Assembly: GCF_003201595.1 (NCBI RefSeq)
Contig: NZ_QJJS01000002.1
Coordinates: 212,416 to 276,415 of the forward strand
DNA: 64,000 nt
Direction: 5' to 3'
Source: Sphaerotilus hippei
GTDB taxonomy: Bacteria > Pseudomonadota > Gammaproteobacteria > Burkholderiales > Burkholderiaceae_C
The notes beneath the pieces are model-generated. The model was not told the DNA's origin. It saw only the letters and a list, made by a program, of their open reading frames with translations, and did not search any database. Shown one piece after another: positions 1 to 64,000 of this stretch. A program made the position numbers and the translations under genes. Positions within the stretch are counted from its first letter, which is position 1; every line of letters begins with the position of its first letter.

Positions 1-562
1 GGGCCGTGAAGAAGATCTCGCCCTCGGCATGCGGCCAGACCGTCCGTTTCTTGACGAGGGTGGCGTCCTGCCAGAAACGGACGGCATTCCTGAGTTCTTC
101 ACGCCTGGGCCTGAGGTGTCTGGACAGGCCGATGATCCGGTCGATCTCGCCCCGCTCCAGGCAAGGGCTCCACAGCAGCGCTTCCTGCCCACGCTCCGCG
201 ATCGGCAGGTCAAACCACTTCTGATCAAACATCCGTGCGACGACGCGACTCAGATTGTTCCTGTTGGCCGGATCGGCTTCGGGATGGAACTTCGCATCTT
301 TCACGGCGATCTGCACGACGCGTGCTTCGGTGGTTTCCACCGAAAACACTGAGCCTGCGGTGGCATTGCCCGCCTCCCGGGCCAGCTCCGGGGTCGGGCA
401 GGCAAAGACGCTGTGGCGCCTGCTTGGCATCGGCATGGGGCGGCACCATTCCCACAGGTTGTCGACGAGGTAGGGCACATTGCTCGGCGCACGACGGGTG
501 TCGCGGTGCTGGCAGGGGTTGCCGAGGTGTGCGTCGGTGCGATCCAGGCGGAACATCTTCAT
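1..562 (-). CDS. Unrecognised protein, 3' end beyond the left edge
   Basis: An uninterrupted minus-strand reading frame of 187 codons runs from an ATG at 562 off the window edge without a stop. A good ribosome binding site (GGAGAGG) lies about eight bases upstream, so I take it as a real gene. The N-terminus begins MKMFRLDRTDAH, followed by a conserved-looking block (PSNVPYLVDNLWEW near residue 27) and then RRHSVFACPTPELAREAG near residue 48. An early FRLDR-type strand followed by a 'VFA.PTPELA' strand-helix resembles ADP-ribosyltransferase-fold proteins such as RES or PARP-like domains, but this is only pattern resemblance. I do not recognise the family. It lies beside intergenic DNA and a gene remnant, in an accessory-looking patch. 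Confidence 0.6.
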   Translation of the reverse strand, partial: MKMFRLDRTDAHLGNPCQHRDTRRAPSNVPYLVDNLWEWCRPMPMPSRRHSVFACPTPELAREAGNATAGSVFSVETTEARVVQIAVKDAKFHPEADPANRNNLSRVVARMFDQKWFDLPIAERGQEALLWSPCLERGEIDRIIGLSRHLRPRREELRNAVRFWQDATLVKKRTVWPHAEGEIFFTA

Positions 563-1256
563 TGCTGTTTTCCTCTCCGATGTCTTTTTCGCTCTTCGGG
601 TTCTATCGGCACCCCAAGACTTTCATTGATGGGGAAATGCATTCCCGGACGAATTTTTTGGGGGTGTTGTGCACGGCTCGGCTGGTACTGGCCGTCATCA
701 CGATCCCTGAAGACTCCAGTGTGCGCATGGGTGCGACAAGACGTGACGCATTGGTGGCTGGGAGCGGCATTGATCCGGGTATCTGGTCGCATGATTGACC
801 CGACCGAGTCGGGTGCCGGGTTTTTCTGCGATCCAGGTCGGGCCTTGATGCATTGGGCCGGCCATGGGATTTGCCCTGTCGACCGTGGAAACCCATGGTG
901 GTTGGTTGGGATTGAATGAATCCGACGATTCAAACCGAGTTTGGCGGGCGAAGGAGATGGGGTTTGAATCACCCGCTGATCGGGTTGCTCAGCCGTCGGT
1001 GATCAAAGGCGATCGACCTCACGATTCGCGTCTGCCCAGGCGGCACGCACACGATCTGGACAGGGAATGCGCCTGATGTTGGAATGACTTGAGGATTCTT
1101 CTCTCCCCGACCGGCGTGGCATGCGGGTGCTGGTCCTCGGAGGCTGTGCAGGGCCTGGGCCGGGATGCGTGCGGTCGAGGCTTCTGCGTGGTGTGAGCGC
1201 GGGTGAATTTCAATGGGTGCCGTGCACCCGAGGATCTGGAGGACCGGTGGACCGGG
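563..1256. other. About 700 bases without a recognisable gene
   Basis: No open frame here has codon use or motifs that I can defend. It holds the leader of the leftmost gene, with AT-richer patches around 570-720. A 7-bp hairpin at 798-814 is followed by five T residues at 821-825 and could be a weak plus-strand terminator. A perfect 10-bp inverted repeat (GATTCAAACC at 927-936, GGTTTGAATC at 961-970) has a 24-base loop. The base composition is less GC-biased than the rest of the window. Confidence 0.5.
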
Positions 1257-1437
1257 TCAGTTCACGGCACGCAGGGCCCGCAACTTGATCTCCAGCGCAG
1301 GGGCGTTGAGCACGCCGAAGTGCGCATCCACCAGTCGCCCCTTCGCGTCGTAGAACAGCGTGGGCCGTGTGACCCGAGGGCGTGGCCGAGGCTCGAGTCG
1401 CTGTCCCGCAGCACCTCACGCAGCGGCGGATTCATGC
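1257..1437 (-). pseudogene. Decayed C-terminus of a TlpA/thioredoxin-family protein
   Basis: Read on the minus strand, the stretch ending in a stop at 1257-1259 encodes PTLFYDAKGRLVDAHFG, followed by a helix and a terminal RAVN. This is the typical C-terminal end of TlpA/ResA-type thiol-disulfide proteins. Just upstream, in a different frame, is NPPLREVLRDSDSSL, which belongs to the same family region. The two halves are joined only by a frameshift near 1365-1375. The catalytic CxxC half is absent. I therefore read it as a truncated, frameshifted remnant. Confidence 0.6.
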
Positions 1438-1642
1438 TTTCAGGGGTGGGGAAGGGCGCGGCGTTGATTCAGCGTGCTGCGGCCGCTTCGGTTTCCGGAG
1501 TCGACCGGATGGCAGCGTCACGGGCGAGTCGCCCCGGAGCTTCCTGTCGCTCAGGTTCGGGGGCCGGGATGCCGTGGGGGCGGTCTGCGGCCACGCTGCG
1601 TGCCCGCCATGCACGCATCCTGCCCAGGCGCCGTCGGAAATG

Positions 1643-1667
1643 AAAAAGGGCACCGCATGCGGTGCCC
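1643..1667 (-). terminator. Terminator of tRNA-Asn
   Basis: A perfect 20-base palindrome at 1648-1667 forms a GC-rich hairpin about 15 bases past the tRNA-Asn 3' end. On the minus strand it is followed by five T residues at 1643-1647. Confidence 0.85.
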
Positions 1668-1681
1668 TTTCTGGCTTTGTT

Positions 1682-1757
1682 TGGCTCCCCGACCTGGACT
1701 CGAACCAGGGACCTGCGGATTAACAGTCCGTCGCTCTACCAACTGAGCTATCAGGGA
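1682..1757 (-). tRNA. tRNA-Asn(GTT)
   Basis: A 76-base cloverleaf on the minus strand. It starts TCCCTGATAGCTCAG, has a GTT anticodon in the loop CTGTTAA, a TTCGAGT T-loop and an encoded CCA at 1682-1684. The acceptor arms TCCCTGA and TCGGGGA pair with G-T wobbles. It has its own promoter and terminator. tRNA 3' ends are common integration sites, and the accessory-looking DNA to the left lies on that side. Confidence 0.95.
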
Positions 1758-1779
1758 TCAGCTATTTGCCGAGAGCGAA

Positions 1780-1809
1780 ATTATATGCCGTGCTTTTGGT
1801 GATGCGCAA
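1780..1809 (-). promoter_or_regulatory. Promoter of tRNA-Asn
   Basis: On the minus strand, TTGCGC (-35, 1804-1809) and TATAAT (-10, 1780-1785) are separated by 18 bases. The predicted start is about 16 bases before the mature tRNA 5' end. The -10 and the bases after it resemble those of the tRNA-Ser promoter at 39484. Confidence 0.7.
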
Positions 1810-1830
1810 GCGGTTTCTGCATCGCCGGAC

Positions 1831-4017
1831 TCAGAAGTCCATCTGCACGCTGGTGCGCCAGGTGCGCTCGGCCAGCGGGAAGAGGTAGGCGTGGCCGTAC
1901 TGGTAGGGCGATTCGCGCCAGGCGCGGCGGTTGGTGAGGTTGTCGACGCCGACGCGCCAGGTGAGCTGGCCGGCGGCGGTGGCCAGGTTCCAGCGGGTGC
2001 CCAGGCCCAGCGTGGTCCAGCCGGGGATGCGCACGCTGTTGTCCTGCGGCAGCACGACCCGCTCGGATTCGTGTGCCACCGTGCCGTGCAGCGTCAGGCC
2101 GGCGACCTGGGGCACGCGCCAGGACAGCTGCATCTTCAGGGTGCGCGAGGGCACGTCGTCCGGGCGGCTGTCGTCGAGCGTGGCCTCCTGGCTGTCCTCG
2201 ATGCGGGCGCGCAGCGCCATCGCGCTGGCCTGCAGCGTCCAGGCGCCCCGGGTGACGGCGCCGCTGGCCTCGATGCCGAGGTGGCGCTGGCGGCCGTCGA
2301 TGACGCGGGTGCAGCTGTCGTCGATGCTGGAGTCGCAGATGCCGCTGTCGGCGGCGCGGGGGCGGCGGATGTCGAACAGCGACAGCGAGCCGGTCAGCCC
2401 GGTGCGGGCGTACTTCAGGCCGATCTCGGTCTGGCGGCTGCGCAGCGCGGGCAGGGCGGTGCCGGCGTTGCTGTAGTGCGGCCGGTTGGCGACCACCTCG
2501 GACTCGATGCCCTGGCCCCAGCTGACGTAGGCCAGGGTCTGCGGCGTGAGCTGCCGCGACAGGGCCAGCCACGGCGTGGTGACACCCTGCCGGTAGGCGG
2601 TGGCCTCGCTGCCGTCGGTCTGTACGCTCTCGCGCTGCAGGCGGGTGTGGCGCAGGCCGGCCCACAGGCGCCAGTCGGCACCCAGGTCCATCGTGTCGCG
2701 GGCGTAGAACTCGGTGCTGCGCTCGGTGCGGTCGGTGTTGTTGTAGCTCAGCGTCGGGTCGGCGGCGGTGCGGCTGCTGGCGTCGATGGTGCCGGTGCCG
2801 ACGTAGTTGTAGGCCTGGCCCTGCAGGCGCACGCTGGTGCGCGTGCTCAGCACGCCCAGCTCGAGCTGGTGGCCGATGGCGCCGGTGCGGGCGCCGCCCC
2901 GCACCGACAGGTCGAGCGCGGCGGTGTCGCGACGTTCGTTCTCGCTGCGGAAGTCGTAGAGGTCGAAGCTGCCGTCGCTGCAGTAGCGGTCCCAGTTGCC
3001 TTCGGCCGAGCAGCCGTAGGCGTAGGCCAGGCGGTCCTGGCTGATCAGCTGCTGGCTCATGCCGTGAGCCTGGAAGCTCCAGCCGCCGCCCAGCTGCGAC
3101 AGCCAGCGCAGCGAGGCGGTGGTGCCGTCGGTGACCACCGGCAGCGACCAGGTCTGGTTGTTCAGGTTGGTGTTCGGGTCGATGCTGGCGGCGTCGGGCA
3201 GCCGGTTGCCGAGCAGGCTGAAGCCGGGGGCGCTGGCCTGCGAGCGGTGGCTGGTCTCGATCTCGGCCTCGAGCAGGTGGTCGGGGCTGATGCGCCAGTC
3301 GCCGGCGACCGACAGCAGCTGGTAGCGGCCGCGGGCTGAGGCGGTCTTGGGCGCCAGTTCCTGCCAGGCGGCGTTGACGCGCAGGCCGTGGCGCGCATCG
3401 GTGCCGAAACGTTCGGCGAGGTCGACGCTGGCGCCGACCGTGCCCCGCTCTTCCCAGCTCAGCGTGGCGGTGCGTTGGCTGGCCTGCGGGCGCTTGACCA
3501 ACAGGTTGACCAGGCCGCCCGGTGCGCTGGCACCGGCCTGGATGCCGCTGGTGCCCTTGAGGATCTCGACGGCGGCCTTGTTGTCCAGGCCCAGCGTGGT
3601 CTCGGCGTTGATCGGCAGGCCATCGCGGCGGTAGTTGCTGCGGTTGTCCAGCGTGTAGCCGCGCACCTTCAGGATGCTCCAGTAGCCGGCGGCGTTGTAG
3701 GCGTCGCTGACGGCTGCATCGGCGCGCGTCAGGCCGTTCAGGCTGGTGCTGCCCTGGTCCTGCAGCTGGGCCTGGGTGACGGTGGTGGTCTGGATCGGCG
3801 TGCGGGCGGCCGGCGCCAGGCCGAAGCCCGACACCGACGCGGCGGTGCTGCCGCTGCCGCTGACCACGACTGGCTCGAGCGTGCGGGTGTCGGACTGGGC
3901 CCGGGCGGGCAGCACGAGGCCGAGGGCCCCGGTGGCGCAGCAGAGCGCGGTCGCCTGGGCGACGAGGTGGCGGCGCGCGGACGCCGTCGGCAAGGAGGAG
4001 GGCAGGAAATCGGGCAT
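1831..4017 (-). CDS. TonB-dependent outer-membrane receptor, probable thiamine-class transporter
   Basis: A 728-residue outer-membrane beta-barrel receptor driven by TonB/ExbBD. The N-terminal signal peptide probably ends at ARAQS near residue 41. A TonB-box-like LEPVVVSG follows at about residues 47-54, then the plug domain with VEILKGTSGIQAGASAPGG. The barrel ends in QMDF, with the terminal phenylalanine typical of outer-membrane proteins. The family is usually called the TonB-dependent siderophore receptor family. The TPP riboswitch directly upstream argues that the real substrate is thiamine or a precursor such as hydroxymethylpyrimidine, not iron. No ribosome binding site is obvious before the ATG at 4017, so the start is moderately certain. 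It appears monocistronic. Confidence 0.9.
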   Translation of the reverse strand: MPDFLPSSLPTASARRHLVAQATALCCATGALGLVLPARAQSDTRTLEPVVVSGSGSTAASVSGFGLAPAARTPIQTTTVTQAQLQDQGSTSLNGLTRADAAVSDAYNAAGYWSILKVRGYTLDNRSNYRRDGLPINAETTLGLDNKAAVEILKGTSGIQAGASAPGGLVNLLVKRPQASQRTATLSWEERGTVGASVDLAERFGTDARHGLRVNAAWQELAPKTASARGRYQLLSVAGDWRISPDHLLEAEIETSHRSQASAPGFSLLGNRLPDAASIDPNTNLNNQTWSLPVVTDGTTASLRWLSQLGGGWSFQAHGMSQQLISQDRLAYAYGCSAEGNWDRYCSDGSFDLYDFRSENERRDTAALDLSVRGGARTGAIGHQLELGVLSTRTSVRLQGQAYNYVGTGTIDASSRTAADPTLSYNNTDRTERSTEFYARDTMDLGADWRLWAGLRHTRLQRESVQTDGSEATAYRQGVTTPWLALSRQLTPQTLAYVSWGQGIESEVVANRPHYSNAGTALPALRSRQTEIGLKYARTGLTGSLSLFDIRRPRAADSGICDSSIDDSCTRVIDGRQRHLGIEASGAVTRGAWTLQASAMALRARIEDSQEATLDDSRPDDVPSRTLKMQLSWRVPQVAGLTLHGTVAHESERVVLPQDNSVRIPGWTTLGLGTRWNLATAAGQLTWRVGVDNLTNRRAWRESPYQYGHAYLFPLAERTWRTSVQMDF

Positions 4018-4114
4018 GGCCTGGTGCAGCGGTCGGTGTCAGGTGGATCCTGCGCACGAGGCACCGGCCGGACGGCGGCGGCGATCGATCCTCGATGGTC
4101 CGCACCCTGCCAAG

Positions 4115-4212
4115 CCTGCTTCCCTGCGCGAGGATTACCTCAGATCAGGTTCAAAGGGACTGTCTCAGTCGCAGCGTCAGTCGTGACGTTGCAACACCCC
4201 CAGCGTGTCGGG
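4115..4212 (-). promoter_or_regulatory. TPP riboswitch (THI element)
   Basis: On the minus strand the segment carries the conserved thiamine pyrophosphate aptamer landmarks in order: GGGGGTG, CTGAGA, then CCCTTTGAACCTGATCTG, GGTAATCC and GCGCAGGGAAGC. It lies about 100 bases upstream of the TonB receptor start. High TPP should reduce receptor expression, as in known Gram-negative TPP switches. The expression platform between 4018 and 4114 is not obvious. Confidence 0.95.
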
Positions 4213-4234
4213 CCGCGTCTGCAGCCCGGTCGGC

Positions 4235-4263
4235 ATTATGTCCGAGCGTGTCGGCCGTGTGGA
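4235..4263 (-). promoter_or_regulatory. Putative promoter of the riboswitch-receptor unit
   Basis: CATAAT (-10, 4235-4240) lies 17 bases from TCCACA (-35, 4258-4263) on the minus strand. This puts the transcript start near 4228, just ahead of the riboswitch aptamer. Confidence 0.5.
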
Positions 4264-4296
4264 TTGTTGTGACTTGACCTCACGAACGTTCTGACT

Positions 4297-4314
4297 TGTC
4301 GCGGTTCCGCGACA
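4297..4314 (-). terminator. Hairpin after the ferredoxin reductase gene
   Basis: A perfect 18-base palindrome (arms TGTCGCGG/CCGCGACA) begins five bases past the stop codon of the reductase. It has no T-run, so it may be a weak or Rho-assisted terminator of the sulfur operon. Confidence 0.45.
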
Positions 4315-4318
4315 GTGT

Positions 4319-5425
4319 TCAGGCCGTCGGGGTAACGCCCAGCAGCTGCTGCAGGCGCGAGCTGCTCGAGGTGTACTGCAGCAGCGGTGCCTGCCCGCCG
4401 CGGCAGTGCGTGGCGATGGCGAAGGCGGCCATCGTGGCCTCGTGGAAACCGCAGAGGATCAGCTTCTTCTTGCCCGGATAGCTGACCACGTCGCCGATGG
4501 CATGGATGCCGGGCACGTTGGTGGCCATCGTGGCGGGGTCGACCGGCAGGTGCTTGCGCTCCAGGGCCAGGCCCCAGTCGGCCAGCGGGCCGAGCCGGGC
4601 GTGCAGGCCCTGGCAGACCAGCAGCAGGTCGAGCGGCAGGTGCACGTCCTCGCCCTGCGCATCGAGCACGCTGACGGCCGTCAGCGTGCCCACCTCCGAG
4701 GTGCTGCCGTCCGATTCGCCGCTGGTGCGCACCCCGGTGATCTGGCCCGCGAGCAGGCGCAGGCGACCGGCGGCGGCCGCGGCCTGCACCTGGGCGACCT
4801 GCGTGTCGCTGGCGGTGTAGACGCTGCGGCGGTGCAGCAGCGTGACGCTGGCCGCGTCGCTGCGGCTGAGCTGCAGCGCCTGCTGCAGCGCCATCTCGTC
4901 GCCGCCGGCGATGACGAGGTGGCGCCCGGCGAGCGTCAGACCGTCGGGCAGCTCGAGGTGGAAGACCTGGGTGTGCTCATGGGGCATCAGCGCGGCCACC
5001 GCCAGGCGGCGGGGCAGGAAGGCGCCGACCCCGGCGGCGATGACCACCGCGCGGGCCTGCAGCCGGGTGCCGGCCGACGTGAGCACGAGGAAGCCGCCCT
5101 CGTCGAGCGGCTGCACCTCGGTGACCTGCTGGTTCCAGTGCTGCCCGGGCCGGAACGGCTGCATCTGGCGCACCAGCGCCTCGACCAGGCCGTGGCCGGT
5201 GCACAGGGGCAGGGCGGGGATGTCGTAGATCGGCTTGTCCGCGTAGAGCTCGCGGACCTGCCCGCCCGGGCCGGGCAGTGCATCGACCAGTTCGGCGCGC
5301 AGCTCGAGCAGGCCGAGCTGGAAGACCTGGTAAAGCCCGGCCGGACCGGCACCGACGATGACCACGTCGGTGACGATCGTGCCGGGGAGCGAGCCGGAGC
5401 GGTCCTGGGGGGAGAGGTCCGTCAT
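4319..5425 (-). CDS. Ferredoxin-NADP+ reductase, thioredoxin-reductase-like
   Basis: A 368-residue flavoprotein. The N-terminal FAD-binding Rossmann motif VVIVGAGPAGLYQ is near residue 22, a second nucleotide fold with VIAGGDEMALQQ is near residue 170, and the FAD-contacting IHAIGDVVSYPGKKK is in the C-terminal third. It lacks the CxxC redox pair of true thioredoxin reductases. This fits the YumC-type ferredoxin/flavodoxin-NADP reductases, which move electrons between NADPH and ferredoxin in the cytoplasm. It begins 21 bases after fdxA at the tail of the sulfur-assimilation run. I infer that it feeds electrons to sulfite reductase, which has no CysJ partner here. Confidence 0.85.
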   Translation of the reverse strand: MTDLSPQDRSGSLPGTIVTDVVIVGAGPAGLYQVFQLGLLELRAELVDALPGPGGQVRELYADKPIYDIPALPLCTGHGLVEALVRQMQPFRPGQHWNQQVTEVQPLDEGGFLVLTSAGTRLQARAVVIAAGVGAFLPRRLAVAALMPHEHTQVFHLELPDGLTLAGRHLVIAGGDEMALQQALQLSRSDAASVTLLHRRSVYTASDTQVAQVQAAAAAGRLRLLAGQITGVRTSGESDGSTSEVGTLTAVSVLDAQGEDVHLPLDLLLVCQGLHARLGPLADWGLALERKHLPVDPATMATNVPGIHAIGDVVSYPGKKKLILCGFHEATMAAFAIATHCRGGQAPLLQYTSSSSRLQQLLGVTPTA

Positions 5426-5446
5426 GACCGGCCGCCAGCCGCGGAC

Positions 5447-5770
5447 TCAGCGGATCAGCTCGCCCAGCTTGTCCTTGCGGTCCTTCCAGTCGTTGGCGTC
5501 AGGCAGCGGATCCTTGCGCTTGGTGATGCTGGGCCACTTGGGCGACAGCTCGGCGTTCAGGGCGATGTAGTGCTGCTGGTCGCCGGGCACGTCTTCTTCG
5601 GGGAGGATGGCGTTGACCGGGCACTCCGGAATGCAGACCGCGCAGTCGATGCACTCATCGGGGTCGATCACCAGGAAATTGGGGCCTTCGCGGAAGCAAT
5701 CGACGGGACAAACGTCCACACAGTCGGTGTACTTGCAGCGGATGCAGGCTTCGGTGACGACGTGGGTCAT
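5447..5770 (-). CDS. fdxA: 7Fe ferredoxin FdxA
   Basis: A 107-residue soluble ferredoxin of the Azotobacter FdI type. C9, C17 and C50 match the [3Fe-4S] ligands, and C21, C40, C43 and C46 match the [4Fe-4S] ligands. C12 and C25 correspond to the non-ligand cysteines of that family. The C-terminal extension ([17 protein letters not shown]) is the usual one. It sits between cobA (65 bases upstream) and the ferredoxin reductase (21 bases downstream), suggesting a dedicated redox pair. Similar ferredoxins occur alone in many betaproteobacteria, so the link to sulfite reduction is inferred. Confidence 0.93.
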
Positions 5771-5835
5771 GACTCGGACTCGGGTAGTTGAAACATCAGG
5801 GACAGAATCGGCTGATTTTAGGCCGTATCCGGGGA

Positions 5836-6567
5836 TCAGGGCAGGGGCTGGATCTCGGCGGCACCGGCGCCCACGATGACCACCGTGGGGCGGCCTTCAT
5901 GGGTCGCGGCGGCGTCGGCCAGCGTGGTGATGGTGTGGCTGGTCTGCAGCTGGTCGGGCCAGCCGGCCTGCGAGACCACCAGCACCGGGTCGTCGGCCCC
6001 CCAGCCCGCGGCCATCAGCTGCGCGCCCAGGCTGCCGAGCTGGCGACCGGCCATGTAGAACACTTCGGTGTCGGCGCTGCGGCAGGCGTGCGGATCGAGC
6101 GTGCGGGTCATCGCGGTGGCGAAGCTGACGCTGCGGCCGGTGCCGCGCCGCGTCAGCGGCCGCTGCGCGCTGGCGGCGGCGGCCACCGCCGACGTCACGC
6201 CCGGCACCACCTCGCAGGCGATGCCTGCGGCCTGCAGCGTGACGAGCTCTTCCTCGAGCCGGCCGAACAGGCTCGGATCGCCGCCCTTGAGCCGCACGAC
6301 CAGCGCATGCCTGCCAGCCTGCTCGAGCAGCAGCTGGTTGATCTGGCCCTGGCTGACGGCGTGGTCGAAGCCGCGCTTGCCCACGTCGATCCATTGGGCG
6401 TCGGGCGCCAGTTCACGCAGGGCCGGATCCGTCAGTGCGTCGTAGAGCACGACATCGGCCTCGCGCAGCCGGGCGGCGCCCCGCACGGTGATCAGGTCGG
6501 CCACGCCAGGGCCGGCACCGATGAAGACCACCCGGCCGGGCCGGGGGCTGGGGGCGTCGCTCGGCAT
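5836..6567 (-). CDS. cobA: Uroporphyrinogen-III C-methyltransferase
   Basis: A 243-residue SAM-dependent methyltransferase that converts uroporphyrinogen III to precorrin-2, the first step towards siroheme, the cofactor of sulfite reductase CysI. The N-terminal [18 protein letters not shown] and later [14 protein letters not shown] and VVPGVTSA motifs are diagnostic. The dehydrogenase/ferrochelatase domain of CysG-type fusions is absent, so precorrin-2 must be finished by another protein. The ATG at 6567 follows the cysN stop by seven bases. A GTG six bases further upstream is an alternative start. Its place behind cysN fits supply of siroheme within one operon. Confidence 0.92.
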
Positions 6568-6574
6568 GGACACG

Positions 6575-7873
6575 TCAGGCCTGGACCAGCAGCGCGCCGC
6601 TGGTGCGGTTGGTGGTCGGGTCGACCACGATCAGCGCCCCGCCGACGCGGTTGTCGGCATAGGCCTCGACCGGCAGCGCCTGCTGGGTCTGGATCTGCAC
6701 GCGGCCGATCTCGTTGACGCCCAGTTCGTGCGCATCCACCTGTTCCAGCGTGTTGATGTCCAGGCGGTGATCGATCGCGGTGATGCGCGCCTGCACCCAG
6801 CGGTTGCCGTGGCGCACCCAGTACTTGCGGCCGAGCACGGCGGGTTCGGTGTCCAGCCAGGCGAGCGTGCCGCTGAAGGCCTGCTGCGTCGGGGCGCTGC
6901 CGGGCGTGAAGACCCAGTCGCCGCGCGAGACGTCGACCTGGCGGTCCAGCACGATGCCGGCCGATTGACCGGCGGTGCAGGCGTCCACCACGCTGCCGGC
7001 GTGGCGCACCGACGCGACGATGGCGGTCTCGCCGCTCGGGAAGATCTGCACGGTGTCGCCGGCCTTCACCGAGCCGTGGGCGATGCGGCCCCACATGACG
7101 CGGTGCTGGTGGCCGGTGCCCTGGCCTTCGTCGCGGGCGACGTACTGGACCGGCACGAGCAGGTTGCCGTCGTGCGCCTCGTCGGCGACCGGCAGGGTCT
7201 CGAGCAGCTGCAGCAGCGTCGGGCCGGTGTACCAGTCCCAGTTCGCCGACGGCGTGGCCACGTTGTCGCCGCGCAGCGCGGAGACCGGCACGATGCCACG
7301 CACGGTGATGCCGGCTTCTTCGGCGAACTTGGTCAGCGCCTTCGACACGGCGTCAAAGGCGGCTTGCGTGCCGACTTCGATGGCGTCGAGCTTGTTGATC
7401 GCGAACACGATGCTGGGGACGCGCAGCAGGCGGGCCAGCAGGCTGTGGCGGCGCGTCTGCGGCAGCAGCACGACGTCGTCCACCGAGGTGTCGAGCTTGG
7501 TGATGTCCACCAGCACGACCGCGGCGTCGGAGCCGGCGGCGGCCGTCACCATGTTGCGGGTGTACTGCTCGTGGCCGGGGGCGTCGGCGATGATGAACTT
7601 GCGCGTCCTGGTCGCGAAGTACTGGTATGCCACGTCGATGGTGATGCCTTGCTCGCGCTCGGCTTCCAGGCCGTCGGTCAGCAGCGACAGGTCGATCGGG
7701 GCGCCGGCGGCACGCTTTTCCAGCGCGTCGAGCTTGTCGGCCAGGATGCCGCGGCTGTCGAACAGCAGGCGGCCGATCAGCGTGCTCTTGCCGTCGTCCA
7801 CGCTGCCGGCGGTCAGGAAGCGCAGGGCCTTGTGGGCGAGTTCTTCGCCAGCGTCAATGTGTTGGGCGGTCAT
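6575..7873 (-). CDS. cysN: Sulfate adenylyltransferase subunit 1 (GTPase)
   Basis: A 432-residue GTPase subunit that couples GTP hydrolysis to formation of adenosine 5'-phosphosulfate (APS). The translation-factor GTPase motifs are clear: GSVDDGKST (about 23-31), DAPGHEQYTRN and NKLDAIE, followed by beta-barrel domains. The length matches CysN without a fused APS kinase (CysC) domain. Its ATG overlaps the cysD stop by one base, so the two subunits are translationally coupled. With the APS-type CysH nearby, sulfate reduction here need not go through PAPS. Confidence 0.96.
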   Translation of the reverse strand: MTAQHIDAGEELAHKALRFLTAGSVDDGKSTLIGRLLFDSRGILADKLDALEKRAAGAPIDLSLLTDGLEAEREQGITIDVAYQYFATRTRKFIIADAPGHEQYTRNMVTAAAGSDAAVVLVDITKLDTSVDDVVLLPQTRRHSLLARLLRVPSIVFAINKLDAIEVGTQAAFDAVSKALTKFAEEAGITVRGIVPVSALRGDNVATPSANWDWYTGPTLLQLLETLPVADEAHDGNLLVPVQYVARDEGQGTGHQHRVMWGRIAHGSVKAGDTVQIFPSGETAIVASVRHAGSVVDACTAGQSAGIVLDRQVDVSRGDWVFTPGSAPTQQAFSGTLAWLDTEPAVLGRKYWVRHGNRWVQARITAIDHRLDINTLEQVDAHELGVNEIGRVQIQTQQALPVEAYADNRVGGALIVVDPTTNRTSGALLVQA

Positions 7874-8826
7874 CAGAAGTACCCCTCTTTTTTACGGCGT
7901 TCCATGGAGGCTTCGGAGGTGCGGTCGTCCATGCGGGTCGCGCCCCGCTCGGAGACGGTCACCTGCAGCGTCTCGGCGACGATGTCGGCGGTGGTGCGGG
8001 CATCGGACTCGACCGGGCAGGTGCAGGTCATGTCGCCCACGGTGCGGAAGCGCACGTCCACCGTCTCGACCACGTCGTCGGCGTCCGGCGGCGTCACGTC
8101 GGTCACCGGCACCAGCAGGCCCTTGCGGCGGTAGATCTCGCGCTGGTGGGTGTAGTAGATGCTCGGCAGCGGGATGTTCTCGCGGGCGATGTAGAGCCAC
8201 ACGTCGAGTTCGGTCCAGTTGCTGATCGGGAAGGCGCGGAAGTGCTCGCCCGGCTTGATGCGGGTGTTGAACAGGTTCCACAGCTCGGGGCGCTGCTCCT
8301 TGGGCTGCCACTGGCCGAAGCTGTCGCGGTGACTGAAGATGCGCTCCTTGGCGCGCGCCTTCTCCTCGTCGCGGCGGGCGCCACCGATCATGCAGTCGAA
8401 GCGGTGCTCCTCGATGGTCTCCAGCAGCGTCACCGTCTGGTGGCCGTTGCGCGACTCCAGCGGGTGGGCCAGGCGGATCGTGCCGCGCTTCATCGAGTCC
8501 TCGAGGTGCCCGACGATCAGGCGCTCGCCCATCTCGGCCACGCGCGCGTCACGGAACTCGATGACTTCGGGGAAGTTGTGGCCGGTGTCCACGTGCACCA
8601 GCGGGAAGGGCAGCTTGCCGGCGAACACCGGGCGCTCGCCGGGCTGGGACAGCTTCTGCTTGAAGGCCTTTTCGGCCAGGTGCAGGACGACGCAGGAATC
8701 CTTGCCGCTGGAGAACAGCAGGCCGGGGCGCTCGAAGGCGCCGGCGACTTCGCGCAGGATGAAGATCGCTTCTTCTTCCAGCGCATCGAGGTGGCGGTGG
8801 TCCACGTCGGGGAGCGTGTGGGTCAT
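7873..8826 (-). CDS. cysD: Sulfate adenylyltransferase subunit 2
   Basis: A 317-residue catalytic subunit of ATP sulfurylase, of the PP-loop pyrophosphatase family, forming APS from ATP and sulfate. The ATP-binding loop SSGKDS is at residues 39-44. HVDTGHNFPEV, IGGARRDEEKARAKER and the C-terminal RKKEGYF are signature segments of CysD. I chose the ATG at 8826 over longer upstream readings because the family starts here and the cysH stop lies 28 bases before it. It forms a heterodimer with CysN, which overlaps it by one base. Confidence 0.96.
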   Translation of the reverse strand: MTHTLPDVDHRHLDALEEEAIFILREVAGAFERPGLLFSSGKDSCVVLHLAEKAFKQKLSQPGERPVFAGKLPFPLVHVDTGHNFPEVIEFRDARVAEMGERLIVGHLEDSMKRGTIRLAHPLESRNGHQTVTLLETIEEHRFDCMIGGARRDEEKARAKERIFSHRDSFGQWQPKEQRPELWNLFNTRIKPGEHFRAFPISNWTELDVWLYIARENIPLPSIYYTHQREIYRRKGLLVPVTDVTPPDADDVVETVDVRFRTVGDMTCTCPVESDARTTADIVAETLQVTVSERGATRMDDRTSEASMERRKKEGYF

Positions 8827-8854
8827 GGTCTTGGGGACGTTGTGTTCAGAGGGT

Positions 8855-9655
8855 TCAGGCCTTGGCCTGGGAGACGTGCAGGCCGCATTCCTTGGCCTTC
8901 TCGTCTTCCCACCACCAGCGCCCGGCGCGGAAGTCCTCGCCCACCGCGATGGCGCGGGTGCAGGGCGCGCAGCCGATGCTGGGCATGAACTGGTCGTGCA
9001 GCGGATTGAAGGGCACGTCGTGGGTGGCGATGTAGTGCCACACGTCGTTCCAGCTCCAGTCCACCAGCGGGTTGATCTTGGCGCGGCCCTGGTCGTCGGC
9101 CTCGACGGCACGGGCTTCGCCCCGGGCGTTGGACTGCTCGCGGCGCAGCCCGGTCACCCAGGCGCTGCGCCCGGCGAGCATGCGCGACAGCGGCTCGAGC
9201 TTGCGGATGCCGCAGCAGCCCTTGCGCAGCGCGATGCTCTCGTACATCGCCCGCTCGCCGTTCTTCCGCACGAACTCGATCACCGCTTCCTGCACCGGGC
9301 GGTAGACGTCGACCTGCAGGCCGTAGCGTGCTTCGAGCTGGCCGATCAGCGCGACGGTCTCGGCGTGCAGCACGCCGGTCTCGAGCGTGCCGATGGCGAT
9401 CGGCAGCTGGTGGCGGGCGATCAGGTCGCTGACCACCATGTCCTCGGCGCCCAGGCTGGTGGCCTGGATGATGGTGCCGGGATGGGCGGCGGCGGCCTCG
9501 CGCAGGATCTGCAGCGTGGCGGCCAGGCGCTCTTCGTGGCCGGCCGTGTGGCGGGCATAGAGCTCGATGGCCGAGGCCCGGGCCTCCGGCGCGCCGCCCA
9601 GCATGCTGACGCCGCCGAGGGCCGACACCGTGCCGCTGGCGAGGTCGTCGCTCAT
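8855..9655 (-). CDS. cysH: APS reductase (adenylyl-sulfate reductase, thioredoxin-dependent)
   Basis: A 266-residue enzyme reducing APS to sulfite. The pair C147-C148 and C229/C232 (IGCAPC) are the [4Fe-4S] ligands that mark the APS-reducing subgroup, in contrast to cluster-free PAPS reductases. The catalytic cysteine is C257 in the C-terminal ECGLH. The start ATG at 9655 overlaps the stop of the upstream DUF934 gene as ATGA. The cluster, the missing APS kinase and the CysDN pair all fit a direct APS route. The electron donor is expected to be thioredoxin or glutaredoxin. Confidence 0.95.
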   Translation of the reverse strand: MSDDLASGTVSALGGVSMLGGAPEARASAIELYARHTAGHEERLAATLQILREAAAAHPGTIIQATSLGAEDMVVSDLIARHQLPIAIGTLETGVLHAETVALIGQLEARYGLQVDVYRPVQEAVIEFVRKNGERAMYESIALRKGCCGIRKLEPLSRMLAGRSAWVTGLRREQSNARGEARAVEADDQGRAKINPLVDWSWNDVWHYIATHDVPFNPLHDQFMPSIGCAPCTRAIAVGEDFRAGRWWWEDEKAKECGLHVSQAKA

Positions 9656-10185
9656 ATCGCGGCTCCCTGGCTGAGCGCGCCCTGGTCGACCCAGGCTTCG
9701 GTGGCCGGACGGGCGAACAGCGGCTTGGACACCGCCACGTCGCCCTGGTAGTGGCCGCCGAAGAAGCCCAGCGCACGTTCGGCGGCTTCCCGGTTCTGGT
9801 CGTGGCGCATGGCCACCGCATCGAAGCCAGTGCGCTTGAGCAGCGGCAGCATGTCGACCAGCACGTCGCCGGTGGCGCGCACCTCGCCCTGGAAGCGGTA
9901 GCGCGAGCGCAGCAGGTGGGCCTGGCTGTAGGCCCGGCCGTCGACCCACTTCGGGAAGTGCAGCACGATCAGCGCCAGGCGCGGCAGATCGGCCTCGAGC
10001 AGCTCGACGTCGGCGGTGTTGCTCAGCAGCAGGCCGGTGGCCAGGCCCGCGGGCCAGGTGTCGCGCACGGCGTGCCACTGTTCCAGCGTCAGCAGCTGGT
10101 GGTCGCGGGCGATCGGGTGCGGGGACGGGCCGTCCTCGCCGCCGACGGTGTGCCACAGGTCGTGATGGGTATCGATGAACTTCAT
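9652..10185 (-). CDS. DUF934 protein, sulfite-reductase-associated
   Basis: A 177-residue soluble protein of the DUF934 family, which in proteobacteria usually sits immediately after cysI. Typical segments are PNxx-free LLLSNTADVELLEADLP, LIVLHFPKWVDGRAYSQA and ATGDVLVDMLPLLKRTGFD. No catalytic motif is evident and no biochemical role is established to my knowledge. I use the ATG at 10185, because GGAGAAG lies five bases upstream, in preference to an in-frame GTG four codons earlier. It begins 20 bases after the cysI stop and overlaps cysH by four bases. That placement suggests a helper of CysI or CysH. Confidence 0.88.
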   Translation of the reverse strand: MKFIDTHHDLWHTVGGEDGPSPHPIARDHQLLTLEQWHAVRDTWPAGLATGLLLSNTADVELLEADLPRLALIVLHFPKWVDGRAYSQAHLLRSRYRFQGEVRATGDVLVDMLPLLKRTGFDAVAMRHDQNREAAERALGFFGGHYQGDVAVSKPLFARPATEAWVDQGALSQGAAI

Positions 10186-10205
10186 GGTCTTCTCCACGTC
10201 GGGGC

Positions 10206-11909
10206 TCAGGCGGCGCTGGTGTCGCGGGCGGTCGAGGTGCGGCGCGCGTTGGCGGCCGCCTTGAACGGCTCCAGCCCCAGGCGCTTGACCGCGTCGATGA
10301 ACTTCTCGCCGGCGCTGCGCTGTTCGAGGTAGGTGTCGAGGATGGCCTCGATCGCGTCGGCGACTTCACCGGCGGCGAACGACGGGCCGATCACCTTGCC
10401 GGGCACGGCCGTGGGCGCGTGGCTGGAGCCGTCCGAGCCGCCCAGCGTGACCTGATACCACTCGGTGCCGTCCTTGTCGACGCCCAGCACGCCGATGTGG
10501 CCGGTGTGGTGGTGGCCGCAGCTGTTGATGCAGCCGCTGATGTGCAGGTCGATGTCGCCCAGGTCGAAGACCTCGTCGAGGTCGGCGTAACGCTCGGTCA
10601 GCTCGGCGGCCAGCGGCAGCGAGCGGGCGTTGGCCAGCGCGCAGAAGTCACCGCCCGGGCAGGCGATCATGTCGGTCAGCAGGCCGATGTTGGGCGTGGC
10701 GTAGCCGGCCTCACGGGCCGCTTCGTACAGCTGCGGCAGTTCGGCGGCCTTCACCCAGGGCAGCAGCAGGTTCTGGTCGTGCGTCACGCGCAGCTCGCCG
10801 CAGCTGAAGCGGTCGGCCAGGTCGGCCGCGGCCTCCAGCTGGGCGTCGGTCGCGTCGCCCGGCGCCTGGCCGGCCCGCTTGACCGACAGCGTCACGCCGC
10901 GCCAGCCCGCCACCTGGTGGGCGTGCACGTTGCGCTCGAGCCAGCGGCGATAGGCCTGCGGCGTGTCCTCGGTCACCGGCGCGGCCTCGGCCGCCGGAGC
11001 CACCGTGGCCGGGCGCGCGAAGCCGGCGGCCACGCGGTCGAACTCGGCCTGCGGGATCAGGTGGGCGCCACCGTCGACGTCACGCTCGAGGATGTTGCGG
11101 AACTCGGCGTTGACCGCGTCGAAGTACTTCTGGCCCTCGGCCTTGACCAGGATCTTGATGCGCGCCTTGTAGGCGTTGTCGCGGCGGCCGTAGCGGTTGT
11201 AGACCCGCACGATCGCCTCGAGGTAGACGAGGATCTGCTGCCAGGGTACGAAGGCGTTGATCACCGTGCCGACGATGGGCGTGCGGCCCATGCCGCCGCC
11301 GACCTGGACGCGGAAGCCCACCTCGCCGGCCTCGTTGCGCAGCAGCTGCAGGCCCACGTCGTGCCAGCCGATCGCGGCGCGGTCTTCGGTCGCGCCGGAG
11401 ACGGCGATCTTGAACTTGCGCGGCAGGAAGGCGAACTCGGGGTGCAGCGTGCTCCACTGGCGCATCACCTCGCAGTAGGGGCGCGGGTCGATCTGCTCGT
11501 CGGCGGCCACGCCGGCCAGGCCGTCGGCCGTGATGTTGCGGATGCAGTTGCCGCTGGTCTGGATGCCGTGCATGTCCACGGCGGCCAGCTTGTCCATCAC
11601 GTCGGCCGCCTGCGTCAGCGGGATCCAGTTGTACTGGACGTTCTGGCGCGTGGTGAAGTGCACGTAGCCGCGGTCGTTGGTGCGGGCGATCTCGGCCAGC
11701 GCACGCACCTGGCGGCTGTTGATCTCGCCGTAGGGCACGGCCACCCGCAGCATCGGCGCGTGGCGCTGGACGTACCAGCCGTTCTGCAGGCGCAGCGCGC
11801 GGAAGTCGTCTTCCGGCAGCACGCCCGCGAGGTGGCGGTCGAGCTGGTCGCGGAACTGGGCCGCACGGGCACGGACGAACTGGCGGTCGAATTCGGAGTA
11901 TTGATACAT
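10206..11909 (-). CDS. cysI: Assimilatory sulfite reductase hemoprotein
   Basis: A 567-residue siroheme/[4Fe-4S] enzyme reducing sulfite to sulfide with six electrons. The cluster and siroheme ligands are C417 and C423 (CPGGDFC) and C460 and C464 (SGCINSC), followed by GHHHTGHIG. TSGNCIRNITADG near residue 118 is the conserved substrate-side loop. The GYVHFTTRQNVQYNW segment near residue 81 is typical of nitrite/sulfite reductases. No CysJ flavoprotein is encoded nearby, so NADPH cannot be used directly. Ferredoxin from the same operon is the likely donor. The start at 11909 has no strong ribosome binding site. Confidence 0.95.
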   Translation of the reverse strand: MYQYSEFDRQFVRARAAQFRDQLDRHLAGVLPEDDFRALRLQNGWYVQRHAPMLRVAVPYGEINSRQVRALAEIARTNDRGYVHFTTRQNVQYNWIPLTQAADVMDKLAAVDMHGIQTSGNCIRNITADGLAGVAADEQIDPRPYCEVMRQWSTLHPEFAFLPRKFKIAVSGATEDRAAIGWHDVGLQLLRNEAGEVGFRVQVGGGMGRTPIVGTVINAFVPWQQILVYLEAIVRVYNRYGRRDNAYKARIKILVKAEGQKYFDAVNAEFRNILERDVDGGAHLIPQAEFDRVAAGFARPATVAPAAEAAPVTEDTPQAYRRWLERNVHAHQVAGWRGVTLSVKRAGQAPGDATDAQLEAAADLADRFSCGELRVTHDQNLLLPWVKAAELPQLYEAAREAGYATPNIGLLTDMIACPGGDFCALANARSLPLAAELTERYADLDEVFDLGDIDLHISGCINSCGHHHTGHIGVLGVDKDGTEWYQVTLGGSDGSSHAPTAVPGKVIGPSFAAGEVADAIEAILDTYLEQRSAGEKFIDAVKRLGLEPFKAAANARRTSTARDTSAA

Positions 11910-11968
11910 GGCTGGCAGCAGGCGGGCGAGGGCCCGAACTCTAATACAGACGTGGGGCGCAGGATCGC

Positions 11969-12757
11969 TCAGGCGATCATCAGGATCTTGCGGGCGGCGA
12001 GCAGCAGCGAGGCGCACAGCGCCAGGCGGGTCCACATGTCGGGCAGCAGCTTGGTGAGCCGCGCGCCCAGCCAGATGGCCGGAACCGAGCCGATCAGCAG
12101 CTCGATCAGCAGCATCCAGTGCACGTTGCCCAGCGTGGCGTGGCCGATGCCGGCCACCAGGGTCAGCGGCACAGCATGGGCGATGTCGGTGCCCACCAGG
12201 CGGGCGGTCGACAGGCGCGGATAGAGCAGCAGGATCAGCGTGGCCCCCAGGGCGCCCGCGCCGATCGAGCTCAGCGACACCAGCACCCCCAGGATCAGGC
12301 CGCACAGCACGGTCAGCCAGGGCTGGCGCGACGGCGTGATCCAGCGCTCGAGGTAGAGGCCCACCCGGTGCCAGACCGGGCGCAGCATGATCGTGATGGC
12401 CGTCAGCACCAGGGCGATGCCCAGCGCGAAGCTCAGCATGCTGTCGGCCTGCTTGGTCAGGCCGACCAGATGCATCCAGGCGGTGGTGCCGATGGTGGCC
12501 GGGATGCTGCCGGCCAGCAGCAGCGTGGTGATGCGGTAGTCGACGTGGCCGTGGCGGTGGTGGGCGATCGAGCCCGACACCTTGGTCAGGCCGGCAAACC
12601 ACAGGTCGGTGCCGATGGCGACCGCCTTGTCCAGGTGGAAGACGGAGATCAGCAGCGGGGTCATCAGCGAGCCGCCGCCGACGCCGGTGATGCCGACGAT
12701 CAGCCCGATGCCGAAGCCGCTGGCGATGGCCAGCCAATCCAGATGTATGCCCAGCAT
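11969..12757 (-). CDS. TSUP-family (TauE/SafE) membrane transporter
   Basis: A 262-residue integral membrane protein with about eight hydrophobic segments in two halves. The N-terminal IGLIVGITGVGGGSLMTPLL is the hallmark of TSUP/TauE-SafE carriers, and a related glycine-rich segment (LSSIGAGALGATL) repeats in the second half. Family members move sulfite, sulfonates or other sulfur anions. It is the first gene of the cys run, 59 bases upstream of cysI, so I infer a role in sulfate import or sulfite export, but the direction cannot be read from sequence. It is distinct from the HCxGMCG-type protein at 24895. Confidence 0.88.
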   Translation of the reverse strand: MLGIHLDWLAIASGFGIGLIVGITGVGGGSLMTPLLISVFHLDKAVAIGTDLWFAGLTKVSGSIAHHRHGHVDYRITTLLLAGSIPATIGTTAWMHLVGLTKQADSMLSFALGIALVLTAITIMLRPVWHRVGLYLERWITPSRQPWLTVLCGLILGVLVSLSSIGAGALGATLILLLYPRLSTARLVGTDIAHAVPLTLVAGIGHATLGNVHWMLLIELLIGSVPAIWLGARLTKLLPDMWTRLALCASLLLAARKILMIA

Positions 12758-12837
12758 GATGAAGTGTCGATCGATTCGAGAAGCGTCCAGGGTCCGGCAG
12801 GCAAGCTGCGGAAAACACGCACTGTAAGGAGGGCTCC

Positions 12838-12875
12838 CTTATAAGGAAACTACATATTCGAATGAAGCTTATAGG
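12838..12875 (-). promoter_or_regulatory. Putative cys operon promoter/activator region
   Basis: An AT-rich patch in GC-rich surroundings. On the minus strand, TATAAG (-10, 12838-12843) is preceded at 17 bases by a poor -35 (TTCATT, 12861-12866), as in activator-dependent promoters. On the plus strand, CTTATA recurs at 12838 and 12868, 30 bases apart. A CysB-type LysR regulator would be the expected activator. That is an inference from operon content. Confidence 0.4.
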
Positions 12876-12930
12876 TCACAAGGCATATGAAGGCGCCGCC
12901 ACGGGGTGGATCGCCGCGGGACCGGCCTCC

Positions 12931-12936
12931 TACAAT
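12931..12936 (+). promoter_or_regulatory. Putative -10 element of the patatin-like gene
   Basis: TACAAT lies eight bases before the ATG at 12945. If it is used, the transcript would begin at or within a few bases of that codon. No good -35 is visible. Confidence 0.35.
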
Positions 12937-12944
12937 CGGGCCCG

Positions 12945-13898
12945 ATGAAGTTCTGTTCCATGACTGAAGCGGGCTGCGCGGGTCGGCGCCCGATGCCGCG
13001 AGGCGGTGGCTGGTGGGGGCTGTGCACGCTGATGGTGCTGGCCTTGCTGGGGGGGTGTGCGGCCGTGCCGGGTGGTGGGGCGGTTGCGCCCGCGACGCCG
13101 GCGGCCGTGAAGCCGGCGCCCCGCCCGCCGCGGATCGGCCTGGCGCTGGGCGGCGGCGCGGCGCGCGGGTTCGCCCACATCGGCATCATCGAGGTGCTCG
13201 AGGAAAACGGCATCCAGCCCGACCTGGTGGTCGGCACCTCCGCCGGCAGCCTGGTGGCGGCGCTCTACGCCAGCGGGCTCGATGGCAAGGCGATGGGGCG
13301 GCTGGCCGAGACGATGGACGAGTCGGCGATCACCGACTGGTCGTTCCCGCTGCGCGGCGTGATCCGCGGCGAGGCGCTGGCGCGTTACGTGCGCCAGAAC
13401 ACCGGCAACCGGCCGATCGAGCAGATGAAGCTGCCGCTGGGCATCGTCGCGACCGACCTGGCCAACGGCGACCCGATCCTGTTCCGGCGCGGCGACACCG
13501 GCACCGCGGTGCGGGCGTCGAGCTCGGTGCCCGCGGTGTTCCAGCCGGTGAAGATCGGCGAGCGTGAGTACGTGGACGGTGGCCTGGTGTCGCCGGTGCC
13601 GGTGCGGTTCGCGCGCCAGATGGGCGCCGAGCTGATCATCGCCGTCGACATCTCGTCGCCGCCCGATGGCGCGGCCACCGGGGACGCGATGCGCATGCTG
13701 CTGCAGACCTTCTCGATCATGGGGCGCAGCATCAACACGCTGGAGCTGCGGGATGCGGACATCGTGCTGCGGCCCCGGCTGGTCGGGGTGTCGAGCGCGG
13801 ATTTCACGGCCCGCAAGCGGGCCATCGCCGCGGGCCGCGAGATCGCCCAGGCGATGGTGGCCGACATCAAGGCCCGCATCGCCGCGAAGACACGCTGA
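12945..13898 (+). CDS. Patatin-like phospholipase, predicted lipoprotein
   Basis: About 317 residues. A lipoprotein signal (LMVLALLGGC) precedes a patatin/RssA-type serine lipase domain. The oxyanion loop is LALGGGAARGFAHIG, the nucleophile elbow is GTSAGS and the catalytic aspartate is in VDGG, so the Ser-Asp dyad is intact. It probably acts on phospholipid or lysophospholipid at the periplasmic face of a membrane. The start is uncertain. ATG 12945 is used here, but ATG 12993 would give an ideal 22-residue lipoprotein signal (MPRGGGWWGLC...). It is divergent from the cys operon and convergent with the DUF192 gene. Confidence 0.88.
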   Translation: MKFCSMTEAGCAGRRPMPRGGGWWGLCTLMVLALLGGCAAVPGGGAVAPATPAAVKPAPRPPRIGLALGGGAARGFAHIGIIEVLEENGIQPDLVVGTSAGSLVAALYASGLDGKAMGRLAETMDESAITDWSFPLRGVIRGEALARYVRQNTGNRPIEQMKLPLGIVATDLANGDPILFRRGDTGTAVRASSSVPAVFQPVKIGEREYVDGGLVSPVPVRFARQMGAELIIAVDISSPPDGAATGDAMRMLLQTFSIMGRSINTLELRDADIVLRPRLVGVSSADFTARKRAIAAGREIAQAMVADIKARIAAKTR

Positions 13899-13919
13899 TC
13901 GCGCGCTCGCCAGCCGCGC

Positions 13920-14390
13920 TCAGGGCGGGGAGAATGGCGCGCCGCCGATGCGGCTGCCGGTGGCCAGGCCCCGCTTGGCGAACCAGCCCTGGTTCATCTC
14001 CAGGGTGTAGCGCACCGGCGACTTCGAGCAGTGCGAGGTCTCCGTCATCGGCTGCATGTCGGCGATGTTGACGATGCGGCCGTCGTCGCCCAGGAAGGCG
14101 ATCGACAGCGGCAGCAGGGTGTTCTTCATCCAGAAGCACTGCACGCTCTTCTCCTCGAAGACGAAGAGCATGCCGGCGTTGGCGGGCATGTTCGGGCGGT
14201 GCATCAGGCCGATCTCGCGCTCGCGCGGGCTGGCGGCCACCTCGGCGCTGATCAGGTGCATGCCGGCGGTCAGCGTGACGGTGGCCAGGCGCTGCGGGCG
14301 GGCCTCCTGTGCGCTTGCCGCTCCACACAGGAGCAGCAGCGCCGGCATCACCCACTGCAATGTTGTTTTTTTGAAACGTTGGGTAAACAC
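13920..14390 (-). CDS. Secreted DUF192 protein
   Basis: About 156 residues: a Sec signal peptide (RFKKTTLQWVMPALLLLCGAASA) and a DUF192 domain. REREIGLMHRPNMPANAGML, FWMKNTLLPLSIAFL and the terminal NQGWFAKRGLATGSRI are characteristic. The function is unknown, and it is predicted periplasmic. The frame is open up to an ATG at 14450, but that ATG overlaps an FNR-type box and would give an overlong signal peptide. I prefer the GTG at 14390. The ATG at 14348 would remove the charged n-region. It is divergent from ccoI and convergent with the patatin gene. Confidence 0.85.
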   Translation of the reverse strand: MFTQRFKKTTLQWVMPALLLLCGAASAQEARPQRLATVTLTAGMHLISAEVAASPREREIGLMHRPNMPANAGMLFVFEEKSVQCFWMKNTLLPLSIAFLGDDGRIVNIADMQPMTETSHCSKSPVRYTLEMNQGWFAKRGLATGSRIGGAPFSPP

Positions 14391-14436
14391 CGAGTACCCA
14401 TGGCGAGTGCGATGAAATGAATGCAACGTGTCTGAC

Positions 14437-14450
14437 TTGATTAGGATCAT
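14437..14450 (+). promoter_or_regulatory. FNR-type box upstream of ccoI
   Basis: TTGATTAGGATCAT matches the FNR/Anr consensus TTGAT-N4-ATCAA in nine of ten fixed positions. It is centred about 84 bases before the ccoI ATG, between divergent genes, so either direction could be affected. Confidence 0.6.
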
Positions 14451-14527
14451 GATCCCCTGCCCGATGACTTCCCAGAATGGTGCGCGGACGACGTAGTTCC
14501 GCGCTCTTCAGCCCTGCGCGCTTGCCC

Positions 14528-16912
14528 ATGACTTCCCCCCAGCCGATCCCAGAGGACCCGTCGTCCGTGGCCGTTGCACGGCCATCGACGGCACCGCTGA
14601 CGGCGACCCAGGTGGCGGCCATCGACGCGCCGGCCTCCGTGGAGGCCTACACCCGCTGGACCGAGGACGAGCAGGGCAGGACGCTGGGGCAGTCCCGATT
14701 GTTGCTCAGCGGCATGTACTGCGCCGCCTGCTCCGGCCTGATCGAGGACGCGCTGTTGCGCCGCCCGGGCGTGCTGAGCGCCGAGGTCAGCGCGGCCGCC
14801 CAGCGGGCGGTGGTGCTGTGGGATCCGTCCGTCACCCGGGTCTCGGCGCTGATCGAGTCGGTGCAGGGTGCGGGTTATGGCGCTTTCCCCGACACCGGCA
14901 CCCAGGCCGTCGACCTGGCGGCCCGCGAGTCCCGCCAGGCGATGTGGCGCCTGTTCGTGGCCGGTTTCTGCATGATGCAGGTGATGATGTATGCGACGCC
15001 GTCCTACATCGCCGGCCCGGGCCAGATCACCGCCGACATGGCTCAGCTGATGCGCCTGGCCTCCTGGGTGCTCAGCATCCCGGTGCTGGTGTTCGCGGCC
15101 GGGCCGTTCTTCCGGGGGGCCTGGTCGGCGCTCAGGGAGCGCCGCATCGGCATGGACGTGCCGGTGGCGCTGGGCATCGCCGTGACCTTCGTGGCCAGCT
15201 CCGTGGCGACCTTCGATGCCCGCGGCGTGTTCGCCAACGAGGTCTATTTCGATTCGATGACGATGTTCGCCGCCTTCCTGCTGGGCGCTCGCATGCTGGA
15301 GATGCGCGCGCGGCGCCTGGCGGCGCAGTCGCTCGACAGCGTGATGCGGCGCCTGCCCGACGCGGTCGAGCGCCTGCGCGCGGACGGGGGGGTCGAGCTG
15401 GTCGTGCCCGGCGAGCTGCGGGTGGGCGACCGGCTGCGGGTCCAGGTCGGGCAGGCCTTCGCGGCCGATGGCCGGGTCACCGAAGGGCGCACGCAGGTCG
15501 ACGAGGCCATGCTGACGGGCGAGTCCCGCCCGGTCGACCGCGACGTCGGCGAGGAGGTGGCCGCCGGCTGCATCAACCTGGGCGCGCCGGTGGTGGTCGA
15601 GGTGCTCCGGCTGGGCGCGCAGACGCGCTACCAGCGCATCGTCGCGCTGGTCGAGCGCGCGCTGACCGAGCGCCCCGCGCTGCTGCTGAGCGCCGACCGC
15701 ATCGCCGGACCGTTCCTGTGGGGCGTGCTGCTGCTGGCCCTGGTGGCCTTCCTGGTGTGGTGGCAGATCGATCCGTCCCGGGCCGTCTGGGTGGCGGTGG
15801 CGGTGCTGGTCGTGACCTGTCCCTGCGCGCTGTCGCTGGGGGCGCCGGTGGCGATGCTGGCCGCGGCCGGCGAACTCGCCCGGCGCGGCATCCTGGTGCA
15901 GCGCCTCGACGTGCTCGAGGGCCTGACCCGCAGCACCGACTGGGTGTTCGACAAGACCGGAACGCTGACCCAGGACCGGCTGGTGGTCGCCGAGGTCGTG
16001 CCGCTGGCCGCCGCGCCTGCCGCGGCCCGCTCGGCCGACTGGCGTGGCGTGGCCGCTGCGCTGGCGGCCCGGTCGGCCCATCCGCTGGCCCGTGCCGTGG
16101 CGCGGCAGGCGCAGGCCGATGCGCCCTGGGCGGGTGGCGTCGACGAGGTGAACGAGTGGTCCGGCCGCGGCGTCGAGGCCCGGATCGACCTGGGCGGCGT
16201 GGCCTGGTCGTGCCGCCTGGGTGCGCCGGCCTGGTGTGGCGACGCCGAGGGTCAGTCGGTGCAGCGTCCGGTCGTGAGCCTGGCCGTGCTCGATGGCGGG
16301 CGCTGGACGCCGCTGCTGCGCTTCGAGCTCGACGAACTGCTGCGCCCGCACGCGCGCCAAGCCGTGCAGACCCTGTGTGCCGGTGGCCTGCAGGTGCACC
16401 TGCTGTCGGGGGACCGTGCGGCCAGCGTCGAGGCGATGTCGCAGCGCCTGGGCATCGCCCATGTGCATGCGCAATGTGCGCCCGACGACAAGCTGGCGGT
16501 CGTGGCCGACCTGCAGGCCCGCGCCGCGGTGGTGACCATGGTCGGTGACGGCATCAACGACGCCCCGGTGCTGGCCCGTGCCGACGTGTCCATCGCGCTG
16601 GGCAGCGCGGCCGCGCTGACGCAGGCCCGGGCCGACGTGATCGTGCTGTCCGACCGGCTCGACGACCTGCTGATGCTGCAGCGCATGGCGCGCCGCACCG
16701 TGCGCATCGTGCGTCAGAACCTCGTATGGGCGCTGGGGTACAACGTCGTCAGCCTGCCGCTGGCGCTGGTGGGCTGGCTGCCGCCCTGGCTGGCCGGCAT
16801 CGGGATGGCGGCCAGCTCGCTGCTGGTGGTGCTCAACGCCCTGAGGCTGATGCGCGGCAACGAGCGCCCCGCGGACCTCGAGGTCCTGCCCGCCTCACCC
16901 CGAACCGCTTGA
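14528..16912 (+). CDS. ccoI: Copper-transporting P1B ATPase for cbb3 oxidase assembly
   Basis: A 794-residue inner-membrane pump of the CcoI/FixI class, needed to load copper into the CcoN active site. The N-terminal metal-binding domain has C65-A-A-C68. The membrane CPC motif is in VTCPCALSLGAP, the phosphorylated aspartate is in FDKTGTLT, and the hinge is MVGDGINDAP. The ATG at 14528 starts MTSPQPIP. An in-frame GTG 51 bases upstream is less likely. It is followed after 17 bases by ccoS and then ccoNOQP, the usual order in betaproteobacteria. An FNR-type box lies upstream. Confidence 0.94.
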   Translation: MTSPQPIPEDPSSVAVARPSTAPLTATQVAAIDAPASVEAYTRWTEDEQGRTLGQSRLLLSGMYCAACSGLIEDALLRRPGVLSAEVSAAAQRAVVLWDPSVTRVSALIESVQGAGYGAFPDTGTQAVDLAARESRQAMWRLFVAGFCMMQVMMYATPSYIAGPGQITADMAQLMRLASWVLSIPVLVFAAGPFFRGAWSALRERRIGMDVPVALGIAVTFVASSVATFDARGVFANEVYFDSMTMFAAFLLGARMLEMRARRLAAQSLDSVMRRLPDAVERLRADGGVELVVPGELRVGDRLRVQVGQAFAADGRVTEGRTQVDEAMLTGESRPVDRDVGEEVAAGCINLGAPVVVEVLRLGAQTRYQRIVALVERALTERPALLLSADRIAGPFLWGVLLLALVAFLVWWQIDPSRAVWVAVAVLVVTCPCALSLGAPVAMLAAAGELARRGILVQRLDVLEGLTRSTDWVFDKTGTLTQDRLVVAEVVPLAAAPAAARSADWRGVAAALAARSAHPLARAVARQAQADAPWAGGVDEVNEWSGRGVEARIDLGGVAWSCRLGAPAWCGDAEGQSVQRPVVSLAVLDGGRWTPLLRFELDELLRPHARQAVQTLCAGGLQVHLLSGDRAASVEAMSQRLGIAHVHAQCAPDDKLAVVADLQARAAVVTMVGDGINDAPVLARADVSIALGSAAALTQARADVIVLSDRLDDLLMLQRMARRTVRIVRQNLVWALGYNVVSLPLALVGWLPPWLAGIGMAASSLLVVLNALRLMRGNERPADLEVLPASPRTA

Positions 16913-16929
16913 ATCCGACAGGCCCCCGC

Positions 16930-17097
16930 ATGGACATCCTCTTTCTGCTGATCCCCGTGTCGATCGTGCTCGTGCTGCTGATCATGGTCCTGTTCGCCTG
17001 GGCCTTGAAGAGTGGGCAATTCGACGACATCGAAAGCGAGGGGCAGCGGATCTTGAAGACCGATGGCCGACAGGTTGATCGCGGTCAAGCACCCTGA
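16930..17097 (+). CDS. ccoS: cbb3 oxidase assembly protein CcoS
   Basis: A 55-residue single-pass inner-membrane protein. It starts MDILFLLIPVSIVLVLLIMV and then WALKSGQFDDIESEGQRIL, the recognisable CcoS core. CcoS is required for cofactor insertion into cbb3 oxidase. It lies between ccoI and ccoN, as in other proteobacteria. An FNR-type box lies inside its last codons, upstream of ccoN. Confidence 0.93.
   Translation: MDILFLLIPVSIVLVLLIMVLFAWALKSGQFDDIESEGQRILKTDGRQVDRGQAP
17075..17088 (+). promoter_or_regulatory. FNR-type box upstream of ccoN
   Basis: TTGATCGCGGTCAA matches TTGAT-N4-ATCAA in nine of ten fixed positions. It lies within the 3' end of ccoS and is centred 76 bases before the ccoN ATG. 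An activating FNR site at -41.5 would place the transcript start near 17123, leaving a short leader with the AAGGAG ribosome binding site. Confidence 0.65.
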
Positions 17098-17157
17098 GCA
17101 ACCCGTGACAAAAAATCTCATTCGCAAGGACGGAGCAGACTCCAAGGAGCACAACCA

Positions 17158-18597
17158 ATGTCTATAACTTCACAAACGGCTCGCCCGGTATACACGGACT
17201 CGACCGTCAGGCTATTTGCCCTGGCTTCGGTGCTGTGGGGCGTGGTGGGCATGCTGGTGGGGGTGATCATCGCCTCCCAGCTGGCATGGCCTGAACTCAA
17301 CTTCGGTATTCCGTGGCTCAGCTACGGTCGCTTGCGGCCGTTGCACACCAACGCGGTGATCTTCGCGTTCGGTGGCTGCGCGCTGTTCGCCACCAGCTAT
17401 CACGTGGTGCAACGCACCTGCCAGACCCGCCTGTTCATGCCCGGACTGGCCCAGTTCACCTTCTGGGGCTGGCAGCTGGTCATCGTGCTGGCGGCCATCT
17501 CCCTGCCGCTGGGCTACACCCAGGGCAAGGAATACGCTGAACTCGAATGGCCGATCGACATCCTGATCGCCGTGGTGTGGGTCTCCTACGCCGTCGTGTT
17601 CTTCGGCACGGTGGGCATCCGCAAGGTCCGTCACATCTACGTGGCGAACTGGTTCTTCGGTGCCTTCATCATCGCCGTGGCCCTGCTGCACATCGTCAAC
17701 AGCGCCGTGATCCCGGTGTCGCTGACCAAGAGCTACTCGGTCTACGCCGGCGTGCAGGACGCGATGGTGCAATGGTGGTACGGCCACAATGCGGTCGGCT
17801 TCTTCCTGACCGCCGGCTTCCTGGGCATGATGTACTACTACATCCCCAAGCAGGCCGAGCGTCCGGTGTACTCCTATCGCCTGTCGATCGTGCACTTCTG
17901 GGCGCTGATCTTCACCTACATGTGGGCGGGCCCGCACCATCTGCACTACACGGCGCTGCCGGACTGGACGCAGTCGGTGGGCATGATCTTCTCGCTGGTG
18001 CTGCTGGCTCCCTCCTGGGGCGGCATGATCAACGGCATCATGACCCTGTCGGGTGCGTGGCACAAGCTGCGTGACGACCCGATCCTGAAGTTCCTGATCG
18101 TCTCGCTGTCGTTCTACGGCATGTCGACCTTCGAAGGTCCGATGATGTCCATCAAGACCGTCAACGCGCTGTCGCACTACACCGACTGGACCGTCGGCCA
18201 CGTGCACTCCGGCGCCCTGGGCTGGGTGGGCATGGTGTCGATCGGCTCGCTGTACTACCTGATCCCGCGCATGTTCGGTCGCAAGACGATGTACAGCATG
18301 CGTGCGGTCGAGCTGCACTTCTGGGTCGCCACCATCGGCATCGTGCTCTACATCGCCGCGATGTGGATCGCCGGCGTCATGCAGGGCCTGATGTGGCGTG
18401 CGGTCAACCCGGACGGCACGCTGGTCTACAGCTTCGTCGAGAGCGTCAAGGCCACCTATCCGTTCTACGTGATCCGCGTCGCCGGTGGTGTCCTGTACCT
18501 CACGGGCATGCTGCTGATGGCCTGGAACTCGGTCATGACGGTGCGCTCGGGCAAGGTTGAATCGACGCCCATCCCCCTGGCTGTCGCCCACGCCTGA
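17158..18597 (+). CDS. ccoN: cbb3-type cytochrome c oxidase subunit I
   Basis: A 479-residue catalytic subunit with about twelve membrane helices. It carries the low-spin heme b, heme b3 and CuB and reduces O2 to water under low oxygen. Heme ligand H63 is in [10 protein letters not shown]. The CuB histidines are in WYGHNAVGF and GPHHLHY. The final heme histidines are in [12 protein letters not shown]. The ATG at 17158 follows an AAGGAG ribosome binding site. It is the first structural gene of ccoNOQP and 20 bases ahead of ccoO. Confidence 0.98.
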
Positions 18598-18617
18598 ACG
18601 GACCTGGAGAAAACAAC

Positions 18618-19244
18618 ATGGCTGACAAGAACCACGCCGTCGGCGGTCACGAGCGCATCGAGACCTCCAACTTCCTGATGATCGTGCTCACGCTGCTGAC
18701 GGTCATCTGGGGCGGCATCACCGAAATCGTTCCGCTGTTTTTCCAGCGCTCCACCACCGAAGCGGTCGAAGGCCTCAAGCCCTACACCGCGCTGCAGCTG
18801 GCCGGTCGTGACGTCTACCTGCGCGAGGGCTGCTACAACTGCCACTCGCAGATGATCCGTCCCTTCCGTGCCGAGACGCTGCGCTACGGCAACATCTCGC
18901 TGGCCGGTGAGTTCGTCTACGACCACCCCTTCCAGTGGGGCTCCAAGCGCACCGGTCCCGACCTGCATCGCGTGGGCGGCAAGTACAGCGACGAATGGCA
19001 TCGCATCCACCTGAACAACCCGCGTGATCTGGTGCCCGAGTCGAACATGCCCGCCTACTCCTGGCTGAACACCGGGATGATCGTGCCTGCCGACGTGGGC
19101 CCGAAGATGGCGGCGCTGCGCAAGGTCGGCGTGCCCTACACCGACGACGAGATCGCCAAGGCGGCCGAAGACGTCAAGGGCAAGACCGAAATGGAGGCGG
19201 TGATCGCCTACCTGCAGGTGCTCGGCACGGCCAACAACAAGTGA
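18618..19244 (+). CDS. ccoO: cbb3-type oxidase subunit II, monoheme cytochrome c
   Basis: A 208-residue membrane-anchored c-type cytochrome. An N-terminal helix ([17 protein letters not shown]) is followed by the heme c site C72-Y-N-C75-H76. The methionine of [10 protein letters not shown] is the likely axial ligand. It passes electrons from CcoP to CcoN on the periplasmic side. GGAG precedes the ATG, and the length matches the family. Confidence 0.97.
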
Positions 19245-19251
19245 GGCTGAC

Positions 19252-19425
19252 ATGGATGTGAATTTCCTGCGCAGCATGGTGACGGTCGGCTTCTTCGCCG
19301 CATTCCTGGGCATCATCGCCTGGGCCTATTCGAAGAAGAACCGTCAGGACTTTGACGACGCGGCGGCGCTGCCTTTCCAGGCCGACGACACCGCGTCCGC
19401 AACGATCGGAGGCGCTCGTGAGTGA
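19252..19425 (+). CDS. ccoQ: cbb3-type oxidase subunit CcoQ
   Basis: A 57-residue single-helix protein, MDVNFLRSMVTVGFFAAF and onward, with a charged KKNRQDFDDAA segment after the helix, as expected for CcoQ. It stabilises the cbb3 complex. It starts seven bases after the ccoO stop and overlaps ccoP by eight bases. Confidence 0.93.
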   Translation: MDVNFLRSMVTVGFFAAFLGIIAWAYSKKNRQDFDDAAALPFQADDTASATIGGARE

Positions 19426-20350
19426 CTTCTTCAACAACGGATGGTCTCTCTTCATCATGGCCGTCGTCGGTGGCGGCCTGCTGTTCTGCGTGTTCGTGCT
19501 GGCCGTGGCCAGCAAGCGCAAGGTCATGGCCAATGACAACACGACAGGCCACGTCTGGGACGAGAACCTTCAGGAACTGAACAACCCGCTGCCGCGCTGG
19601 TGGATGGGCCTGTTCGTGATCACCATCGTCTTCGCGGTGCTCTACCTGACGCTCTATCCGGGCTTCGGCAATGTCAGCGGTCAGCTCAAGTGGAGCAGCA
19701 AGGGCCAGTACGTCGCCGAGAAGGAAAAGGCGCTGGAAGCCCTGAAGCCGGTCTATGCCCGTTTCGACAACATGCCGGTGGAAGCCCTCGCGGGTGACGC
19801 GCAGGCCATGGGCATCGGCGAGCGCCTGTTCGCCAACAACTGCGCCGGTTGCCACGGCTCGGATGCCCGCGGCAGCAAGGGCTTTCCGAACCTGACCGAC
19901 AAGGACTGGCTGTATGGTGGTGCCCACGAAACCATCATCGAGACCATCACCAAGGGCCGGCAGGGCATGATGCCCGTCATGGCGCCCGCGGTGGGAAGCC
20001 CCGAAGATGTGCGCAACGTTGCCAACTACGTGCTGAGCCTGTCCGGCAGCGCCCACAACAGCATCGCTGCCCAGCTGGGCAAGTCGAAGTTCGGTGTGTG
20101 CGCGGCTTGTCACGGTCCGGATGGCAAGGGCAACCAAGCCCTTGGCGCTCCGAACCTGACCGACAAGGTCTGGCTGCACGGCTGGGGTGAGTCGGCGATC
20201 GTGTCCATGGTCACGAACGGCAAGACCAACATGATGCCGCAGCACGCCAGCCGCCTGTCGCCGGAGCAGATCCGCGTGCTGGCAGCCTACGTCTGGAGCT
20301 TGTCCAACAAGCCGGGCGCGAAGACCGCGATGGTGACGACCGCGCAGTAA
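19418..20350 (+). CDS. ccoP: cbb3-type oxidase subunit III, diheme cytochrome c
   Basis: A 310-residue membrane-anchored diheme cytochrome. The N-terminal domain has two hydrophobic segments (about 10-30 and 62-80). Two heme c sites follow, C142-A-G-C145-H146 and C228-A-A-C231-H232, with methionines in GMMPVMAP and NMMPQHAS as candidate axial ligands. It accepts electrons from soluble cytochromes. The start is a GTG at 19418 with GGAGG six bases upstream, overlapping the end of ccoQ. A strong terminator follows 19 bases after the stop. Confidence 0.97.
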   Translation: MSDFFNNGWSLFIMAVVGGGLLFCVFVLAVASKRKVMANDNTTGHVWDENLQELNNPLPRWWMGLFVITIVFAVLYLTLYPGFGNVSGQLKWSSKGQYVAEKEKALEALKPVYARFDNMPVEALAGDAQAMGIGERLFANNCAGCHGSDARGSKGFPNLTDKDWLYGGAHETIIETITKGRQGMMPVMAPAVGSPEDVRNVANYVLSLSGSAHNSIAAQLGKSKFGVCAACHGPDGKGNQALGAPNLTDKVWLHGWGESAIVSMVTNGKTNMMPQHASRLSPEQIRVLAAYVWSLSNKPGAKTAMVTTAQ

Positions 20351-20368
20351 GGCTTGCGCCTCTGCACG

Positions 20369-20403
20369 ACACGGCGTCCGAGCAGTCGAACGCCGTGTTT
20401 TTT
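20369..20403 (+). terminator. Terminator after ccoNOQP
   Basis: A perfect 9-bp stem (ACACGGCGT/ACGCCGTGT) with a 12-base loop is followed by a run of T residues, between ccoP and ccoG. Confidence 0.9.
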
Positions 20404-20419
20404 ATTTGCAAAGTAGGTC

Positions 20420-21865
20420 ATGGACAACAGCAGCACGCCAGCTCGATCGGCTTCGACGGATGACTCCGTCGAGGTCGTCTCTCTCTACGCCAAGACCAAG
20501 AAGATCTACCCTCGATCCGTGACCGGGTGGTTCGCGTCCTGGCGCTGGGTGTTCGTCTGGTTGACGCAGATCGTCTACTACGCGACGCCGTGGCTGCTCT
20601 GGAACGACCGCCAGGCGGTGCTGTTCGACCTGGGCACGCGGCGTTTCTACATCTTCGGCCTGGTGCTGCACCCGCAGGACTTCATCTACCTGACGGGGCT
20701 GCTGATCATCAGCGCCTATCTGCTGTTCCTCTTCACGGCGGTGGCCGGTCGGGTCTGGTGCGGCTATGCCTGCCCCCAGACGGTCTACACCGAGATCTTC
20801 CTGTGGATCGAGGAGAAGATCGAAGGCAACCGCATCAAGCGCATGAAGCTGGACGAAGGTCCGTGGACGGCCGAGAAGTGGGCCCGCAAGGGCGGCAAGC
20901 AGCTGGCCTGGACGCTGTTCTCGCTCTGGACTGGCTTCACCTTCGTCGGCTACTTCACGCCCATCCACACGCTGGTCGCCGAGGCGATGAGCCTGGGCTT
21001 CGGGCCCTGGGAGTGGTTCTGGGTGCTGTTCTACGCCTTCGCGACCTATGGCAATGCCGGTCACATGCGTGAGCAGGTCTGCAAGTACATGTGTCCGTAC
21101 GCCCGCTTCCAGAGCGTGATGTTCGACAAGGACACGCTGGTCATCAGCTACGACACCGCCCGCGGCGAGCCGCGCGGTTCCCGCAGCCGCAAGGCCGATC
21201 CGGCCAAGGTCGGCCTGGGTTCGTGCGTCGACTGCGGTCTGTGCGTGCAGGTCTGCCCGACCGGCATCGACATCCGCCAGGGGCTGCAGTACGAGTGCAT
21301 CGGCTGCGCCGCGTGCATCGACGTCTGCGATGGCGTGATGGACAAGATGGGCTACGAGAAGGGCCTGATCCGCTACGCCACCCAGAACGGACTGGCCAAC
21401 GGCTGGACCCGCGCGCAGATGATGCGCCGTGCGCTGCGCCCGCGCGTGCTGGTCTACACCGGGATACTCCTGTTGATCGTCGGCGCCGTGGGCCTGAGCA
21501 TCTGGCAACGCTCACCGTTCAAGGTGGACATCGTGCGAGACCGGGCCTCGCTGGCGCGCCAGGTCGAGGACGGTCGCATCGAGAACGTCTACCGCCTGCA
21601 GATCATGAATGCGACCGAAGCCAGCCAGACCTACCGCGTGGCCGTCGAAGGACTGGCCGATGCCTCCGTGCCCGAGTTCTCCGACGTGGTGCTCGGCCCG
21701 GCCGAGGCCCGCTGGATCACCGTCAGCGTGCAGATCCCGTTCGAGCGGGCGCAGCAGGCCGGTGCCGGGGTGCATCCGATCTTCTTCGACGTGCAGCAGG
21801 TGCAGGGTGATGGCTCGTTGCCCGCCCTGGTGCGAGAGAAATCCACGTTCATGATTCCGCGCTGA
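20420..21865 (+). CDS. ccoG: cbb3 oxidase accessory iron-sulfur protein CcoG
   Basis: A 481-residue membrane protein of the CcoG/FixG/RdxA family, linked to copper reduction and cbb3 maturation. N-terminal membrane segments carry WCGYACPQTVYTEIF near residue 113. Two ferredoxin-type cysteine clusters (CVDCGLCVQVCP and CIGCAACIDVC) follow. After another membrane helix (about 340-360), the C-terminal Ig-like domain is periplasmic. It lies behind the ccoP terminator, so it needs read-through or its own promoter. Two small membrane genes follow closely. Confidence 0.95.
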   Translation: MDNSSTPARSASTDDSVEVVSLYAKTKKIYPRSVTGWFASWRWVFVWLTQIVYYATPWLLWNDRQAVLFDLGTRRFYIFGLVLHPQDFIYLTGLLIISAYLLFLFTAVAGRVWCGYACPQTVYTEIFLWIEEKIEGNRIKRMKLDEGPWTAEKWARKGGKQLAWTLFSLWTGFTFVGYFTPIHTLVAEAMSLGFGPWEWFWVLFYAFATYGNAGHMREQVCKYMCPYARFQSVMFDKDTLVISYDTARGEPRGSRSRKADPAKVGLGSCVDCGLCVQVCPTGIDIRQGLQYECIGCAACIDVCDGVMDKMGYEKGLIRYATQNGLANGWTRAQMMRRALRPRVLVYTGILLLIVGAVGLSIWQRSPFKVDIVRDRASLARQVEDGRIENVYRLQIMNATEASQTYRVAVEGLADASVPEFSDVVLGPAEARWITVSVQIPFERAQQAGAGVHPIFFDVQQVQGDGSLPALVREKSTFMIPR

Positions 21866-21917
21866 ACTCGCCGAGCGAGCGCGGATCCCATACACCAAGC
21901 CATCGATTGGAAAACTG

Positions 21918-22190
21918 ATGAATCAAGCCGTGAACAGCCTCTCCAGCCCATCGCCTGCCGCCGAGCCCTGGTGGCGTGTCGGCACGGTGTGGCTGGTCAT
22001 CGCCGGTCCCCTGGTGGTGGTGGTGGCGTCCTTCATCACCCTGGGCCTGGCCATCACCCATCCCGACCCGGTGCTCGAGCCGACGCAGGCCGGTGGATCC
22101 ACGGTGTCGTCGACCCAGTCGTCGGCGAAGGACGCGGCCCACCTGCCGGCCATCCAGGGACGCAACCACGCAGCCACAGGAGGCAAATAG
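21918..22190 (+). CDS. Small FixH/CcoH-like membrane protein
   Basis: A 90-residue protein with one membrane segment (about 22-46). The region WWRVGTVWLVIAGPLVVVV and the following HPDPVLE recall the start of FixH/CcoH, the cbb3 assembly factor. The usual periplasmic domain (about 100 further residues) is missing and is replaced by a short Ser/Ala/Gly-rich tail. It lies 52 bases after ccoG, where ccoH is normally found. I read it as a short or divergent CcoH, not a proven one. Confidence 0.7.
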   Translation: MNQAVNSLSSPSPAAEPWWRVGTVWLVIAGPLVVVVASFITLGLAITHPDPVLEPTQAGGSTVSSTQSSAKDAAHLPAIQGRNHAATGGK

Positions 22191-22192
22191 CC

Positions 22193-22492
22193 ATGGGCAA
22201 CGTCGAAGGCAACTATCCACCCGACCCGGATCTGGTCACGCTCAATCCGTTCTGGCAGCGCGCTGCCGCAGTGCTCTGGCCCTCGTTCCTGATGGCCGGG
22301 GTCCTGGAGATGCTGGTGTTTGCCTTCGTCGATCCTGCCGACCTGCGCTGGCTGGGCGGATCCGAGCTGGCGATCGGCAGCAGTGCCGTCTACACGCTGG
22401 CCTTCCTGCTGTTCTGGTGGATCATCTCGCTGGCCGGCGGGGTGACCCAGCTGCTCAGCCAGGACCCTCACCTCGAGGTGCTGCACCGCTGA
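22193..22492 (+). CDS. Two-helix membrane protein of the cco cluster
   Basis: A 99-residue protein starting two bases after the previous stop, with GGAGG upstream. It has two hydrophobic segments (AAAVLWPSFLMAGVLEMLV and AVYTLAFLLFWWIISLAGG). I recognise no characterised family. The tight linkage to ccoG and the FixH-like gene suggests a role in cbb3 assembly or stability. A palindromic terminator follows. Confidence 0.75.
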   Translation: MGNVEGNYPPDPDLVTLNPFWQRAAAVLWPSFLMAGVLEMLVFAFVDPADLRWLGGSELAIGSSAVYTLAFLLFWWIISLAGGVTQLLSQDPHLEVLHR

Positions 22493-22499
22493 AGCGCAC

Positions 22500-22531
22500 A
22501 TGACAAAGGGCCCCGCGGGGCCCTTTGTCAT
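22500..22531. terminator. Bidirectional terminator between cco cluster and fnr
   Basis: A perfect 32-base palindrome has 16-base arms (left arm ATGACAAAGGGCCCCG). A-rich and T-rich flanks lie within the stem. It separates convergent genes ending at 22492 and 22556 and could serve both. Confidence 0.85.
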
Positions 22532-22555
22532 CCGGGAAGCCGGGTGGTGCCGGCT

Positions 22556-23302
22556 TCAGCAGTGGGCGCCGTTGACGACCCGCTGCAGCGCATCCTGGTC
22601 GAGGATGCGGATGTCGCGCTGCTTGACCTCCAGGATGCCTTCTTCCTGGAACTTCGAGAACGTGCGGCTGACCGTCTCGAGCTTCAGGCCCAGGTAGCTG
22701 CCGATCTCCTCGCGGGTCATGCGCAGCACCAGCGCCGAGGCGGAGAAGCCGCGCGCCTGCAGGCGCTGCGTCAGGTTCAGCAGGAAAGCGGCCAGCCGCT
22801 CCTCGGCGCGCATGCTGCCCAGCAGCAGCATCACGCCATGATCGCGCACGATCTCGCGGCTCATGATCTTGTGGAACTGGTGCTGCAGCAGCGTGAACTC
22901 GCGCGACAGCGACTCGAGCTGGCTGTAGGGGATCAGGCAGACCTGCGAATCCTCGAGCGCGATGGCATCGCAGGAATGCTTGTCGGTGCTGATGCCGTCC
23001 AGGCCGATCAGCTCGCCGGCCATCTGGAAGCCGGTGACCTGCTCCCGTCCGTCGGAGGCGGAGATCACCGTCTTGAAGAAGCCGGTGCGCACCGCGTACA
23101 GCGCCGCGAACGGCTCGCCGGCGTGGAACAGGCTGTCACCGCGCTTGACGATGCGTCGGGTGCTGACCATGTCGTCGAGCGATTGCATCTCGTCGTCGGA
23201 CAGACCCACCGGCAGGCACAGCTCCCGCAGGTTGCAGGCGGAGCAGGCCACCTTCAGGGCATCGAGTCGGGGAGTGGGGAGGGTCGCGTTCGTCATGGGC
23301 AT
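22556..23302 (-). CDS. fnr: FNR-type oxygen-sensing transcription regulator
   Basis: A 248-residue Crp/Fnr-family regulator. Cysteines C20, C23, C29 and C111 match the four [4Fe-4S] ligands of E. coli FNR, so oxygen sensing is predicted. The cyclic-nucleotide-like beta-roll occupies about 30-150. The helix-turn-helix recognition helix includes ETVSRTFS, the E-S-R pattern of FNR that reads TTGAT half-sites. Such boxes occur near ccoI, ccoN and hemN in this window. A second ATG, two codons in, is an alternative start. It is divergent from hemN. Confidence 0.95.
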   Translation of the reverse strand: MPMTNATLPTPRLDALKVACSACNLRELCLPVGLSDDEMQSLDDMVSTRRIVKRGDSLFHAGEPFAALYAVRTGFFKTVISASDGREQVTGFQMAGELIGLDGISTDKHSCDAIALEDSQVCLIPYSQLESLSREFTLLQHQFHKIMSREIVRDHGVMLLLGSMRAEERLAAFLLNLTQRLQARGFSASALVLRMTREEIGSYLGLKLETVSRTFSKFQEEGILEVKQRDIRILDQDALQRVVNGAHC

Positions 23303-23416
23303 CGATTATGAAGGTGCCAGGGTGGGGCCGAGTCGATTTTCGTCCTCCGAGCCGGGCTCCGGAAGGGGTGACGACGTCAACGGATCGCATTCTTGAAGGC
23401 CGACGCTGAATGTTGC

Positions 23417-23430
23417 TTGAGCCATGTCAA
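23417..23430 (+). promoter_or_regulatory. FNR-like box upstream of hemN
   Basis: TTGAGCCATGTCAA fits TTGAT-N4-ATCAA with two mismatches. It is centred 43 bases before the first likely hemN ATG, between divergent fnr and hemN. Confidence 0.5.
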
Positions 23431-23466
23431 GGTGAGGGAGGCGGGGCAGGCGGCACAGTCGCTGCC

Positions 23467-24885
23467 ATGGAACGAATGCTGATCGACATGCCCACGCCCA
23501 CGCCCACGCTGAGTGACGACCTGCTGTCGCGCATGGACCGGTCGGGTCCGCGCTACACGTCTTATCCGACGGCCGACCGTTTTGTCGAGGCCTTCACCGA
23601 ACGCGACCTGCAGCAGGCGCTGTCGCAGCGTCAGCTGGGGGCGGTCGGCGGGGCGGGCGGTCCGTTGTCGGTCTATGTGCACCTGCCGTTCTGTGAGTCG
23701 GTCTGCTACTACTGCGCCTGCAACAAGGTGGTCACGCGTGACCATGACCGCTCGGCGCCGTACATCGATGCGGTGCTGCACGAGCTCGATCTGGTCTGCG
23801 ACGTCATGGGGCGCGGCGTGCACACCACGCAGCTGCATTTCGGCGGCGGCACGCCGACCTTCCTCAGCGATGCCGAGCTCGATCGCCTGATGCAGGGCCT
23901 GCGGGCACGGCTGAAGTTCGCCGAGCGGGGTGAATACTCCATCGAGATCGACCCCCGCACCGTGACGCGCGATCGCCTGCAGCACCTGCGCGAGCTGGGC
24001 TTCAACCGCGTGTCCTTCGGTGTCCAGGACTTCGACGAGGCGGTGCAGCGTGCGGTGCATCGCCTGCAGCCTTTCGAGCAGGTGCAGGCGCTGATGTCCG
24101 ATGCCCGCGAGCTCGGCTTCGACTCGATCAACGTCGACCTGATCTACGGCCTGCCGCTGCAGACGACCGAGAGCTTTTCCCGCACGGTGCGCCAGGTGGC
24201 CGGCCTGCGGCCGGACCGCATCGCGCTGTACGGCTATGCCCACCTGCCGCAGCGCTTCAAGCCGCAGCGCCGCATCGTCAACGAGCAGCTGCCCAGCGGC
24301 GGTCAGCGCATCGGCATGCTGTCCCAGGCGATCAGCGGCTTCATCAGCCACGGCTACCAGTACATCGGCATGGACCACTTCGCGCTGCCGGACGACCCGC
24401 TGGCTCAGGCCAAGCGCCAGGGTCGGCTGCACCGCAACTTCCAGGGCTACAGCACCCAGCCCGACTGCGACCTGGTGGCGCTCGGCGTGTCGGCCATCAG
24501 CCGCATCGGCGTGACCTACAGCCAGAACGCCAAGACGCTCGACGAGTACTACGACGGCCTGCGGCGCGGCCTGCTGCCGGTGGTGCGCGGCCTGGTGCTG
24601 TCGCGTGACGATCTGGTGCGGCGCGCGGTGATCATGTCGATCATGTGCCATGGCCGCCTGAGCTACGAGTCCGTCAGCCTGGCGCACCTGATCGACGTGC
24701 ACACGTATTTCAGGCACGAGCTCGAGGCCTTGGCGGGCCTCGAGGCCGACGGCCTGCTGATCCGGGACAATGACGGGTTCGAGCTCACTGCGCTTGGCTG
24801 GTACTTTGTCCGTGCGGTGGCGATGGTCTTCGACCGTTACGCCACGACCGATCAGGCGAGGGAGCGTTTTTCCAAGGTGATCTGA
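23467..24885 (+). CDS. hemN: Oxygen-independent coproporphyrinogen III oxidase
   Basis: A radical-SAM enzyme of about 472 residues that decarboxylates coproporphyrinogen III to protoporphyrinogen IX without oxygen. The motif C76-ESV-C80-YY-C83-A-C85 binds the [4Fe-4S] cluster. GPRYTSYPTADRF, HFGGGTPTFL and LPQRFKPQRRI are HemN signatures. The start is uncertain among ATGs at 23467, 23476 and 23488. An FNR activator at the upstream box would start transcription near 23465, which favours the later ones. It supplies heme for cbb3 oxidase under low oxygen. Confidence 0.95.
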   Translation: MERMLIDMPTPTPTLSDDLLSRMDRSGPRYTSYPTADRFVEAFTERDLQQALSQRQLGAVGGAGGPLSVYVHLPFCESVCYYCACNKVVTRDHDRSAPYIDAVLHELDLVCDVMGRGVHTTQLHFGGGTPTFLSDAELDRLMQGLRARLKFAERGEYSIEIDPRTVTRDRLQHLRELGFNRVSFGVQDFDEAVQRAVHRLQPFEQVQALMSDARELGFDSINVDLIYGLPLQTTESFSRTVRQVAGLRPDRIALYGYAHLPQRFKPQRRIVNEQLPSGGQRIGMLSQAISGFISHGYQYIGMDHFALPDDPLAQAKRQGRLHRNFQGYSTQPDCDLVALGVSAISRIGVTYSQNAKTLDEYYDGLRRGLLPVVRGLVLSRDDLVRRAVIMSIMCHGRLSYESVSLAHLIDVHTYFRHELEALAGLEADGLLIRDNDGFELTALGWYFVRAVAMVFDRYATTDQARERFSKVI

Positions 24886-24894
24886 CGGGACACG

Positions 24895-25620
24895 ATGACC
24901 GGCGCGCTGCTTCTCTCCGCCCTGCTGATGGGCCTGGCGGGCCTGCCCCACTGTGCGGGCATGTGCGGCTCGGGCTGCGCGGCGGCCGGACGGGCCTGCG
25001 GTGCCCGCTCCACCGCCCGCGGCGTGGCGGCGGTGCTGGCCGGCCGCGTGATCGCCTATGTGCTGGCCGGTGCGCTCGCCGCCTCGGTGGTCGGTGCGGT
25101 CCGGTGGCTGTCCCTGGGCACCGACTGGCTGCGGCCGCTCTGGAACCTGTTGCAGTTCTTCACCCTCGGCCTGGGTCTGTGGCTGCTGCTGCGGGGTCGC
25201 CTGCCGGCATCCATCGAAGCCTGGGCCGAGCGGATGCTGGGGCGCCCGCCGGTGCGCCCCGCGCCCGGGGGCTGGGCCCGCATCCGCATGCCCGCCGAAG
25301 CCCGTGGTGTCGGGCTGGGCATGCTCTGGCCGCTGCTGCCCTGCGGGCTGCTGCATGCCGCCTTGCTGCTGGCCGCACTGGCCTCGAGCCCGCTGGAGGG
25401 CGCGCTGGTGATGCTGGTCTTCGCTCTGACCAGCACCGCCGGCCTGCTGCTGGGCCCGTTGATCTGGACGCGCTGGGTGCCGCGTGCGCTGGGGCGCGGC
25501 CCCGCCGATGACGGTGGCGCGCTGGGCCTGCGGCTCAGCGGCGTGATGCTGGCCATCACCGCCGGCTGGACCCTGCTGCATGGCATGGGCCTGACCGAGC
25601 AGGCCGCCTGGTGCCTGTGA
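24895..25620 (+). CDS. TauE/SafE (UreH-like) membrane protein with HCxGMCG motif
   Basis: A 241-residue protein with about six hydrophobic segments. The N-terminal GLPHCAGMCGSGCAAAG holds the HCxGMCG motif seen in a membrane family often found beside cbb3 oxidase and heme genes. A second conserved site, WPLLPCGLLHAALLLAA, lies near residue 142. The family name implies sulfite export, but the cysteine/histidine motif and the context suggest metal or heme handling. It starts nine bases after hemN and is probably co-transcribed. Confidence 0.8.
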   Translation: MTGALLLSALLMGLAGLPHCAGMCGSGCAAAGRACGARSTARGVAAVLAGRVIAYVLAGALAASVVGAVRWLSLGTDWLRPLWNLLQFFTLGLGLWLLLRGRLPASIEAWAERMLGRPPVRPAPGGWARIRMPAEARGVGLGMLWPLLPCGLLHAALLLAALASSPLEGALVMLVFALTSTAGLLLGPLIWTRWVPRALGRGPADDGGALGLRLSGVMLAITAGWTLLHGMGLTEQAAWCL

Positions 25621-25764
25621 GGCCCGGGCGGGCCCGACTTCCGGCCGGCCGTCACGCTGCGCCAGCGCGGTGCCGTCACCCGCGCGGGCCCATGCGCTTC
25701 CCTTAAGATTCCCGGTTCGGGACATCGCCCATCGATTCCCCATCTGCAGAACGGAGCCAGCTAC

Positions 25765-27018
25765 ATGTACCAGCACATCCAGGTGCCCGCCGGAGGCGAG
25801 AAGATCACCGTCAACGCGGACTTTTCCCTGAATGTCCCGAATCAGCCGATCATCCCGTTCATCGAGGGTGACGGCATCGGCCTGGACATCACCCCGGTGA
25901 TGATCAAGGTCGTGGACGCCGCGGTGGCCAAGGCCTATGGCGGCGACCGCAAGATCCACTGGATGGAGATCTACGCTGGCGAGAAGTCGACCCGGATCTA
26001 CGGCCCCGACGTGTGGCTGCCGGCCGAGACGCTCGACGTGCTGCGCGAGTACGTGGTCTCGATCAAGGGCCCGCTGACGACGCCGGTCGGCGGTGGCATC
26101 CGTTCGCTGAACGTGGCGCTGCGCCAGGAGCTGGACCTGTATGTCTGCCTGCGTCCGGTGCAGTACTTCAAGGGCGTGCCTTCGCCCGTGAAGGAGCCCC
26201 ACAAGATCGACATGGTGATCTTCCGCGAGAACTCGGAGGACATCTACGCCGGCATCGAATACGAGGCCGGCAGCGAGAAGGCCAGGAAGCTCATCCGGTT
26301 CCTGCAGGAAGAGATGGGCGTCAGGAAGATCCGCTTCCCCGAGACCTCGGGCCTGGGCATCAAGCCGGTCTCGGTCGAAGGCACCGAGCGCCTGATGCGC
26401 AAGGCGATCCAGTACGCGATCGACAACGACCGTCCCAGCGTGACCATCGTGCACAAGGGCAACATCATGAAGTTCACCGAAGGTGGCTTCCGTGACTGGG
26501 CCTACGCACTGGCGCAGCGTGAGTTCGGTGCCCAGCTGATCGATGGCGGCCCGTGGTGCGGCTTCACGAATCCGAAGACCGGCCGGACCATCACGATCAA
26601 GGACTCGATCGCCGATGCCTTCCTGCAGCAGATCCTGCTGCGCCCGGCCGAATACTCGGTGATCGCGACGCTCAACCTCAACGGCGACTACATCTCCGAT
26701 GCGCTGGCCGCCCAGGTCGGTGGCATCGGCATCGCCCCGGGGGCCAACCTGAGCGACTCCGTGGCCTGCTTCGAGGCCACCCATGGCACCGCGCCGAAGT
26801 ACGCCGGCAAGGACTACGTCAACCCGGGCTCCGAGATCCTGTCGGCCGAGATGATGCTGCGCCACATGGGCTGGACCGAGGCGGCCGACCTGATCCTGGC
26901 GTCGATGGAGCGTGCGATCGCCTCCAAGAAGGTCACCTACGACTTCGCCCGCCTGATGGAAGGGGCGGTGCAGGTGTCGTGCTCGGGCTTCGGGCAGGTG
27001 ATGATCGATCACATGTGA
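25765..27018 (+). CDS. icd: NADP-dependent isocitrate dehydrogenase
   Basis: A 417-residue TCA-cycle enzyme converting isocitrate to 2-oxoglutarate. The substrate loop [20 protein letters not shown] contains the serine that AceK phosphorylates in E. coli. [14 protein letters not shown] and [19 protein letters not shown] are family signatures. Length and sequence match the homodimeric E. coli-type Icd. Its ATG has GGAG nearby. A TTAAGAT at about 25703 could be a -10 element. An 11-bp hairpin follows the stop. Confidence 0.97.
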
Positions 27019-27023
27019 CGCAT

Positions 27024-27051
27024 GCGCATGGCGTCCGTGCACGCCATGCGC
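27024..27051 (+). terminator. Hairpin after icd
   Basis: A perfect 11-bp stem (GCGCATGGCGT/ACGCCATGCGC) with a 6-base loop lies directly after the icd stop. There is no T-run, so efficiency is uncertain. Confidence 0.5.
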
Positions 27052-27140
27052 TGGCTTCGGGCGCATGATTCCAGCAGAATGGAACGGTGGACGCCGGCAG
27101 GGGCTGGTGTCCGGTTTGATCATCCGCTGGAGATTGCTCG

Positions 27141-27467
27141 ATGGAAGAGAAGGACGCCGTCAGCGCGCTGGCCGCGCTGGCTCAGGGCATGCGCCTGCGC
27201 ATATTCCGTGCGCTGGTCGGTGCCGGTCCGCAGGGCATGACGCCCGGAGCCCTGTCGGCGACGCTGGATGTGCCGGCCTCGACGCTGTCCTTCCACCTGA
27301 AGGAGCTGACCCACGCCGACCTGGTGACCCAGGAGCGTGACGGGCGCCACCTGATCTACCGGCCGGCCATCGGCCACATGAATGCGCTGCTGGCCTATCT
27401 GACGGCGCACTGCTGCCAGGGCAGCGCCTGCGAGGGGGCGTCGGCCACCCGTTGCGACGCCTGCTGA
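27141..27467 (+). CDS. ArsR-family regulator with cysteine-rich tail
   Basis: A 108-residue winged-helix repressor. LAQGMRLRIFRALV begins the fold, and the recognition helix lies in VPASTLSFHLKELTHADLV. The tail after residue 90 is H90-C91-C92, C97, C105 and C108, a possible metal or metalloid site. Related ArsR proteins with a CC pair near the C-terminus usually sit beside arsenic genes, but none are here. It lies between icd and a cold-shock gene, so its target is unknown. It converges on csp with nine bases between stops. Confidence 0.9.
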   Translation: MEEKDAVSALAALAQGMRLRIFRALVGAGPQGMTPGALSATLDVPASTLSFHLKELTHADLVTQERDGRHLIYRPAIGHMNALLAYLTAHCCQGSACEGASATRCDAC

Positions 27468-27476
27468 GCCACCGCC

Positions 27477-27707
27477 TCAGGCGGGGGCGTCACCGGATTC
27501 GGGGGCCAGGATGTTCTGGGCGAGCTTGCCCTTCGGGCCGTCGACGACCTCGAACCGCACCCGCGACCCCTGCTTGAGGGTGCGGAAGCCTTCCATCTGG
27601 ATGGCCGAGAAGTGCGCGAAGATGTCCTCGCCGCCTTCCTCTGGCTCGATGAAGCCGAAACCCTTGACGTCATTGAACCATTTGACCGTGCCATGGGCAT
27701 GGGCCAT
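27477..27707 (-). CDS. Cold-shock domain protein
   Basis: A 76-residue single cold-shock domain that binds single-stranded RNA/DNA. RNP1 is KGFGFI and RNP2 is DIFAHFS. WFND and the C-terminal [10 protein letters not shown] are typical of the family. The ATG at 27707 has a strong AAGGAG ribosome binding site. The leader is AT-rich (about 27708-27760) against the local GC richness, as is usual for csp genes. The symbol (cspA-, cspC- or cspD-like) cannot be fixed from sequence. Confidence 0.93.
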
Positions 27708-27891
27708 TGTTTTCTCCTTGATTTTGAATTTGTAACTTTCATTTTCGGTAGGCCAAGCAAGCGTGTCAAGAATCTGCAACTCGGCCGTTCGGGCTTTGTG
27801 GCGCGGTGCAACAATCAACGCGCAGCAGGAAAGGAAGCCCGATGTCTGCCACGCCCAAGCCCGTGCCGTCCTGCAGGTCGGCGTGACGCTC

Positions 27892-27899
27892 TATAGAAT
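27892..27899 (+). promoter_or_regulatory. -10 element of clpS
   Basis: TATAGAAT covers two registers of a -10 box. Both place the transcript start within a few bases of, or at, the ATG at 27907. The -35 is weak. Confidence 0.45.
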
Positions 27900-27906
27900 G
27901 GTATTC

Positions 27907-28254
27907 ATGGCCAGCAATAATCCGCAGTCGCCCATCCAGCCCGTGAAGCCTGACGACGGGCAGGGCGATGTCGTCGCCGAGCGGCAGGAGCAGCGGGTGG
28001 AGCCTCCACCCGTCTATCAGGTCGTGCTGCTCAACGACGACTACACGCCCATGGAGTTTGTCGTGATGGTGCTGCAGCAGCATTTCCATCACGACATCGA
28101 GGCGGCTACCCACATCATGTTGAAGATTCACCATGATGGGCACGCTGTTTGTGGTGTCTACATCAAGGACGTAGCGGCCACCAAGGTCGAGATGGTTCTG
28201 GCAGCCGCACGGAGGGCGGGTCACCCGCTCCAGTGCATTATGGAGGTCGCATGA
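27907..28254 (+). CDS. clpS: ATP-dependent Clp protease adaptor ClpS
   Basis: A 115-residue adaptor delivering N-degron substrates to ClpAP. A flexible Pro/Gln-rich N-tail (about 1-36) precedes the folded core [18 protein letters not shown]. The NDD motif and later histidines form the N-terminal-residue pocket. The C-terminal [13 protein letters not shown] is typical. I prefer the ATG at 27907 over 27898, which overlaps the -10 box. The stop overlaps the clpA start as ATGA. Confidence 0.96.
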
Positions 28255-30554
28255 TCGCGCAAGAGTTGGAAGTCAGTCTGCACATGGCGTTTGTCGAGGC
28301 GCGCCAGCAGCGGCACGAGTTCATCACGGTCGAGCACCTGCTCCTGGCCTTGCTGGACAACCCGTCGGCCTCTGAAGTCCTCAAAGCATGCGCTGCCAAT
28401 ATCGATGACCTGCGCAAGAACCTGGCGCAGTTCATCAAGGAAAACACGCCCACCGTCGGGGGCACCGACGAGGTGGATACCCAGCCGACGCTGGGTTTCC
28501 AGCGCGTGATCCAGCGCGCCATCATGCATGTGCAGTCCACCGGCAACGGCAAGAAGGAAGTCACCGGTGCCAACGTGCTGGTGGCGATCTTCGGCGAGAA
28601 GGACTCGCACGCCGTCTACTACCTGCACCAGCAGGGCGTGACCCGCCTGGACGTGGTGAACTACATCGCCCACGGCATCAAGAAGTCCGACCCGCCCGAG
28701 CCCAGCAAGTCCAGCGAGCCGAGCCCGGCCGAGGTGGACAAGGAAGAGGGCGAGGCCAAGGGCACGCCGCTGGACCAGTACACGCAGAACCTGAACCAGG
28801 CCGCCCGTGACGGGCGCATCGATCCGCTGATCGGGCGCGAGCACGAGGTCGAGCGGGTGATCCAGATCCTGTGCCGGCGCCGCAAGAACAACCCGCTGCT
28901 CGTGGGCGAGGCCGGCGTGGGCAAGACCGCGATCGCCGAGGGCCTGGCTTGGCGCATCGTGCAGGGCGACGTGCCCGACGTGCTGGCCGAGGCCACGGTG
29001 TACTCGCTCGACATGGGCGCGCTGCTGGCCGGCACGAAGTACCGCGGCGACTTCGAGCAGCGCCTCAAGGGCGTGCTCAAGCAACTGAAGGAACACGCCC
29101 ACGCGGTGCTGTTCATCGACGAGATCCACACGCTGATCGGCGCCGGTGCGGCCAGCGGCGGCACGCTGGACGCGAGCAACCTGCTCAAGCCGGCGTTGAG
29201 CTCGGGCCAGATCAAGTGCATCGGGGCGACCACCTTCACCGAGTACCGCGGCATCTTCGAGAAGGACGCGGCCCTGTCGCGCCGTTTCCAGAAGGTCGAC
29301 GTGGTCGAGCCGTCGGTCGAGCAGACCGTCGAGATCCTGAAGGGCCTGAAGTCGCGCTTCGAGGAGCACCACAGCGTCAAGTACGACGTCGGTGCGCTGC
29401 AGGCTGCTGCAGAGCTGTCGGCCAAGTACATCAACGACCGTCACCTGCCGGACAAGGCGATCGACGTGATCGACGAGGCCGGTGCGGCCCAGCGTGTGCT
29501 GCCCAAGAGCAAGCAGAAGAAGAAGATCACCCGCACTGAGGTCGAGGAGATCGTGGCCAAGATCGCGCGCATCCCGCCCGCGAACGTGTCCACCGACGAC
29601 CGCGGCAAGCTCAAGAGCCTGGATCGTGACCTCAAGAGCGTCGTGTTCGGACAGGATGCCGCCATCGAGGCGCTGACCGGCGCGATCAAGATGGCGCGCT
29701 CGGGCCTGGGCAAGCCGGACAAGCCGATCGGCTCCTTCCTGTTCAGCGGCCCGACCGGCGTGGGCAAGACCGAGGTCGCCAAGCAGCTGGCCTACATCCT
29801 GGGCATCGACCTGATCCGCTTCGACATGTCGGAGTACATGGAACGCCACGCCGTCAGCCGCCTGATCGGTGCGCCTCCGGGTTATGTCGGCTTCGACCAG
29901 GGTGGCCTGCTGACCGAGGCCGTGACGAAGAAGCCGCACTGCGTGCTGCTGCTCGACGAGATCGAGAAGGCGCACCCGGACGTCTTCAACGTGCTGCTGC
30001 AGGTGATGGACCACGGCACGCTGACCGACAACAACGGCCGCAAGTCCGACTTCCGCAACGTCATCATCGTGATGACGACCAATGCGGGGGCCGAGACGAT
30101 GAACAAGGCGACGATCGGCTTCACGACAGCCCGCGAGAGCGGCGACGAGATGGGCGACATCAAGCGCATGTTCACGCCGGAGTTCCGCAACCGGCTGGAC
30201 GCGATCGTCAGCTTCCGTCCGCTCGACGAGGAGATCATCCTGCGGGTGGTCGACAAGTTCCTGCTGCAGCTCGAAGGCCAGCTGTCGGAGAAGAAGGTCG
30301 AGGTCACCTTCACCGATGCGCTGCGCAAGCACCTGGGCAAGCGTGGCTTCGATCCGCTGATGGGCGCACGTCCGATGCAGCGCCTGATCCAGGACACGAT
30401 CCGGCGTGCGCTGGCCGACGAGCTGCTGTTCGGTCGCCTCAGCGACGGTGGCCGCCTCACGGTGGACATCGATGCCGACGGTCAGGTCAAGCTCGACATC
30501 GAGCCGCGCAAGAACGACAAGTCGAAGGCCGAACCGGCGGCCGCGGCCTCCTGA
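28251..30554 (+). CDS. clpA: ATP-dependent Clp protease ATPase subunit ClpA
   Basis: A 767-residue double AAA+ unfoldase that feeds substrates to ClpP. The N-domain (about 1-145) starts [15 protein letters not shown]1 has Walker [10 protein letters not shown] and Walker [15 protein letters not shown]2 has GPTGVGKTE and [13 protein letters not shown], with the pore loop around GYVGFDQGG. It overlaps clpS by four bases and ends at a strong terminator. Confidence 0.97.
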
Positions 30555-30577
30555 GGCCCGCACGTCCGACCACCAGA

Positions 30578-30600
30578 GGGGCTCCGCGGAGCCCCTTTTT
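30578..30600 (+). terminator. Terminator after clpA
   Basis: A perfect 9-bp GC-rich stem (GGGGCTCCG/CGGAGCCCC) is followed by TTTTT at 30596-30600. Confidence 0.92.
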
Positions 30601-30622
30601 CATGGCCGCGTTCATGGCCGTG

Positions 30623-31390
30623 TCAGAGGAAGGCGGCGCTGTCCTGCCGGAAGTAGTCGCTCAGCAGCTGGTAGAGCTCGGGCTCGGCGCGGCGCAGGCG
30701 TCGTCCCTGCGAGAAGTAGCTCTCGCAGGCCACGGGGAAGAACTCCTCCAGGCTTTCGGCGCCGTAGGGGTCCAGCACGCCGGGGCGATCCTCGTCGGCC
30801 TGCTGCACCAGCCGTTCGAAGGCGGCGTCACGCACCCGCAGCCAGCGCTCCTGCGTGGCCCGGTCGGGCATCGGCGGCAGGCCGTCGACATGGCCGTCGG
30901 CCGCGTCGATGACGTGGGCGAACTCGTGGATCACCACGTTGTAGCCGGTCTCCATCGCATGCCGGCCCTGCTGCACGTCGGGCCAGGACAGCATCACCGG
31001 CCCGCCCGGCACGATCTCGCCGCTGAGCGTGTCGCGGCGGCTGTGCACCAGCCCGATCTCGTCGGACCAGGTGCGCTGCACGTCCACCTCGCCCGGCTGG
31101 ATGACGATGCCCACGAAGCCGTCGTAGAGCGACAGGTCGAGGTGGATCACCGGCACGCAGGCCTGGGCGGCGATGGCCAGTGCCATGCGGTCGTCCAGCT
31201 CCAGGTCGCCGGCCACGCTGAATTCCTTGTCCTGCAGGAACCGGGCGCTGAGCTGGCGCAGCCGCCAGACGTCGGCCAGCGGCCGGCGCGACAGCATCGG
31301 ACAGTCGTGCAGCGCCTGCAGCCAGAGCGTGTCGGGGATCTCCGGTGCGGGCCGCCGCAGGCGACCCAGCAGGCGCTGCGCCCAGTTCAC
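30623..31390 (-). CDS. mtfA: MtfA-type zinc peptidase
   Basis: A 255-residue cytosolic metallopeptidase of the MtfA (DUF980, M90) family. The zinc-binding HEFAH is at residues 155-159, with a downstream glutamate in EEFFPVACESYF as the likely third ligand. In E. coli, MtfA interacts with the glucose repressor Mlc. I chose the GTG at 31390, which overlaps the lpxH stop as GTGA. Longer readings would run into lpxH. It is the last gene of the ppiA-ppiB-lpxH-mtfA run. Confidence 0.92.
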   Translation of the reverse strand: MNWAQRLLGRLRRPAPEIPDTLWLQALHDCPMLSRRPLADVWRLRQLSARFLQDKEFSVAGDLELDDRMALAIAAQACVPVIHLDLSLYDGFVGIVIQPGEVDVQRTWSDEIGLVHSRRDTLSGEIVPGGPVMLSWPDVQQGRHAMETGYNVVIHEFAHVIDAADGHVDGLPPMPDRATQERWLRVRDAAFERLVQQADEDRPGVLDPYGAESLEEFFPVACESYFSQGRRLRRAEPELYQLLSDYFRQDSAAFL

Positions 31391-32217
31391 GGCGGCGGTG
31401 CGCACAGGTCGATGCGAACCAGGCCCTGGGGGCTCAGGCGCAGGACCTCGGCGCGTGCGGGGTGACCGGCATCCGGGTGGTCGAGGTCCCAGTCGGACAG
31501 GACCCAGCGGCTGCATCCCCCTGCGTGCGCATGGACGGTCGGGCGGTGGGTGTGGCCGTGCACCAGGATCTCGCTGTCGCGGGCCTGCAGCAGCTGGCTC
31601 ACCGCCTGGGCGTCGAGGTCGCCGTAGTCGGTGGCGCCTGCGGCATCGCGGCGCTGGTCGCTGGCCTGGCGCAGCTGGCTGGCCAGCGCCCGGCGCTCGG
31701 CCAGCGGACGGGCCAGCACGGCCCGCTGCCAGTCGGCGTGGCGCACCTGCCGGCGAAAGCGCTGGTAGTCCTGGTCATCGAGGCAGAGTGCATCCCCGTG
31801 GCTGAGCACGAGGCGCCGCCCGAAGGCCTGCAGCACGCAGGGGTCGTGCAGCCCGTGCAGGCCGCCCGCGGCCAGCGCGTCGTTGCCGAACAGGAAGTCG
31901 CGGTTGCCCTGCATGAAACCCAGCCAGCGCTGCTGGCCGGCGGCCCGCAACGCGGTCAGGGTGTCGAGCTCGAAACCCGCCCGTGACGGGGTGTCCAGCA
32001 CATCGTCACCGACCCAGGCCTCGAAGATGTCACCCAGCAGCAGCACGGCCGAGGCCGGGGTGCGACTCAGGTGGTCGAGCAGGGCGCGGGTGGTCCGGGG
32101 GGTGTCCGGACTCAGGTGCAGATCGCTGAGGAGATCGATGCAGCCCCAGTGCGGGGCGGCATCGATCCGGCTGAGCCAGCCCGCTTCGGCCTCGACCGGG
32201 AGCGGGGCCAGGCTCAC
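31387..32217 (-). CDS. lpxH: UDP-2,3-diacylglucosamine diphosphatase
   Basis: A 276-residue calcineurin-like phosphoesterase of lipid A synthesis, giving lipid X and UMP. Metal-binding motifs in order are SDLHL (31-35), [11 protein letters not shown] (62-72), GNRDFL (104-109), SHGD (139-142) and HGHTH (220-224). It starts with GTG at 32217, overlapping the ppiB stop as GTGA, and overlaps mtfA by four bases. The N-terminal extension of about 25 residues before SDLHL is longer than in E. coli. Confidence 0.95.
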
Positions 32218-32720
32218 TCGACGACGCTGGCGCTGGTGATGACCACGTCCTCGACCGGCACGTTCTCGTGGAAGCCCTTCGTGGCGGTGCGGACCTTCTC
32301 GATCTTGTCGACCACGTCCGTGCCGGCGATGACCTTGCCGAACACCGCGTAGCCCCAGCCCTGCGGCGTCTCGGAGCGGAAGTTCAGGAAGTCGTTGTCG
32401 ACCGTGTTGATGAAGAACTGCGCCGTGGCCGAGTGCGGCACGTTGGTGCGTGCCATCGCCAGGGTGTACTTGTTGTTCTTCAGGCCGTTGTTGGCCTCGT
32501 TCTGGATCTGCGCCAGCGTGGGCTTCTGGCCCATGCCGACCTCGAAGCCGCCGCCTTGGACCATGAAGCCCTTGATGACGCGGTGGAAGATCGTGCCGGC
32601 GTAATGCCCGCTCTTGACGTAGGCCAGGAAGTTCTCGGTGGAGATCGGCGCGTTGGCTTGATCCAGCTCGATGCGGATCACGCCGTGGTTGGTGTTGAGG
32701 TCGACTTGAGGATTGGCCAT
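32214..32720 (-). CDS. ppiB: Cytoplasmic cyclophilin-type peptidyl-prolyl isomerase
   Basis: A 168-residue cyclophilin catalysing proline cis-trans isomerisation. The active-site segments [13 protein letters not shown] and [13 protein letters not shown] hold the catalytic arginine and binding residues. There is no signal peptide, so it is cytoplasmic. It begins one base after the stop of its secreted paralogue (32722-33309) and overlaps lpxH. The two proteins are similar along their length, suggesting local duplication. Confidence 0.95.
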
Positions 32721-32721
32721 G

Positions 32722-33309
32722 TCACTTCTCCAGGCTGGCTTTTTTGATGAGGATGGGTTCGGTCGGGACGTCGCGGTGTTGGCCCTGCGCGCCCGTGCGC
32801 ACGGTGGTGATCCGGTCCACCGTCTCCATGCCGCTGACCACCTGGCCGAAGACCGCGTAGCCGTTGCCGTCGGACGAGTTGGCAGCATCGAGGAATGCGT
32901 TGTCCTTCACGTTGATGAAGAACTGCGAGGTGGCCGAGTGCGGAAAACCAGTGCGCGCCATCGCGATTGTGCCGCGCTTGTTGAGCAGTCCGCTGCGGCT
33001 CTCGAGCTTGATCGGGGCACGCGTGGGCTTTTCGCGCAGCTGGGCGTCCATGCCGCCGCCCTGGACCATGAAGTTCGGGATGACGCGGTGGAAGACGGTG
33101 CCGTCGTAGTGGCCGGCCTTCACGTACTCGATGAAGTTGGCGACGGTGCCCGGGGCCTTGGCCGGATCCAGATCGATGACGATGTCGCCGGCGGTGGTGC
33201 TCAGGCGGACCCGGCTCTCCGGGGTCTGAGCCTGGAGCGGCGCACTCAGGCTCAGGCTCAGGCCCAGCGTGGCGGCCAGGATCAGGGCGTGTCGTTTGGT
33301 TCTTTGCAT
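32722..33309 (-). CDS. ppiA: Periplasmic cyclophilin-type peptidyl-prolyl isomerase
   Basis: A 195-residue cyclophilin. A Sec signal peptide ([17 protein letters not shown], ending near APLQAQ) exports it to the periplasm. [15 protein letters not shown] and [13 protein letters not shown] are the active-site segments. The ATG at 33309 gives a proper n-region. An upstream in-frame start at 33342 would add a non-signal prefix. It is the first gene of its operon and divergent from cysS. Confidence 0.94.
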
Positions 33310-33577
33310 GGGACGGATGGGAAAGCTGCGACAGGCCGCCATTGTGGCGGTGCCGGCGCCCGGGCGTGCGCCGCTGTTTCAGATGTAAGCCGCAGCGAGC
33401 CGCCCGCTATACTGGCGGACGCCCCTGCGGGGGCCTCACCTCGCCGGGTCCCGCGGCCTGGCCACGACCGGCCACCTGGCGGGGTCCGATGCCTGTGGCC
33501 GGGTGAACCGTTCGCCGACGTCCCTGCTGCAGTGCCCCCGATCGTCCTGGCCGACGGTCGGTCTTCCGCTTTTCCTC
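33310..33577 (+). promoter_or_regulatory. Promoter and long GC-rich leader of cysS
   Basis: A TATACT (33408-33413) is the best -10 candidate and gives a leader of about 155 bases before the cysS ATG. The leader starts with a hairpin (GCCCCTGCGGGGGC, 33421-33434). It continues with several self-complementary GC-rich blocks, such as GGCCTGGCC with later GGCCACC and CCTGTGGCC. I recognise no known RNA family in it. Confidence 0.35.
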
Positions 33578-34960
33578 ATGACTCTACGAATCCACAACAG
33601 CCTGACCCGAGCGCTGGAGCCGTTTCAATCGATCGAGCCTGGCCACGCCCGCATGTACGTCTGCGGCATGACGATCTATGACCTGTGTCACGTCGGCCAT
33701 GCACGCATGATGATGGCCTTCGACGTGGTCTACCGCTGGCTGCGGGCCAGCGGCTGGCAGGTGACCTACGTGCGCAACATCACCGACATCGACGACAAGA
33801 TCATCCGTCGTGCGCTCGAGCGTGGCATCACGATCCGCCAGCTGACCGACGAGATGACCGCGGCGATGCACCAGGACATCGGCGCGCTGGGCATCGAGCG
33901 GCCGACCCACGAGCCGCGGGCCACCGAGTACGTGCCGCAGATGCTGTCGATGATCTCGCGCCTGGAGTCCCGGGGCCTGGCCTATCGGGCTGCCGGTGGC
34001 GACGTGAACTACGCCGTGCGCCGTTTCCCCGGCTACGGCCGCCTGTCGGGCAAGTCGCTGGACCAGCTGCGTGCCGGCGAGCGCGTGGCCGTGGCCGATG
34101 GCAAGGACGACCCGCTCGACTTCGTGCTCTGGAAGGCGGCCAAGCCCGAGGAGCCGGTGGACGCGAAGTACGACTCCGAGTTCGGTGCCGGGCGGCCCGG
34201 CTGGCACATCGAGTGCTCGGCCATGAGCTGCGCGCTGCTGGGCGAGACCTTCGACATCCATGGCGGTGGTCTGGACCTGCAGTTCCCGCACCATGAGAAC
34301 GAGATCGCGCAGAGCGAGGGCGCCAATGGCCAGCCCTTCGCCCGTTACTGGATCCACAACGGCTTCCTGAACGTCGACAACGAGAAGATGTCCAAGTCCC
34401 TGGGCAACTTCTTCACCATCCGCGACGTGCTCAGGAGCTACGACGGCGAGACGGTGCGCTTCTTCATGCTGCGCGTGCACTACCGCAGCCCGTTCAACTT
34501 CAGCGATGCCGGGCTGGACGACGCGCGCAACGCGCTGCGCCGCCTCTACACCGCCCTGGCCAGCGTCACGCCCGACGAGGTCGAGCTCGACTGGGCCGAT
34601 CCGGTCGCCGCACGTTTCCGCCAGGCGATGGACGAGGATTTCAACACGCCGCTGGCCGTGGCCGTGCTCTTCGAGCTGGCCTCGGACGTCAACCGCACCG
34701 GCTCGACCCGCTCGGCCGGACTGCTGAGGCGCCTGGGCGAGGTGCTGGGCCTGCTGCAACAGCCGCCGCTGGAGCACCTGCAGGGCGGGCAGGGCGCCGC
34801 CGCGGTGGACGAGGCCTGGATCCTCGAGCGCATCGAGGCGCGTGCGCAGGCCAAGAAGGCGCGTGACTTCAAGCAGGCCGACGGCATCCGCGCGGAGCTG
34901 GCCGGGCAGGGCGTCGAGCTCAAGGACGGCCCGCAGGGCACCACCTGGGTTCGTGCCTGA
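33578..34960 (+). CDS. cysS: Cysteinyl-tRNA synthetase
   Basis: A 460-residue class I synthetase charging tRNA-Cys. The zinc ligand C29, HIGH-type HVGH (38-41), the segment [13 protein letters not shown] with the other zinc ligands, and KMSKSLGNF are all present. The ATG at 33578 matches the family start. The preceding region is a long leader. A DNA glycosylase gene starts ten bases after the stop. Confidence 0.97.
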
Positions 34961-34970
34961 GTCCGCCGTG

Positions 34971-35630
34971 ATGATTCCCAGCCCTTCGACCTCGCTGGTC
35001 ATGCCCGACTACTGGGATGAGGCCTGCAAGCACCTGGTCCGCCGCGACCGGGTGATGAAGAAGCTCATCCCGCGTTTCGGCGAGGCGCGGCTGCAGACCC
35101 GCGGCGACGCCTTCACGACGCTGGCCCGCTCGATCATCGGCCAGCAGATCTCGGTCAAGTCGGCCCAGTCGGTCTGGGGCCGCTTCGTCGCGCTGCTGCA
35201 GCCCGGTGCCGATCCGGTGGTGACCCCGCCGGCCGTGCTGGCGCTGACCATCGACACCATGCGCACGGCCGGCCTGTCGCTGCGCAAGGTCGATTACCTG
35301 CGCGACCTGGCCCAGCATTTCGTCGACGGGGCGGTGCACGAGACCAGCTGGGCCGACATGGACGACGAGGCCATCATCGACGAGCTGGTGGCGATCCGTG
35401 GCATCGGCCGCTGGACGGCCGAGATGTTCCTGATCTTCCACCTGATGCGCCCGAACGTGCTGCCGCTCGACGATGTCGGCCTGATCAAGGGCATCAGCCT
35501 GAACTATTTCAGTGGCGAGCCGGTGTCGCGGGCCGAGGCCCGCGAGGTCGGCGACGCCTGGGCGCCGTACCGGACCGTGGCCACGTGGTACCTGTGGCGC
35601 AGTCTCGACCCGCTGCCGGCCGACCGCTAG
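34971..35630 (+). CDS. DNA-3-methyladenine glycosylase, AlkA-like
   Basis: A 219-residue helix-hairpin-helix DNA glycosylase removing alkylated bases. ARSIIGQQISVKSAQSV is the conserved N-terminal helix. The hairpin LVAIRGIGRWTAEMFLIF and the catalytic aspartate region LPLDDVGLIKG follow. It lacks the N-terminal domain of E. coli AlkA and resembles the compact bacterial/yeast Mag-type enzymes. ATG 34971 is used; ATG 35001 (MPDYWDEA) is an alternative. It is probably co-transcribed with cysS. Confidence 0.92.
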   Translation: MIPSPSTSLVMPDYWDEACKHLVRRDRVMKKLIPRFGEARLQTRGDAFTTLARSIIGQQISVKSAQSVWGRFVALLQPGADPVVTPPAVLALTIDTMRTAGLSLRKVDYLRDLAQHFVDGAVHETSWADMDDEAIIDELVAIRGIGRWTAEMFLIFHLMRPNVLPLDDVGLIKGISLNYFSGEPVSRAEAREVGDAWAPYRTVATWYLWRSLDPLPADR

Positions 35631-35676
35631 ACTAAACTGGTCGCCGTCACACGGCTCCAGTTGAGGAGTTTTACAG

Positions 35677-36648
35677 ATGAGCAAACGACATTTCCTCGAA
35701 TTCGAGCAGCCCATTGCCGAGCTCGAAACCAAGATCGAGGAACTGCGCTACGTGCAGAACGAGTCCTCGGTCGACATCTCCGAGGAGATCGACCGACTGT
35801 CCAAGAAGAGCCTGCAGCTCGCCAAGGACATCTATTCGACGCTGAGTCCCTGGCAGGTCACGCTGATCGCCCGCCATCCGCAGCGTCCCTACACGCTGGA
35901 CTACGTCAGCGAGATCTTCACCGACTACCAGGAGCTGCACGGCGACCGTGCGTTCGCCGACGACCAGTCGATCGTGGGCGGGCTGGCGCGCTTCAATGGC
36001 CGCGCCTGCATGGTGCTGGGCCACCAGAAGGGCCGTGACACCAAGGAGCGTGCGGCCCGCAACTTCGGCATGTCGCGCCCCGAGGGTTACCGCAAGGCGC
36101 TGCGCCTGATGAAGCTGGCCGAGAAGTTCGGCCTGCCGGTGTTCACCTTCGTCGACACGCCCGGTGCCTATCCGGGCATCGGCGCCGAGGAGCGTGGCCA
36201 GTCCGAGGCCATCGGCCGCAACATCTTCGAGATGGCGCAGCTCGAGGTGCCGATCGTCACGACCATCATCGGCGAAGGCGGCTCCGGCGGCGCGCTGGCC
36301 ATCAGCGTGGCCGACCAGGTGCTGATGCTGCAGTACTCGGTCTATTCGGTCATCTCGCCCGAAGGCTGTGCATCCATCCTGTGGAAGACGTCCGAGCGTG
36401 CCAGCGACGCCGCCGAGGCGCTGGGCATCACCGCCCACCGCCTGAAGGCGCTGGGCCTGATCGACAAGATCATCAGCGAGCCCGTCGGTGGCGCCCACCG
36501 CGACCGCAAGCAGATGGCGGTCTACCTCAAGCGTGCGCTCAACGACAGCCTGCGCCAGGTGGTCGACCTGTCGGTCAAGGACCTGCTGAACCAGCGCTAC
36601 GACCGCCTGCGCAGCTACGGTCGCTTCAGCGACACCAAGGGCGGCTGA
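35677..36648 (+). CDS. accA: Acetyl-CoA carboxylase carboxyltransferase subunit alpha
   Basis: A 323-residue subunit of the carboxyltransferase that makes malonyl-CoA. [19 protein letters not shown] begins the protein. [16 protein letters not shown] and [14 protein letters not shown], with its oxyanion-forming glycines, are diagnostic. The beta partner accD lies 15 kb away at 51744. The ATG follows TTGAGGAG. A hairpin separates it from tilS. Confidence 0.97.
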
Positions 36649-36668
36649 TCTCCGCCTTGCCCCCGGTG

Positions 36669-36694
36669 CGACGCCTGCCCCGTGGCAGGCGTCG
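36669..36694 (+). terminator. Hairpin between accA and tilS
   Basis: A perfect 11-bp stem (CGACGCCTGCC/GGCAGGCGTCG) with a 4-base loop, followed by a modestly T-rich GTCGTTCTT. Confidence 0.55.
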
Positions 36695-36703
36695 TCGTTC
36701 TTG

Positions 36704-38116
36704 ATGCCGATGACCGATCCCGACGACGCCTGGTCCGTGCTGCCGCATGCGCTGGACCTTGCCCTGGGCGAGGGCGAGGGCGATGCGTGCGGCCGGCTGG
36801 CGGTGGCCTGCAGCGGGGGGCGCGACTCCATGGCGCTGCTGCACGCAGCCACGTGCTGGGCGCGGCCACGCGGCATCGAGGTCCATGCCCTGCATGTGCA
36901 CCACGGTCTGAGTCCGCATGCCGACGAATGGGCCGAGGTGGTGGCCGCCTGCTGCGCCGACCTGCGTGCCGCGGGTGCCGTGGTGGTCCACCACGTGCGG
37001 CGCCTGGCCCTGCGGCCGGCCCGTGGCGAGAGCGTCGAGGCGATGGCCCGCAGCGCCCGTTACCAGGCGCTGACGCGGATGGCGCTCGAGAGTGCCTGCT
37101 CGACCGTGCTGCTGGCCCACCACCGGGACGATCAGGCCGAGACCTTCCTGCTCCAGGCGCTGCGGGGCGCGGGCGTGGCCGGGCTGGCGGCGATGCCCGC
37201 TTCGGCGCATCGGGGTGGCCTGCGCTGGCTGCGGCCCTGGCTGGCCCGGCCGCGGGCGGCGATCGAGGCCTACGTGGGCCGGCATCACCTGTGCCCCGTC
37301 GACGATGACAGCAACACCGACCTTCGCCTGGCTCGCAACCGCCTGCGCCTGCAGGTGATGCCGGTGCTGCGCGAGGCCTTCGCGCAGGCGCCGGCCGTGC
37401 TTGGCGAGACGGTCTCGCGCCTCCAGGATGCCCGGGTCTGCCTCGAGGCGCTGGCCGGCATCGACCTGGATCGGGTCCGGGTCGACGCGGGCCTGGCCAC
37501 ACCGGCGCTGCTGGTGCTCGGCCCGTCCCGGGCGCGCAACGCCTTGCTGCACTGGCTGCGCGACGAGCTGGGGGTGGCGGTGTCGACCCGGCTGCTGCAG
37601 CGTCTGGCCGAGGAGCTGGCCCATGCGCCCGAGGGGCGTTGGTCCGTGGGGGAGGCCGGCTGGCTGCACCACCACCGCGGGGTGCTGGCATGGCGACCCG
37701 GCCCGGTCGATCCGGTCCCGGCCGGCACGGGGGGGGCGGAGGATCGGCCGGAGGCGCTGGCGCTGCAGATCACCGGCTTGGGTGAACATGCCGTGCCGGC
37801 ATGGGCGGGCGTGCTGTCGGTGTGTCCGGTGGCCGAGGGTGAGCCGGGCCTGGTGCTGTGCCCTGGCGAGGTGCTGACGCTCAAGCCCCGGGCTGGCGGG
37901 GAGCAGTTCCAGCGGGCGCCGCAGACACCGCCGCGCGCGCTGAAGAAGCAGTTCCAGTTCCTGGCCGTGCCCGTCTGGGCGCGCGGCGGGCCGCTGGTCT
38001 GGCGGGGTGCACAGCTGCTGTGGGTGCCCGGCCTGGGCCTGGATGCACGCTGCCACGCACCACCCGGCGCCGCTTCTGTGGTGACGCTGGCTTGGCACTC
38101 CGTCACGAACGGGTAA
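36704..38116 (+). CDS. tilS: tRNA(Ile)-lysidine synthase
   Basis: A 470-residue enzyme that converts C34 of the CAU-anticodon isoleucine tRNA to lysidine. The PP-loop SGGRDS is at about 37-42. HHGLSPHADEWA and AHHRDDQAETFLLQALRGAG are TilS signatures. The C-terminal TilS domain has KPRAGGEQFQRAPQTPPRALK. The usable ATGs are 36704 and 36710. The lysC promoter overlaps its last codons. Confidence 0.95.
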   Translation: MPMTDPDDAWSVLPHALDLALGEGEGDACGRLAVACSGGRDSMALLHAATCWARPRGIEVHALHVHHGLSPHADEWAEVVAACCADLRAAGAVVVHHVRRLALRPARGESVEAMARSARYQALTRMALESACSTVLLAHHRDDQAETFLLQALRGAGVAGLAAMPASAHRGGLRWLRPWLARPRAAIEAYVGRHHLCPVDDDSNTDLRLARNRLRLQVMPVLREAFAQAPAVLGETVSRLQDARVCLEALAGIDLDRVRVDAGLATPALLVLGPSRARNALLHWLRDELGVAVSTRLLQRLAEELAHAPEGRWSVGEAGWLHHHRGVLAWRPGPVDPVPAGTGGAEDRPEALALQITGLGEHAVPAWAGVLSVCPVAEGEPGLVLCPGEVLTLKPRAGGEQFQRAPQTPPRALKKQFQFLAVPVWARGGPLVWRGAQLLWVPGLGLDARCHAPPGAASVVTLAWHSVTNG

Positions 38117-38119
38117 AAT
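38092..38119 (+). promoter_or_regulatory. Promoter of lysC
   Basis: TTGGCA (-35, 38092-38097) and TAAAAT (-10, 38114-38119) are 16 bases apart, overlapping the tilS stop. They leave a leader of about 75 bases before the lysC ATG. Confidence 0.65.
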
Positions 38120-38198
38120 ACCGGGTTTTTCCGCTGCGGTTCCTGTGCCGCGGGTCCGGCGCAACGCGCCAGCATTTCAATCTGCCAATGTCTCACCC

Positions 38199-39458
38199 AT
38201 GGCTCTGATCGTTCACAAATACGGCGGCACATCGATGGGCTCGACCGAGCGCATCCGCAACGTGGCCAAGCGCGTGGCCAAGTGGGCCCGCGCCGGACAC
38301 CAGATGGTGGTGGTTCCTTCGGCCATGAGCGGCGAGACCAACCGCCTGCTCGGCCTGGCCAAGGACGTGTCGCCGGCGGTGCACTCGCCGGCGGTCGCCC
38401 GCGAGCTCGACATGATCGCCTGCACGGGCGAGCAGGTCTCCGTGGGCCTGCTGGCGCTGGCCATCCAGGCCGAAGGCCTGGAGGCCGTCAGCTACTCCGG
38501 CTGGCAGGTGCCCATCAAGACCGACTCGTCCTACACCAAGGCGCGCATCGAGAGCATCGACGATGCCCGCGTGCGGGCCGATCTGGCCGCTGGCAAGGTG
38601 GTGGTGATCACCGGCTTCCAGGGGGTGGACGAGGGCAACAACATCACCACGCTCGGCCGGGGCGGCTCGGACACCTCCGCCGTGGCGGTGGCCGCGGCGA
38701 TGAAGGCCGACGAGTGCCTGATCTACACCGACGTCGACGGGGTCTACACCACCGACCCGCGCGTGGTGCCCGAGGCCCGGCGTCTGCACACCATCTCCTT
38801 CGAGGAGATGCTGGAGATGGCCAGCCTGGGCTCCAAGGTGCTGCAGATCCGTTCGGTGGAATTCGCCGGCAAGTACCGGGTGCCGATGCGCGTGCTCTCG
38901 AGCTTCACCTCGTGGGACATCCCCATCGAGGAAGAGGCCAAGTCGGGCACGCTGATCACTTTCGAGGAAGACGAGAAGATGGAACAAGCCGTTGTGTCGG
39001 GCATCGCGTTCAATCGCGACGAGGCCAAGATCACTGTCCTGGGCGTGCCGGACAAGCCGGGCATCGCCTATGGCATCCTGGGCAAGGTCGCCGAGGCGAA
39101 CATCGATGTGGACGTGATCATCCAGAACGTGTCCAACGAGGGCAAGACGGACTTCTCGTTCACCGTGCACCGCAACGACTACCAGCGCACGGTCGACCTG
39201 CTGAAGTCCGATGTGGTGCCGGCGCTGGGCGCTGCCGCCGTGATCGGCGACACCCGCATCTGCAAGGTGTCGATCGTGGGCATCGGCATGCGCTCGCACG
39301 CCGGCGTGGCCAGCACGATGTTCCGCTGCCTGAGCGAAGAGGGCATCAACATCCAGATGATCACCACCAGCGAGATCAAGACCTCGGTCGTGATCGACGA
39401 GAAGTACATGGAGCTGGCCGTGCGTGCGCTGCACCGCGCGTTCGAGCTCGATCAATGA
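38199..39458 (+). CDS. lysC: Aspartate kinase
   Basis: A 419-residue kinase making aspartyl phosphate for lysine, threonine and methionine. KYGGTSMGSTERIRNVA is the nucleotide-binding start, and GRGGSDTSAVAVAAAMKADEC is the substrate site. Two ACT domains in the C-terminal third (around VLGVPDKPGIA and VSIVGIGMRSHAG) predict feedback control. The length suits the alpha subunit of the class with an overlapping beta subunit; I did not verify an internal start. asd, the next enzyme, is at 44059. Confidence 0.96.
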   Translation: MALIVHKYGGTSMGSTERIRNVAKRVAKWARAGHQMVVVPSAMSGETNRLLGLAKDVSPAVHSPAVARELDMIACTGEQVSVGLLALAIQAEGLEAVSYSGWQVPIKTDSSYTKARIESIDDARVRADLAAGKVVVITGFQGVDEGNNITTLGRGGSDTSAVAVAAAMKADECLIYTDVDGVYTTDPRVVPEARRLHTISFEEMLEMASLGSKVLQIRSVEFAGKYRVPMRVLSSFTSWDIPIEEEAKSGTLITFEEDEKMEQAVVSGIAFNRDEAKITVLGVPDKPGIAYGILGKVAEANIDVDVIIQNVSNEGKTDFSFTVHRNDYQRTVDLLKSDVVPALGAAAVIGDTRICKVSIVGIGMRSHAGVASTMFRCLSEEGINIQMITTSEIKTSVVIDEKYMELAVRALHRAFELDQ

Positions 39459-39459
39459 G

Positions 39460-39489
39460 TTGACACCGCCTTGAAAAAGCGAATATAAT
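39460..39489 (+). promoter_or_regulatory. Promoter of tRNA-Ser
   Basis: A consensus TTGACA (39460-39465) and TATAAT (39484-39489) with an 18-base spacer, starting two bases after the lysC stop. Transcription would begin within a few bases of the tRNA. Confidence 0.88.
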
Positions 39490-39500
39490 TTCGCTTCTCC

Positions 39501-39593
39501 GGAGACGTGACCGAGTGGCCGAAGGTGCTCCCCTGCTAAGGGAGTATGTGGTGATGAGCCGCATCAAGGGTTCGAATCCCTTCGTCTCCTCCA
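39501..39593 (+). tRNA. tRNA-Ser(GCT)
   Basis: A 93-base class II tRNA with acceptor GGAGACG/CGTCTCC, anticodon loop CTGCTAA (GCT), a long variable arm and encoded CCA at 39591-39593. The discriminator base is T (39590), where G is usual for serine tRNAs. Confidence 0.95.
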
Positions 39594-39598
39594 GACTG

Positions 39599-39632
39599 AA
39601 GCCCCTGAAGCTGAAAAGCTTCAGGGGCTTTT
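39599..39632 (+). terminator. Terminator of tRNA-Ser
   Basis: A perfect 14-bp stem (AAGCCCCTGAAGCT and its complement) with a GAAA tetraloop is followed by T residues. Confidence 0.92.
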
Positions 39633-39751
39633 CTGGTTTCTGGGGTTCTTCTGGCGTAGCCTTCTTCCGTGGCGAAGGCTGGCTGCACAAACGCCGATTC
39701 CTGGCGGCGTGACTTGCCCTGAAGATGGCGGCCTGCCGGCTGCCACCCACC

Positions 39752-40714
39752 ATGCGCTTTGATCTGGTCACACTCAATCTGGTGCTCGCGATCGCTGAAT
39801 CGCGCAGCATCACCGCGGGCGCGGAGCGTGAGCACCTCGCGCTCGCGGCGGCCAGCAAGCGCCTGAGCGACCTGGAGTCGCGCCTGGGCGTGCAGCTGTT
39901 CGAGCGCCGCGCCCGGGGAGTCGAGACCACCGAGGCGGGGCGGGCGATGGTGCGCCACATCCGTTCGCTGCATGCCTGCCTGAACGGCCTCGAGAACGAG
40001 GTGGCCGAATACAGCCGGGGCGTGCGTGGTCATCTGCGCGTGGTGGCCAACTCGTCGGCCATCTCCGAATGCCTGCCGCCCGACCTGGCGGCCTTCTCGG
40101 GCGCTCACCGCGAGATCCGCATCAGCCTCGAGGACCAGACCAGCGCCGAGGTGCAGCGCTCCGTGGCCGAGGGTCTGGCCGACGTCGGCATCTTCGTGCC
40201 GCCGCAGATCGAGCCGCGCCTGACCACCTGGCCTTACCGCGAGGGCACGCTGGCGGTGATCACCCCGCGTGACCATGCGCTGTCGGTGCTCGATGCCGTG
40301 CGCTTCGAGGCGCTGCTCGACTTCGACTTCGTCGGCCTGCACAGTGGCGCGGCGGTCCAGCAGCAGATCCTGGCCCAGGCCACCGAGCAGGGCCGGGCCT
40401 TGCGCACCCGTGTCCAGGTGCGGGGCTTCGATGCCATCGCCCAGCTGGTCGAGGCCGGCCTGGGCATCGCGATCATGCCCTCGGCGGTGGCCGAGCGGCT
40501 TTCGCGGGTGTTCGCGCTGCATCGCCTGAGGCTCGACGAACCCTGGGCCCGGCGTCGCTACCTGCTGGCCGTGCGCGGGCAGGACGTGCTGCCCGGGGTC
40601 GTGCGCCGTTTTGTCGAATTCCTGTGTTCCGCCGAGGCGAACGTGCCCGGCGAATTTTCCGTTCAGCCGCCCGTCGCGGGCGGCACCGATCGACCTCGAG
40701 AGGCTCAGCCATGA
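39752..40714 (+). CDS. LysR-family transcription regulator
   Basis: About 320 residues. The N-terminal winged helix ([22 protein letters not shown], then [22 protein letters not shown]) precedes a periplasmic-binding-like effector domain from about residue 90. It overlaps leuC as ATGA, so it is transcribed into the leucine genes instead of diverging from them. I infer that it controls leuCDB or a neighbouring pathway; the effector is not evident. I use ATG 39752. An upstream start at 39725 adds nine residues before the fold. Confidence 0.9.
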
Positions 40715-42135
40715 CCGCACGTACCCTGTACGACAAGCTCTGGGACGAACACGTCGTCCACACCGAAGAAGACGGCACCTCGGTGCTCTACATCGACCGC
40801 CACCTGGTGCACGAGGTGACCAGCCCGCAGGCCTTCGAGGGCCTGCGCCAGGCCGGCCGCAAGGTCTGGCGCGTCAGCTCCATCGTGGCCACGGCCGACC
40901 ACAACACGCCCACCACCGGCTGGGAGCTGGGCTACGACGGCATCACCGACCCGATCAGCAAGGAGCAGATCACCACGCTGGACAGCAACATCTTGGAGTT
41001 CGGCTCGGCAGCGTTCTTCCCGTTCATGTCCAAGCGCCAGGGCATCGTGCACGTGATCGGCCCGGAAAACGGCGCCACGCTGCCCGGCATGACCGTGGTC
41101 TGCGGCGACTCGCACACCTCCACGCACGGCGCCTTCGGTGCGCTGGCGCACGGCATCGGCACCAGCGAGGTCGAGCACGTGATGGCCACGCAGACGCTGC
41201 TGGCCAAGAAGGCCAGGAACATGCTGATCCGCGTCGAGGGCGCGCTGGCCCCGGGTGTCACCGCCAAGGACGTGGTGCTGGCCATCATCGGCAAGATCGG
41301 CACGGCCGGCGGCACGGGCTACACCATCGAGTTCGGCGGCTCGGCCATCCGCAGCCTGAGCATGGAAGGCCGCATGACGGTCTGCAACATGGCCATTGAA
41401 GGTGGCGCGCGCGCCGGCCTGGTGGCCGTGGACGAAAAGACCATCGCCTACGTCAAGGGCCGCCCGCTGTCGCCCACCGGCGTCGAGTGGGACCAGGCCG
41501 TGGCCTACTGGCAGACGCTGCACAGCGATGCCGGTGCGCACTTCGACACCGTGGTCGAGCTGGATGCCACGCAGATCGTGCCGCAGGTGACCTGGGGCAC
41601 CTCGCCCGAGATGGTGCTGGGCGTGGACGCCCGCGTGCCGGACCCCGAGAAGGAAAAAGACCCCAACAAGCGCGGCGCCATCGAGCGCGCGCTGACCTAC
41701 ATGGACCTGCAGCCGGGCAAGGCGCTCAACGACATCTTCGTCGACAAGGTGTTCATCGGCTCCTGCACCAACAGCCGCATCGAGGACATGCGCGAAGCCG
41801 CGGCCGTGGTGAAGCAGCTGGGCCAGAAGGTGGCCAAGAACATCAAGCTGGCGCTGGTGGTGCCGGGTTCGGGTCTGGTCAAGGCGCAGGCCGAGGCCGA
41901 GGGTCTGCACGAGATCTTCAAGGCCGCGGGCTTCGAGTGGCGTGAGCCGGGCTGCTCGATGTGCCTGGCCATGAACGCCGACCGGCTGGAGCCGGGCGAG
42001 CGCTGCGCCTCCACCAGCAACCGCAACTTCGAAGGCCGCCAGGGCAACGGCGGCCGCACCCACCTGGTGTCGCCGGCCATGGCCGCTGCCGCCGCCGTGC
42101 ACGGCCACTTCGTGGACGTCCGTACCCTCGCCTGA
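40711..42135 (+). CDS. leuC: 3-isopropylmalate dehydratase large subunit
   Basis: A 474-residue aconitase-family subunit isomerising isopropylmalate in leucine synthesis. [35 protein letters not shown] and [11 protein letters not shown] supply substrate contacts and the three cysteines of the [4Fe-4S] cluster. The start overlaps the LysR gene as ATGA, and leuD follows 21 bases after the stop. Confidence 0.97.
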
Positions 42136-42156
42136 AGCCCAGAACACCCGACGACC

Positions 42157-42807
42157 ATGCAAACCTTCACCTTGCACCAAGGCCTGGTGGCCCCGATGGA
42201 CCGCGAGAACGTCGACACCGACGCGATCATCCCCAAGCAGTTCCTGAAGTCGATCCGCAAGACCGGCTTCGGGCCCAACCTGTTCGATGAATGGCGCTAC
42301 CTCGACAAGGGCGAGCCCGGCCAGGACCCGGCCAGCCGCCAGCCCAACCCCGACTTCGTGCTCAACCAGCCGCGTTACGCGGGCGCCTCGGTGCTGCTGG
42401 CGCGCAAGAACTTCGGCTGCGGCTCCAGCCGCGAGCACGCACCGTGGGCGATCGACCAGTACGGCTTCCGCGCCATCATCGCGCCCAGCTACGCCGACAT
42501 CTTCTTCAACAACTGCTTCAAGAACGGCCTCTTGCCCATCGTGCTGCCCGAGGCCGTGGTCGACCAGTTGTTCAACGAGGTGCTGGCCTTCCCGGGTTAC
42601 CAGCTGACCATCGACCTGGCTCGCCAGGTGATCGTCAAGCCGCAGGGCGAAGAGATCCCGTTCGACGTGCAGGCCTTCCGCAAGTACTGCCTGCTCAACG
42701 GCCTGGACGACATCGGCCTGACGCTGCGCCACAAGGACAAGATCGCCGCTTACGAGGCCGAGCGCCTGGCCACCAAGCCGTGGCTCGCCCACACGATGGT
42801 GTCCTGA
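42157..42807 (+). CDS. leuD: 3-isopropylmalate dehydratase small subunit
   Basis: A 216-residue swivel-domain partner of Leu[15 protein letters not shown] and [15 protein letters not shown] are diagnostic. The length is normal. It lies between leuC and leuB. A short GC-rich inverted repeat lies in the 68-base gap before leuB. Confidence 0.97.
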
Positions 42808-42875
42808 GCACCTGCTGATCCTCAGTGCCCGGGCCCGGCCCGGGCTTCCCGTTTCCGAACTTTGAAGAACGCATC

Positions 42876-43967
42876 ATGAAAATCGCAGTCCTCCCCGGCG
42901 ACGGCATCGGCACCGAGATCGTGGCCGAGGCCGTGCGCGTGCTGAACGTGCTCGACCTGAGCTTCGAGATGGAAGAGGCCAAGGTGGGCGGCGCCGCCTA
43001 CGAGGCCCACGGCCACCCGCTGCCCGAAGCCACGCTGAAGCTGGCCCAGGCCTCGGACGCGATCTTGTTTGGCGCCGTCGGCGACTGGAAGTACGACAAG
43101 CTCGACCGCCCGCTTCGCCCCGAACAAGCCATCCTGGGCCTGCGCAAGCACCTGGGCCTGTTCGCCAACTTCCGCCCGGCCATCTGCTACGAGCAGCTGG
43201 TGGGTGCATCGAGCCTGAAGCCCGAGCTGATCGCGGGCCTGGACATCCTGATCATCCGTGAGCTGACCGGCGACATCTACTTCGGCCAGCCGCGCGGCCG
43301 CCGCATCGCCACCGACGGGCATTTCCCGGGTGCCGAAGAAGCCTTCGACACCATGCGCTACTCGCGCCCGGAGATCGAGCGCATCGCCCACGTGGCCTTC
43401 CAGGCCGCCCGCAAGCGCAGCAGGAAGGTCACCTCGGTCGACAAGGCCAATGTGCTGGAGACCTTCCAGTTCTGGAAGGACGTGGTCACCGAGGTGCACA
43501 AGGAGTATCCGGACATCGAGCTCGAGCACATGTACGTGGACAACGCGGCCATGCAGCTGGTGAAGGCGCCGAAGAAGTTCGACGTGCTGTTCACCGGCAA
43601 CATGTTCGGCGACATCCTGAGCGACGAGGCCTCGATGCTGACGGGCTCGATCGGCATGCTGCCCTCGGCCTCGCTGAACGCCAAGGGCCAGGGCCTGTAC
43701 GAGCCCAGCCACGGCAGCGCCCCGGACATCGCCGGCAAGGGGGTGGCCAATCCATTGGCTACAATTCTGTCCGCCGCCATGATGCTCCGCTTCTCACTCC
43801 AACAGCCCGAGGCTGCCGACCGCATCGAGTCGGCCGTCAAGTCGGTGCTGGCGGCCGGCTACCGCACGCCGGACATCTGGAGCGAAGGCACCCACAAGGT
43901 GGGCACGCGCGAGATGGGTGATGCCGTGGTTGCGGCCATCACCGGCAAAACGATTACCAAGAGCTGA
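42876..43967 (+). CDS. leuB: 3-isopropylmalate dehydrogenase
   Basis: A 363-residue NAD-dependent decarboxylating dehydrogenase of leucine synthesis. [15 protein letters not shown] starts the fold. The substrate arginines lie in [12 protein letters not shown]. The NAD site is [14 protein letters not shown]. The ATG at 42876 is the family start. asd follows after 91 bases. Confidence 0.97.
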
Positions 43968-44058
43968 AGCTCGGTCTCGTTTCGCCCCCACTCTGGACCC
44001 CGGCGACACGAGCCGGGGAGCAGGGGTCCGGGACAACGCTACACAAGGAAATCTGGAA

Positions 44059-45186
44059 ATGGCACTCGTAGGATTGGTCGGATGGCGCGGCATGGTCGGC
44101 TCCGTGCTGATGGACCGCATGGTGGCCGAAGGCGACTTCGACCTGATCGAACCGCTGTTCTTCTCGACCTCGAACTCGGGCGGTCGCGCTCCGTCGATGG
44201 CGAAGAACGAGACCGTGCTGCAGGATGCGTTCGACATCGATGCCCTCAAGCGCTGCGACATCATCCTCACCGCCCAGGGCGGTGACTACACCTCCGAGGT
44301 GTTCCCGAAGCTGCGTGCGGCGGGCTGGAACGGCCACTGGATCGATGCGGCCTCGACGCTGCGCATGGAATCCGATGCGGTGATCGTGCTGGACCCGGTC
44401 AACATGCCGGTCATCAAGGACGCGCTGGCCAAGGGTGGCAAGAACTGGGTCGGTGGCAACTGCACCGTCAGCTGCATGCTGATGGGCGTGGGCGCGCTGT
44501 ACAAGGCCGGCCTGGTCGAGTGGATGAGCACCCAGACCTACCAGGCCGCTTCGGGCGGCGGTGCCCAGCACATGCGCGAACTGCTGACGCAGTACGGCAC
44601 GCTGAACGCCTCGGTCAAGTCCCTGCTGGACGACCCGAAGAGCGCGATCCTCGAGATCGACCGCCAGGTCATCGCCACGCAGCGCGCGCTGACTCCCGAG
44701 CAGACCGCCAACTTCGGCGTGCCGCTGGGCGGCTCGCTGATCCCCTGGATCGACAAGGACCTGGGCAACGGCCAGTCCAAGGAAGAGTGGAAGGGCATGG
44801 CCGAGACCAACAAGATCCTCGGCCTGGGCGAGGGCTTCGGCTCGGCCGCCATCCCGGTCGATGGTTTCTGCGTGCGCGTGGGCGCGATGCGCTGCCACAG
44901 CCAGGCGCTGACCTTCAAGCTGAAGAAGGACGTGCCGGTGGCCGACCTCGAGGCGATGATGGCGGCGGACAACGACTGGGTGAAGGTCGTGCCGAACACG
45001 CGTGAAGCCACGATCCGCGACCTGACGCCGGTGGCCGTCACGGGTACGATGACGATACCGGTGGGCCGCGTGCGCAAGCTGGCGATGGGTCCGCAGTATG
45101 TCGGCGCGTTCACCATCGGTGACCAGCTGCTGTGGGGTGCGGCCGAGCCGCTGCGCCGCATGCTGCGCATCCTGCTGGCGGACTGA
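44059..45186 (+). CDS. asd: Aspartate-semialdehyde dehydrogenase
   Basis: A 375-residue NADPH enzyme reducing aspartyl phosphate to the semialdehyde, directly after aspartate kinase. [14 protein letters not shown] is the nucleotide fold. The active-site cysteine is in [10 protein letters not shown]. The HSQALTFKL segment carries a catalytic histidine. It is of the Gram-negative (E. coli) class by length and motifs. A 14-bp hairpin follows. Confidence 0.97.
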
Positions 45187-45195
45187 TCCGTCGGT

Positions 45196-45227
45196 CGAAG
45201 GTCGTTGCCACCCGGCAACGACCTTCG
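45196..45227 (+). terminator. Hairpin after asd
   Basis: A perfect 14-bp stem (CGAAGGTCGTTGCC and its complement) with an ACCC loop. No T-run follows. Confidence 0.6.
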
Positions 45228-45392
45228 GGACATCGTGCACGCGGGGCCGGGCTGGGCAGAACGTCAGTTTCTGCATGAGCTTGTCTTTGTATCCTCTTGA
45301 TGTTATTGTCTTTTCGCTTATTCCGAGCAGTGTTTGCTCGGCCTGACTGAGGTGAGCGCAAACGGTGTTTGCCTCGCAGCGTGGGAGACGCC

Positions 45393-48110
45393 TTGAAAAC
45401 TCAGATGAAACGTGCGGGACGTTCGGCTCTGAACGAGATCGCGGCCGTGGCCGCAGTGAGCGCCGCCTTGTGCGCGCTGCCGTCTTCGGCATGGGCCCTG
45501 GGGCTGGGTCGCCTGACGGTGCAGTCCGCGCTGGGCGAGGCACTGCGCGCCGAGATCGACATCACCAGCCTGACCCCCGACGAGGCGGCCAACCTGCGCG
45601 CGCGTGTCGCGCCGCCCGAGTCCTACCGGGTGGCGGGCATCGACTACAGCCCGGTGCTGCCCGCGACCAGCGTGCTGCTGCAGCGCCGCCCCGATGGCAG
45701 CGCCTTCCTGCGCATCAGCAGCGACCGTCCGGTGCAGGAGCCGTTCGTCGACGTCATCCTCGAGGTGAATTCGTCGACCGGCCGGCTGCTGCGTGAATAC
45801 ACCCTGCTGTTCGATCCCCCGGCCACGGCCTCGCGCGCACCCGCTTCGGCGCCCGCGCCGGGCGCGCTGGCGATCGCGCCGCCCGCGCCGGTGGCACGGC
45901 CCGCTCCGGCGCCTGCCCCCGCTCCGGTCGCCGAGGCCGCACCGGCTCCGGCGGCACCGCCCGTGGCCAGCCAGCCGCGTGTGCGTCCGGCCCCCGCGCC
46001 GGCTGCTGCGGCTCCGGCGGCGCGTGCCCCGGCTGCCGCGGCCGACGGCCAGCAGTACAAGGTCCGTCCTGGCGACACGCTGTCGTCGATCGCGTCGCGC
46101 CTGCAGGGTTCGGGCGTTTCGCTCGACCAGATGCTCGTGGGCCTCTACCGCGGCAACGAGGCGGCGTTCATGGGCAAGAACATGAACCGCCTGCGTTCGG
46201 GGGTCGTGCTCAACGTGCCTTCCGCCGACGACCTGCAAGGTGTCGAGACGAAAGAGGCGCGTCAGGTGGTGACGGCGCACAGCGCCGACTTCAATGCCTA
46301 TCGCCAGCGCCTGGCCAAGGCCGTGCAGGAGCGTCCGGTGGCCGAAGAGCCGGCCCGCAAGTCCGCCGGCAAGGTCCAGGCCGAGGTCGATGACCGCAAG
46401 CAGGCGGCCGCACCGTCGCCGGACCGGCTGAAGATCGACAAGGGCGTGGCGGCCTCGTCGTCCGCACCCGCGGTCGAGGACAAGGTGGCCAAGGAGCGTG
46501 CGCAGAAGGAAGCGGCCAGCCGGGTCCAGGAGCTCAACCGCAACCTGGAAGCCCTGAAGAAGCTGCAGGCCGCCTCGGCCACCGCAACCCCGTCGGCTGC
46601 GGCCGGCAAGGCCGCGTCGGCCGCTGCCCCGACCTTGTCCGTGCCGGCCAGCGTGCCCGCGCCCGCGCCCAAGGTGGCGGCGGTCGCCTCGGCGCCGGCG
46701 GCACCTGCCGTGGCGCGTGCCGCGTCGGTGCCAGTGGCGGCGTCCGCTGCGGTCGTGGCCGCTTCGGCGCCCGCCGTGGTGGCCTCCGCCCCGGTGCTGG
46801 CCGATGCCGCGTCGGCTGCCGCTTCCGCTGCGGCCGTCGAGGCTTCGGCGCCGGTCATGGCGCAGGCTTCCGCGCCCGAGGTTCCGGCGTCGGTGGCCGC
46901 GGCGGCTTCGGTGCCGGTGGCCAAGGCGCCCGAGCCGACCGGTGACGACGAACCGTCGTTCTTCTCCAGCCTGGCCGAGAATCCGCTGGTGCTGCCCGTG
47001 GCCGGCCTGGCGCTGGCCGCCCTGGCGGGTCTGGGCCTGTACCGCCTGCGGGGGCGTGGCAAGGAAGAGGCCGGAGTGACCTCCTTCCTCGAGAGCCGCC
47101 TCCAGCCCGATTCGTTCTTCGGTGCTAGCGGTGGCCAGCGCATCGACACGCGTGACGCGACCGGTGCGCCGTCGTCGATGAGCTACTCGCTCAGCCAGAT
47201 CGACGCGATCGGGGACGTCGATCCGGTCGCCGAGGCCGACGTCTACCTGGCCTACGGCCGCGACCTGCAGGCCGAGGAGATCCTCAAGGAGGCGATGCGA
47301 GCCAATCCGGATCGCCTGGCCATCCGCACCAAGCTGCTGGAGGTCTACGCCAAGCGCCGCGACACCAAGGGCTACGAACTGCTGGCCGGCGAGCTGTACG
47401 GCCTGACCGGCGGGCAGGGCGAGGACTGGGCCCGCGCGCAGGAGCTGGGTCGCAGCATCGATCCGGACAATCCGCTCTACGAGCCGGGCGGCCAGCCGAC
47501 CGCCGGCCTGTCGCCCGAGCGGGGTGGTGAGCTGCTGGGGGCCAGCACGATGCCCCAGTCCATCGTGCCGTCGCCTTCGCGCTACGAGAACAGCCTGCCC
47601 GACGTCGATGCCTCGGCCGCCTCGGCGGACGTGGATCTCGACATTTCCGTGCCGGGCGAGATGGATGATGCGACCTCCACCCGCGGCGGCTTCCTGAATT
47701 CGGGGGCCGGCTTCGACGTGCCGCTGGGTGACAGCACCCGCACGGCACCCGACACGGGCCTGGGCGGTCTGGACTTCGAGCTCAACGACGTGCCGGCGCC
47801 GGCACCGGCCCGTGCCGATGCGCGGGCCACCGCGCCGGGCATGGACCTGGGTGACATCTCGCTCGATCTGGATGCGCCGAGCTTCGGCGTGTCCGTCCCC
47901 GGTCCGGATACCGGTCCGCAGGACGGCCTGAACGGCCTGGACATGGACGATGACGACGCCGACCCCCTGGCACGCAAGCTGGAGCTGGCCGAGGAGTTCA
48001 ACCAGATCGGTGATGTCGAAGGCGCCCGTGACCTGCTCAACGAGGTCATCGAGAACGCCGAGGGTGCGCTGAAGATCCGTGCCCAGGCCATGCGGGACAC
48101 GCTGGGATGA
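45393..48110 (+). CDS. fimV: FimV/HubP-type polar and pilus-assembly protein
   Basis: A protein of about 905 residues. A signal peptide (ending near SSAWALGLG) is followed by the FimV N-terminal domain (LGRLTVQSALGEALRAEIDI). A Pro/Ala-rich linker (about 143-219) leads to a LysM domain (QYKVRPGDTLSSIA to LRSGVVLNVP, about 221-275). A coiled region, an Ala-rich stretch, one membrane helix (LVLPVAGLALAALAGLGLY) and an acidic cytoplasmic part follow. The C-terminus DPLARKLELAEEFNQIGD is TPR-like. It organises the cell pole and type IV pili. A TTG at 45393, five bases after GGAGA, is the likely start; ATG 45405 is the alternative. Confidence 0.9.
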   Translation: MKTQMKRAGRSALNEIAAVAAVSAALCALPSSAWALGLGRLTVQSALGEALRAEIDITSLTPDEAANLRARVAPPESYRVAGIDYSPVLPATSVLLQRRPDGSAFLRISSDRPVQEPFVDVILEVNSSTGRLLREYTLLFDPPATASRAPASAPAPGALAIAPPAPVARPAPAPAPAPVAEAAPAPAAPPVASQPRVRPAPAPAAAAPAARAPAAAADGQQYKVRPGDTLSSIASRLQGSGVSLDQMLVGLYRGNEAAFMGKNMNRLRSGVVLNVPSADDLQGVETKEARQVVTAHSADFNAYRQRLAKAVQERPVAEEPARKSAGKVQAEVDDRKQAAAPSPDRLKIDKGVAASSSAPAVEDKVAKERAQKEAASRVQELNRNLEALKKLQAASATATPSAAAGKAASAAAPTLSVPASVPAPAPKVAAVASAPAAPAVARAASVPVAASAAVVAASAPAVVASAPVLADAASAAASAAAVEASAPVMAQASAPEVPASVAAAASVPVAKAPEPTGDDEPSFFSSLAENPLVLPVAGLALAALAGLGLYRLRGRGKEEAGVTSFLESRLQPDSFFGASGGQRIDTRDATGAPSSMSYSLSQIDAIGDVDPVAEADVYLAYGRDLQAEEILKEAMRANPDRLAIRTKLLEVYAKRRDTKGYELLAGELYGLTGGQGEDWARAQELGRSIDPDNPLYEPGGQPTAGLSPERGGELLGASTMPQSIVPSPSRYENSLPDVDASAASADVDLDISVPGEMDDATSTRGGFLNSGAGFDVPLGDSTRTAPDTGLGGLDFELNDVPAPAPARADARATAPGMDLGDISLDLDAPSFGVSVPGPDTGPQDGLNGLDMDDDDADPLARKLELAEEFNQIGDVEGARDLLNEVIENAEGALKIRAQAMRDTLG

Positions 48111-48153
48111 CGATGGGCGTCCAGACGCGCAGTGAGCTGCGGAGCGAGGTGCC

Positions 48154-48957
48154 TTGCGCCTCGCCCTAGGAGTCACCTATCGCGGTTCGGGCTACCGCGG
48201 CTGGCAGAGCCAGCCGGGGGGCCAGACGGTTCAGGACCAGCTCGAATCGGCGCTCTCGCAGTTTGCGGCAGCGCCGATTCACGTTGTGTGCGCGGGCCGC
48301 ACCGACGCGGGCGTGCATGGCCTGAACCAGGTGGTGCACCTCGACACCGACCTGCATCGCGAATGCTATTCGTGGGTGCGCGGCACCAACACCTTCCTGC
48401 CCCCGGACATCGCGGTGCAGTGGTGCCAGCCGGTGCCCGACCGTTTCCATGCCCGCAACCTGGCCCGCGGACGGCGTTATGCCTACATCCTGCTCGAGGC
48501 GCCGGTGCGGCCGGCCATCGAGCAGGCCGCTGCCGGATGGACCTTCCGCCCGCTCGACGGGCAGCGCCTGCGCGAGGCCGCGCAGTGCCTGATCGGCGAG
48601 CACGACTTCTCCGCGTTCCGCTCCTCCCACTGCCAGGCGCTCAGCCCGGTCAAGGAGTTGCGCCGCATCGGCGTGTCCCGCCACGGCGTCTACTGGCGCT
48701 TCGACTTCGAGGCCAGCGCCTTCCTGCACCACATGGTGCGCAACGTGATGGGCTGCCTGCTCATGGTGGGCAGCGGCGTGCGCGACGTGGCCTGGCTGCA
48801 GCAGGTGCTGGCCTCGCGCAACCGCTCGCTGGCCGCGCCGACCTTCTCCCCCGACGGGCTCTACTTCCTCGGGCCGATCTACGATGCCGACCTGGGCCTG
48901 CCGCAGCGCACCGCGGCCTTCGGCTGGCTGCCCGGTGACACAGGAGTGCAGGAATGA
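48154..48957 (+). CDS. truA: tRNA pseudouridine38-40 synthase
   Basis: A 267-residue enzyme modifying the anticodon arm of many tRNAs. The catalytic aspartate is D51 in CAGRTDAGVHGLNQVVH. The start is probably TTG at 48154, with GAGG four bases upstream; no ATG fits the family N-terminus (RLALGVTYRGSGYRGWQ). It overlaps trpF as ATGA. Placement between fimV and trpF is standard in this order. Confidence 0.95.
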   Translation: MRLALGVTYRGSGYRGWQSQPGGQTVQDQLESALSQFAAAPIHVVCAGRTDAGVHGLNQVVHLDTDLHRECYSWVRGTNTFLPPDIAVQWCQPVPDRFHARNLARGRRYAYILLEAPVRPAIEQAAAGWTFRPLDGQRLREAAQCLIGEHDFSAFRSSHCQALSPVKELRRIGVSRHGVYWRFDFEASAFLHHMVRNVMGCLLMVGSGVRDVAWLQQVLASRNRSLAAPTFSPDGLYFLGPIYDADLGLPQRTAAFGWLPGDTGVQE

Positions 48958-49604
48958 GCCGTACCCGCATCAAGATCTGCGGACTGACCCGCGAGCAGGA
49001 TGTGCTCGACGCCGTGCAGGCCGGTGCCGACGCGATCGGTCTGGTGTTCTACGAGCGCAGCCCGCGCCACGTGTCGCTGCAGCGTGCGGTCGAGCTGGTG
49101 CGGCTGCTGCCGCCCTTCGTGACGCCGGTGGGGCTGTTCGTCAACGCGCCGGTCGCGCAGATCGAGCAGGCCTGCTCGGCCATTCCCGGCCTGCTGCTGC
49201 AGTACCACGGCGACGAGTCTCCCGAGGACTGCGCGCGGGTGCCACGCCCCTGGATGCGGGCGGCCCGCATGGCACCGGGTTTTGATTTGTTAAACTTTGC
49301 ACAGCAGTTTGCAGGCGCCCAGGCCGTGCTGCTCGACACGCATGTCGAGGGTTACGGGGGAGGCGGAAAGGTGTTCGATTGGTCTCTCATTCCCTCCGAC
49401 GTGCCCGCTCCGGTCGTTTTGTCTGGTGGGTTGAGTCCTGCAAACGTGATCGATGGGGTGCTGCAGGTGCGGCCCTGGGCCGTTGATGTGAGTTCCGGCG
49501 TCGAGGTGTCCAAGGGCATCAAGGACGCCGCCCTGATGCAGCAGTTCTGCGAAGCCGTGCGCGAGGCGGATGCCCGTCGGCTCGAGGCGCAGAACGGCTG
49601 CTGA
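48954..49604 (+). CDS. trpF: Phosphoribosylanthranilate isomerase
   Basis: A 216-residue TIM-barrel enzyme of tryptophan synthesis. [13 protein letters not shown] holds the catalytic cysteine, VGLFVN and LQYHGDES are conserved, and [11 protein letters not shown] with [15 protein letters not shown] binds the substrate phosphate. It overlaps truA by four bases. Coding sequence around 49270-49310 is unusually AT-rich for this genome. Confidence 0.96.
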
Positions 49605-49645
49605 TTTCCTGCCGCAGGCACCCCCTGCAGCCAAGAGGCCAAGAC

Positions 49646-50935
49646 ATGTTCCAGTACGACCAACCCGATGCCCGCGGGCATTTCGGCATCTACGGCGGCA
49701 GCTTCGTCGCCGAGACCCTCAGCCACGCGCTCGACGAGCTGCGCCAGGCCTACGAGCACTACCGCCACGACCCGGAGTTTATTGCCGAGTTCAAGCGCGA
49801 GCTCAAGCACTTCGTCGGCCGGCCGAGCCCGATCTACCACGCCGATCGCATGAGCCGCGAGATGGGCGGCGCGCAGATCTACCTCAAGCGCGAGGACCTC
49901 AACCACACCGGTGCGCACAAGGTCAACAACACCATCGGCCAGGCATTGCTGGCCAAGCGCATGGGCAAGCCGCGTGTCATCGCCGAGACCGGTGCCGGCC
50001 AGCACGGCGTGGCCACGGCGACGATCTGCGCCCGCTACGGCCTGGAGTGCGTGGTCTACATGGGGTCCGAGGACGTCAAGCGCCAGAGCCCGAACGTCTA
50101 CCGCATGCACCTGCTGGGCGCGAAGGTGGTGCCGGTCGAGTCCGGCAGCAAGACGCTCAAGGACGCCCTCAACGAGGCGATGCGCGACTGGGTCACCAAC
50201 GTCGAGAACACCTTCTACATCATCGGCACGGTGGCGGGCCCGCACCCGTACCCGGCGATGGTGCGTGACTTCCAGAGCGTGATCGGCACCGAATGCCTGA
50301 CGCAGATGCCGGAGCTGGCGGGGCGGCAGCCCGACGCCGTGATCGCCTGCGTCGGCGGGGGCAGCAACGCGATGGGCATCTTCCATCCCTACATCCCGCA
50401 CGAGGCGACCCGGCTGATCGGCGTCGAGGCGGCGGGCGAGGGCATGGACACGAATCGCCACTCGGCCTCGCTGCAGCTGGGCAAGCCGGGCGTGCTGCAC
50501 GGCAACCGCACCTACGTGCTGCAGGATGCCGACGGCCAGATCACCGAGACCCATTCGGTCTCCGCCGGGCTGGACTATCCGGGCGTCGGCCCCGAGCATG
50601 CCTATCTGAAGGACATCGGTCGGGCCGAATACGTCGGCATCACCGACCAGGAAGCGCTCGAGGCCTTCCACTACCTGTGCCGCACCGAAGGCATCATCCC
50701 GGCGCTCGAGTCGAGCCACGCGGTGGCCCACGCGATGAAGCTGGCCAGGACGATGCGGCCGGACCAGCACATCCTGGTCAACCTGTCGGGCCGTGGCGAC
50801 AAGGACATCGGCACCGTCGCCGACCTGTCCGGCGCCGAGTTCTACTGTCGCCCCTCCTGTCGGGGCCTGAGTGTCAAGGGCGGCGAGCAGGCCGTCGAGC
50901 TGCGCCTGTCGGGCAGCCAGGGAGCCGCACGATGA
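49646..50935 (+). CDS. trpB: Tryptophan synthase beta chain
   Basis: A 429-residue PLP enzyme condensing indole with serine. The PLP lysine is in [15 protein letters not shown]. The phosphate-binding loop is [10 protein letters not shown] and the monovalent-cation region is [14 protein letters not shown]. It is somewhat longer than E. coli TrpB, with a C-terminal tail after [11 protein letters not shown]. It overlaps trpA by four bases, favouring equal synthesis of the complex. Confidence 0.97.
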
Positions 50936-51747
50936 GCCGCACGCAAGCCACCTTCGCCCGCCTGGCCGCCGAGGGCCGCAAGGCGCTGATCCCCTACGTG
51001 ACCGCGGGGGATCCGTATGCCGACATCACCGTCGAGCTGATGCACGGTCTGGTCGAGGCCGGTGCCGACGTGATCGAGCTGGGCGTGCCGTTCTCCGACC
51101 CGATGGCCGACGGCCCGGTGATCCAGCGGGCCAGCGAGCGGGCGCTGCTCAAGCGCATCGGCACGTCCGACGTGCTGGCCATGGTGCGGCGCTTCCGCGA
51201 GACCGACGGCCGCACGCCGGTCGTGCTGATGGGCTATGCCAACCCGGTCGAGTGTTACGGGCCGGACCGTTTCGTCGACGATGCCAAGGCCGCCGGTGTC
51301 GATGGCGTGCTGATCGTCGACTACCCGCCGCAGGAGTGCGAGGCCTTCGCCGCCCGGCTGCGGGCGGCCGACATGGACGCCATCTTCCTGCTCGCGCCGA
51401 CCTCGACCGATGCCCGCATGGCCGAGGTCGGGCGCATCGCCACGGGCTACGTCTACTACGTCTCGCTCAAGGGCGTGACCGGTGCCGGCCACCTCGACAC
51501 CGATGCCGTGGCCCGCATGGTGCCGCGCATCCGTGCCCAGGTGAACGTGCCCGTGGGGGTGGGTTTCGGCATCCGGGATGCCGAGACGGCCGTGGCCGTC
51601 GCACGGGTGTCCGACGCGGTGGTGATCGGCTCCCGTATCATCGGGCTGATCGAAAACGAGCCGCGTGAGCGGGTGGTGCCGGTGGCTGCCGGCTTTGTGC
51701 GCGAGATCCGCGCAGCGCTCGACACGCTCCAAGGAGTTACCGCATGA
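50932..51747 (+). CDS. trpA: Tryptophan synthase alpha chain
   Basis: A 271-residue TIM-barrel subunit releasing indole from indole-glycerol phosphate. The catalytic residues lie in [19 protein letters not shown] and the phosphate site in [10 protein letters not shown]. It overlaps both trpB and accD by ATGA junctions. Confidence 0.97.
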
Positions 51748-52616
51748 GTTGGCTAGACAAGCTGCTGCCCCCGAAGATCCAGCAGACCGATCCGAGCGAG
51801 CGCCGATCGGTGCCGGAAGGGCTGTGGGTGAAATGCCCCTCCTGCGAGACGGTGCTCTACAACAGCGATCTCGAGGAAAACCTCAACGTCTGCCCGAAGT
51901 GCTCGCACCACCACCGCATCGACGCCCGGGCCCGCCTGGACGGATTCCTCGATGCGGAGGGCCGCTACGAGATCGGCCAGGAGGTCGTGCCGGTCGACGC
52001 GCTGAAGTTCAAGGACAGCAAGAAGTACCCCGAGCGCATCAAGGAGGCGATGGAAGCCACCGGCGAGACCGATGCGCTGGTGGTCATGGGCGGCTCGGTG
52101 ATGAGCATCCCGCTGGTCGTCGCGGCCTTCGAGTTCGACTTCATGGGCGGCTCGATGGGCTCGGTCGTCGGCGAGCGCTTCGTGCGCGGCGTCGAGATGG
52201 CCATCGAGCAGAAGGTGCCCTTCCTCTGCTTCACCTCCACCGGGGGTGCCCGCATGCAGGAAGGTCTGCTGTCGCTGATGCAGATGGCCAAGACCAATGC
52301 CTCGCTGACCCGTCTGGGCAAGGCGAAGCTGCCCTACATCAGCGTGCTGACCGACCCGACCATGGGCGGGGTGTCCGCCGGTTTTGCGTTCGTCGGTGAC
52401 GTGGTGATCGCCGAGCCGAAGGCGCTGATCGGTTTTGCCGGCCCGCGCGTGATCGAGAACACCGTGCGCGAGAAGCTGCCCGAGGGCTTCCAGCGCTCGG
52501 AGTTCCTGCTCGAGCACGGCGCGCTGGACATGATCGTCGACCGGCGCGAGCTGCGTTCGACGGTCGCCAGCCTGCTGGCGATGCTGCAGCGACAGAGCGC
52601 CGACGCGGTCGCTTGA
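51744..52616 (+). CDS. accD: Acetyl-CoA carboxylase carboxyltransferase subunit beta
   Basis: A 290-residue partner of AccA. The N-terminal zinc ribbon uses C31, C34, C50 and C53. [10 protein letters not shown] and [14 protein letters not shown] are crotonase-type signatures, and [20 protein letters not shown] is typical of AccD. It is coupled to trpA by a four-base overlap, linking fatty-acid and tryptophan genes in one transcript. A terminator-like hairpin follows. Confidence 0.97.
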
Positions 52617-52643
52617 GATCGGGCGGTTCGCCGCCACCTCTGG

Positions 52644-52673
52644 AAGGGCGTCGTGAAGACGCCCTTTGTCTTT
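52644..52673 (+). terminator. Terminator-like hairpin after accD
   Basis: A 9-bp stem (AAGGGCGTC/GACGCCCTT) with a GTGAA loop is followed by TGTCTTT. It may be only partly effective, since folC follows closely. Confidence 0.65.
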
Positions 52674-52701
52674 GACGAAGCCTGGTTTCCCCCTGTCCAT
52701 C

Positions 52702-54018
52702 ATGAGCATGTCCCTGTCCGGTTGGCTTGAACACTGCGAGCGCCTGCATCCCGCCGGGATCGCGCTGGGCCTCGATCGTGTGGAGGCCGTGCGCGAGCGG
52801 CTGGGGCTGCGCTTCGAGGTGCCGGTGTTCACCGTGGCGGGCACCAACGGCAAGGGCTCGACCTGCGCGGTCATCGAGAGCGTGCTGATCCAGGCCGGCT
52901 ATCGGGTCGGCGTCTACGGCTCGCCCCACCTGGTGCACTTCGAGGAGCGCCTGCGCGTGCAGGGCGAGGTGGTCGCCGCCGAGCTGCTCGTGCCGCATTT
53001 CGAGGCGGTCGAGGCCGCCCGCGACGGGGTGGCGCTGACCTATTTCGAGTTCACGACGCTGGCGCTGCTGCGCTGCCTGTCGCTGCAGCCGCTCGACGCC
53101 GTCGTGCTCGAGGTCGGGCTGGGCGGGCGCCTGGACGCGGTCAACGTGATCGACCCCGACTGCGCGGTCATCACCAGCATCGACCTCGACCACATGGACT
53201 TCCTCGGCAGCGACCGCGAGTCCATCGGCCGCGAGAAGGCCGGCATCATGCGGGCCGGCCGTCCGGTGGTGGTGGCCGATCCGATGCCCCCGCGCAGCGT
53301 CATCGAACATGCGCAGGCCCTGGGCGCGGACCTGTGGCTGCAGGGCAGCGACTTCAACTACAGCGGCGACCGTCAGCAGTGGAGCTGGGCCGGCCGGGGG
53401 CGACGTCACCACGCGCTGGCCTATCCGGCGCTGCGTGGCGCCAACCAGCTGCTCAATGCCTCGGGGGCGTTCGCCGCGCTCGAGGCGATGCGCTCACGCC
53501 TGCCGGTGACGGCCCAGGCCGTGCGCCAGGGACTGGCGGCGGTGCAGCTGCCGGGGCGGTTCCAGATCGTGCCGGGTCAGCCGGCGCTGGTGCTCGACGT
53601 CGGCCACAACCCGCATGCCGTGGCGGTGCTGGCGCAGAACCTCGACCAGATGGCGTTCTATCCGCGCACCCACGCGGTCTTCGGCGCGATGGCCGACAAG
53701 GACCTCGCCGGCCTGATCACGCCGCTGCTGCCGCTGGTGGAGTGCTGGTACTGCTGTGATCTGCCGACGCCGAGGGCGGCCAGCGCGGCTGCGCTGGCCG
53801 CGGCGATCGAAGCGGCCGTGGCGGCCTGGCCGGCCGGCGCCGCGCCGCTGCCGGCGGTGCGCATCTCCTGTCACGCCGACCCGAGCGAGGCGCTGGCCGC
53901 TGCCGTGGCCGCCGCCGACCCCGCTGATAGAATCCTGGCCTTCGGATCCTTCTACACCGTCGGCGGTGTGTTGCGGCAGGGGTTGCCGCGGCTCGGCGCC
54001 GCTCACCTTCCGTCCTGA
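52702..54018 (+). CDS. folC: Folylpolyglutamate/dihydrofolate synthase
   Basis: A 438-residue ATP-dependent ligase adding glutamate to dihydropteroate and folates. The P-loop is AGTNGKGSTC, GYRVGVYGSPHLVHFEER is the folate-side loop, and LDVGHNPHAV is in the C-terminal domain. The ATG at 52702 (MSMSLSGWL) is preferred over 52666, whose extra codons lie in the terminator region. Confidence 0.95.
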   Translation: MSMSLSGWLEHCERLHPAGIALGLDRVEAVRERLGLRFEVPVFTVAGTNGKGSTCAVIESVLIQAGYRVGVYGSPHLVHFEERLRVQGEVVAAELLVPHFEAVEAARDGVALTYFEFTTLALLRCLSLQPLDAVVLEVGLGGRLDAVNVIDPDCAVITSIDLDHMDFLGSDRESIGREKAGIMRAGRPVVVADPMPPRSVIEHAQALGADLWLQGSDFNYSGDRQQWSWAGRGRRHHALAYPALRGANQLLNASGAFAALEAMRSRLPVTAQAVRQGLAAVQLPGRFQIVPGQPALVLDVGHNPHAVAVLAQNLDQMAFYPRTHAVFGAMADKDLAGLITPLLPLVECWYCCDLPTPRAASAAALAAAIEAAVAAWPAGAAPLPAVRISCHADPSEALAAAVAAADPADRILAFGSFYTVGGVLRQGLPRLGAAHLPS

Positions 54019-54098
54019 CGGGGGGCGTGGGCCCGGGCTGAGCAGCCCGTCATGAACCGCACAAACTCCCGGAGCTGGCACTGCGCCGTCTGACATCG

Positions 54099-54995
54099 AT
54101 GGGTCTCCTTTCATTTTTCAAGCGCACCGACGGCGAAGGCCGACGTGCCGCCCGCGTGGTTCCCCCGCAGGACCCCGGCACGCTCGAGGCGCTGCGCCTG
54201 CGCACCCGTCGGCGCCTGATCGGCCTGTCGGTGCTGGTGGTCGGCGCGGTGGTGGCCGTGCCCATGATGCTCGAGAAGGAGCCCCGTGCTCCGCAGGCGG
54301 TGTCGGGCACCGTGGTCGACGCGGCGGCTCCCGCCACCGGCAAGCTGGCGCGGGCCCGGGCCGATGCGCCCGAGGTGGCGGCCTCCGTGGCCGCCCGTGC
54401 CGCACCGCAGCCGCTCGGCCTGGCGGATTCCGAGACGGTGGTGAGCCCCGCTCCGGCGGCCGCCCTGGCGCTGCGCGAGCAGCAGGACCGCCGCAAGGCC
54501 GAGCAGGCCGCCGCCGATCGCCGGGCCGCCGACAAGCTGGCGGCCGAGCGCCGGGCTGCCGCCGAACGGCGCGAGGCCGCCCAGGCCCGCCAGCAGGCCG
54601 ACAAGCGTGCCGCCGAACGCAAGGCCGCCGCGGACAAGCTGGCCGCCGAGAAGCGGGCCGCCGACAAGGAAAAGGATCGTGAGAAGCAGGCCGCCGAGCG
54701 GCGCCTGGCAGAGCGCAGGAAGGCCGAGGCCAAGGAGCGCCAGGAGGCCGAGGCCCGCAGGAACGAGCGCCGCTACATCATCCAGGTCGGTGCCTATTCG
54801 GAAGACGCCGCCGTGCGCGAAGCCCGTCGCAAGATCGACCGGCTCGGTCTGCAGTCGGTCGAGCAGGACGTCAACACCAGCTCCGGCAAGCGCACGCGGG
54901 TGCGCCTGGGGCCTTATTCGAGCCGGGCCGAGGCGGAGCGGGCGGCGGCCAAGCTGCGGGCCGGCGGTCTGAGCGCGGCCATCCTGGCGCTGTGA
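54099..54995 (+). CDS. SPOR-domain cell-division protein, DedD/FtsN-like
   Basis: A 298-residue single-pass inner-membrane protein. A short cytoplasmic N-terminus (GLLSFFKRTDGEGRRAA) leads to one membrane helix (about 43-59). A long Ala/Lys/Arg/Glu-rich coiled-coil-like segment follows (about 128-225). The C-terminal SPOR domain (YIIQVGAYSEDAAVREARR to the end) binds denuded septal peptidoglycan. It lies between folC and cvpA, as dedD does in E. coli. Confidence 0.9.
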   Translation: MGLLSFFKRTDGEGRRAARVVPPQDPGTLEALRLRTRRRLIGLSVLVVGAVVAVPMMLEKEPRAPQAVSGTVVDAAAPATGKLARARADAPEVAASVAARAAPQPLGLADSETVVSPAPAAALALREQQDRRKAEQAAADRRAADKLAAERRAAAERREAAQARQQADKRAAERKAAADKLAAEKRAADKEKDREKQAAERRLAERRKAEAKERQEAEARRNERRYIIQVGAYSEDAAVREARRKIDRLGLQSVEQDVNTSSGKRTRVRLGPYSSRAEAERAAAKLRAGGLSAAILAL

Positions 54996-55005
54996 GCCCG
55001 GCCCG

Positions 55006-55497
55006 ATGATGCTCGACGCCTGGTTGTGGCCGGACTGGTTCATCCTGCTGGTCCTGCTGGGCTCGATGGTGTGGGGCGTGATGCGTGGCCTGGTGTTCGA
55101 GCTGCTGTCGGTGGCCAGCTGGGTGCTGGCCTGGATCGCTGCCCAGTGGTGGGCGCTGCCGGTGGCGCAGCGCCTGTCGCTGGGGGCGGACGGGTCGGTG
55201 ATGCAGCGCTCGATGGGTTTCGTGCTGGTCTTCGTGCTGGCCCTGGTGCTGCTGCGCCTGCTGACGTGGCTGGTGTCGCAGCTGATCCATGCCACGCCGC
55301 TGGCCGGCCTGGATCGCCTGTTCGGCGCGGCCTTCGGGCTGGTGCGGGGGCTGCTGATCGTGCTGGCCGCGGTGATGGTGCTCGAGGCCACGCCGCTGGC
55401 CCGTGGCGAGGGCTGGAGTCGATCGGTCGCGGTGGGCTGGTCCAAGGGCCTGTTGTCCGTGGTGGGGCCGGTGTTCCGGCCGCGTGAATCATCCTGA
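55006..55497 (+). CDS. cvpA: CvpA-family membrane protein
   Basis: A 163-residue protein with four predicted membrane helices (WFILLVLLGSMVWGVMRGL onwards). In E. coli CvpA is needed for colicin V production and lies before purF. The same order is kept here, with purF 103 bases downstream. Confidence 0.93.
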   Translation: MMLDAWLWPDWFILLVLLGSMVWGVMRGLVFELLSVASWVLAWIAAQWWALPVAQRLSLGADGSVMQRSMGFVLVFVLALVLLRLLTWLVSQLIHATPLAGLDRLFGAAFGLVRGLLIVLAAVMVLEATPLARGEGWSRSVAVGWSKGLLSVVGPVFRPRESS

Positions 55498-55600
55498 GCC
55501 TGGATGGGGTGTGTGTCAGGCCCGTCCAGGTGCTGTCCGTTCTTGATGCAAATGCAGGTCCGTCGCGTGCGGCGGGAACCTGGAGTCTTGGAGTATTTCG

Positions 55601-57124
55601 ATGTGTGGCATCGTCGGTGTGATCTCGGCTACGCCGGTCAATCAGTTGATCTATGACGCCCTGCTGCTGCTGCAGCATCGTGGGCAGGATGCCGCAGGCA
55701 TCGTCACGGGCATGGGGACCAAGTTTTTCATGCACAAGGCCCGCGGCATGGTGCGTGACGTCTTCCGCACGCGCAACATGCGCTCCCTGCCGGGCAACAT
55801 CGGCCTGGGCCAGGTGCGTTACCCCACCGCGGGCAACGCCTACAGCGAGGAGGAGGCGCAGCCGTTCTACGTCAACGCCCCCTTCGGCCTGGTGCTGGTG
55901 CACAACGGCAACATCACCAACGCGCACGCGTTGAAGAAGGAGCTGTTCGGCATCGACCGTCGCCACCTCAACACCGAGAGCGACACCGAGGCGCTGATCA
56001 ACATCCTGGCCCACGAGCTCGAGCTGGCCGCGCGTGACCTGCCGCTGACGCCGGTGGAGGTGTTCAAGGCCGTCAGCGCCGTGCACCGCCGCGTCAAGGG
56101 CTCGTATGCCGTGGTGGCGCTGATCGCCGGCTACGGCCTGCTGGCCTTCCGCGATCCGCATGGCATCCGCCCGCTCTGCCTGGGCAAGGGGGAAGGCGCC
56201 AACGGGCCCGAGTGGATGGTGGCCAGCGAATCGGTGGCCCTCGAGGGCACGGGCCACCAGCTCGTGCGTGACATCGCTCCGGGCGAGGCGCTGTTCATCA
56301 CGATGGACGGCGAACTGCACAGCCAGCAGTGCGCCACCGCGCCGTCGCTGAACCCCTGCGTGTTCGAGTACGTCTACCTGGCCCGTCCCGACTCGGTCAT
56401 CGACGGCGTCTCGGTCTACCACGCCCGCCTGAACATGGGCGAGACGCTGGCCCAGCGGGTCATCAGCACGATGCCGCCGTCGGAGATCGACGTGGTCATC
56501 CCGATTCCCGAATCCAGCCGCCCGTCGGCGATGCAGCTGGCGCAGAAGCTGGGCAAGCCCTACCGCGAGGGCTTCGTCAAGAACCGCTACGTCGGGCGCA
56601 CCTTCATCATGCCGGGCCAGGCGGTGCGCAAGAAGAGCGTGCGCCAGAAGCTCAATGCCATCGGCATGGAGTTCAAGGGCCGCAACGTGCTGCTGGTCGA
56701 CGACTCCATCGTGCGCGGCACGACCTCCAAGGAGATCGTGCAGATGGCGCGCGAGGCCGGGGCCAACAAGGTCTACATGGCCTCGGCCGCGCCGCCGGTG
56801 CGTTATCCCAACGTCTACGGCATCGACATGCCGACCTCCAGCGAGCTGATCGCCCACGATCGCACGATCGAGGAGATCCGCCAGTACATCGGCTGCGATG
56901 CGCTGATCTACCAGGATGTCGACGCGATGAAGCGTGCGGTCAGCGCGCTCAACCCGGCGCTGGCCAGCCTCGAGGCGTCCTGCTTCGATGGCCGCTACAT
57001 CACCGGCGACGTGTCGGCGGCCGACTTCGAGGCCATGAAGACCCAGCGGGCCACGCAGCCGCAGGACGAGGAGGGCGCCGAGCACTCCCGCCTGGCCCTG
57101 CCCAACCCGACCTCCGCCCACTGA
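55601..57124 (+). CDS. purF: Amidophosphoribosyltransferase
   Basis: A 507-residue enzyme for the first committed step of purine synthesis. The catalytic cysteine is C2 of MCGIVGVIS, exposed after removal of Met1. The PRPP loop is VLLVDDSIVRGTTSKEI. There is no long propeptide, which fits the E. coli class. It ends 16 bases before metZ. The 100-base gap after cvpA may hold a PurR-type or other control site, which I could not identify. Confidence 0.97.
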   Translation: MCGIVGVISATPVNQLIYDALLLLQHRGQDAAGIVTGMGTKFFMHKARGMVRDVFRTRNMRSLPGNIGLGQVRYPTAGNAYSEEEAQPFYVNAPFGLVLVHNGNITNAHALKKELFGIDRRHLNTESDTEALINILAHELELAARDLPLTPVEVFKAVSAVHRRVKGSYAVVALIAGYGLLAFRDPHGIRPLCLGKGEGANGPEWMVASESVALEGTGHQLVRDIAPGEALFITMDGELHSQQCATAPSLNPCVFEYVYLARPDSVIDGVSVYHARLNMGETLAQRVISTMPPSEIDVVIPIPESSRPSAMQLAQKLGKPYREGFVKNRYVGRTFIMPGQAVRKKSVRQKLNAIGMEFKGRNVLLVDDSIVRGTTSKEIVQMAREAGANKVYMASAAPPVRYPNVYGIDMPTSSELIAHDRTIEEIRQYIGCDALIYQDVDAMKRAVSALNPALASLEASCFDGRYITGDVSAADFEAMKTQRATQPQDEEGAEHSRLALPNPTSAH

Positions 57125-57140
57125 AACCGGACCGCCCGCC

Positions 57141-58385
57141 ATGCGCAGCCGTGACCACACCGACCCCAAGCGTCTGCCGCTGGTGGACCTGCCCGACGAC
57201 GCCCGGCTGGACACCCTGGCCGTGCGCCAGGGCCTGCCCTCGACGCCCTGGGGCGAGAACTCCGAGGCCCTGTTCCTGACCAGCAGCTTCGTGCATCCGG
57301 ACGCGGCCACCGCCGCGGCCCGTTTCGCCCAGGAAGAGGAAGCCTTCGTCTACAGCCGCTTCACCAACCCGACGACGATGATGATGGAGCGCCGCCTGGC
57401 GGCGCTCGAGGGCACCGAGGCCTGCATCGCCACGTCCAGCGGCATGTCGGCGATCATGCTGCTGGTCATGGGCCTGCTGAAGGCGGGTGACCACGTGATC
57501 TGCTCGCGCAGCGTGTTCGGCTCGACCATCAAGCTGCTGCAGGGCGAGTTCGGCAAGTTCGGCGTGCAGACGACCTTCGTCTCGCAGACCGACGTCGCCG
57601 AATGGCGTGCGGCGCTGCAGCCCAACACGAAGCTGCTGTTCGCCGAGACGCCGAGCAATCCGCTGACCGAGGTCTGCGACATCCGCGCGCTGGCCGATGT
57701 CGCCCATGGCGCGGGTGCGCTGCTGGCGGTCGACAACTGCTTCTGCTCGCCGGCGCTGCAGCGCCCGGCCAGCCTGGGCGCCGACCTGATCATCCATTCG
57801 GGCACCAAGTACCTGGACGGGCAGGGCCGTGTCGTCGCCGGGGCGGTCTGCGGCCCGGCGGCGCTGATCGACGGGCCGTTCATGTCCGTCATGCGCTCGG
57901 CCGGCATGTGCCTGTCGCCCTTCAACGCCTGGGTGGTGCTCAAGGGGCTGGAGACGCTGTCGATCCGCATGGAGGCGCAAGGCGCGCGGGCGCTGCAGCT
58001 GGCCGGGTGGCTGGAGGCGCAGCCCCAGGTGGCCCGGGTCTACTACCCCGGCCTGCCGTCGCACCCGCAGCACGCGCTGGCCATGGCCCAGCAGGGGGGC
58101 AACGGCGGCGCCGTTGTCAGCTTCGTGGTGCGTGGCGACACGCCCGAGGCGGCACGTGCCAACGCCTTCGCGGTGATCGACGCGACCCGCATCTGCTCGA
58201 TCACGTCCAACCTGGGCGACACCAAGACCACCATCACCCACCCCTCGAGCACCTCGCACGGTCGCCTGACCGAAGCGCAGCGGCTGGCCGCGGGCATCAC
58301 GCAGGGCATGATCCGCGTGGCCGTCGGGCTCGAGCATGTGGACGACCTGAAGGCCGACCTCGCGCTCGGCCTCGCACTGATCTGA
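57141..58385 (+). CDS. metZ: O-succinylhomoserine sulfhydrylase
   Basis: A 414-residue PLP enzyme of the Cys/Met family making homocysteine directly from O-succinylhomoserine and sulfide. The PLP lysine lies in [42 protein letters not shown] and the C-terminal [12 protein letters not shown] are family features. Direct use of sulfide links it to the cys operon at 4-13 kb. Confidence 0.93.
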
Positions 58386-58396
58386 ATCGACCTGCC

Positions 58397-59791
58397 ATGA
58401 GCCAAGTCCGCACCCGTTTCGCCCCGTCGCCGACCGGATTCATCCATCTGGGCAACATCCGCTCGGCGCTGTATCCCTGGGCCTACGCCCGTGCCACCGG
58501 CGGCACCTTCGTGCTGCGCATCGAGGACACCGATGTCGAGCGCTCGTCGCAGGAGGCGGTCGACGTCATCCTCGAGAGCATGCAGTGGCTGGGCCTGGAC
58601 CACGACGAGGGTCCGTTCTACCAGATGCAGCGCATGGACCGCTACAAGGAGGTCCTGGCCCGCATGGTCGAGCAGGGCCTGGTCTACCGCTGCTACATGA
58701 GCATGGCCGAGCTCGACGCGCTGCGCGAGCGCCAGATGGCCAGCAAGGAAAAGCCGCGCTACGACGGCACCTGGCGCCCCGAGCCGGGCAAGGTGCTGCC
58801 GCCGGTGCCCGAAGGCGTGGCGCCGGTGCTGCGCTTCCGCACGCCGCAAGGCGGCTCCGTGGTCTGGGACGACAAGGTCAAGGGCCGCATCGAGATCAGC
58901 AACGACGAGCTCGATGACCTGGTCATCGCCCGCCCGGACGGCACGCCGACCTACAACTTCTGCGTCGTCGTCGACGACATCGACATGAAGATCACGCACG
59001 TGATCCGTGGCGATGACCACGTCAACAACACGCCGCGCCAGATCCACATCTTCCGTGCGCTGGGCGAGGAGCCGCCGGTCTACGCCCACCTGCCCACCGT
59101 GCTCAACGAGCAGGGCGAGAAGATGAGCAAGCGCCACGGCGCCAAGGCGGTGACGCAGTACCGTGACGAAGGTTATCCGGCCGACGCGGTGGTGAACTAC
59201 CTCGCGCGCCTGGGCTGGAGCCATGGCGACGACGAGATCTTCAGCCGCCAGCAGCTCATCGAGTGGTTCAACCTCGATCACCTGGGGCGCAGCGCCGGCC
59301 AGTTCGACGAGGCCAAGCTGCGCTGGGTGAGCGCCCAGCACATGAAGCTGTGCGACAACACCGTGCTGGCCAGCCTGGTGGCCGGGCAGTTCGCCCGGCG
59401 CGGCCTGAGCGTGCCGGCCGACGACCGGCTGGTGGCCTTGTGCGCGCTGTTCAAGGACCGCTGCAGCACGACGGTCGAGCTGGCCGACTGGCTGTCGGTC
59501 TATTTCGTCGACGTGCAGCCGGCCGAAGCCGACCTGGCCACGCACCTCAACGACGTCTCCCGCCCGGCCCTGGTGGCGCTGCGTGACCGGCTGGCCCGTC
59601 TGCCCGCCTGGGATGCCGCGTCGATCAACCAGGCCATCAAGGAGACCGTGGGCGAGTGCAAGGTCAAGATGCCCCAACTGGCGATCCCGCTGCGGGTGCT
59701 GGTGTTCGGCCGCACCCAGACGCCGTCGGTCGATGCAGTGCTCGCGCTGCTCGATAAAAATATCGTGCTCAAACGCTTGCAATGCGTTTGA
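58397..59791 (+). CDS. gltX: Glutamyl-tRNA synthetase
   Basis: A 464-residue class I synthetase. The HIGH-type motif is in [17 protein letters not shown], and KMSKR is in [13 protein letters not shown]. The ATG at 58397 lies 11 bases after metZ. The tRNA array directly downstream includes three copies of its substrate tRNA-Glu. The array promoter lies at its 3' end. Confidence 0.97.
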
Positions 59792-59805
59792 ATCTCCCAC
59801 ATAAT
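59777..59805 (+). promoter_or_regulatory. Promoter of the tRNA array
   Basis: TTGCAA (-35, 59777-59782) and CATAAT (-10, 59800-59805) with a 17-base spacer, overlapping the end of gltX. Predicted transcript start near 59812, about 40 bases before the first tRNA. Confidence 0.65.
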
Positions 59806-59852
59806 TGCATTCTCGCTTGAACACGAGACGCCAGCGAAGACAGTCAAATGTC

Positions 59853-59928
<76 letters not shown>

Positions 59929-59954
59929 TCAAGGCGTCTGGTGTTCCTGAGATT

Positions 59955-60030
59955 GACTCCTTCGTCTAGAGGCCTAGGACACGACCCTTTCACGGTCGTT
60001 ACAGGGGTTCGAATCCCCTAGGAGTCGCCA
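59955..60030 (+). tRNA. tRNA-Glu(TTC), copy 1
   Basis: 76 bases with acceptor GACTCCT/AGGAGTC, loop CTTTCAC with anticodon TTC, and encoded CCA. Identical to copies 2 and 3. Confidence 0.96.
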
Positions 60031-60034
60031 CTGC

Positions 60035-60111
60035 GGAGTGGTAGTTCAGTTGGTTAGAATACCGGCCTGTCACGCCGGGGGTCGCGGGTTCGAGTCCCGT
60101 CCACTCCGCCA
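60035..60111 (+). tRNA. tRNA-Asp(GTC), copy 1
   Basis: 77 bases with acceptor GGAGTGG/CCACTCC, anticodon GTC in CTGTCAC, and encoded CCA. Only four bases (CTGC) separate it from the preceding tRNA-Glu. Confidence 0.96.
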
Positions 60112-60117
60112 AAATTT

Positions 60118-60193
<76 letters not shown>

Positions 60194-60213
60194 AGTTTCC
60201 AGTCTTACCTGAT

Positions 60214-60289
60214 GACTCCTTCGTCTAGAGGCCTAGGACACGACCCTTTCACGGTCGTTACAGGGGTTCGAATCCCCTAGGAGTCGCCA
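60214..60289 (+). tRNA. tRNA-Glu(TTC), copy 2
   Basis: Identical to copy 1. The spacer from the preceding tRNA-Ala differs from that in the first unit. Confidence 0.96.
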
Positions 60290-60293
60290 CTGC

Positions 60294-60370
60294 GGAGTGG
60301 TAGTTCAGTTGGTTAGAATACCGGCCTGTCACGCCGGGGGTCGCGGGTTCGAGTCCCGTCCACTCCGCCA
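60294..60370 (+). tRNA. tRNA-Asp(GTC), copy 2
   Basis: Identical to copy 1, with the same four-base CTGC spacer from tRNA-Glu. Confidence 0.96.
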
Positions 60371-60391
60371 AGCATTTGTTTTCGATCTGTT

Positions 60392-60467
60392 GACTCCTTC
60401 GTCTAGAGGCCTAGGACACGACCCTTTCACGGTCGTTACAGGGGTTCGAATCCCCTAGGAGTCGCCA
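60392..60467 (+). tRNA. tRNA-Glu(TTC), copy 3
   Basis: Identical to copies 1 and 2. The third unit has no tRNA-Ala before it. Confidence 0.96.
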
Positions 60468-60492
60468 ACCCATCGCAGTTGGCACCTACCCG

Positions 60493-60569
60493 GGAGTGGT
60501 AGTTCAGTTGGTTAGAATACCGGCCTGTCACGCCGGGGGTCGCGGGTTCGAGTCCCGTCCACTCCGCCA
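60493..60569 (+). tRNA. tRNA-Asp(GTC), copy 3
   Basis: Identical to the other copies, but the spacer from tRNA-Glu is 25 bases instead of four. It is the last tRNA of the array. Confidence 0.96.
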
Positions 60570-60578
60570 GTCTTCAAG

Positions 60579-60610
60579 ATGCCCGTCCGCTCACGCTGAC
60601 GGGCATTTTT
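60579..60610 (+). terminator. Terminator of the tRNA array
   Basis: A 9-bp stem (ATGCCCGTC/GACGGGCAT) with a 10-base loop is followed by TTTTTGTTT, ten bases after the last tRNA. Confidence 0.9.
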
Positions 60611-60729
60611 GTTTCCGGCTCCGGCATTCCCGTGTCGAACGCCCTGCTGAAACCCCTCAGCTGCAGGGGGGATCCGCACTCTGCACGCTCCGGGGCCGTT
60701 TGAGTGGCGGCCATCGCCGCGCGGTTCCC

Positions 60730-60735
60730 TACAAT
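60730..60735 (+). promoter_or_regulatory. Putative -10 of the phosphomannomutase operon
   Basis: TACAAT between the tRNA terminator and the ATG at 60803 would give a leader of about 60 bases. No strong -35 is visible. Confidence 0.4.
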
Positions 60736-60802
60736 GCCGCCGATTCGCGATTTCCTTCTTGTTGACCTGCTCAACGCATTCCAGTCTCAGGGTGACACAC
60801 AC

Positions 60803-62194
60803 ATGCAACTCGTTGCTTCGGCCTTCAAGGCTTATGACATTCGCGGCATCGTCGGTCAGGCGCTCGACGAACAGTTCGCCGAACATCTGGGCCGTGCCTT
60901 CGGCAGCGAGGCGATCGCCGCCGGTGAAAAGGCCGTGGCCGTCGGCCGTGATGGCCGCGTGTCCGGCCCGTCGCTGGCTGCCGCGCTGATCCGGGGCCTG
61001 GCCTCGACCGGCCTGGACGTGGTCGACATCGGTGCGGTGACCACCCCGATGCTCTACTACGTGGCCGCCACGCGGGGCGACAAGGGCTGCCGCAGCGGCA
61101 TCCAGGTCACCGGCAGCCACAACCCGAAGGACTACAACGGCTTCAAGATGGTGCTGGCCGGCGTGGCGATCCACGGCGAGGCGATCCAGCGCCTGCGCCA
61201 GCGCATGGAGGCCGAGGACTACATCCAGAAGCCGGGCGGCCGGGTCGCCTCGATGGACATCCTGGCCGAGTACACCCATCGCATCACCAGCGACTGCAAG
61301 CTGGCGCGCCCGATGAAGATCGTGGTGGACTCCGGCAACGGCATTCCGGGCGCCTCGGGTCCGGGCATCCTGAAGGCGCTGGGCTGCGAGGTGATCGACC
61401 TCTACAGCCGCGTCGACGGCGATTTCCCCAACCACCATCCGGATCCGTCCAAGCTGGAGAACCTGGCCGACCTGATCAAGGTGGTGCACGCGACCGAGGC
61501 CGAGCTGGGCCTGGCCTTCGACGGCGACGGCGACCGGCTCGGCCTGGTCACCAAGGACGGCGAGATCATCTTCCCGGACCGCCAGATGCTGCTGTTCGCG
61601 CGTGACATCCTCAGCCGCCACCCCGGCGGCACCATCATCTTCGACGTCAAGTGCTCGCAGCGCCTGTCCGCGGGCATCCGCGAGGCCGGTGGCGTGCCGC
61701 TGATGTGGAAGACCGGCCACTCGCTGGTCAAGGCCAAGCTCAAGGAGACCGGTGCGCCGATCGCCGGCGAGATGAGCGGTCACATCTTCTTCGGCGAGCG
61801 CTGGTACGGCTTCGACGACGCGATGTACACCGCCGCCCGCCTGCTGGAGATCCTGTCGCGCTTCGACGACCCGAGCGCCGTGCTCAAGGCCCTGCCGACC
61901 AGCTACAGCACGCCCGAGCTGAACGTGCCGGTGCCCGCAGGCAACCAGCACGAGATCGTCGAGCAGCTGATCGCGCGCGCCAGCTTCCCGGGCGCCACGA
62001 TCGGCACGATCGACGGGCTGCGCGGCGACTATCCGGACGGCTTCGGCCTGATCCGCGCCTCCAACACCACGCCGGTGCTGGTGCTGCGCTTCGAGGGCCA
62101 CACGCCCGAGGCCCTGGAGCGCATCGAGCATGACTTCATGGCGGCGCTGCGCGACGTGATGCCCGAGGCGGCGGTGCAGGCGGCGGCGCACTGA
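60803..62194 (+). CDS. Phosphomannomutase/phosphoglucomutase
   Basis: A 463-residue alpha-D-phosphohexomutase of the AlgC/ManB type, interconverting hexose 1- and 6-phosphates for LPS or polysaccharide precursors. FKAYDIRGIVG starts the fold. The phosphoserine is in TGSHNPKDYNGFK, the Mg site is DGDGDRLG, and the sugar loop is GEMSGHIFF. ATG 60803 is preferred because the family starts just before FKAYDIRG. waaC follows after one base. Confidence 0.94.
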   Translation: MQLVASAFKAYDIRGIVGQALDEQFAEHLGRAFGSEAIAAGEKAVAVGRDGRVSGPSLAAALIRGLASTGLDVVDIGAVTTPMLYYVAATRGDKGCRSGIQVTGSHNPKDYNGFKMVLAGVAIHGEAIQRLRQRMEAEDYIQKPGGRVASMDILAEYTHRITSDCKLARPMKIVVDSGNGIPGASGPGILKALGCEVIDLYSRVDGDFPNHHPDPSKLENLADLIKVVHATEAELGLAFDGDGDRLGLVTKDGEIIFPDRQMLLFARDILSRHPGGTIIFDVKCSQRLSAGIREAGGVPLMWKTGHSLVKAKLKETGAPIAGEMSGHIFFGERWYGFDDAMYTAARLLEILSRFDDPSAVLKALPTSYSTPELNVPVPAGNQHEIVEQLIARASFPGATIGTIDGLRGDYPDGFGLIRASNTTPVLVLRFEGHTPEALERIEHDFMAALRDVMPEAAVQAAAH

Positions 62195-62195
62195 C

Positions 62196-63242
62196 TTGCG
62201 CATCCTCATCGTCAAGCTGTCGTCGCTGGGCGACGTGATCCATGCGCTGCCCGTGGTGCACGACCTGCTGAAGGTGCACCCGGGCGCGCAGATCGACTGG
62301 GTCGTCGAGCCCGGCTTCGCGCCGCTGGTGCGCCGGGTCGCCGGCATCGGGCGGGTGCTCGAGTGTGCGCAGCGGCGCTGGCGGCGCAGCTGGTGGCGGC
62401 TGTCGGTGCGGCGCGAGCAGCGGGCCTTCCGCCAGCTGCTGCAGCAGGAGGCCTACGACGCCGTGCTCGACCTGCAGGGACTGACCAAGTCCGCGGTGGT
62501 GGCCTGGCGGGCCCGGCTCAGTGCGACCGGCCATCGTTTTGCGCTGGCCCATCCGACCGACGGCTCCGGCTGGGAGGCGCCCACCCGCTGGGTCGCCGAC
62601 CGGCCGATCGCGATGGAGCGCCACATCCACGTGGTCGACCGCTCGCGTGCGCTGTGTGCCCGCGCGCTCGGCTACCCGGTCGAGGAGCCGCCCGACTTCG
62701 GCCTGCAGGGCGCCCGTGTGGCGGGTGAGGCGGCCCGCACCGTCGTGCTGGTGCATGGCACCTCGCGCGATGACAAGCTCTGGCCCGAGCCGCTGTGGGT
62801 GGCGCTGGGCCAGCGCCTGGTCCAGGCCGGCTGGCGCATCGCGCTGCCGCAGGGCAGCGAGGAGGAGGGCGCCCGCGCGCGGCGCCTGGCCGAGGGCATC
62901 CGGCTCGCCTGTGCGCGGCCCGAGGCCCCCGGCATCGATCCTTGCGAGCTCTGGCCACGCATGGACCTGAACGCGCTGGCCGAGCGCATGGGCCGGGCCG
63001 GTGGCTGCGTCGGCGTGGACAGCGGGCTGTCCCACCTCGCGGTCGCGCTCGACCTGATCCACGTGCAGATCTACAACTTCCCGACCGCCTGGCGCACCGG
63101 TCCGCAGCCCTCGCATGGCCATGTGCATCAGGTATCGGTGGGGGGCGAAGGGGCGCCCACGCTCGACGAGGTCTGGGCGGCCTGGACCCAGGCCTGCGAG
63201 CGCCGGGGCGCCGCGCGTGCCGGTGCCGGCGTGCCGGCATGA
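62196..63242 (+). CDS. waaC: Lipopolysaccharide heptosyltransferase I
   Basis: A 348-residue GT9-family enzyme adding the first heptose to Kdo2-lipid A at the inner membrane. RILIVKLSSLGDVIHALPVV is the family start, and DLQGLTKSAVVA, HGTSRDDKLWP and GVDSGLSHLAVAL are conserved. The start is TTG at 62196, one base after the mutase stop; no ATG fits. It overlaps waaA as ATGA. Confidence 0.95.
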   Translation: MRILIVKLSSLGDVIHALPVVHDLLKVHPGAQIDWVVEPGFAPLVRRVAGIGRVLECAQRRWRRSWWRLSVRREQRAFRQLLQQEAYDAVLDLQGLTKSAVVAWRARLSATGHRFALAHPTDGSGWEAPTRWVADRPIAMERHIHVVDRSRALCARALGYPVEEPPDFGLQGARVAGEAARTVVLVHGTSRDDKLWPEPLWVALGQRLVQAGWRIALPQGSEEEGARARRLAEGIRLACARPEAPGIDPCELWPRMDLNALAERMGRAGGCVGVDSGLSHLAVALDLIHVQIYNFPTAWRTGPQPSHGHVHQVSVGGEGAPTLDEVWAAWTQACERRGAARAGAGVPA

Positions 63243-64000
63243 GCACCCGCGCCGTGCACGAGGGCGCCTGGGCGCTGCGGGCCTATGGCCTGCTGATGCG
63301 CCTGCTGCTGCCGCTGCTGCTGCTGCGGCTGCTGTGGCGGGCCCGCCGCGAGCCGCTGTATGGCCGGGCGCTGATGGAGCGGCTCGGGGCCGGCGCGGCC
63401 TCGACGCCGGGCGCGCTGTGGCTGCATGCGGTCTCGCTGGGCGAGACCCGCGCGGCCGAACCGCTGATCGCCGCGCTGCGCCAGGCCCGTCCGGGCCTGC
63501 GCCTGCTGCTGACCCACGGCACCGCCACCGGTCGCGAGACCGGTGCGGCGCTGCTGCAGCCCGGTGACGTGCAGCGCTGGCTGCCGCTGGACACGCCCGG
63601 GGCGACGCGCCGTTTCCTGGCGCGCCACCGGCCGGCGGTCGGTGTGCTGATGGAGACCGAGATCTGGCCGGCGCTGCAGGCCGCGGCCGCTGCCGCCGGC
63701 GTGCCGATGGTGCTGGCCAATGCACGCCTGTCCGAGCGCAGCCTGCGCCGGGGCCAGCGCCTGCATGCGCTGATGCGCCCCGCGGCGCGGCGGCTGAGCC
63801 TGGCGCTGGCCCAGACCGACGGCGATGCCTGCCGGCTCGAGGCCGCCGGCGTGCCGCGTGTCGAGGTCTGCGGCAACCTGAAGTTCGACCTGCGTCCCGA
63901 CGAGGCGCTGTGCGCCCGGGGCCGGGCCTGGCGGGCGGCCTGGGACGAGCACCAGGCCGGGCCGGTGGTGCTGGCCGCCGTGTGGCGCGAGGGCGAGGAC
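63239..64000 (+). CDS. waaA: Kdo transferase WaaA, cut by the right edge
   Basis: The first 254 codons of 3-deoxy-D-manno-octulosonic acid transferase, which adds Kdo to lipid IVA. An N-terminal membrane anchor (LLMRLLLPLLLLRLLW) is followed by LWLHAVSLGETRAAEPLI, LLTHGTATGRETG and METEIWPAL, with the catalytic glutamate in the last motif or the earlier GET. The frame is open to the last base. About 170 residues are expected beyond the edge. Confidence 0.94.
   Translation, partial: MSTRAVHEGAWALRAYGLLMRLLLPLLLLRLLWRARREPLYGRALMERLGAGAASTPGALWLHAVSLGETRAAEPLIAALRQARPGLRLLLTHGTATGRETGAALLQPGDVQRWLPLDTPGATRRFLARHRPAVGVLMETEIWPALQAAAAAAGVPMVLANARLSERSLRRGQRLHALMRPAARRLSLALAQTDGDACRLEAAGVPRVEVCGNLKFDLRPDEALCARGRAWRAAWDEHQAGPVVLAAVWREGED

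What the first reader, a model, noticed from the sequence alone, without database searches (positions are those of the whole stretch)
1831..4263. TonB-dependent receptor controlled by a TPP riboswitch
A clear TPP aptamer with its own promoter directly precedes a receptor that family-based annotation would call siderophore-specific. Riboswitch logic instead predicts thiamine or pyrimidine-moiety import across the outer membrane. No other thiamine gene is nearby, so the substrate call rests on the riboswitch.
Basis: partly seen in the sequence, partly recalled or inferred. Interest (0 to 1): 0.7.

Follow-up and report, generated by a model that had tools for sequence, protein, structure and literature searches.

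The report
Thiamine-riboswitch outer-membrane vitamin B1 receptor
A bacterial outer-membrane receptor that software would label an iron-scavenging protein is preceded by an RNA switch that senses vitamin B1, and comparison with relatives indicates that it most likely imports vitamin B1; close relatives have been reported before.

Summary
A TPP (thiamine pyrophosphate) aptamer lies at 4211-4104 on the minus strand, 86 nt before a 728-residue TonB-dependent receptor (4017-1831), with a sigma-70-like promoter at 4263-4235. The aptamer scores 48.2 bits, below Rfam's cut-off of 54.3, but E = 2e-8. The receptor narrowly passes the "siderophore receptor" model (231.7 vs 223.5).

The thiamine reading no longer rests on the riboswitch alone. 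An aptamer directly precedes 22 of 49 related receptors in 40 genomes of the order, and 61 of 80 named loci. TPP-linked receptors group apart from FhuA, FhuE, Fiu and BtuB. PnuC/PnuT-family transporters (over 100 bits) occur in 24 of 25 genomes with a receptor at 33% identity or more, against 30 of 275 others. In 14 of 27 receptor genomes ThiC and full-length ThiG are both missing, which favours import of whole thiamine. In Variovorax and Xenophilus the receptor follows thiO-thiG-thiE.

The window's receptor stands alone; its likely partners, a PnuT-like transporter and a NadR-like kinase, lie together elsewhere in the genome. Uptake and regulation were not tested. Thiamine-linked TonB receptors are already predicted in print, for a Variovorax operon too, and one Bacteroides case was tested genetically. 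New member of a known kind.

The parts
1831..4017 (-). TonB-dependent receptor, 728 aa, predicted thiamine transporter of the outer membrane
   Evidence: ORF; Plug and barrel; TIGR01783 above cut-off; AlphaFold2 plug-and-barrel model, mean pLDDT 85.6
3895..4017 (-). signal peptide, residues 1-41 ending ARAQ (read by eye, no predictor run)
   Evidence: translation; inspection
3859..3882 (-). TonB-box-like stretch TLEPVVVS, residues 46-53 (by eye)
   Evidence: translation; inspection
4104..4211 (-). TPP riboswitch aptamer (RF00059, below Rfam gathering score)
   Evidence: 48.2 bits, E 2e-8; 85.7 bits with a model built on relatives and on itself; covariation
4235..4263 (-). sigma-70-like promoter TCCACA-17-CATAAT
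   Evidence: -10-like hexamer at a similar place in close relatives
4018..4103 (-). leader between aptamer and start codon; expression platform not identified, weak Shine-Dalgarno (by eye)
   Evidence: no intrinsic terminator
4319..5425 (-). conserved upstream neighbour: pyridine-nucleotide-disulphide-type oxidoreductase, here called FNR-like (name recalled; context only)
   Evidence: PF07992, no NCBIfam model over cut-off; same neighbour in L063, L064, L065, L197
5447..5770 (-). ferredoxin FdxA (context only)
   Evidence: NF045490 174.3 bits, cut-off 135; conserved context

Best explanation
The locus is a thiamine-salvage receptor. When cellular TPP is low, the promoter at 4263-4235 gives an mRNA whose leader leaves the receptor expressed. 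When TPP is high it binds the aptamer and expression is lowered, probably at translation initiation. The receptor, powered by TonB, brings thiamine across the outer membrane. A PnuT-like facilitator encoded elsewhere in the genome carries it across the inner membrane, a NadR-like kinase encoded beside PnuT phosphorylates it to thiamine monophosphate, and ThiL finishes TPP. Shown here: aptamer, receptor family, genomic linkage, co-occurrence and pathway gene content. Inferred: substrate, sign of regulation, level of control, and the roles of PnuT and the kinase.
For: Aptamer E 2e-8. Aptamer directly upstream of 22 of 49 receptor places in 40 of 300 genomes: 20 of the 25 places at 33% identity or more, plus G280, where a 43-nt 3' piece of an aptamer stands at the contig end, and 2 of the 24 weaker ones. 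Model R1 finds an aptamer upstream in 61 of 80 named loci. Rfam's own model, run on the genomes of 38 of these 80 loci, maps within 250 nt before the match in 28, overlaps its start by 4 nt in L165, lies 5.3-5.6 kb upstream in 7, and is not found within 7 kb upstream in L124 and L155. Covariation: 97.4% of cells paired, 50 cells with a change on both sides against 16.5 in shuffles (the structure came from the same alignment). Clade: 23 TPP-linked receptors (G280 counted as linked) plus 4 unlinked ones hold together at 96/97 apart from FhuA, FhuE, Fiu, BtuB and four other homologues; 2 changes of label against 10.0 shuffled. PF04973 over 100 bits in 24 of 25 receptor genomes against 30 of 275 others; none over cut-off in 5 same-family genomes without receptor. 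PnuT with AAA_28 kinase next downstream in 21 of 27 receptor genomes. ThiC and full-length ThiG both missing in the same 14 of 27 receptor genomes, ThiL present in 13 of those 14. In Variovorax and Xenophilus loci the receptor follows thiO-thiG-thiE, with a TPP aptamer before cytX. Own genome: PnuT and kinase at G000:C7.
Against: No uptake, binding or expression data. By sequence profile the best solved relatives are siderophore receptors (FemA, BauA, FhuA), and by fold the enantiopyochelin receptor, FemA, BauA and FptA lead; this shows ancestry, not substrate. NCBIfam would name the own genome's transporter PnuC, nicotinamide riboside (TIGR01528 86.1, cut-off 42.45), and the kinase resembles NadR, so nicotinamide riboside is not excluded for that pair. 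Four receptors inside the clade (G285, G119, G007, G178) have no aptamer. G025 has receptor and aptamer but no full-length PnuC. The own genome has ThiC, ThiG and ThiL, so import is probably not essential there. The window's start codon lacks the Shine-Dalgarno sequence and the anti-start hairpin seen in several relatives. In B. thetaiotaomicron the transporter genes beside TPP riboswitches changed little with thiamine (PMC5613172, passages).
Confidence: 0.85

Rival explanations
1. The receptor imports a thiamine precursor (hydroxymethylpyrimidine or a thiazole) or a thiamine phosphate rather than thiamine itself.
For: In Variovorax and Xenophilus the receptor shares its gene cluster with a CytX-like permease (TIGR02358 229.3 bits, below its cut-off 309.85), which suggests pyrimidine uptake there. 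The aptamer senses TPP whatever is imported.
Against: 14 of 27 receptor genomes lack ThiC and full-length ThiG, and all 14 have PnuC/PnuT and 13 have ThiL, which fits whole thiamine. ThiE and ThiM were not searched in those genomes, so salvage of both halves is not excluded.
Confidence: 0.1
2. It is a ferric-siderophore receptor that has come under thiamine control, or whose aptamer is a bystander.
For: TIGR01783 above cut-off; nearest solved chains are siderophore receptors.
Against: No Fur box above background. Aptamer linkage conserved over receptors down to 27-28% identity, and PnuT co-occurrence. The receptor clade lies apart from FhuA, FhuE and Fiu.
Confidence: 0.04
3. The system imports nicotinamide riboside: receptor, PnuC and NadR-like kinase form an NAD-salvage path.
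For: PnuC-family call by TIGR01528 and NadR-like kinase.
Against: TPP aptamers precede the receptors. The receptor sits beside thiO-thiG-thiE in four Variovorax loci and in Xenophilus. [quoted passage not shown]
Confidence: 0.03

Closest known systems
Variovorax TPP-riboswitch thiamine operon with a TonB-dependent receptor (Hessler et al. 2023, PMC10409787; passages seen)
   Same: TPP-regulated, Burkholderiales, receptor predicted to take up thiamine; the Variovorax receptors found here are 44-48% identical to the window's, and in the four loci extended they follow thiO-thiG-thiE.
   Different: In the window only aptamer and receptor are at the site; thiC and thiG are on contig C3 and PnuT with its kinase on contig C7. 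In that paper the receptor's role is a prediction.
Bacteroides thetaiotaomicron OMthi BT2390 (PMC5613172; passages seen)
   Same: TonB-dependent outer-membrane transporter under a TPP riboswitch with a PnuT partner; in a biosynthesis mutant its loss raised the thiamine EC50 from 2.8 to 15.8 nM.
   Different: Bacteroidetes. Sequence relation to the window's receptor was not tested here.
Predicted thiamin TonB-dependent transporters (Rodionov et al. 2002, known here only through its citation in PMC2771747 and PMC3400609; passages)
   Same: Substrate predicted from TPP control or neighbouring pnuT.
   Different: PMC2771747 says the assignments remained to be proven and places them in three regions of its cluster map; which of them, if any, holds this family was not tested.
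TonB-dependent siderophore receptors (TIGR01783; FemA, BauA, FptA, FhuA)
   Same: Plug and barrel fold, sequence family.
   Different: No Fur site found, TPP aptamer upstream, separate clade from FhuA, FhuE and Fiu; FemA, BauA and FptA were not in the tree.

Membership tests
TPP riboswitch (RF00059) | full-length match to the covariance model | tested here: met
   1-105 of 105, E 2e-8, 48.2 bits
TPP riboswitch (RF00059) | score at or above Rfam gathering cut-off 54.3 | tested here: not met
   48.2 bits; relatives G264 54.4, G171 51.2, G234 52.3 straddle it
TPP riboswitch (RF00059) | conserved ligand-site motifs and covarying helices | tested here: met
   (motif roles recalled)
TPP riboswitch (RF00059) | binds TPP and changes expression | not testable with these tools
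   needs in-line probing or a reporter
TonB-dependent receptor | Plug and beta-barrel domains, signal peptide | tested here: met
Thiamine-specific TonB-dependent transporter | TPP control element at the gene, conserved in relatives | tested here: met
   22 of 49 places, 61 of 80 loci; that it controls the gene is not shown
Thiamine-specific TonB-dependent transporter | partner inner-membrane thiamine transporter in the genome | tested here: inconclusive
   PF04973 protein at G000:C7, but family models call it PnuC
Thiamine-specific TonB-dependent transporter | thiamine uptake across the outer membrane | not testable with these tools
   no experiment
Ferric siderophore receptor | TIGR01783 cut-off | tested here: met
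   231.7 vs 223.5 bits
Ferric siderophore receptor | Fur-controlled promoter | tested here: not met

The most novel reading that the evidence does not exclude
In these Burkholderiales the TonB receptor, a PnuT facilitator and an unrecognised thiamine kinase of the NadR-like AAA_28 family form a complete outer-membrane-to-cofactor salvage path (receptor, PnuT, kinase, ThiL). The kinase is replaced by an unrelated APH-fold kinase in one lineage, and the path has become the sole thiamine source in many lineages that lost both thiC and thiG.
Probability: 0.5. Interest if true: 0.55.

Novelty: new member of a known kind. Interest (0 to 1): 0.4.

Why it matters
Family annotation would call such receptors iron-siderophore receptors and the partner transporter a nicotinamide riboside transporter, so thiamine uptake, and thiamine auxotrophy met by uptake, would be overlooked in many environmental Betaproteobacteria. 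The window's aptamer also escapes a default Rfam scan. The family gives clean, testable cases, including close relatives that lack thiC and thiG.

Tried and rejected
Rfam at the gathering threshold: no TPP hit in the window; an E-value scan was needed.

Fur control: no site above background.

Intrinsic terminator as expression platform: none found.

Start-codon hairpin as platform: in relatives such as L115, L117, L119 and L173 the leader holds TGCCATCG, complementary to the start region CGATGGCA, with variants such as TGCCGTCGA/TCGATGGCA in L172 and L160. But only 15 of 56 leaders tested (55 relatives and the window) fell at 5 or fewer of 100 mononucleotide shuffles, 12 of these 15 with a stem of this TGCC/TGCT or GCCATCG type; the window did not (71 of 100). 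Five loci were skipped because no ATG, or too short a leader, was found; L164, whose aptamer is cut off at the contig end, was not entered. So this hairpin is not claimed for the window. Start codons were picked by a simple rule, and many starts are uncertain.

Regulation of the PnuT-kinase pair by TPP in the own genome: no aptamer found there.

APH kinase as an orthologue of E. coli ThiK: no significant similarity.

Fold comparison: all 50 rows listed are TonB-dependent transporters of many substrates, so fold does not tell the substrate. No thiamine transporter is named among the listed rows; that is no evidence against one.

The Fisher tests ignore shared ancestry. The list of 54 genomes with PF04973 over 100 bits was typed; partial and weaker matches were left out (72 of 300 genomes have a match at E <= 0.001, 61 over the family cut-off). 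Three of the 14 genomes counted as lacking ThiG (G017, G147, G210) have short matches of 19.5-23.9 bits, one of them (G210) over the loose cut-off of 23.

The Rfam model gives 28 of 38 near, 1 overlapping the match start, 7 at 5.3-5.6 kb and 2 not found (contigs taken as the same by position).

Of the 19 named loci without a near aptamer, L124 has only 44 bases before the match. Seven Variovorax loci (L128, L129, L130, L132, L134, L136, L138) have one 5.3-5.6 kb upstream; four of these (L128, L129, L132, L138) were extended and read, and the aptamer stands before cytX. The other 11 were not followed. In these loci thiD lies on the other strand between cytX and thiO (by position in L196 and L197), so it is not shown that the aptamer's transcript reaches the receptor.

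Literature: ten searches of the held library. Rodionov 2002 was not read; the PnuT paper (Jaehme 2018) is not held.

Full report
What is there. On the minus strand a 728-aa TonB-dependent receptor is encoded at 4017-1831. NCBIfam's siderophore-receptor model passes, narrowly (231.7 vs 223.5 bits). A full-length TPP aptamer match lies at 4211-4104 with 48.2 bits and E = 2e-8. The score is under Rfam's gathering cut-off of 54.3, so the default scan of the window lists only tRNAs. Against the model one short hairpin is missing, the other arm has an insertion and P1 has mismatches, but the conserved aptamer motifs are intact. A sigma-70-like promoter stands just before it, and a -10-like hexamer lies 23-29 nt before the aptamer in 7 of 12 relatives scanned. 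No Fur site above background and no terminator were found.

Is it more than chance? Yes. Of 49 places in 40 of 300 genomes of the order that encode a relative of the receptor at E <= 1e-40 (own genome included), 22 have a TPP aptamer 66-306 nt before the aligned start on the same strand. Of the 25 places at 33% identity or more, 20 have one. A twenty-first, G280, has a truncated aptamer at its contig end. The other four (G285, G119, G007, G178) have none; a permissive scan agrees. Of the 24 weaker places, 2 have one. A covariance model built from 21 aptamers finds one upstream of the receptor in 61 of 80 named loci (64 matches, of which one is the window and two are second matches in L158 and L146; some of these loci repeat training sequences). 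Rfam's own model, run on the genomes of 38 of the 80, places an aptamer within 250 nt before the match in 28, overlapping its start in 1, and 5.3-5.6 kb upstream in 7 Variovorax loci; in 2 none was found. Titles include Piscinibacter, Variovorax, Xylophilus, Ramlibacter, Massilia, Janthinobacterium and Noviherbaspirillum. On the 21-row alignment 97.4% of cells form standard pairs, and 50 cells show changes on both sides against 16.5 in shuffles; sliding the partners lowers this to at most 14 cells. The structure was derived from the same alignment, which favours it.

Relation to other receptors. In a tree of 35 receptors all 23 TPP-linked ones (counting G280 as linked) and the four unlinked receptors of G285, G119, G007 and G178 form one group (96/97), apart from FhuA, FhuE, Fiu, BtuB and four other homologues, among them one from the window's own genome. 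The label needs 2 changes against 10.0 in shuffles. The window's receptor is nearest to G264, G171 and G234 of the same family (100/100). The unlinked four probably lost the aptamer, or the aptamer was gained twice; the tree does not decide.

Partners. Next to many receptors lie a PnuC-family transporter (PF04973) and a NadR-like kinase (PF13521). In the 300-genome draw a PF04973 match over 100 bits is present in 24 of 25 genomes with a receptor at 33% identity or more, and in 30 of 275 others (Fisher p 1.8e-19, shared ancestry ignored). Five same-family genomes without the receptor have none over the cut-off. The transporter is followed directly by the kinase in 21 of 27 receptor genomes examined. 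In L083 and L084 an APH-fold kinase follows the transporter instead; in L085 it precedes it, and L086 has that kinase beside the receptor with the transporter elsewhere. The APH kinase shows no significant similarity to E. coli ThiK. In the window's own genome the transporter and kinase are together on contig C7, behind what by eye is enolase, without an aptamer.

Which substrate? ThiC is missing in 14 of 27 receptor genomes and full-length ThiG in the same 14 (three of them have short weak ThiG matches); ThiL is present in 13 of those 14. All five same-family genomes without the receptor have ThiC and ThiG. Organisms lacking both halves of the pathway but keeping ThiL are best explained by uptake of whole thiamine and its phosphorylation. 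ThiE and ThiM were not searched, so uptake of both halves is not excluded. The window's genome has ThiC, ThiG and ThiL, so there the receptor would serve salvage.

Where it came from. In four Variovorax loci (L195, L196, L199, L200) and in Xenophilus (L197) the receptor follows thiO-thiG-thiE, with a TPP aptamer before a CytX-like gene further upstream; Xenophilus has a second aptamer directly before the receptor. In Curvibacter (L198) aptamers precede both thiO and the receptor. An FNR-like oxidoreductase and a ferredoxin flank this site in the window, in L063, L064, L065 and in L197. So the window's arrangement is a short version of a thiamine locus in which only aptamer and receptor stand at that place. 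Whether genes were lost from it or added in the others is inference.

Mechanism. Shown: the parts and their conservation. Inferred: low TPP allows expression and high TPP lowers it; TonB-driven thiamine uptake; onward transport by PnuT; phosphorylation by the kinase; ThiL. The level of control is open. Several relatives have a hairpin that would mask the start codon (15 of 56 leaders at 5 or fewer of 100 shuffles), but the window does not, and its Shine-Dalgarno sequence is weak.

What is known. PMC5613172 (passages) tested the Bacteroides OMthi-PnuT pair genetically. PMC2771747 and PMC3400609 (passages) list predicted thiamin receptors. PMC10409787 (passages) describes a Variovorax TPP operon with a TonB-dependent receptor predicted to transport thiamine. 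PMC7749635 (passages) notes that PnuC-like specificity can be predicted from the riboswitch class. In ten searches of the held library I saw, in listings and the passages opened, no test of a thiamine receptor in Betaproteobacteria and no report of the NadR-like kinase as a thiamine kinase; most subscription papers are not held. Verdict: new member of a known kind, with a well-supported substrate prediction.

Noticed in passing
L205, L206, L208 (same-family genomes without the receptor: G204, G133, G093): A TPP aptamer (RF00059 50.7, 48.6 and 54.1 bits; R1 39-42 bits) stands directly before LuxE-like and LuxC-like genes followed by an ABC ATPase. Families were checked for L206 (LuxE, LuxC) and for an NMT1/THI5-like binding protein in L208; the rest is by eye. 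TPP control of lux-type genes is unexpected.
   Followed up: partly
L093 4687-7592 (own genome, contig C3): Divergent from the thiC aptamer is an ORF that by eye looks like an NMT1/THI5-type substrate-binding protein, followed by a large ORF of unknown type; no family search was run on either.
   Followed up: no
window 59853-60566: Array of eight tRNA genes: three copies scoring 70.4 bits alternate with copies at 62.9 (two) and 57.3 bits (three), as if a tRNA unit had been duplicated.
   Followed up: no
L083, L084, L085, L086: Receptors of the same clade with a PnuC-family transporter (adjacent in the first three) and an APH-fold kinase but no TPP aptamer: either a regulator change or another substrate.
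   Followed up: partly
L193: A receptor with TPP aptamer on a contig titled Elusimicrobiota MAG; possibly a misbinned Betaproteobacterial contig.
   Followed up: no
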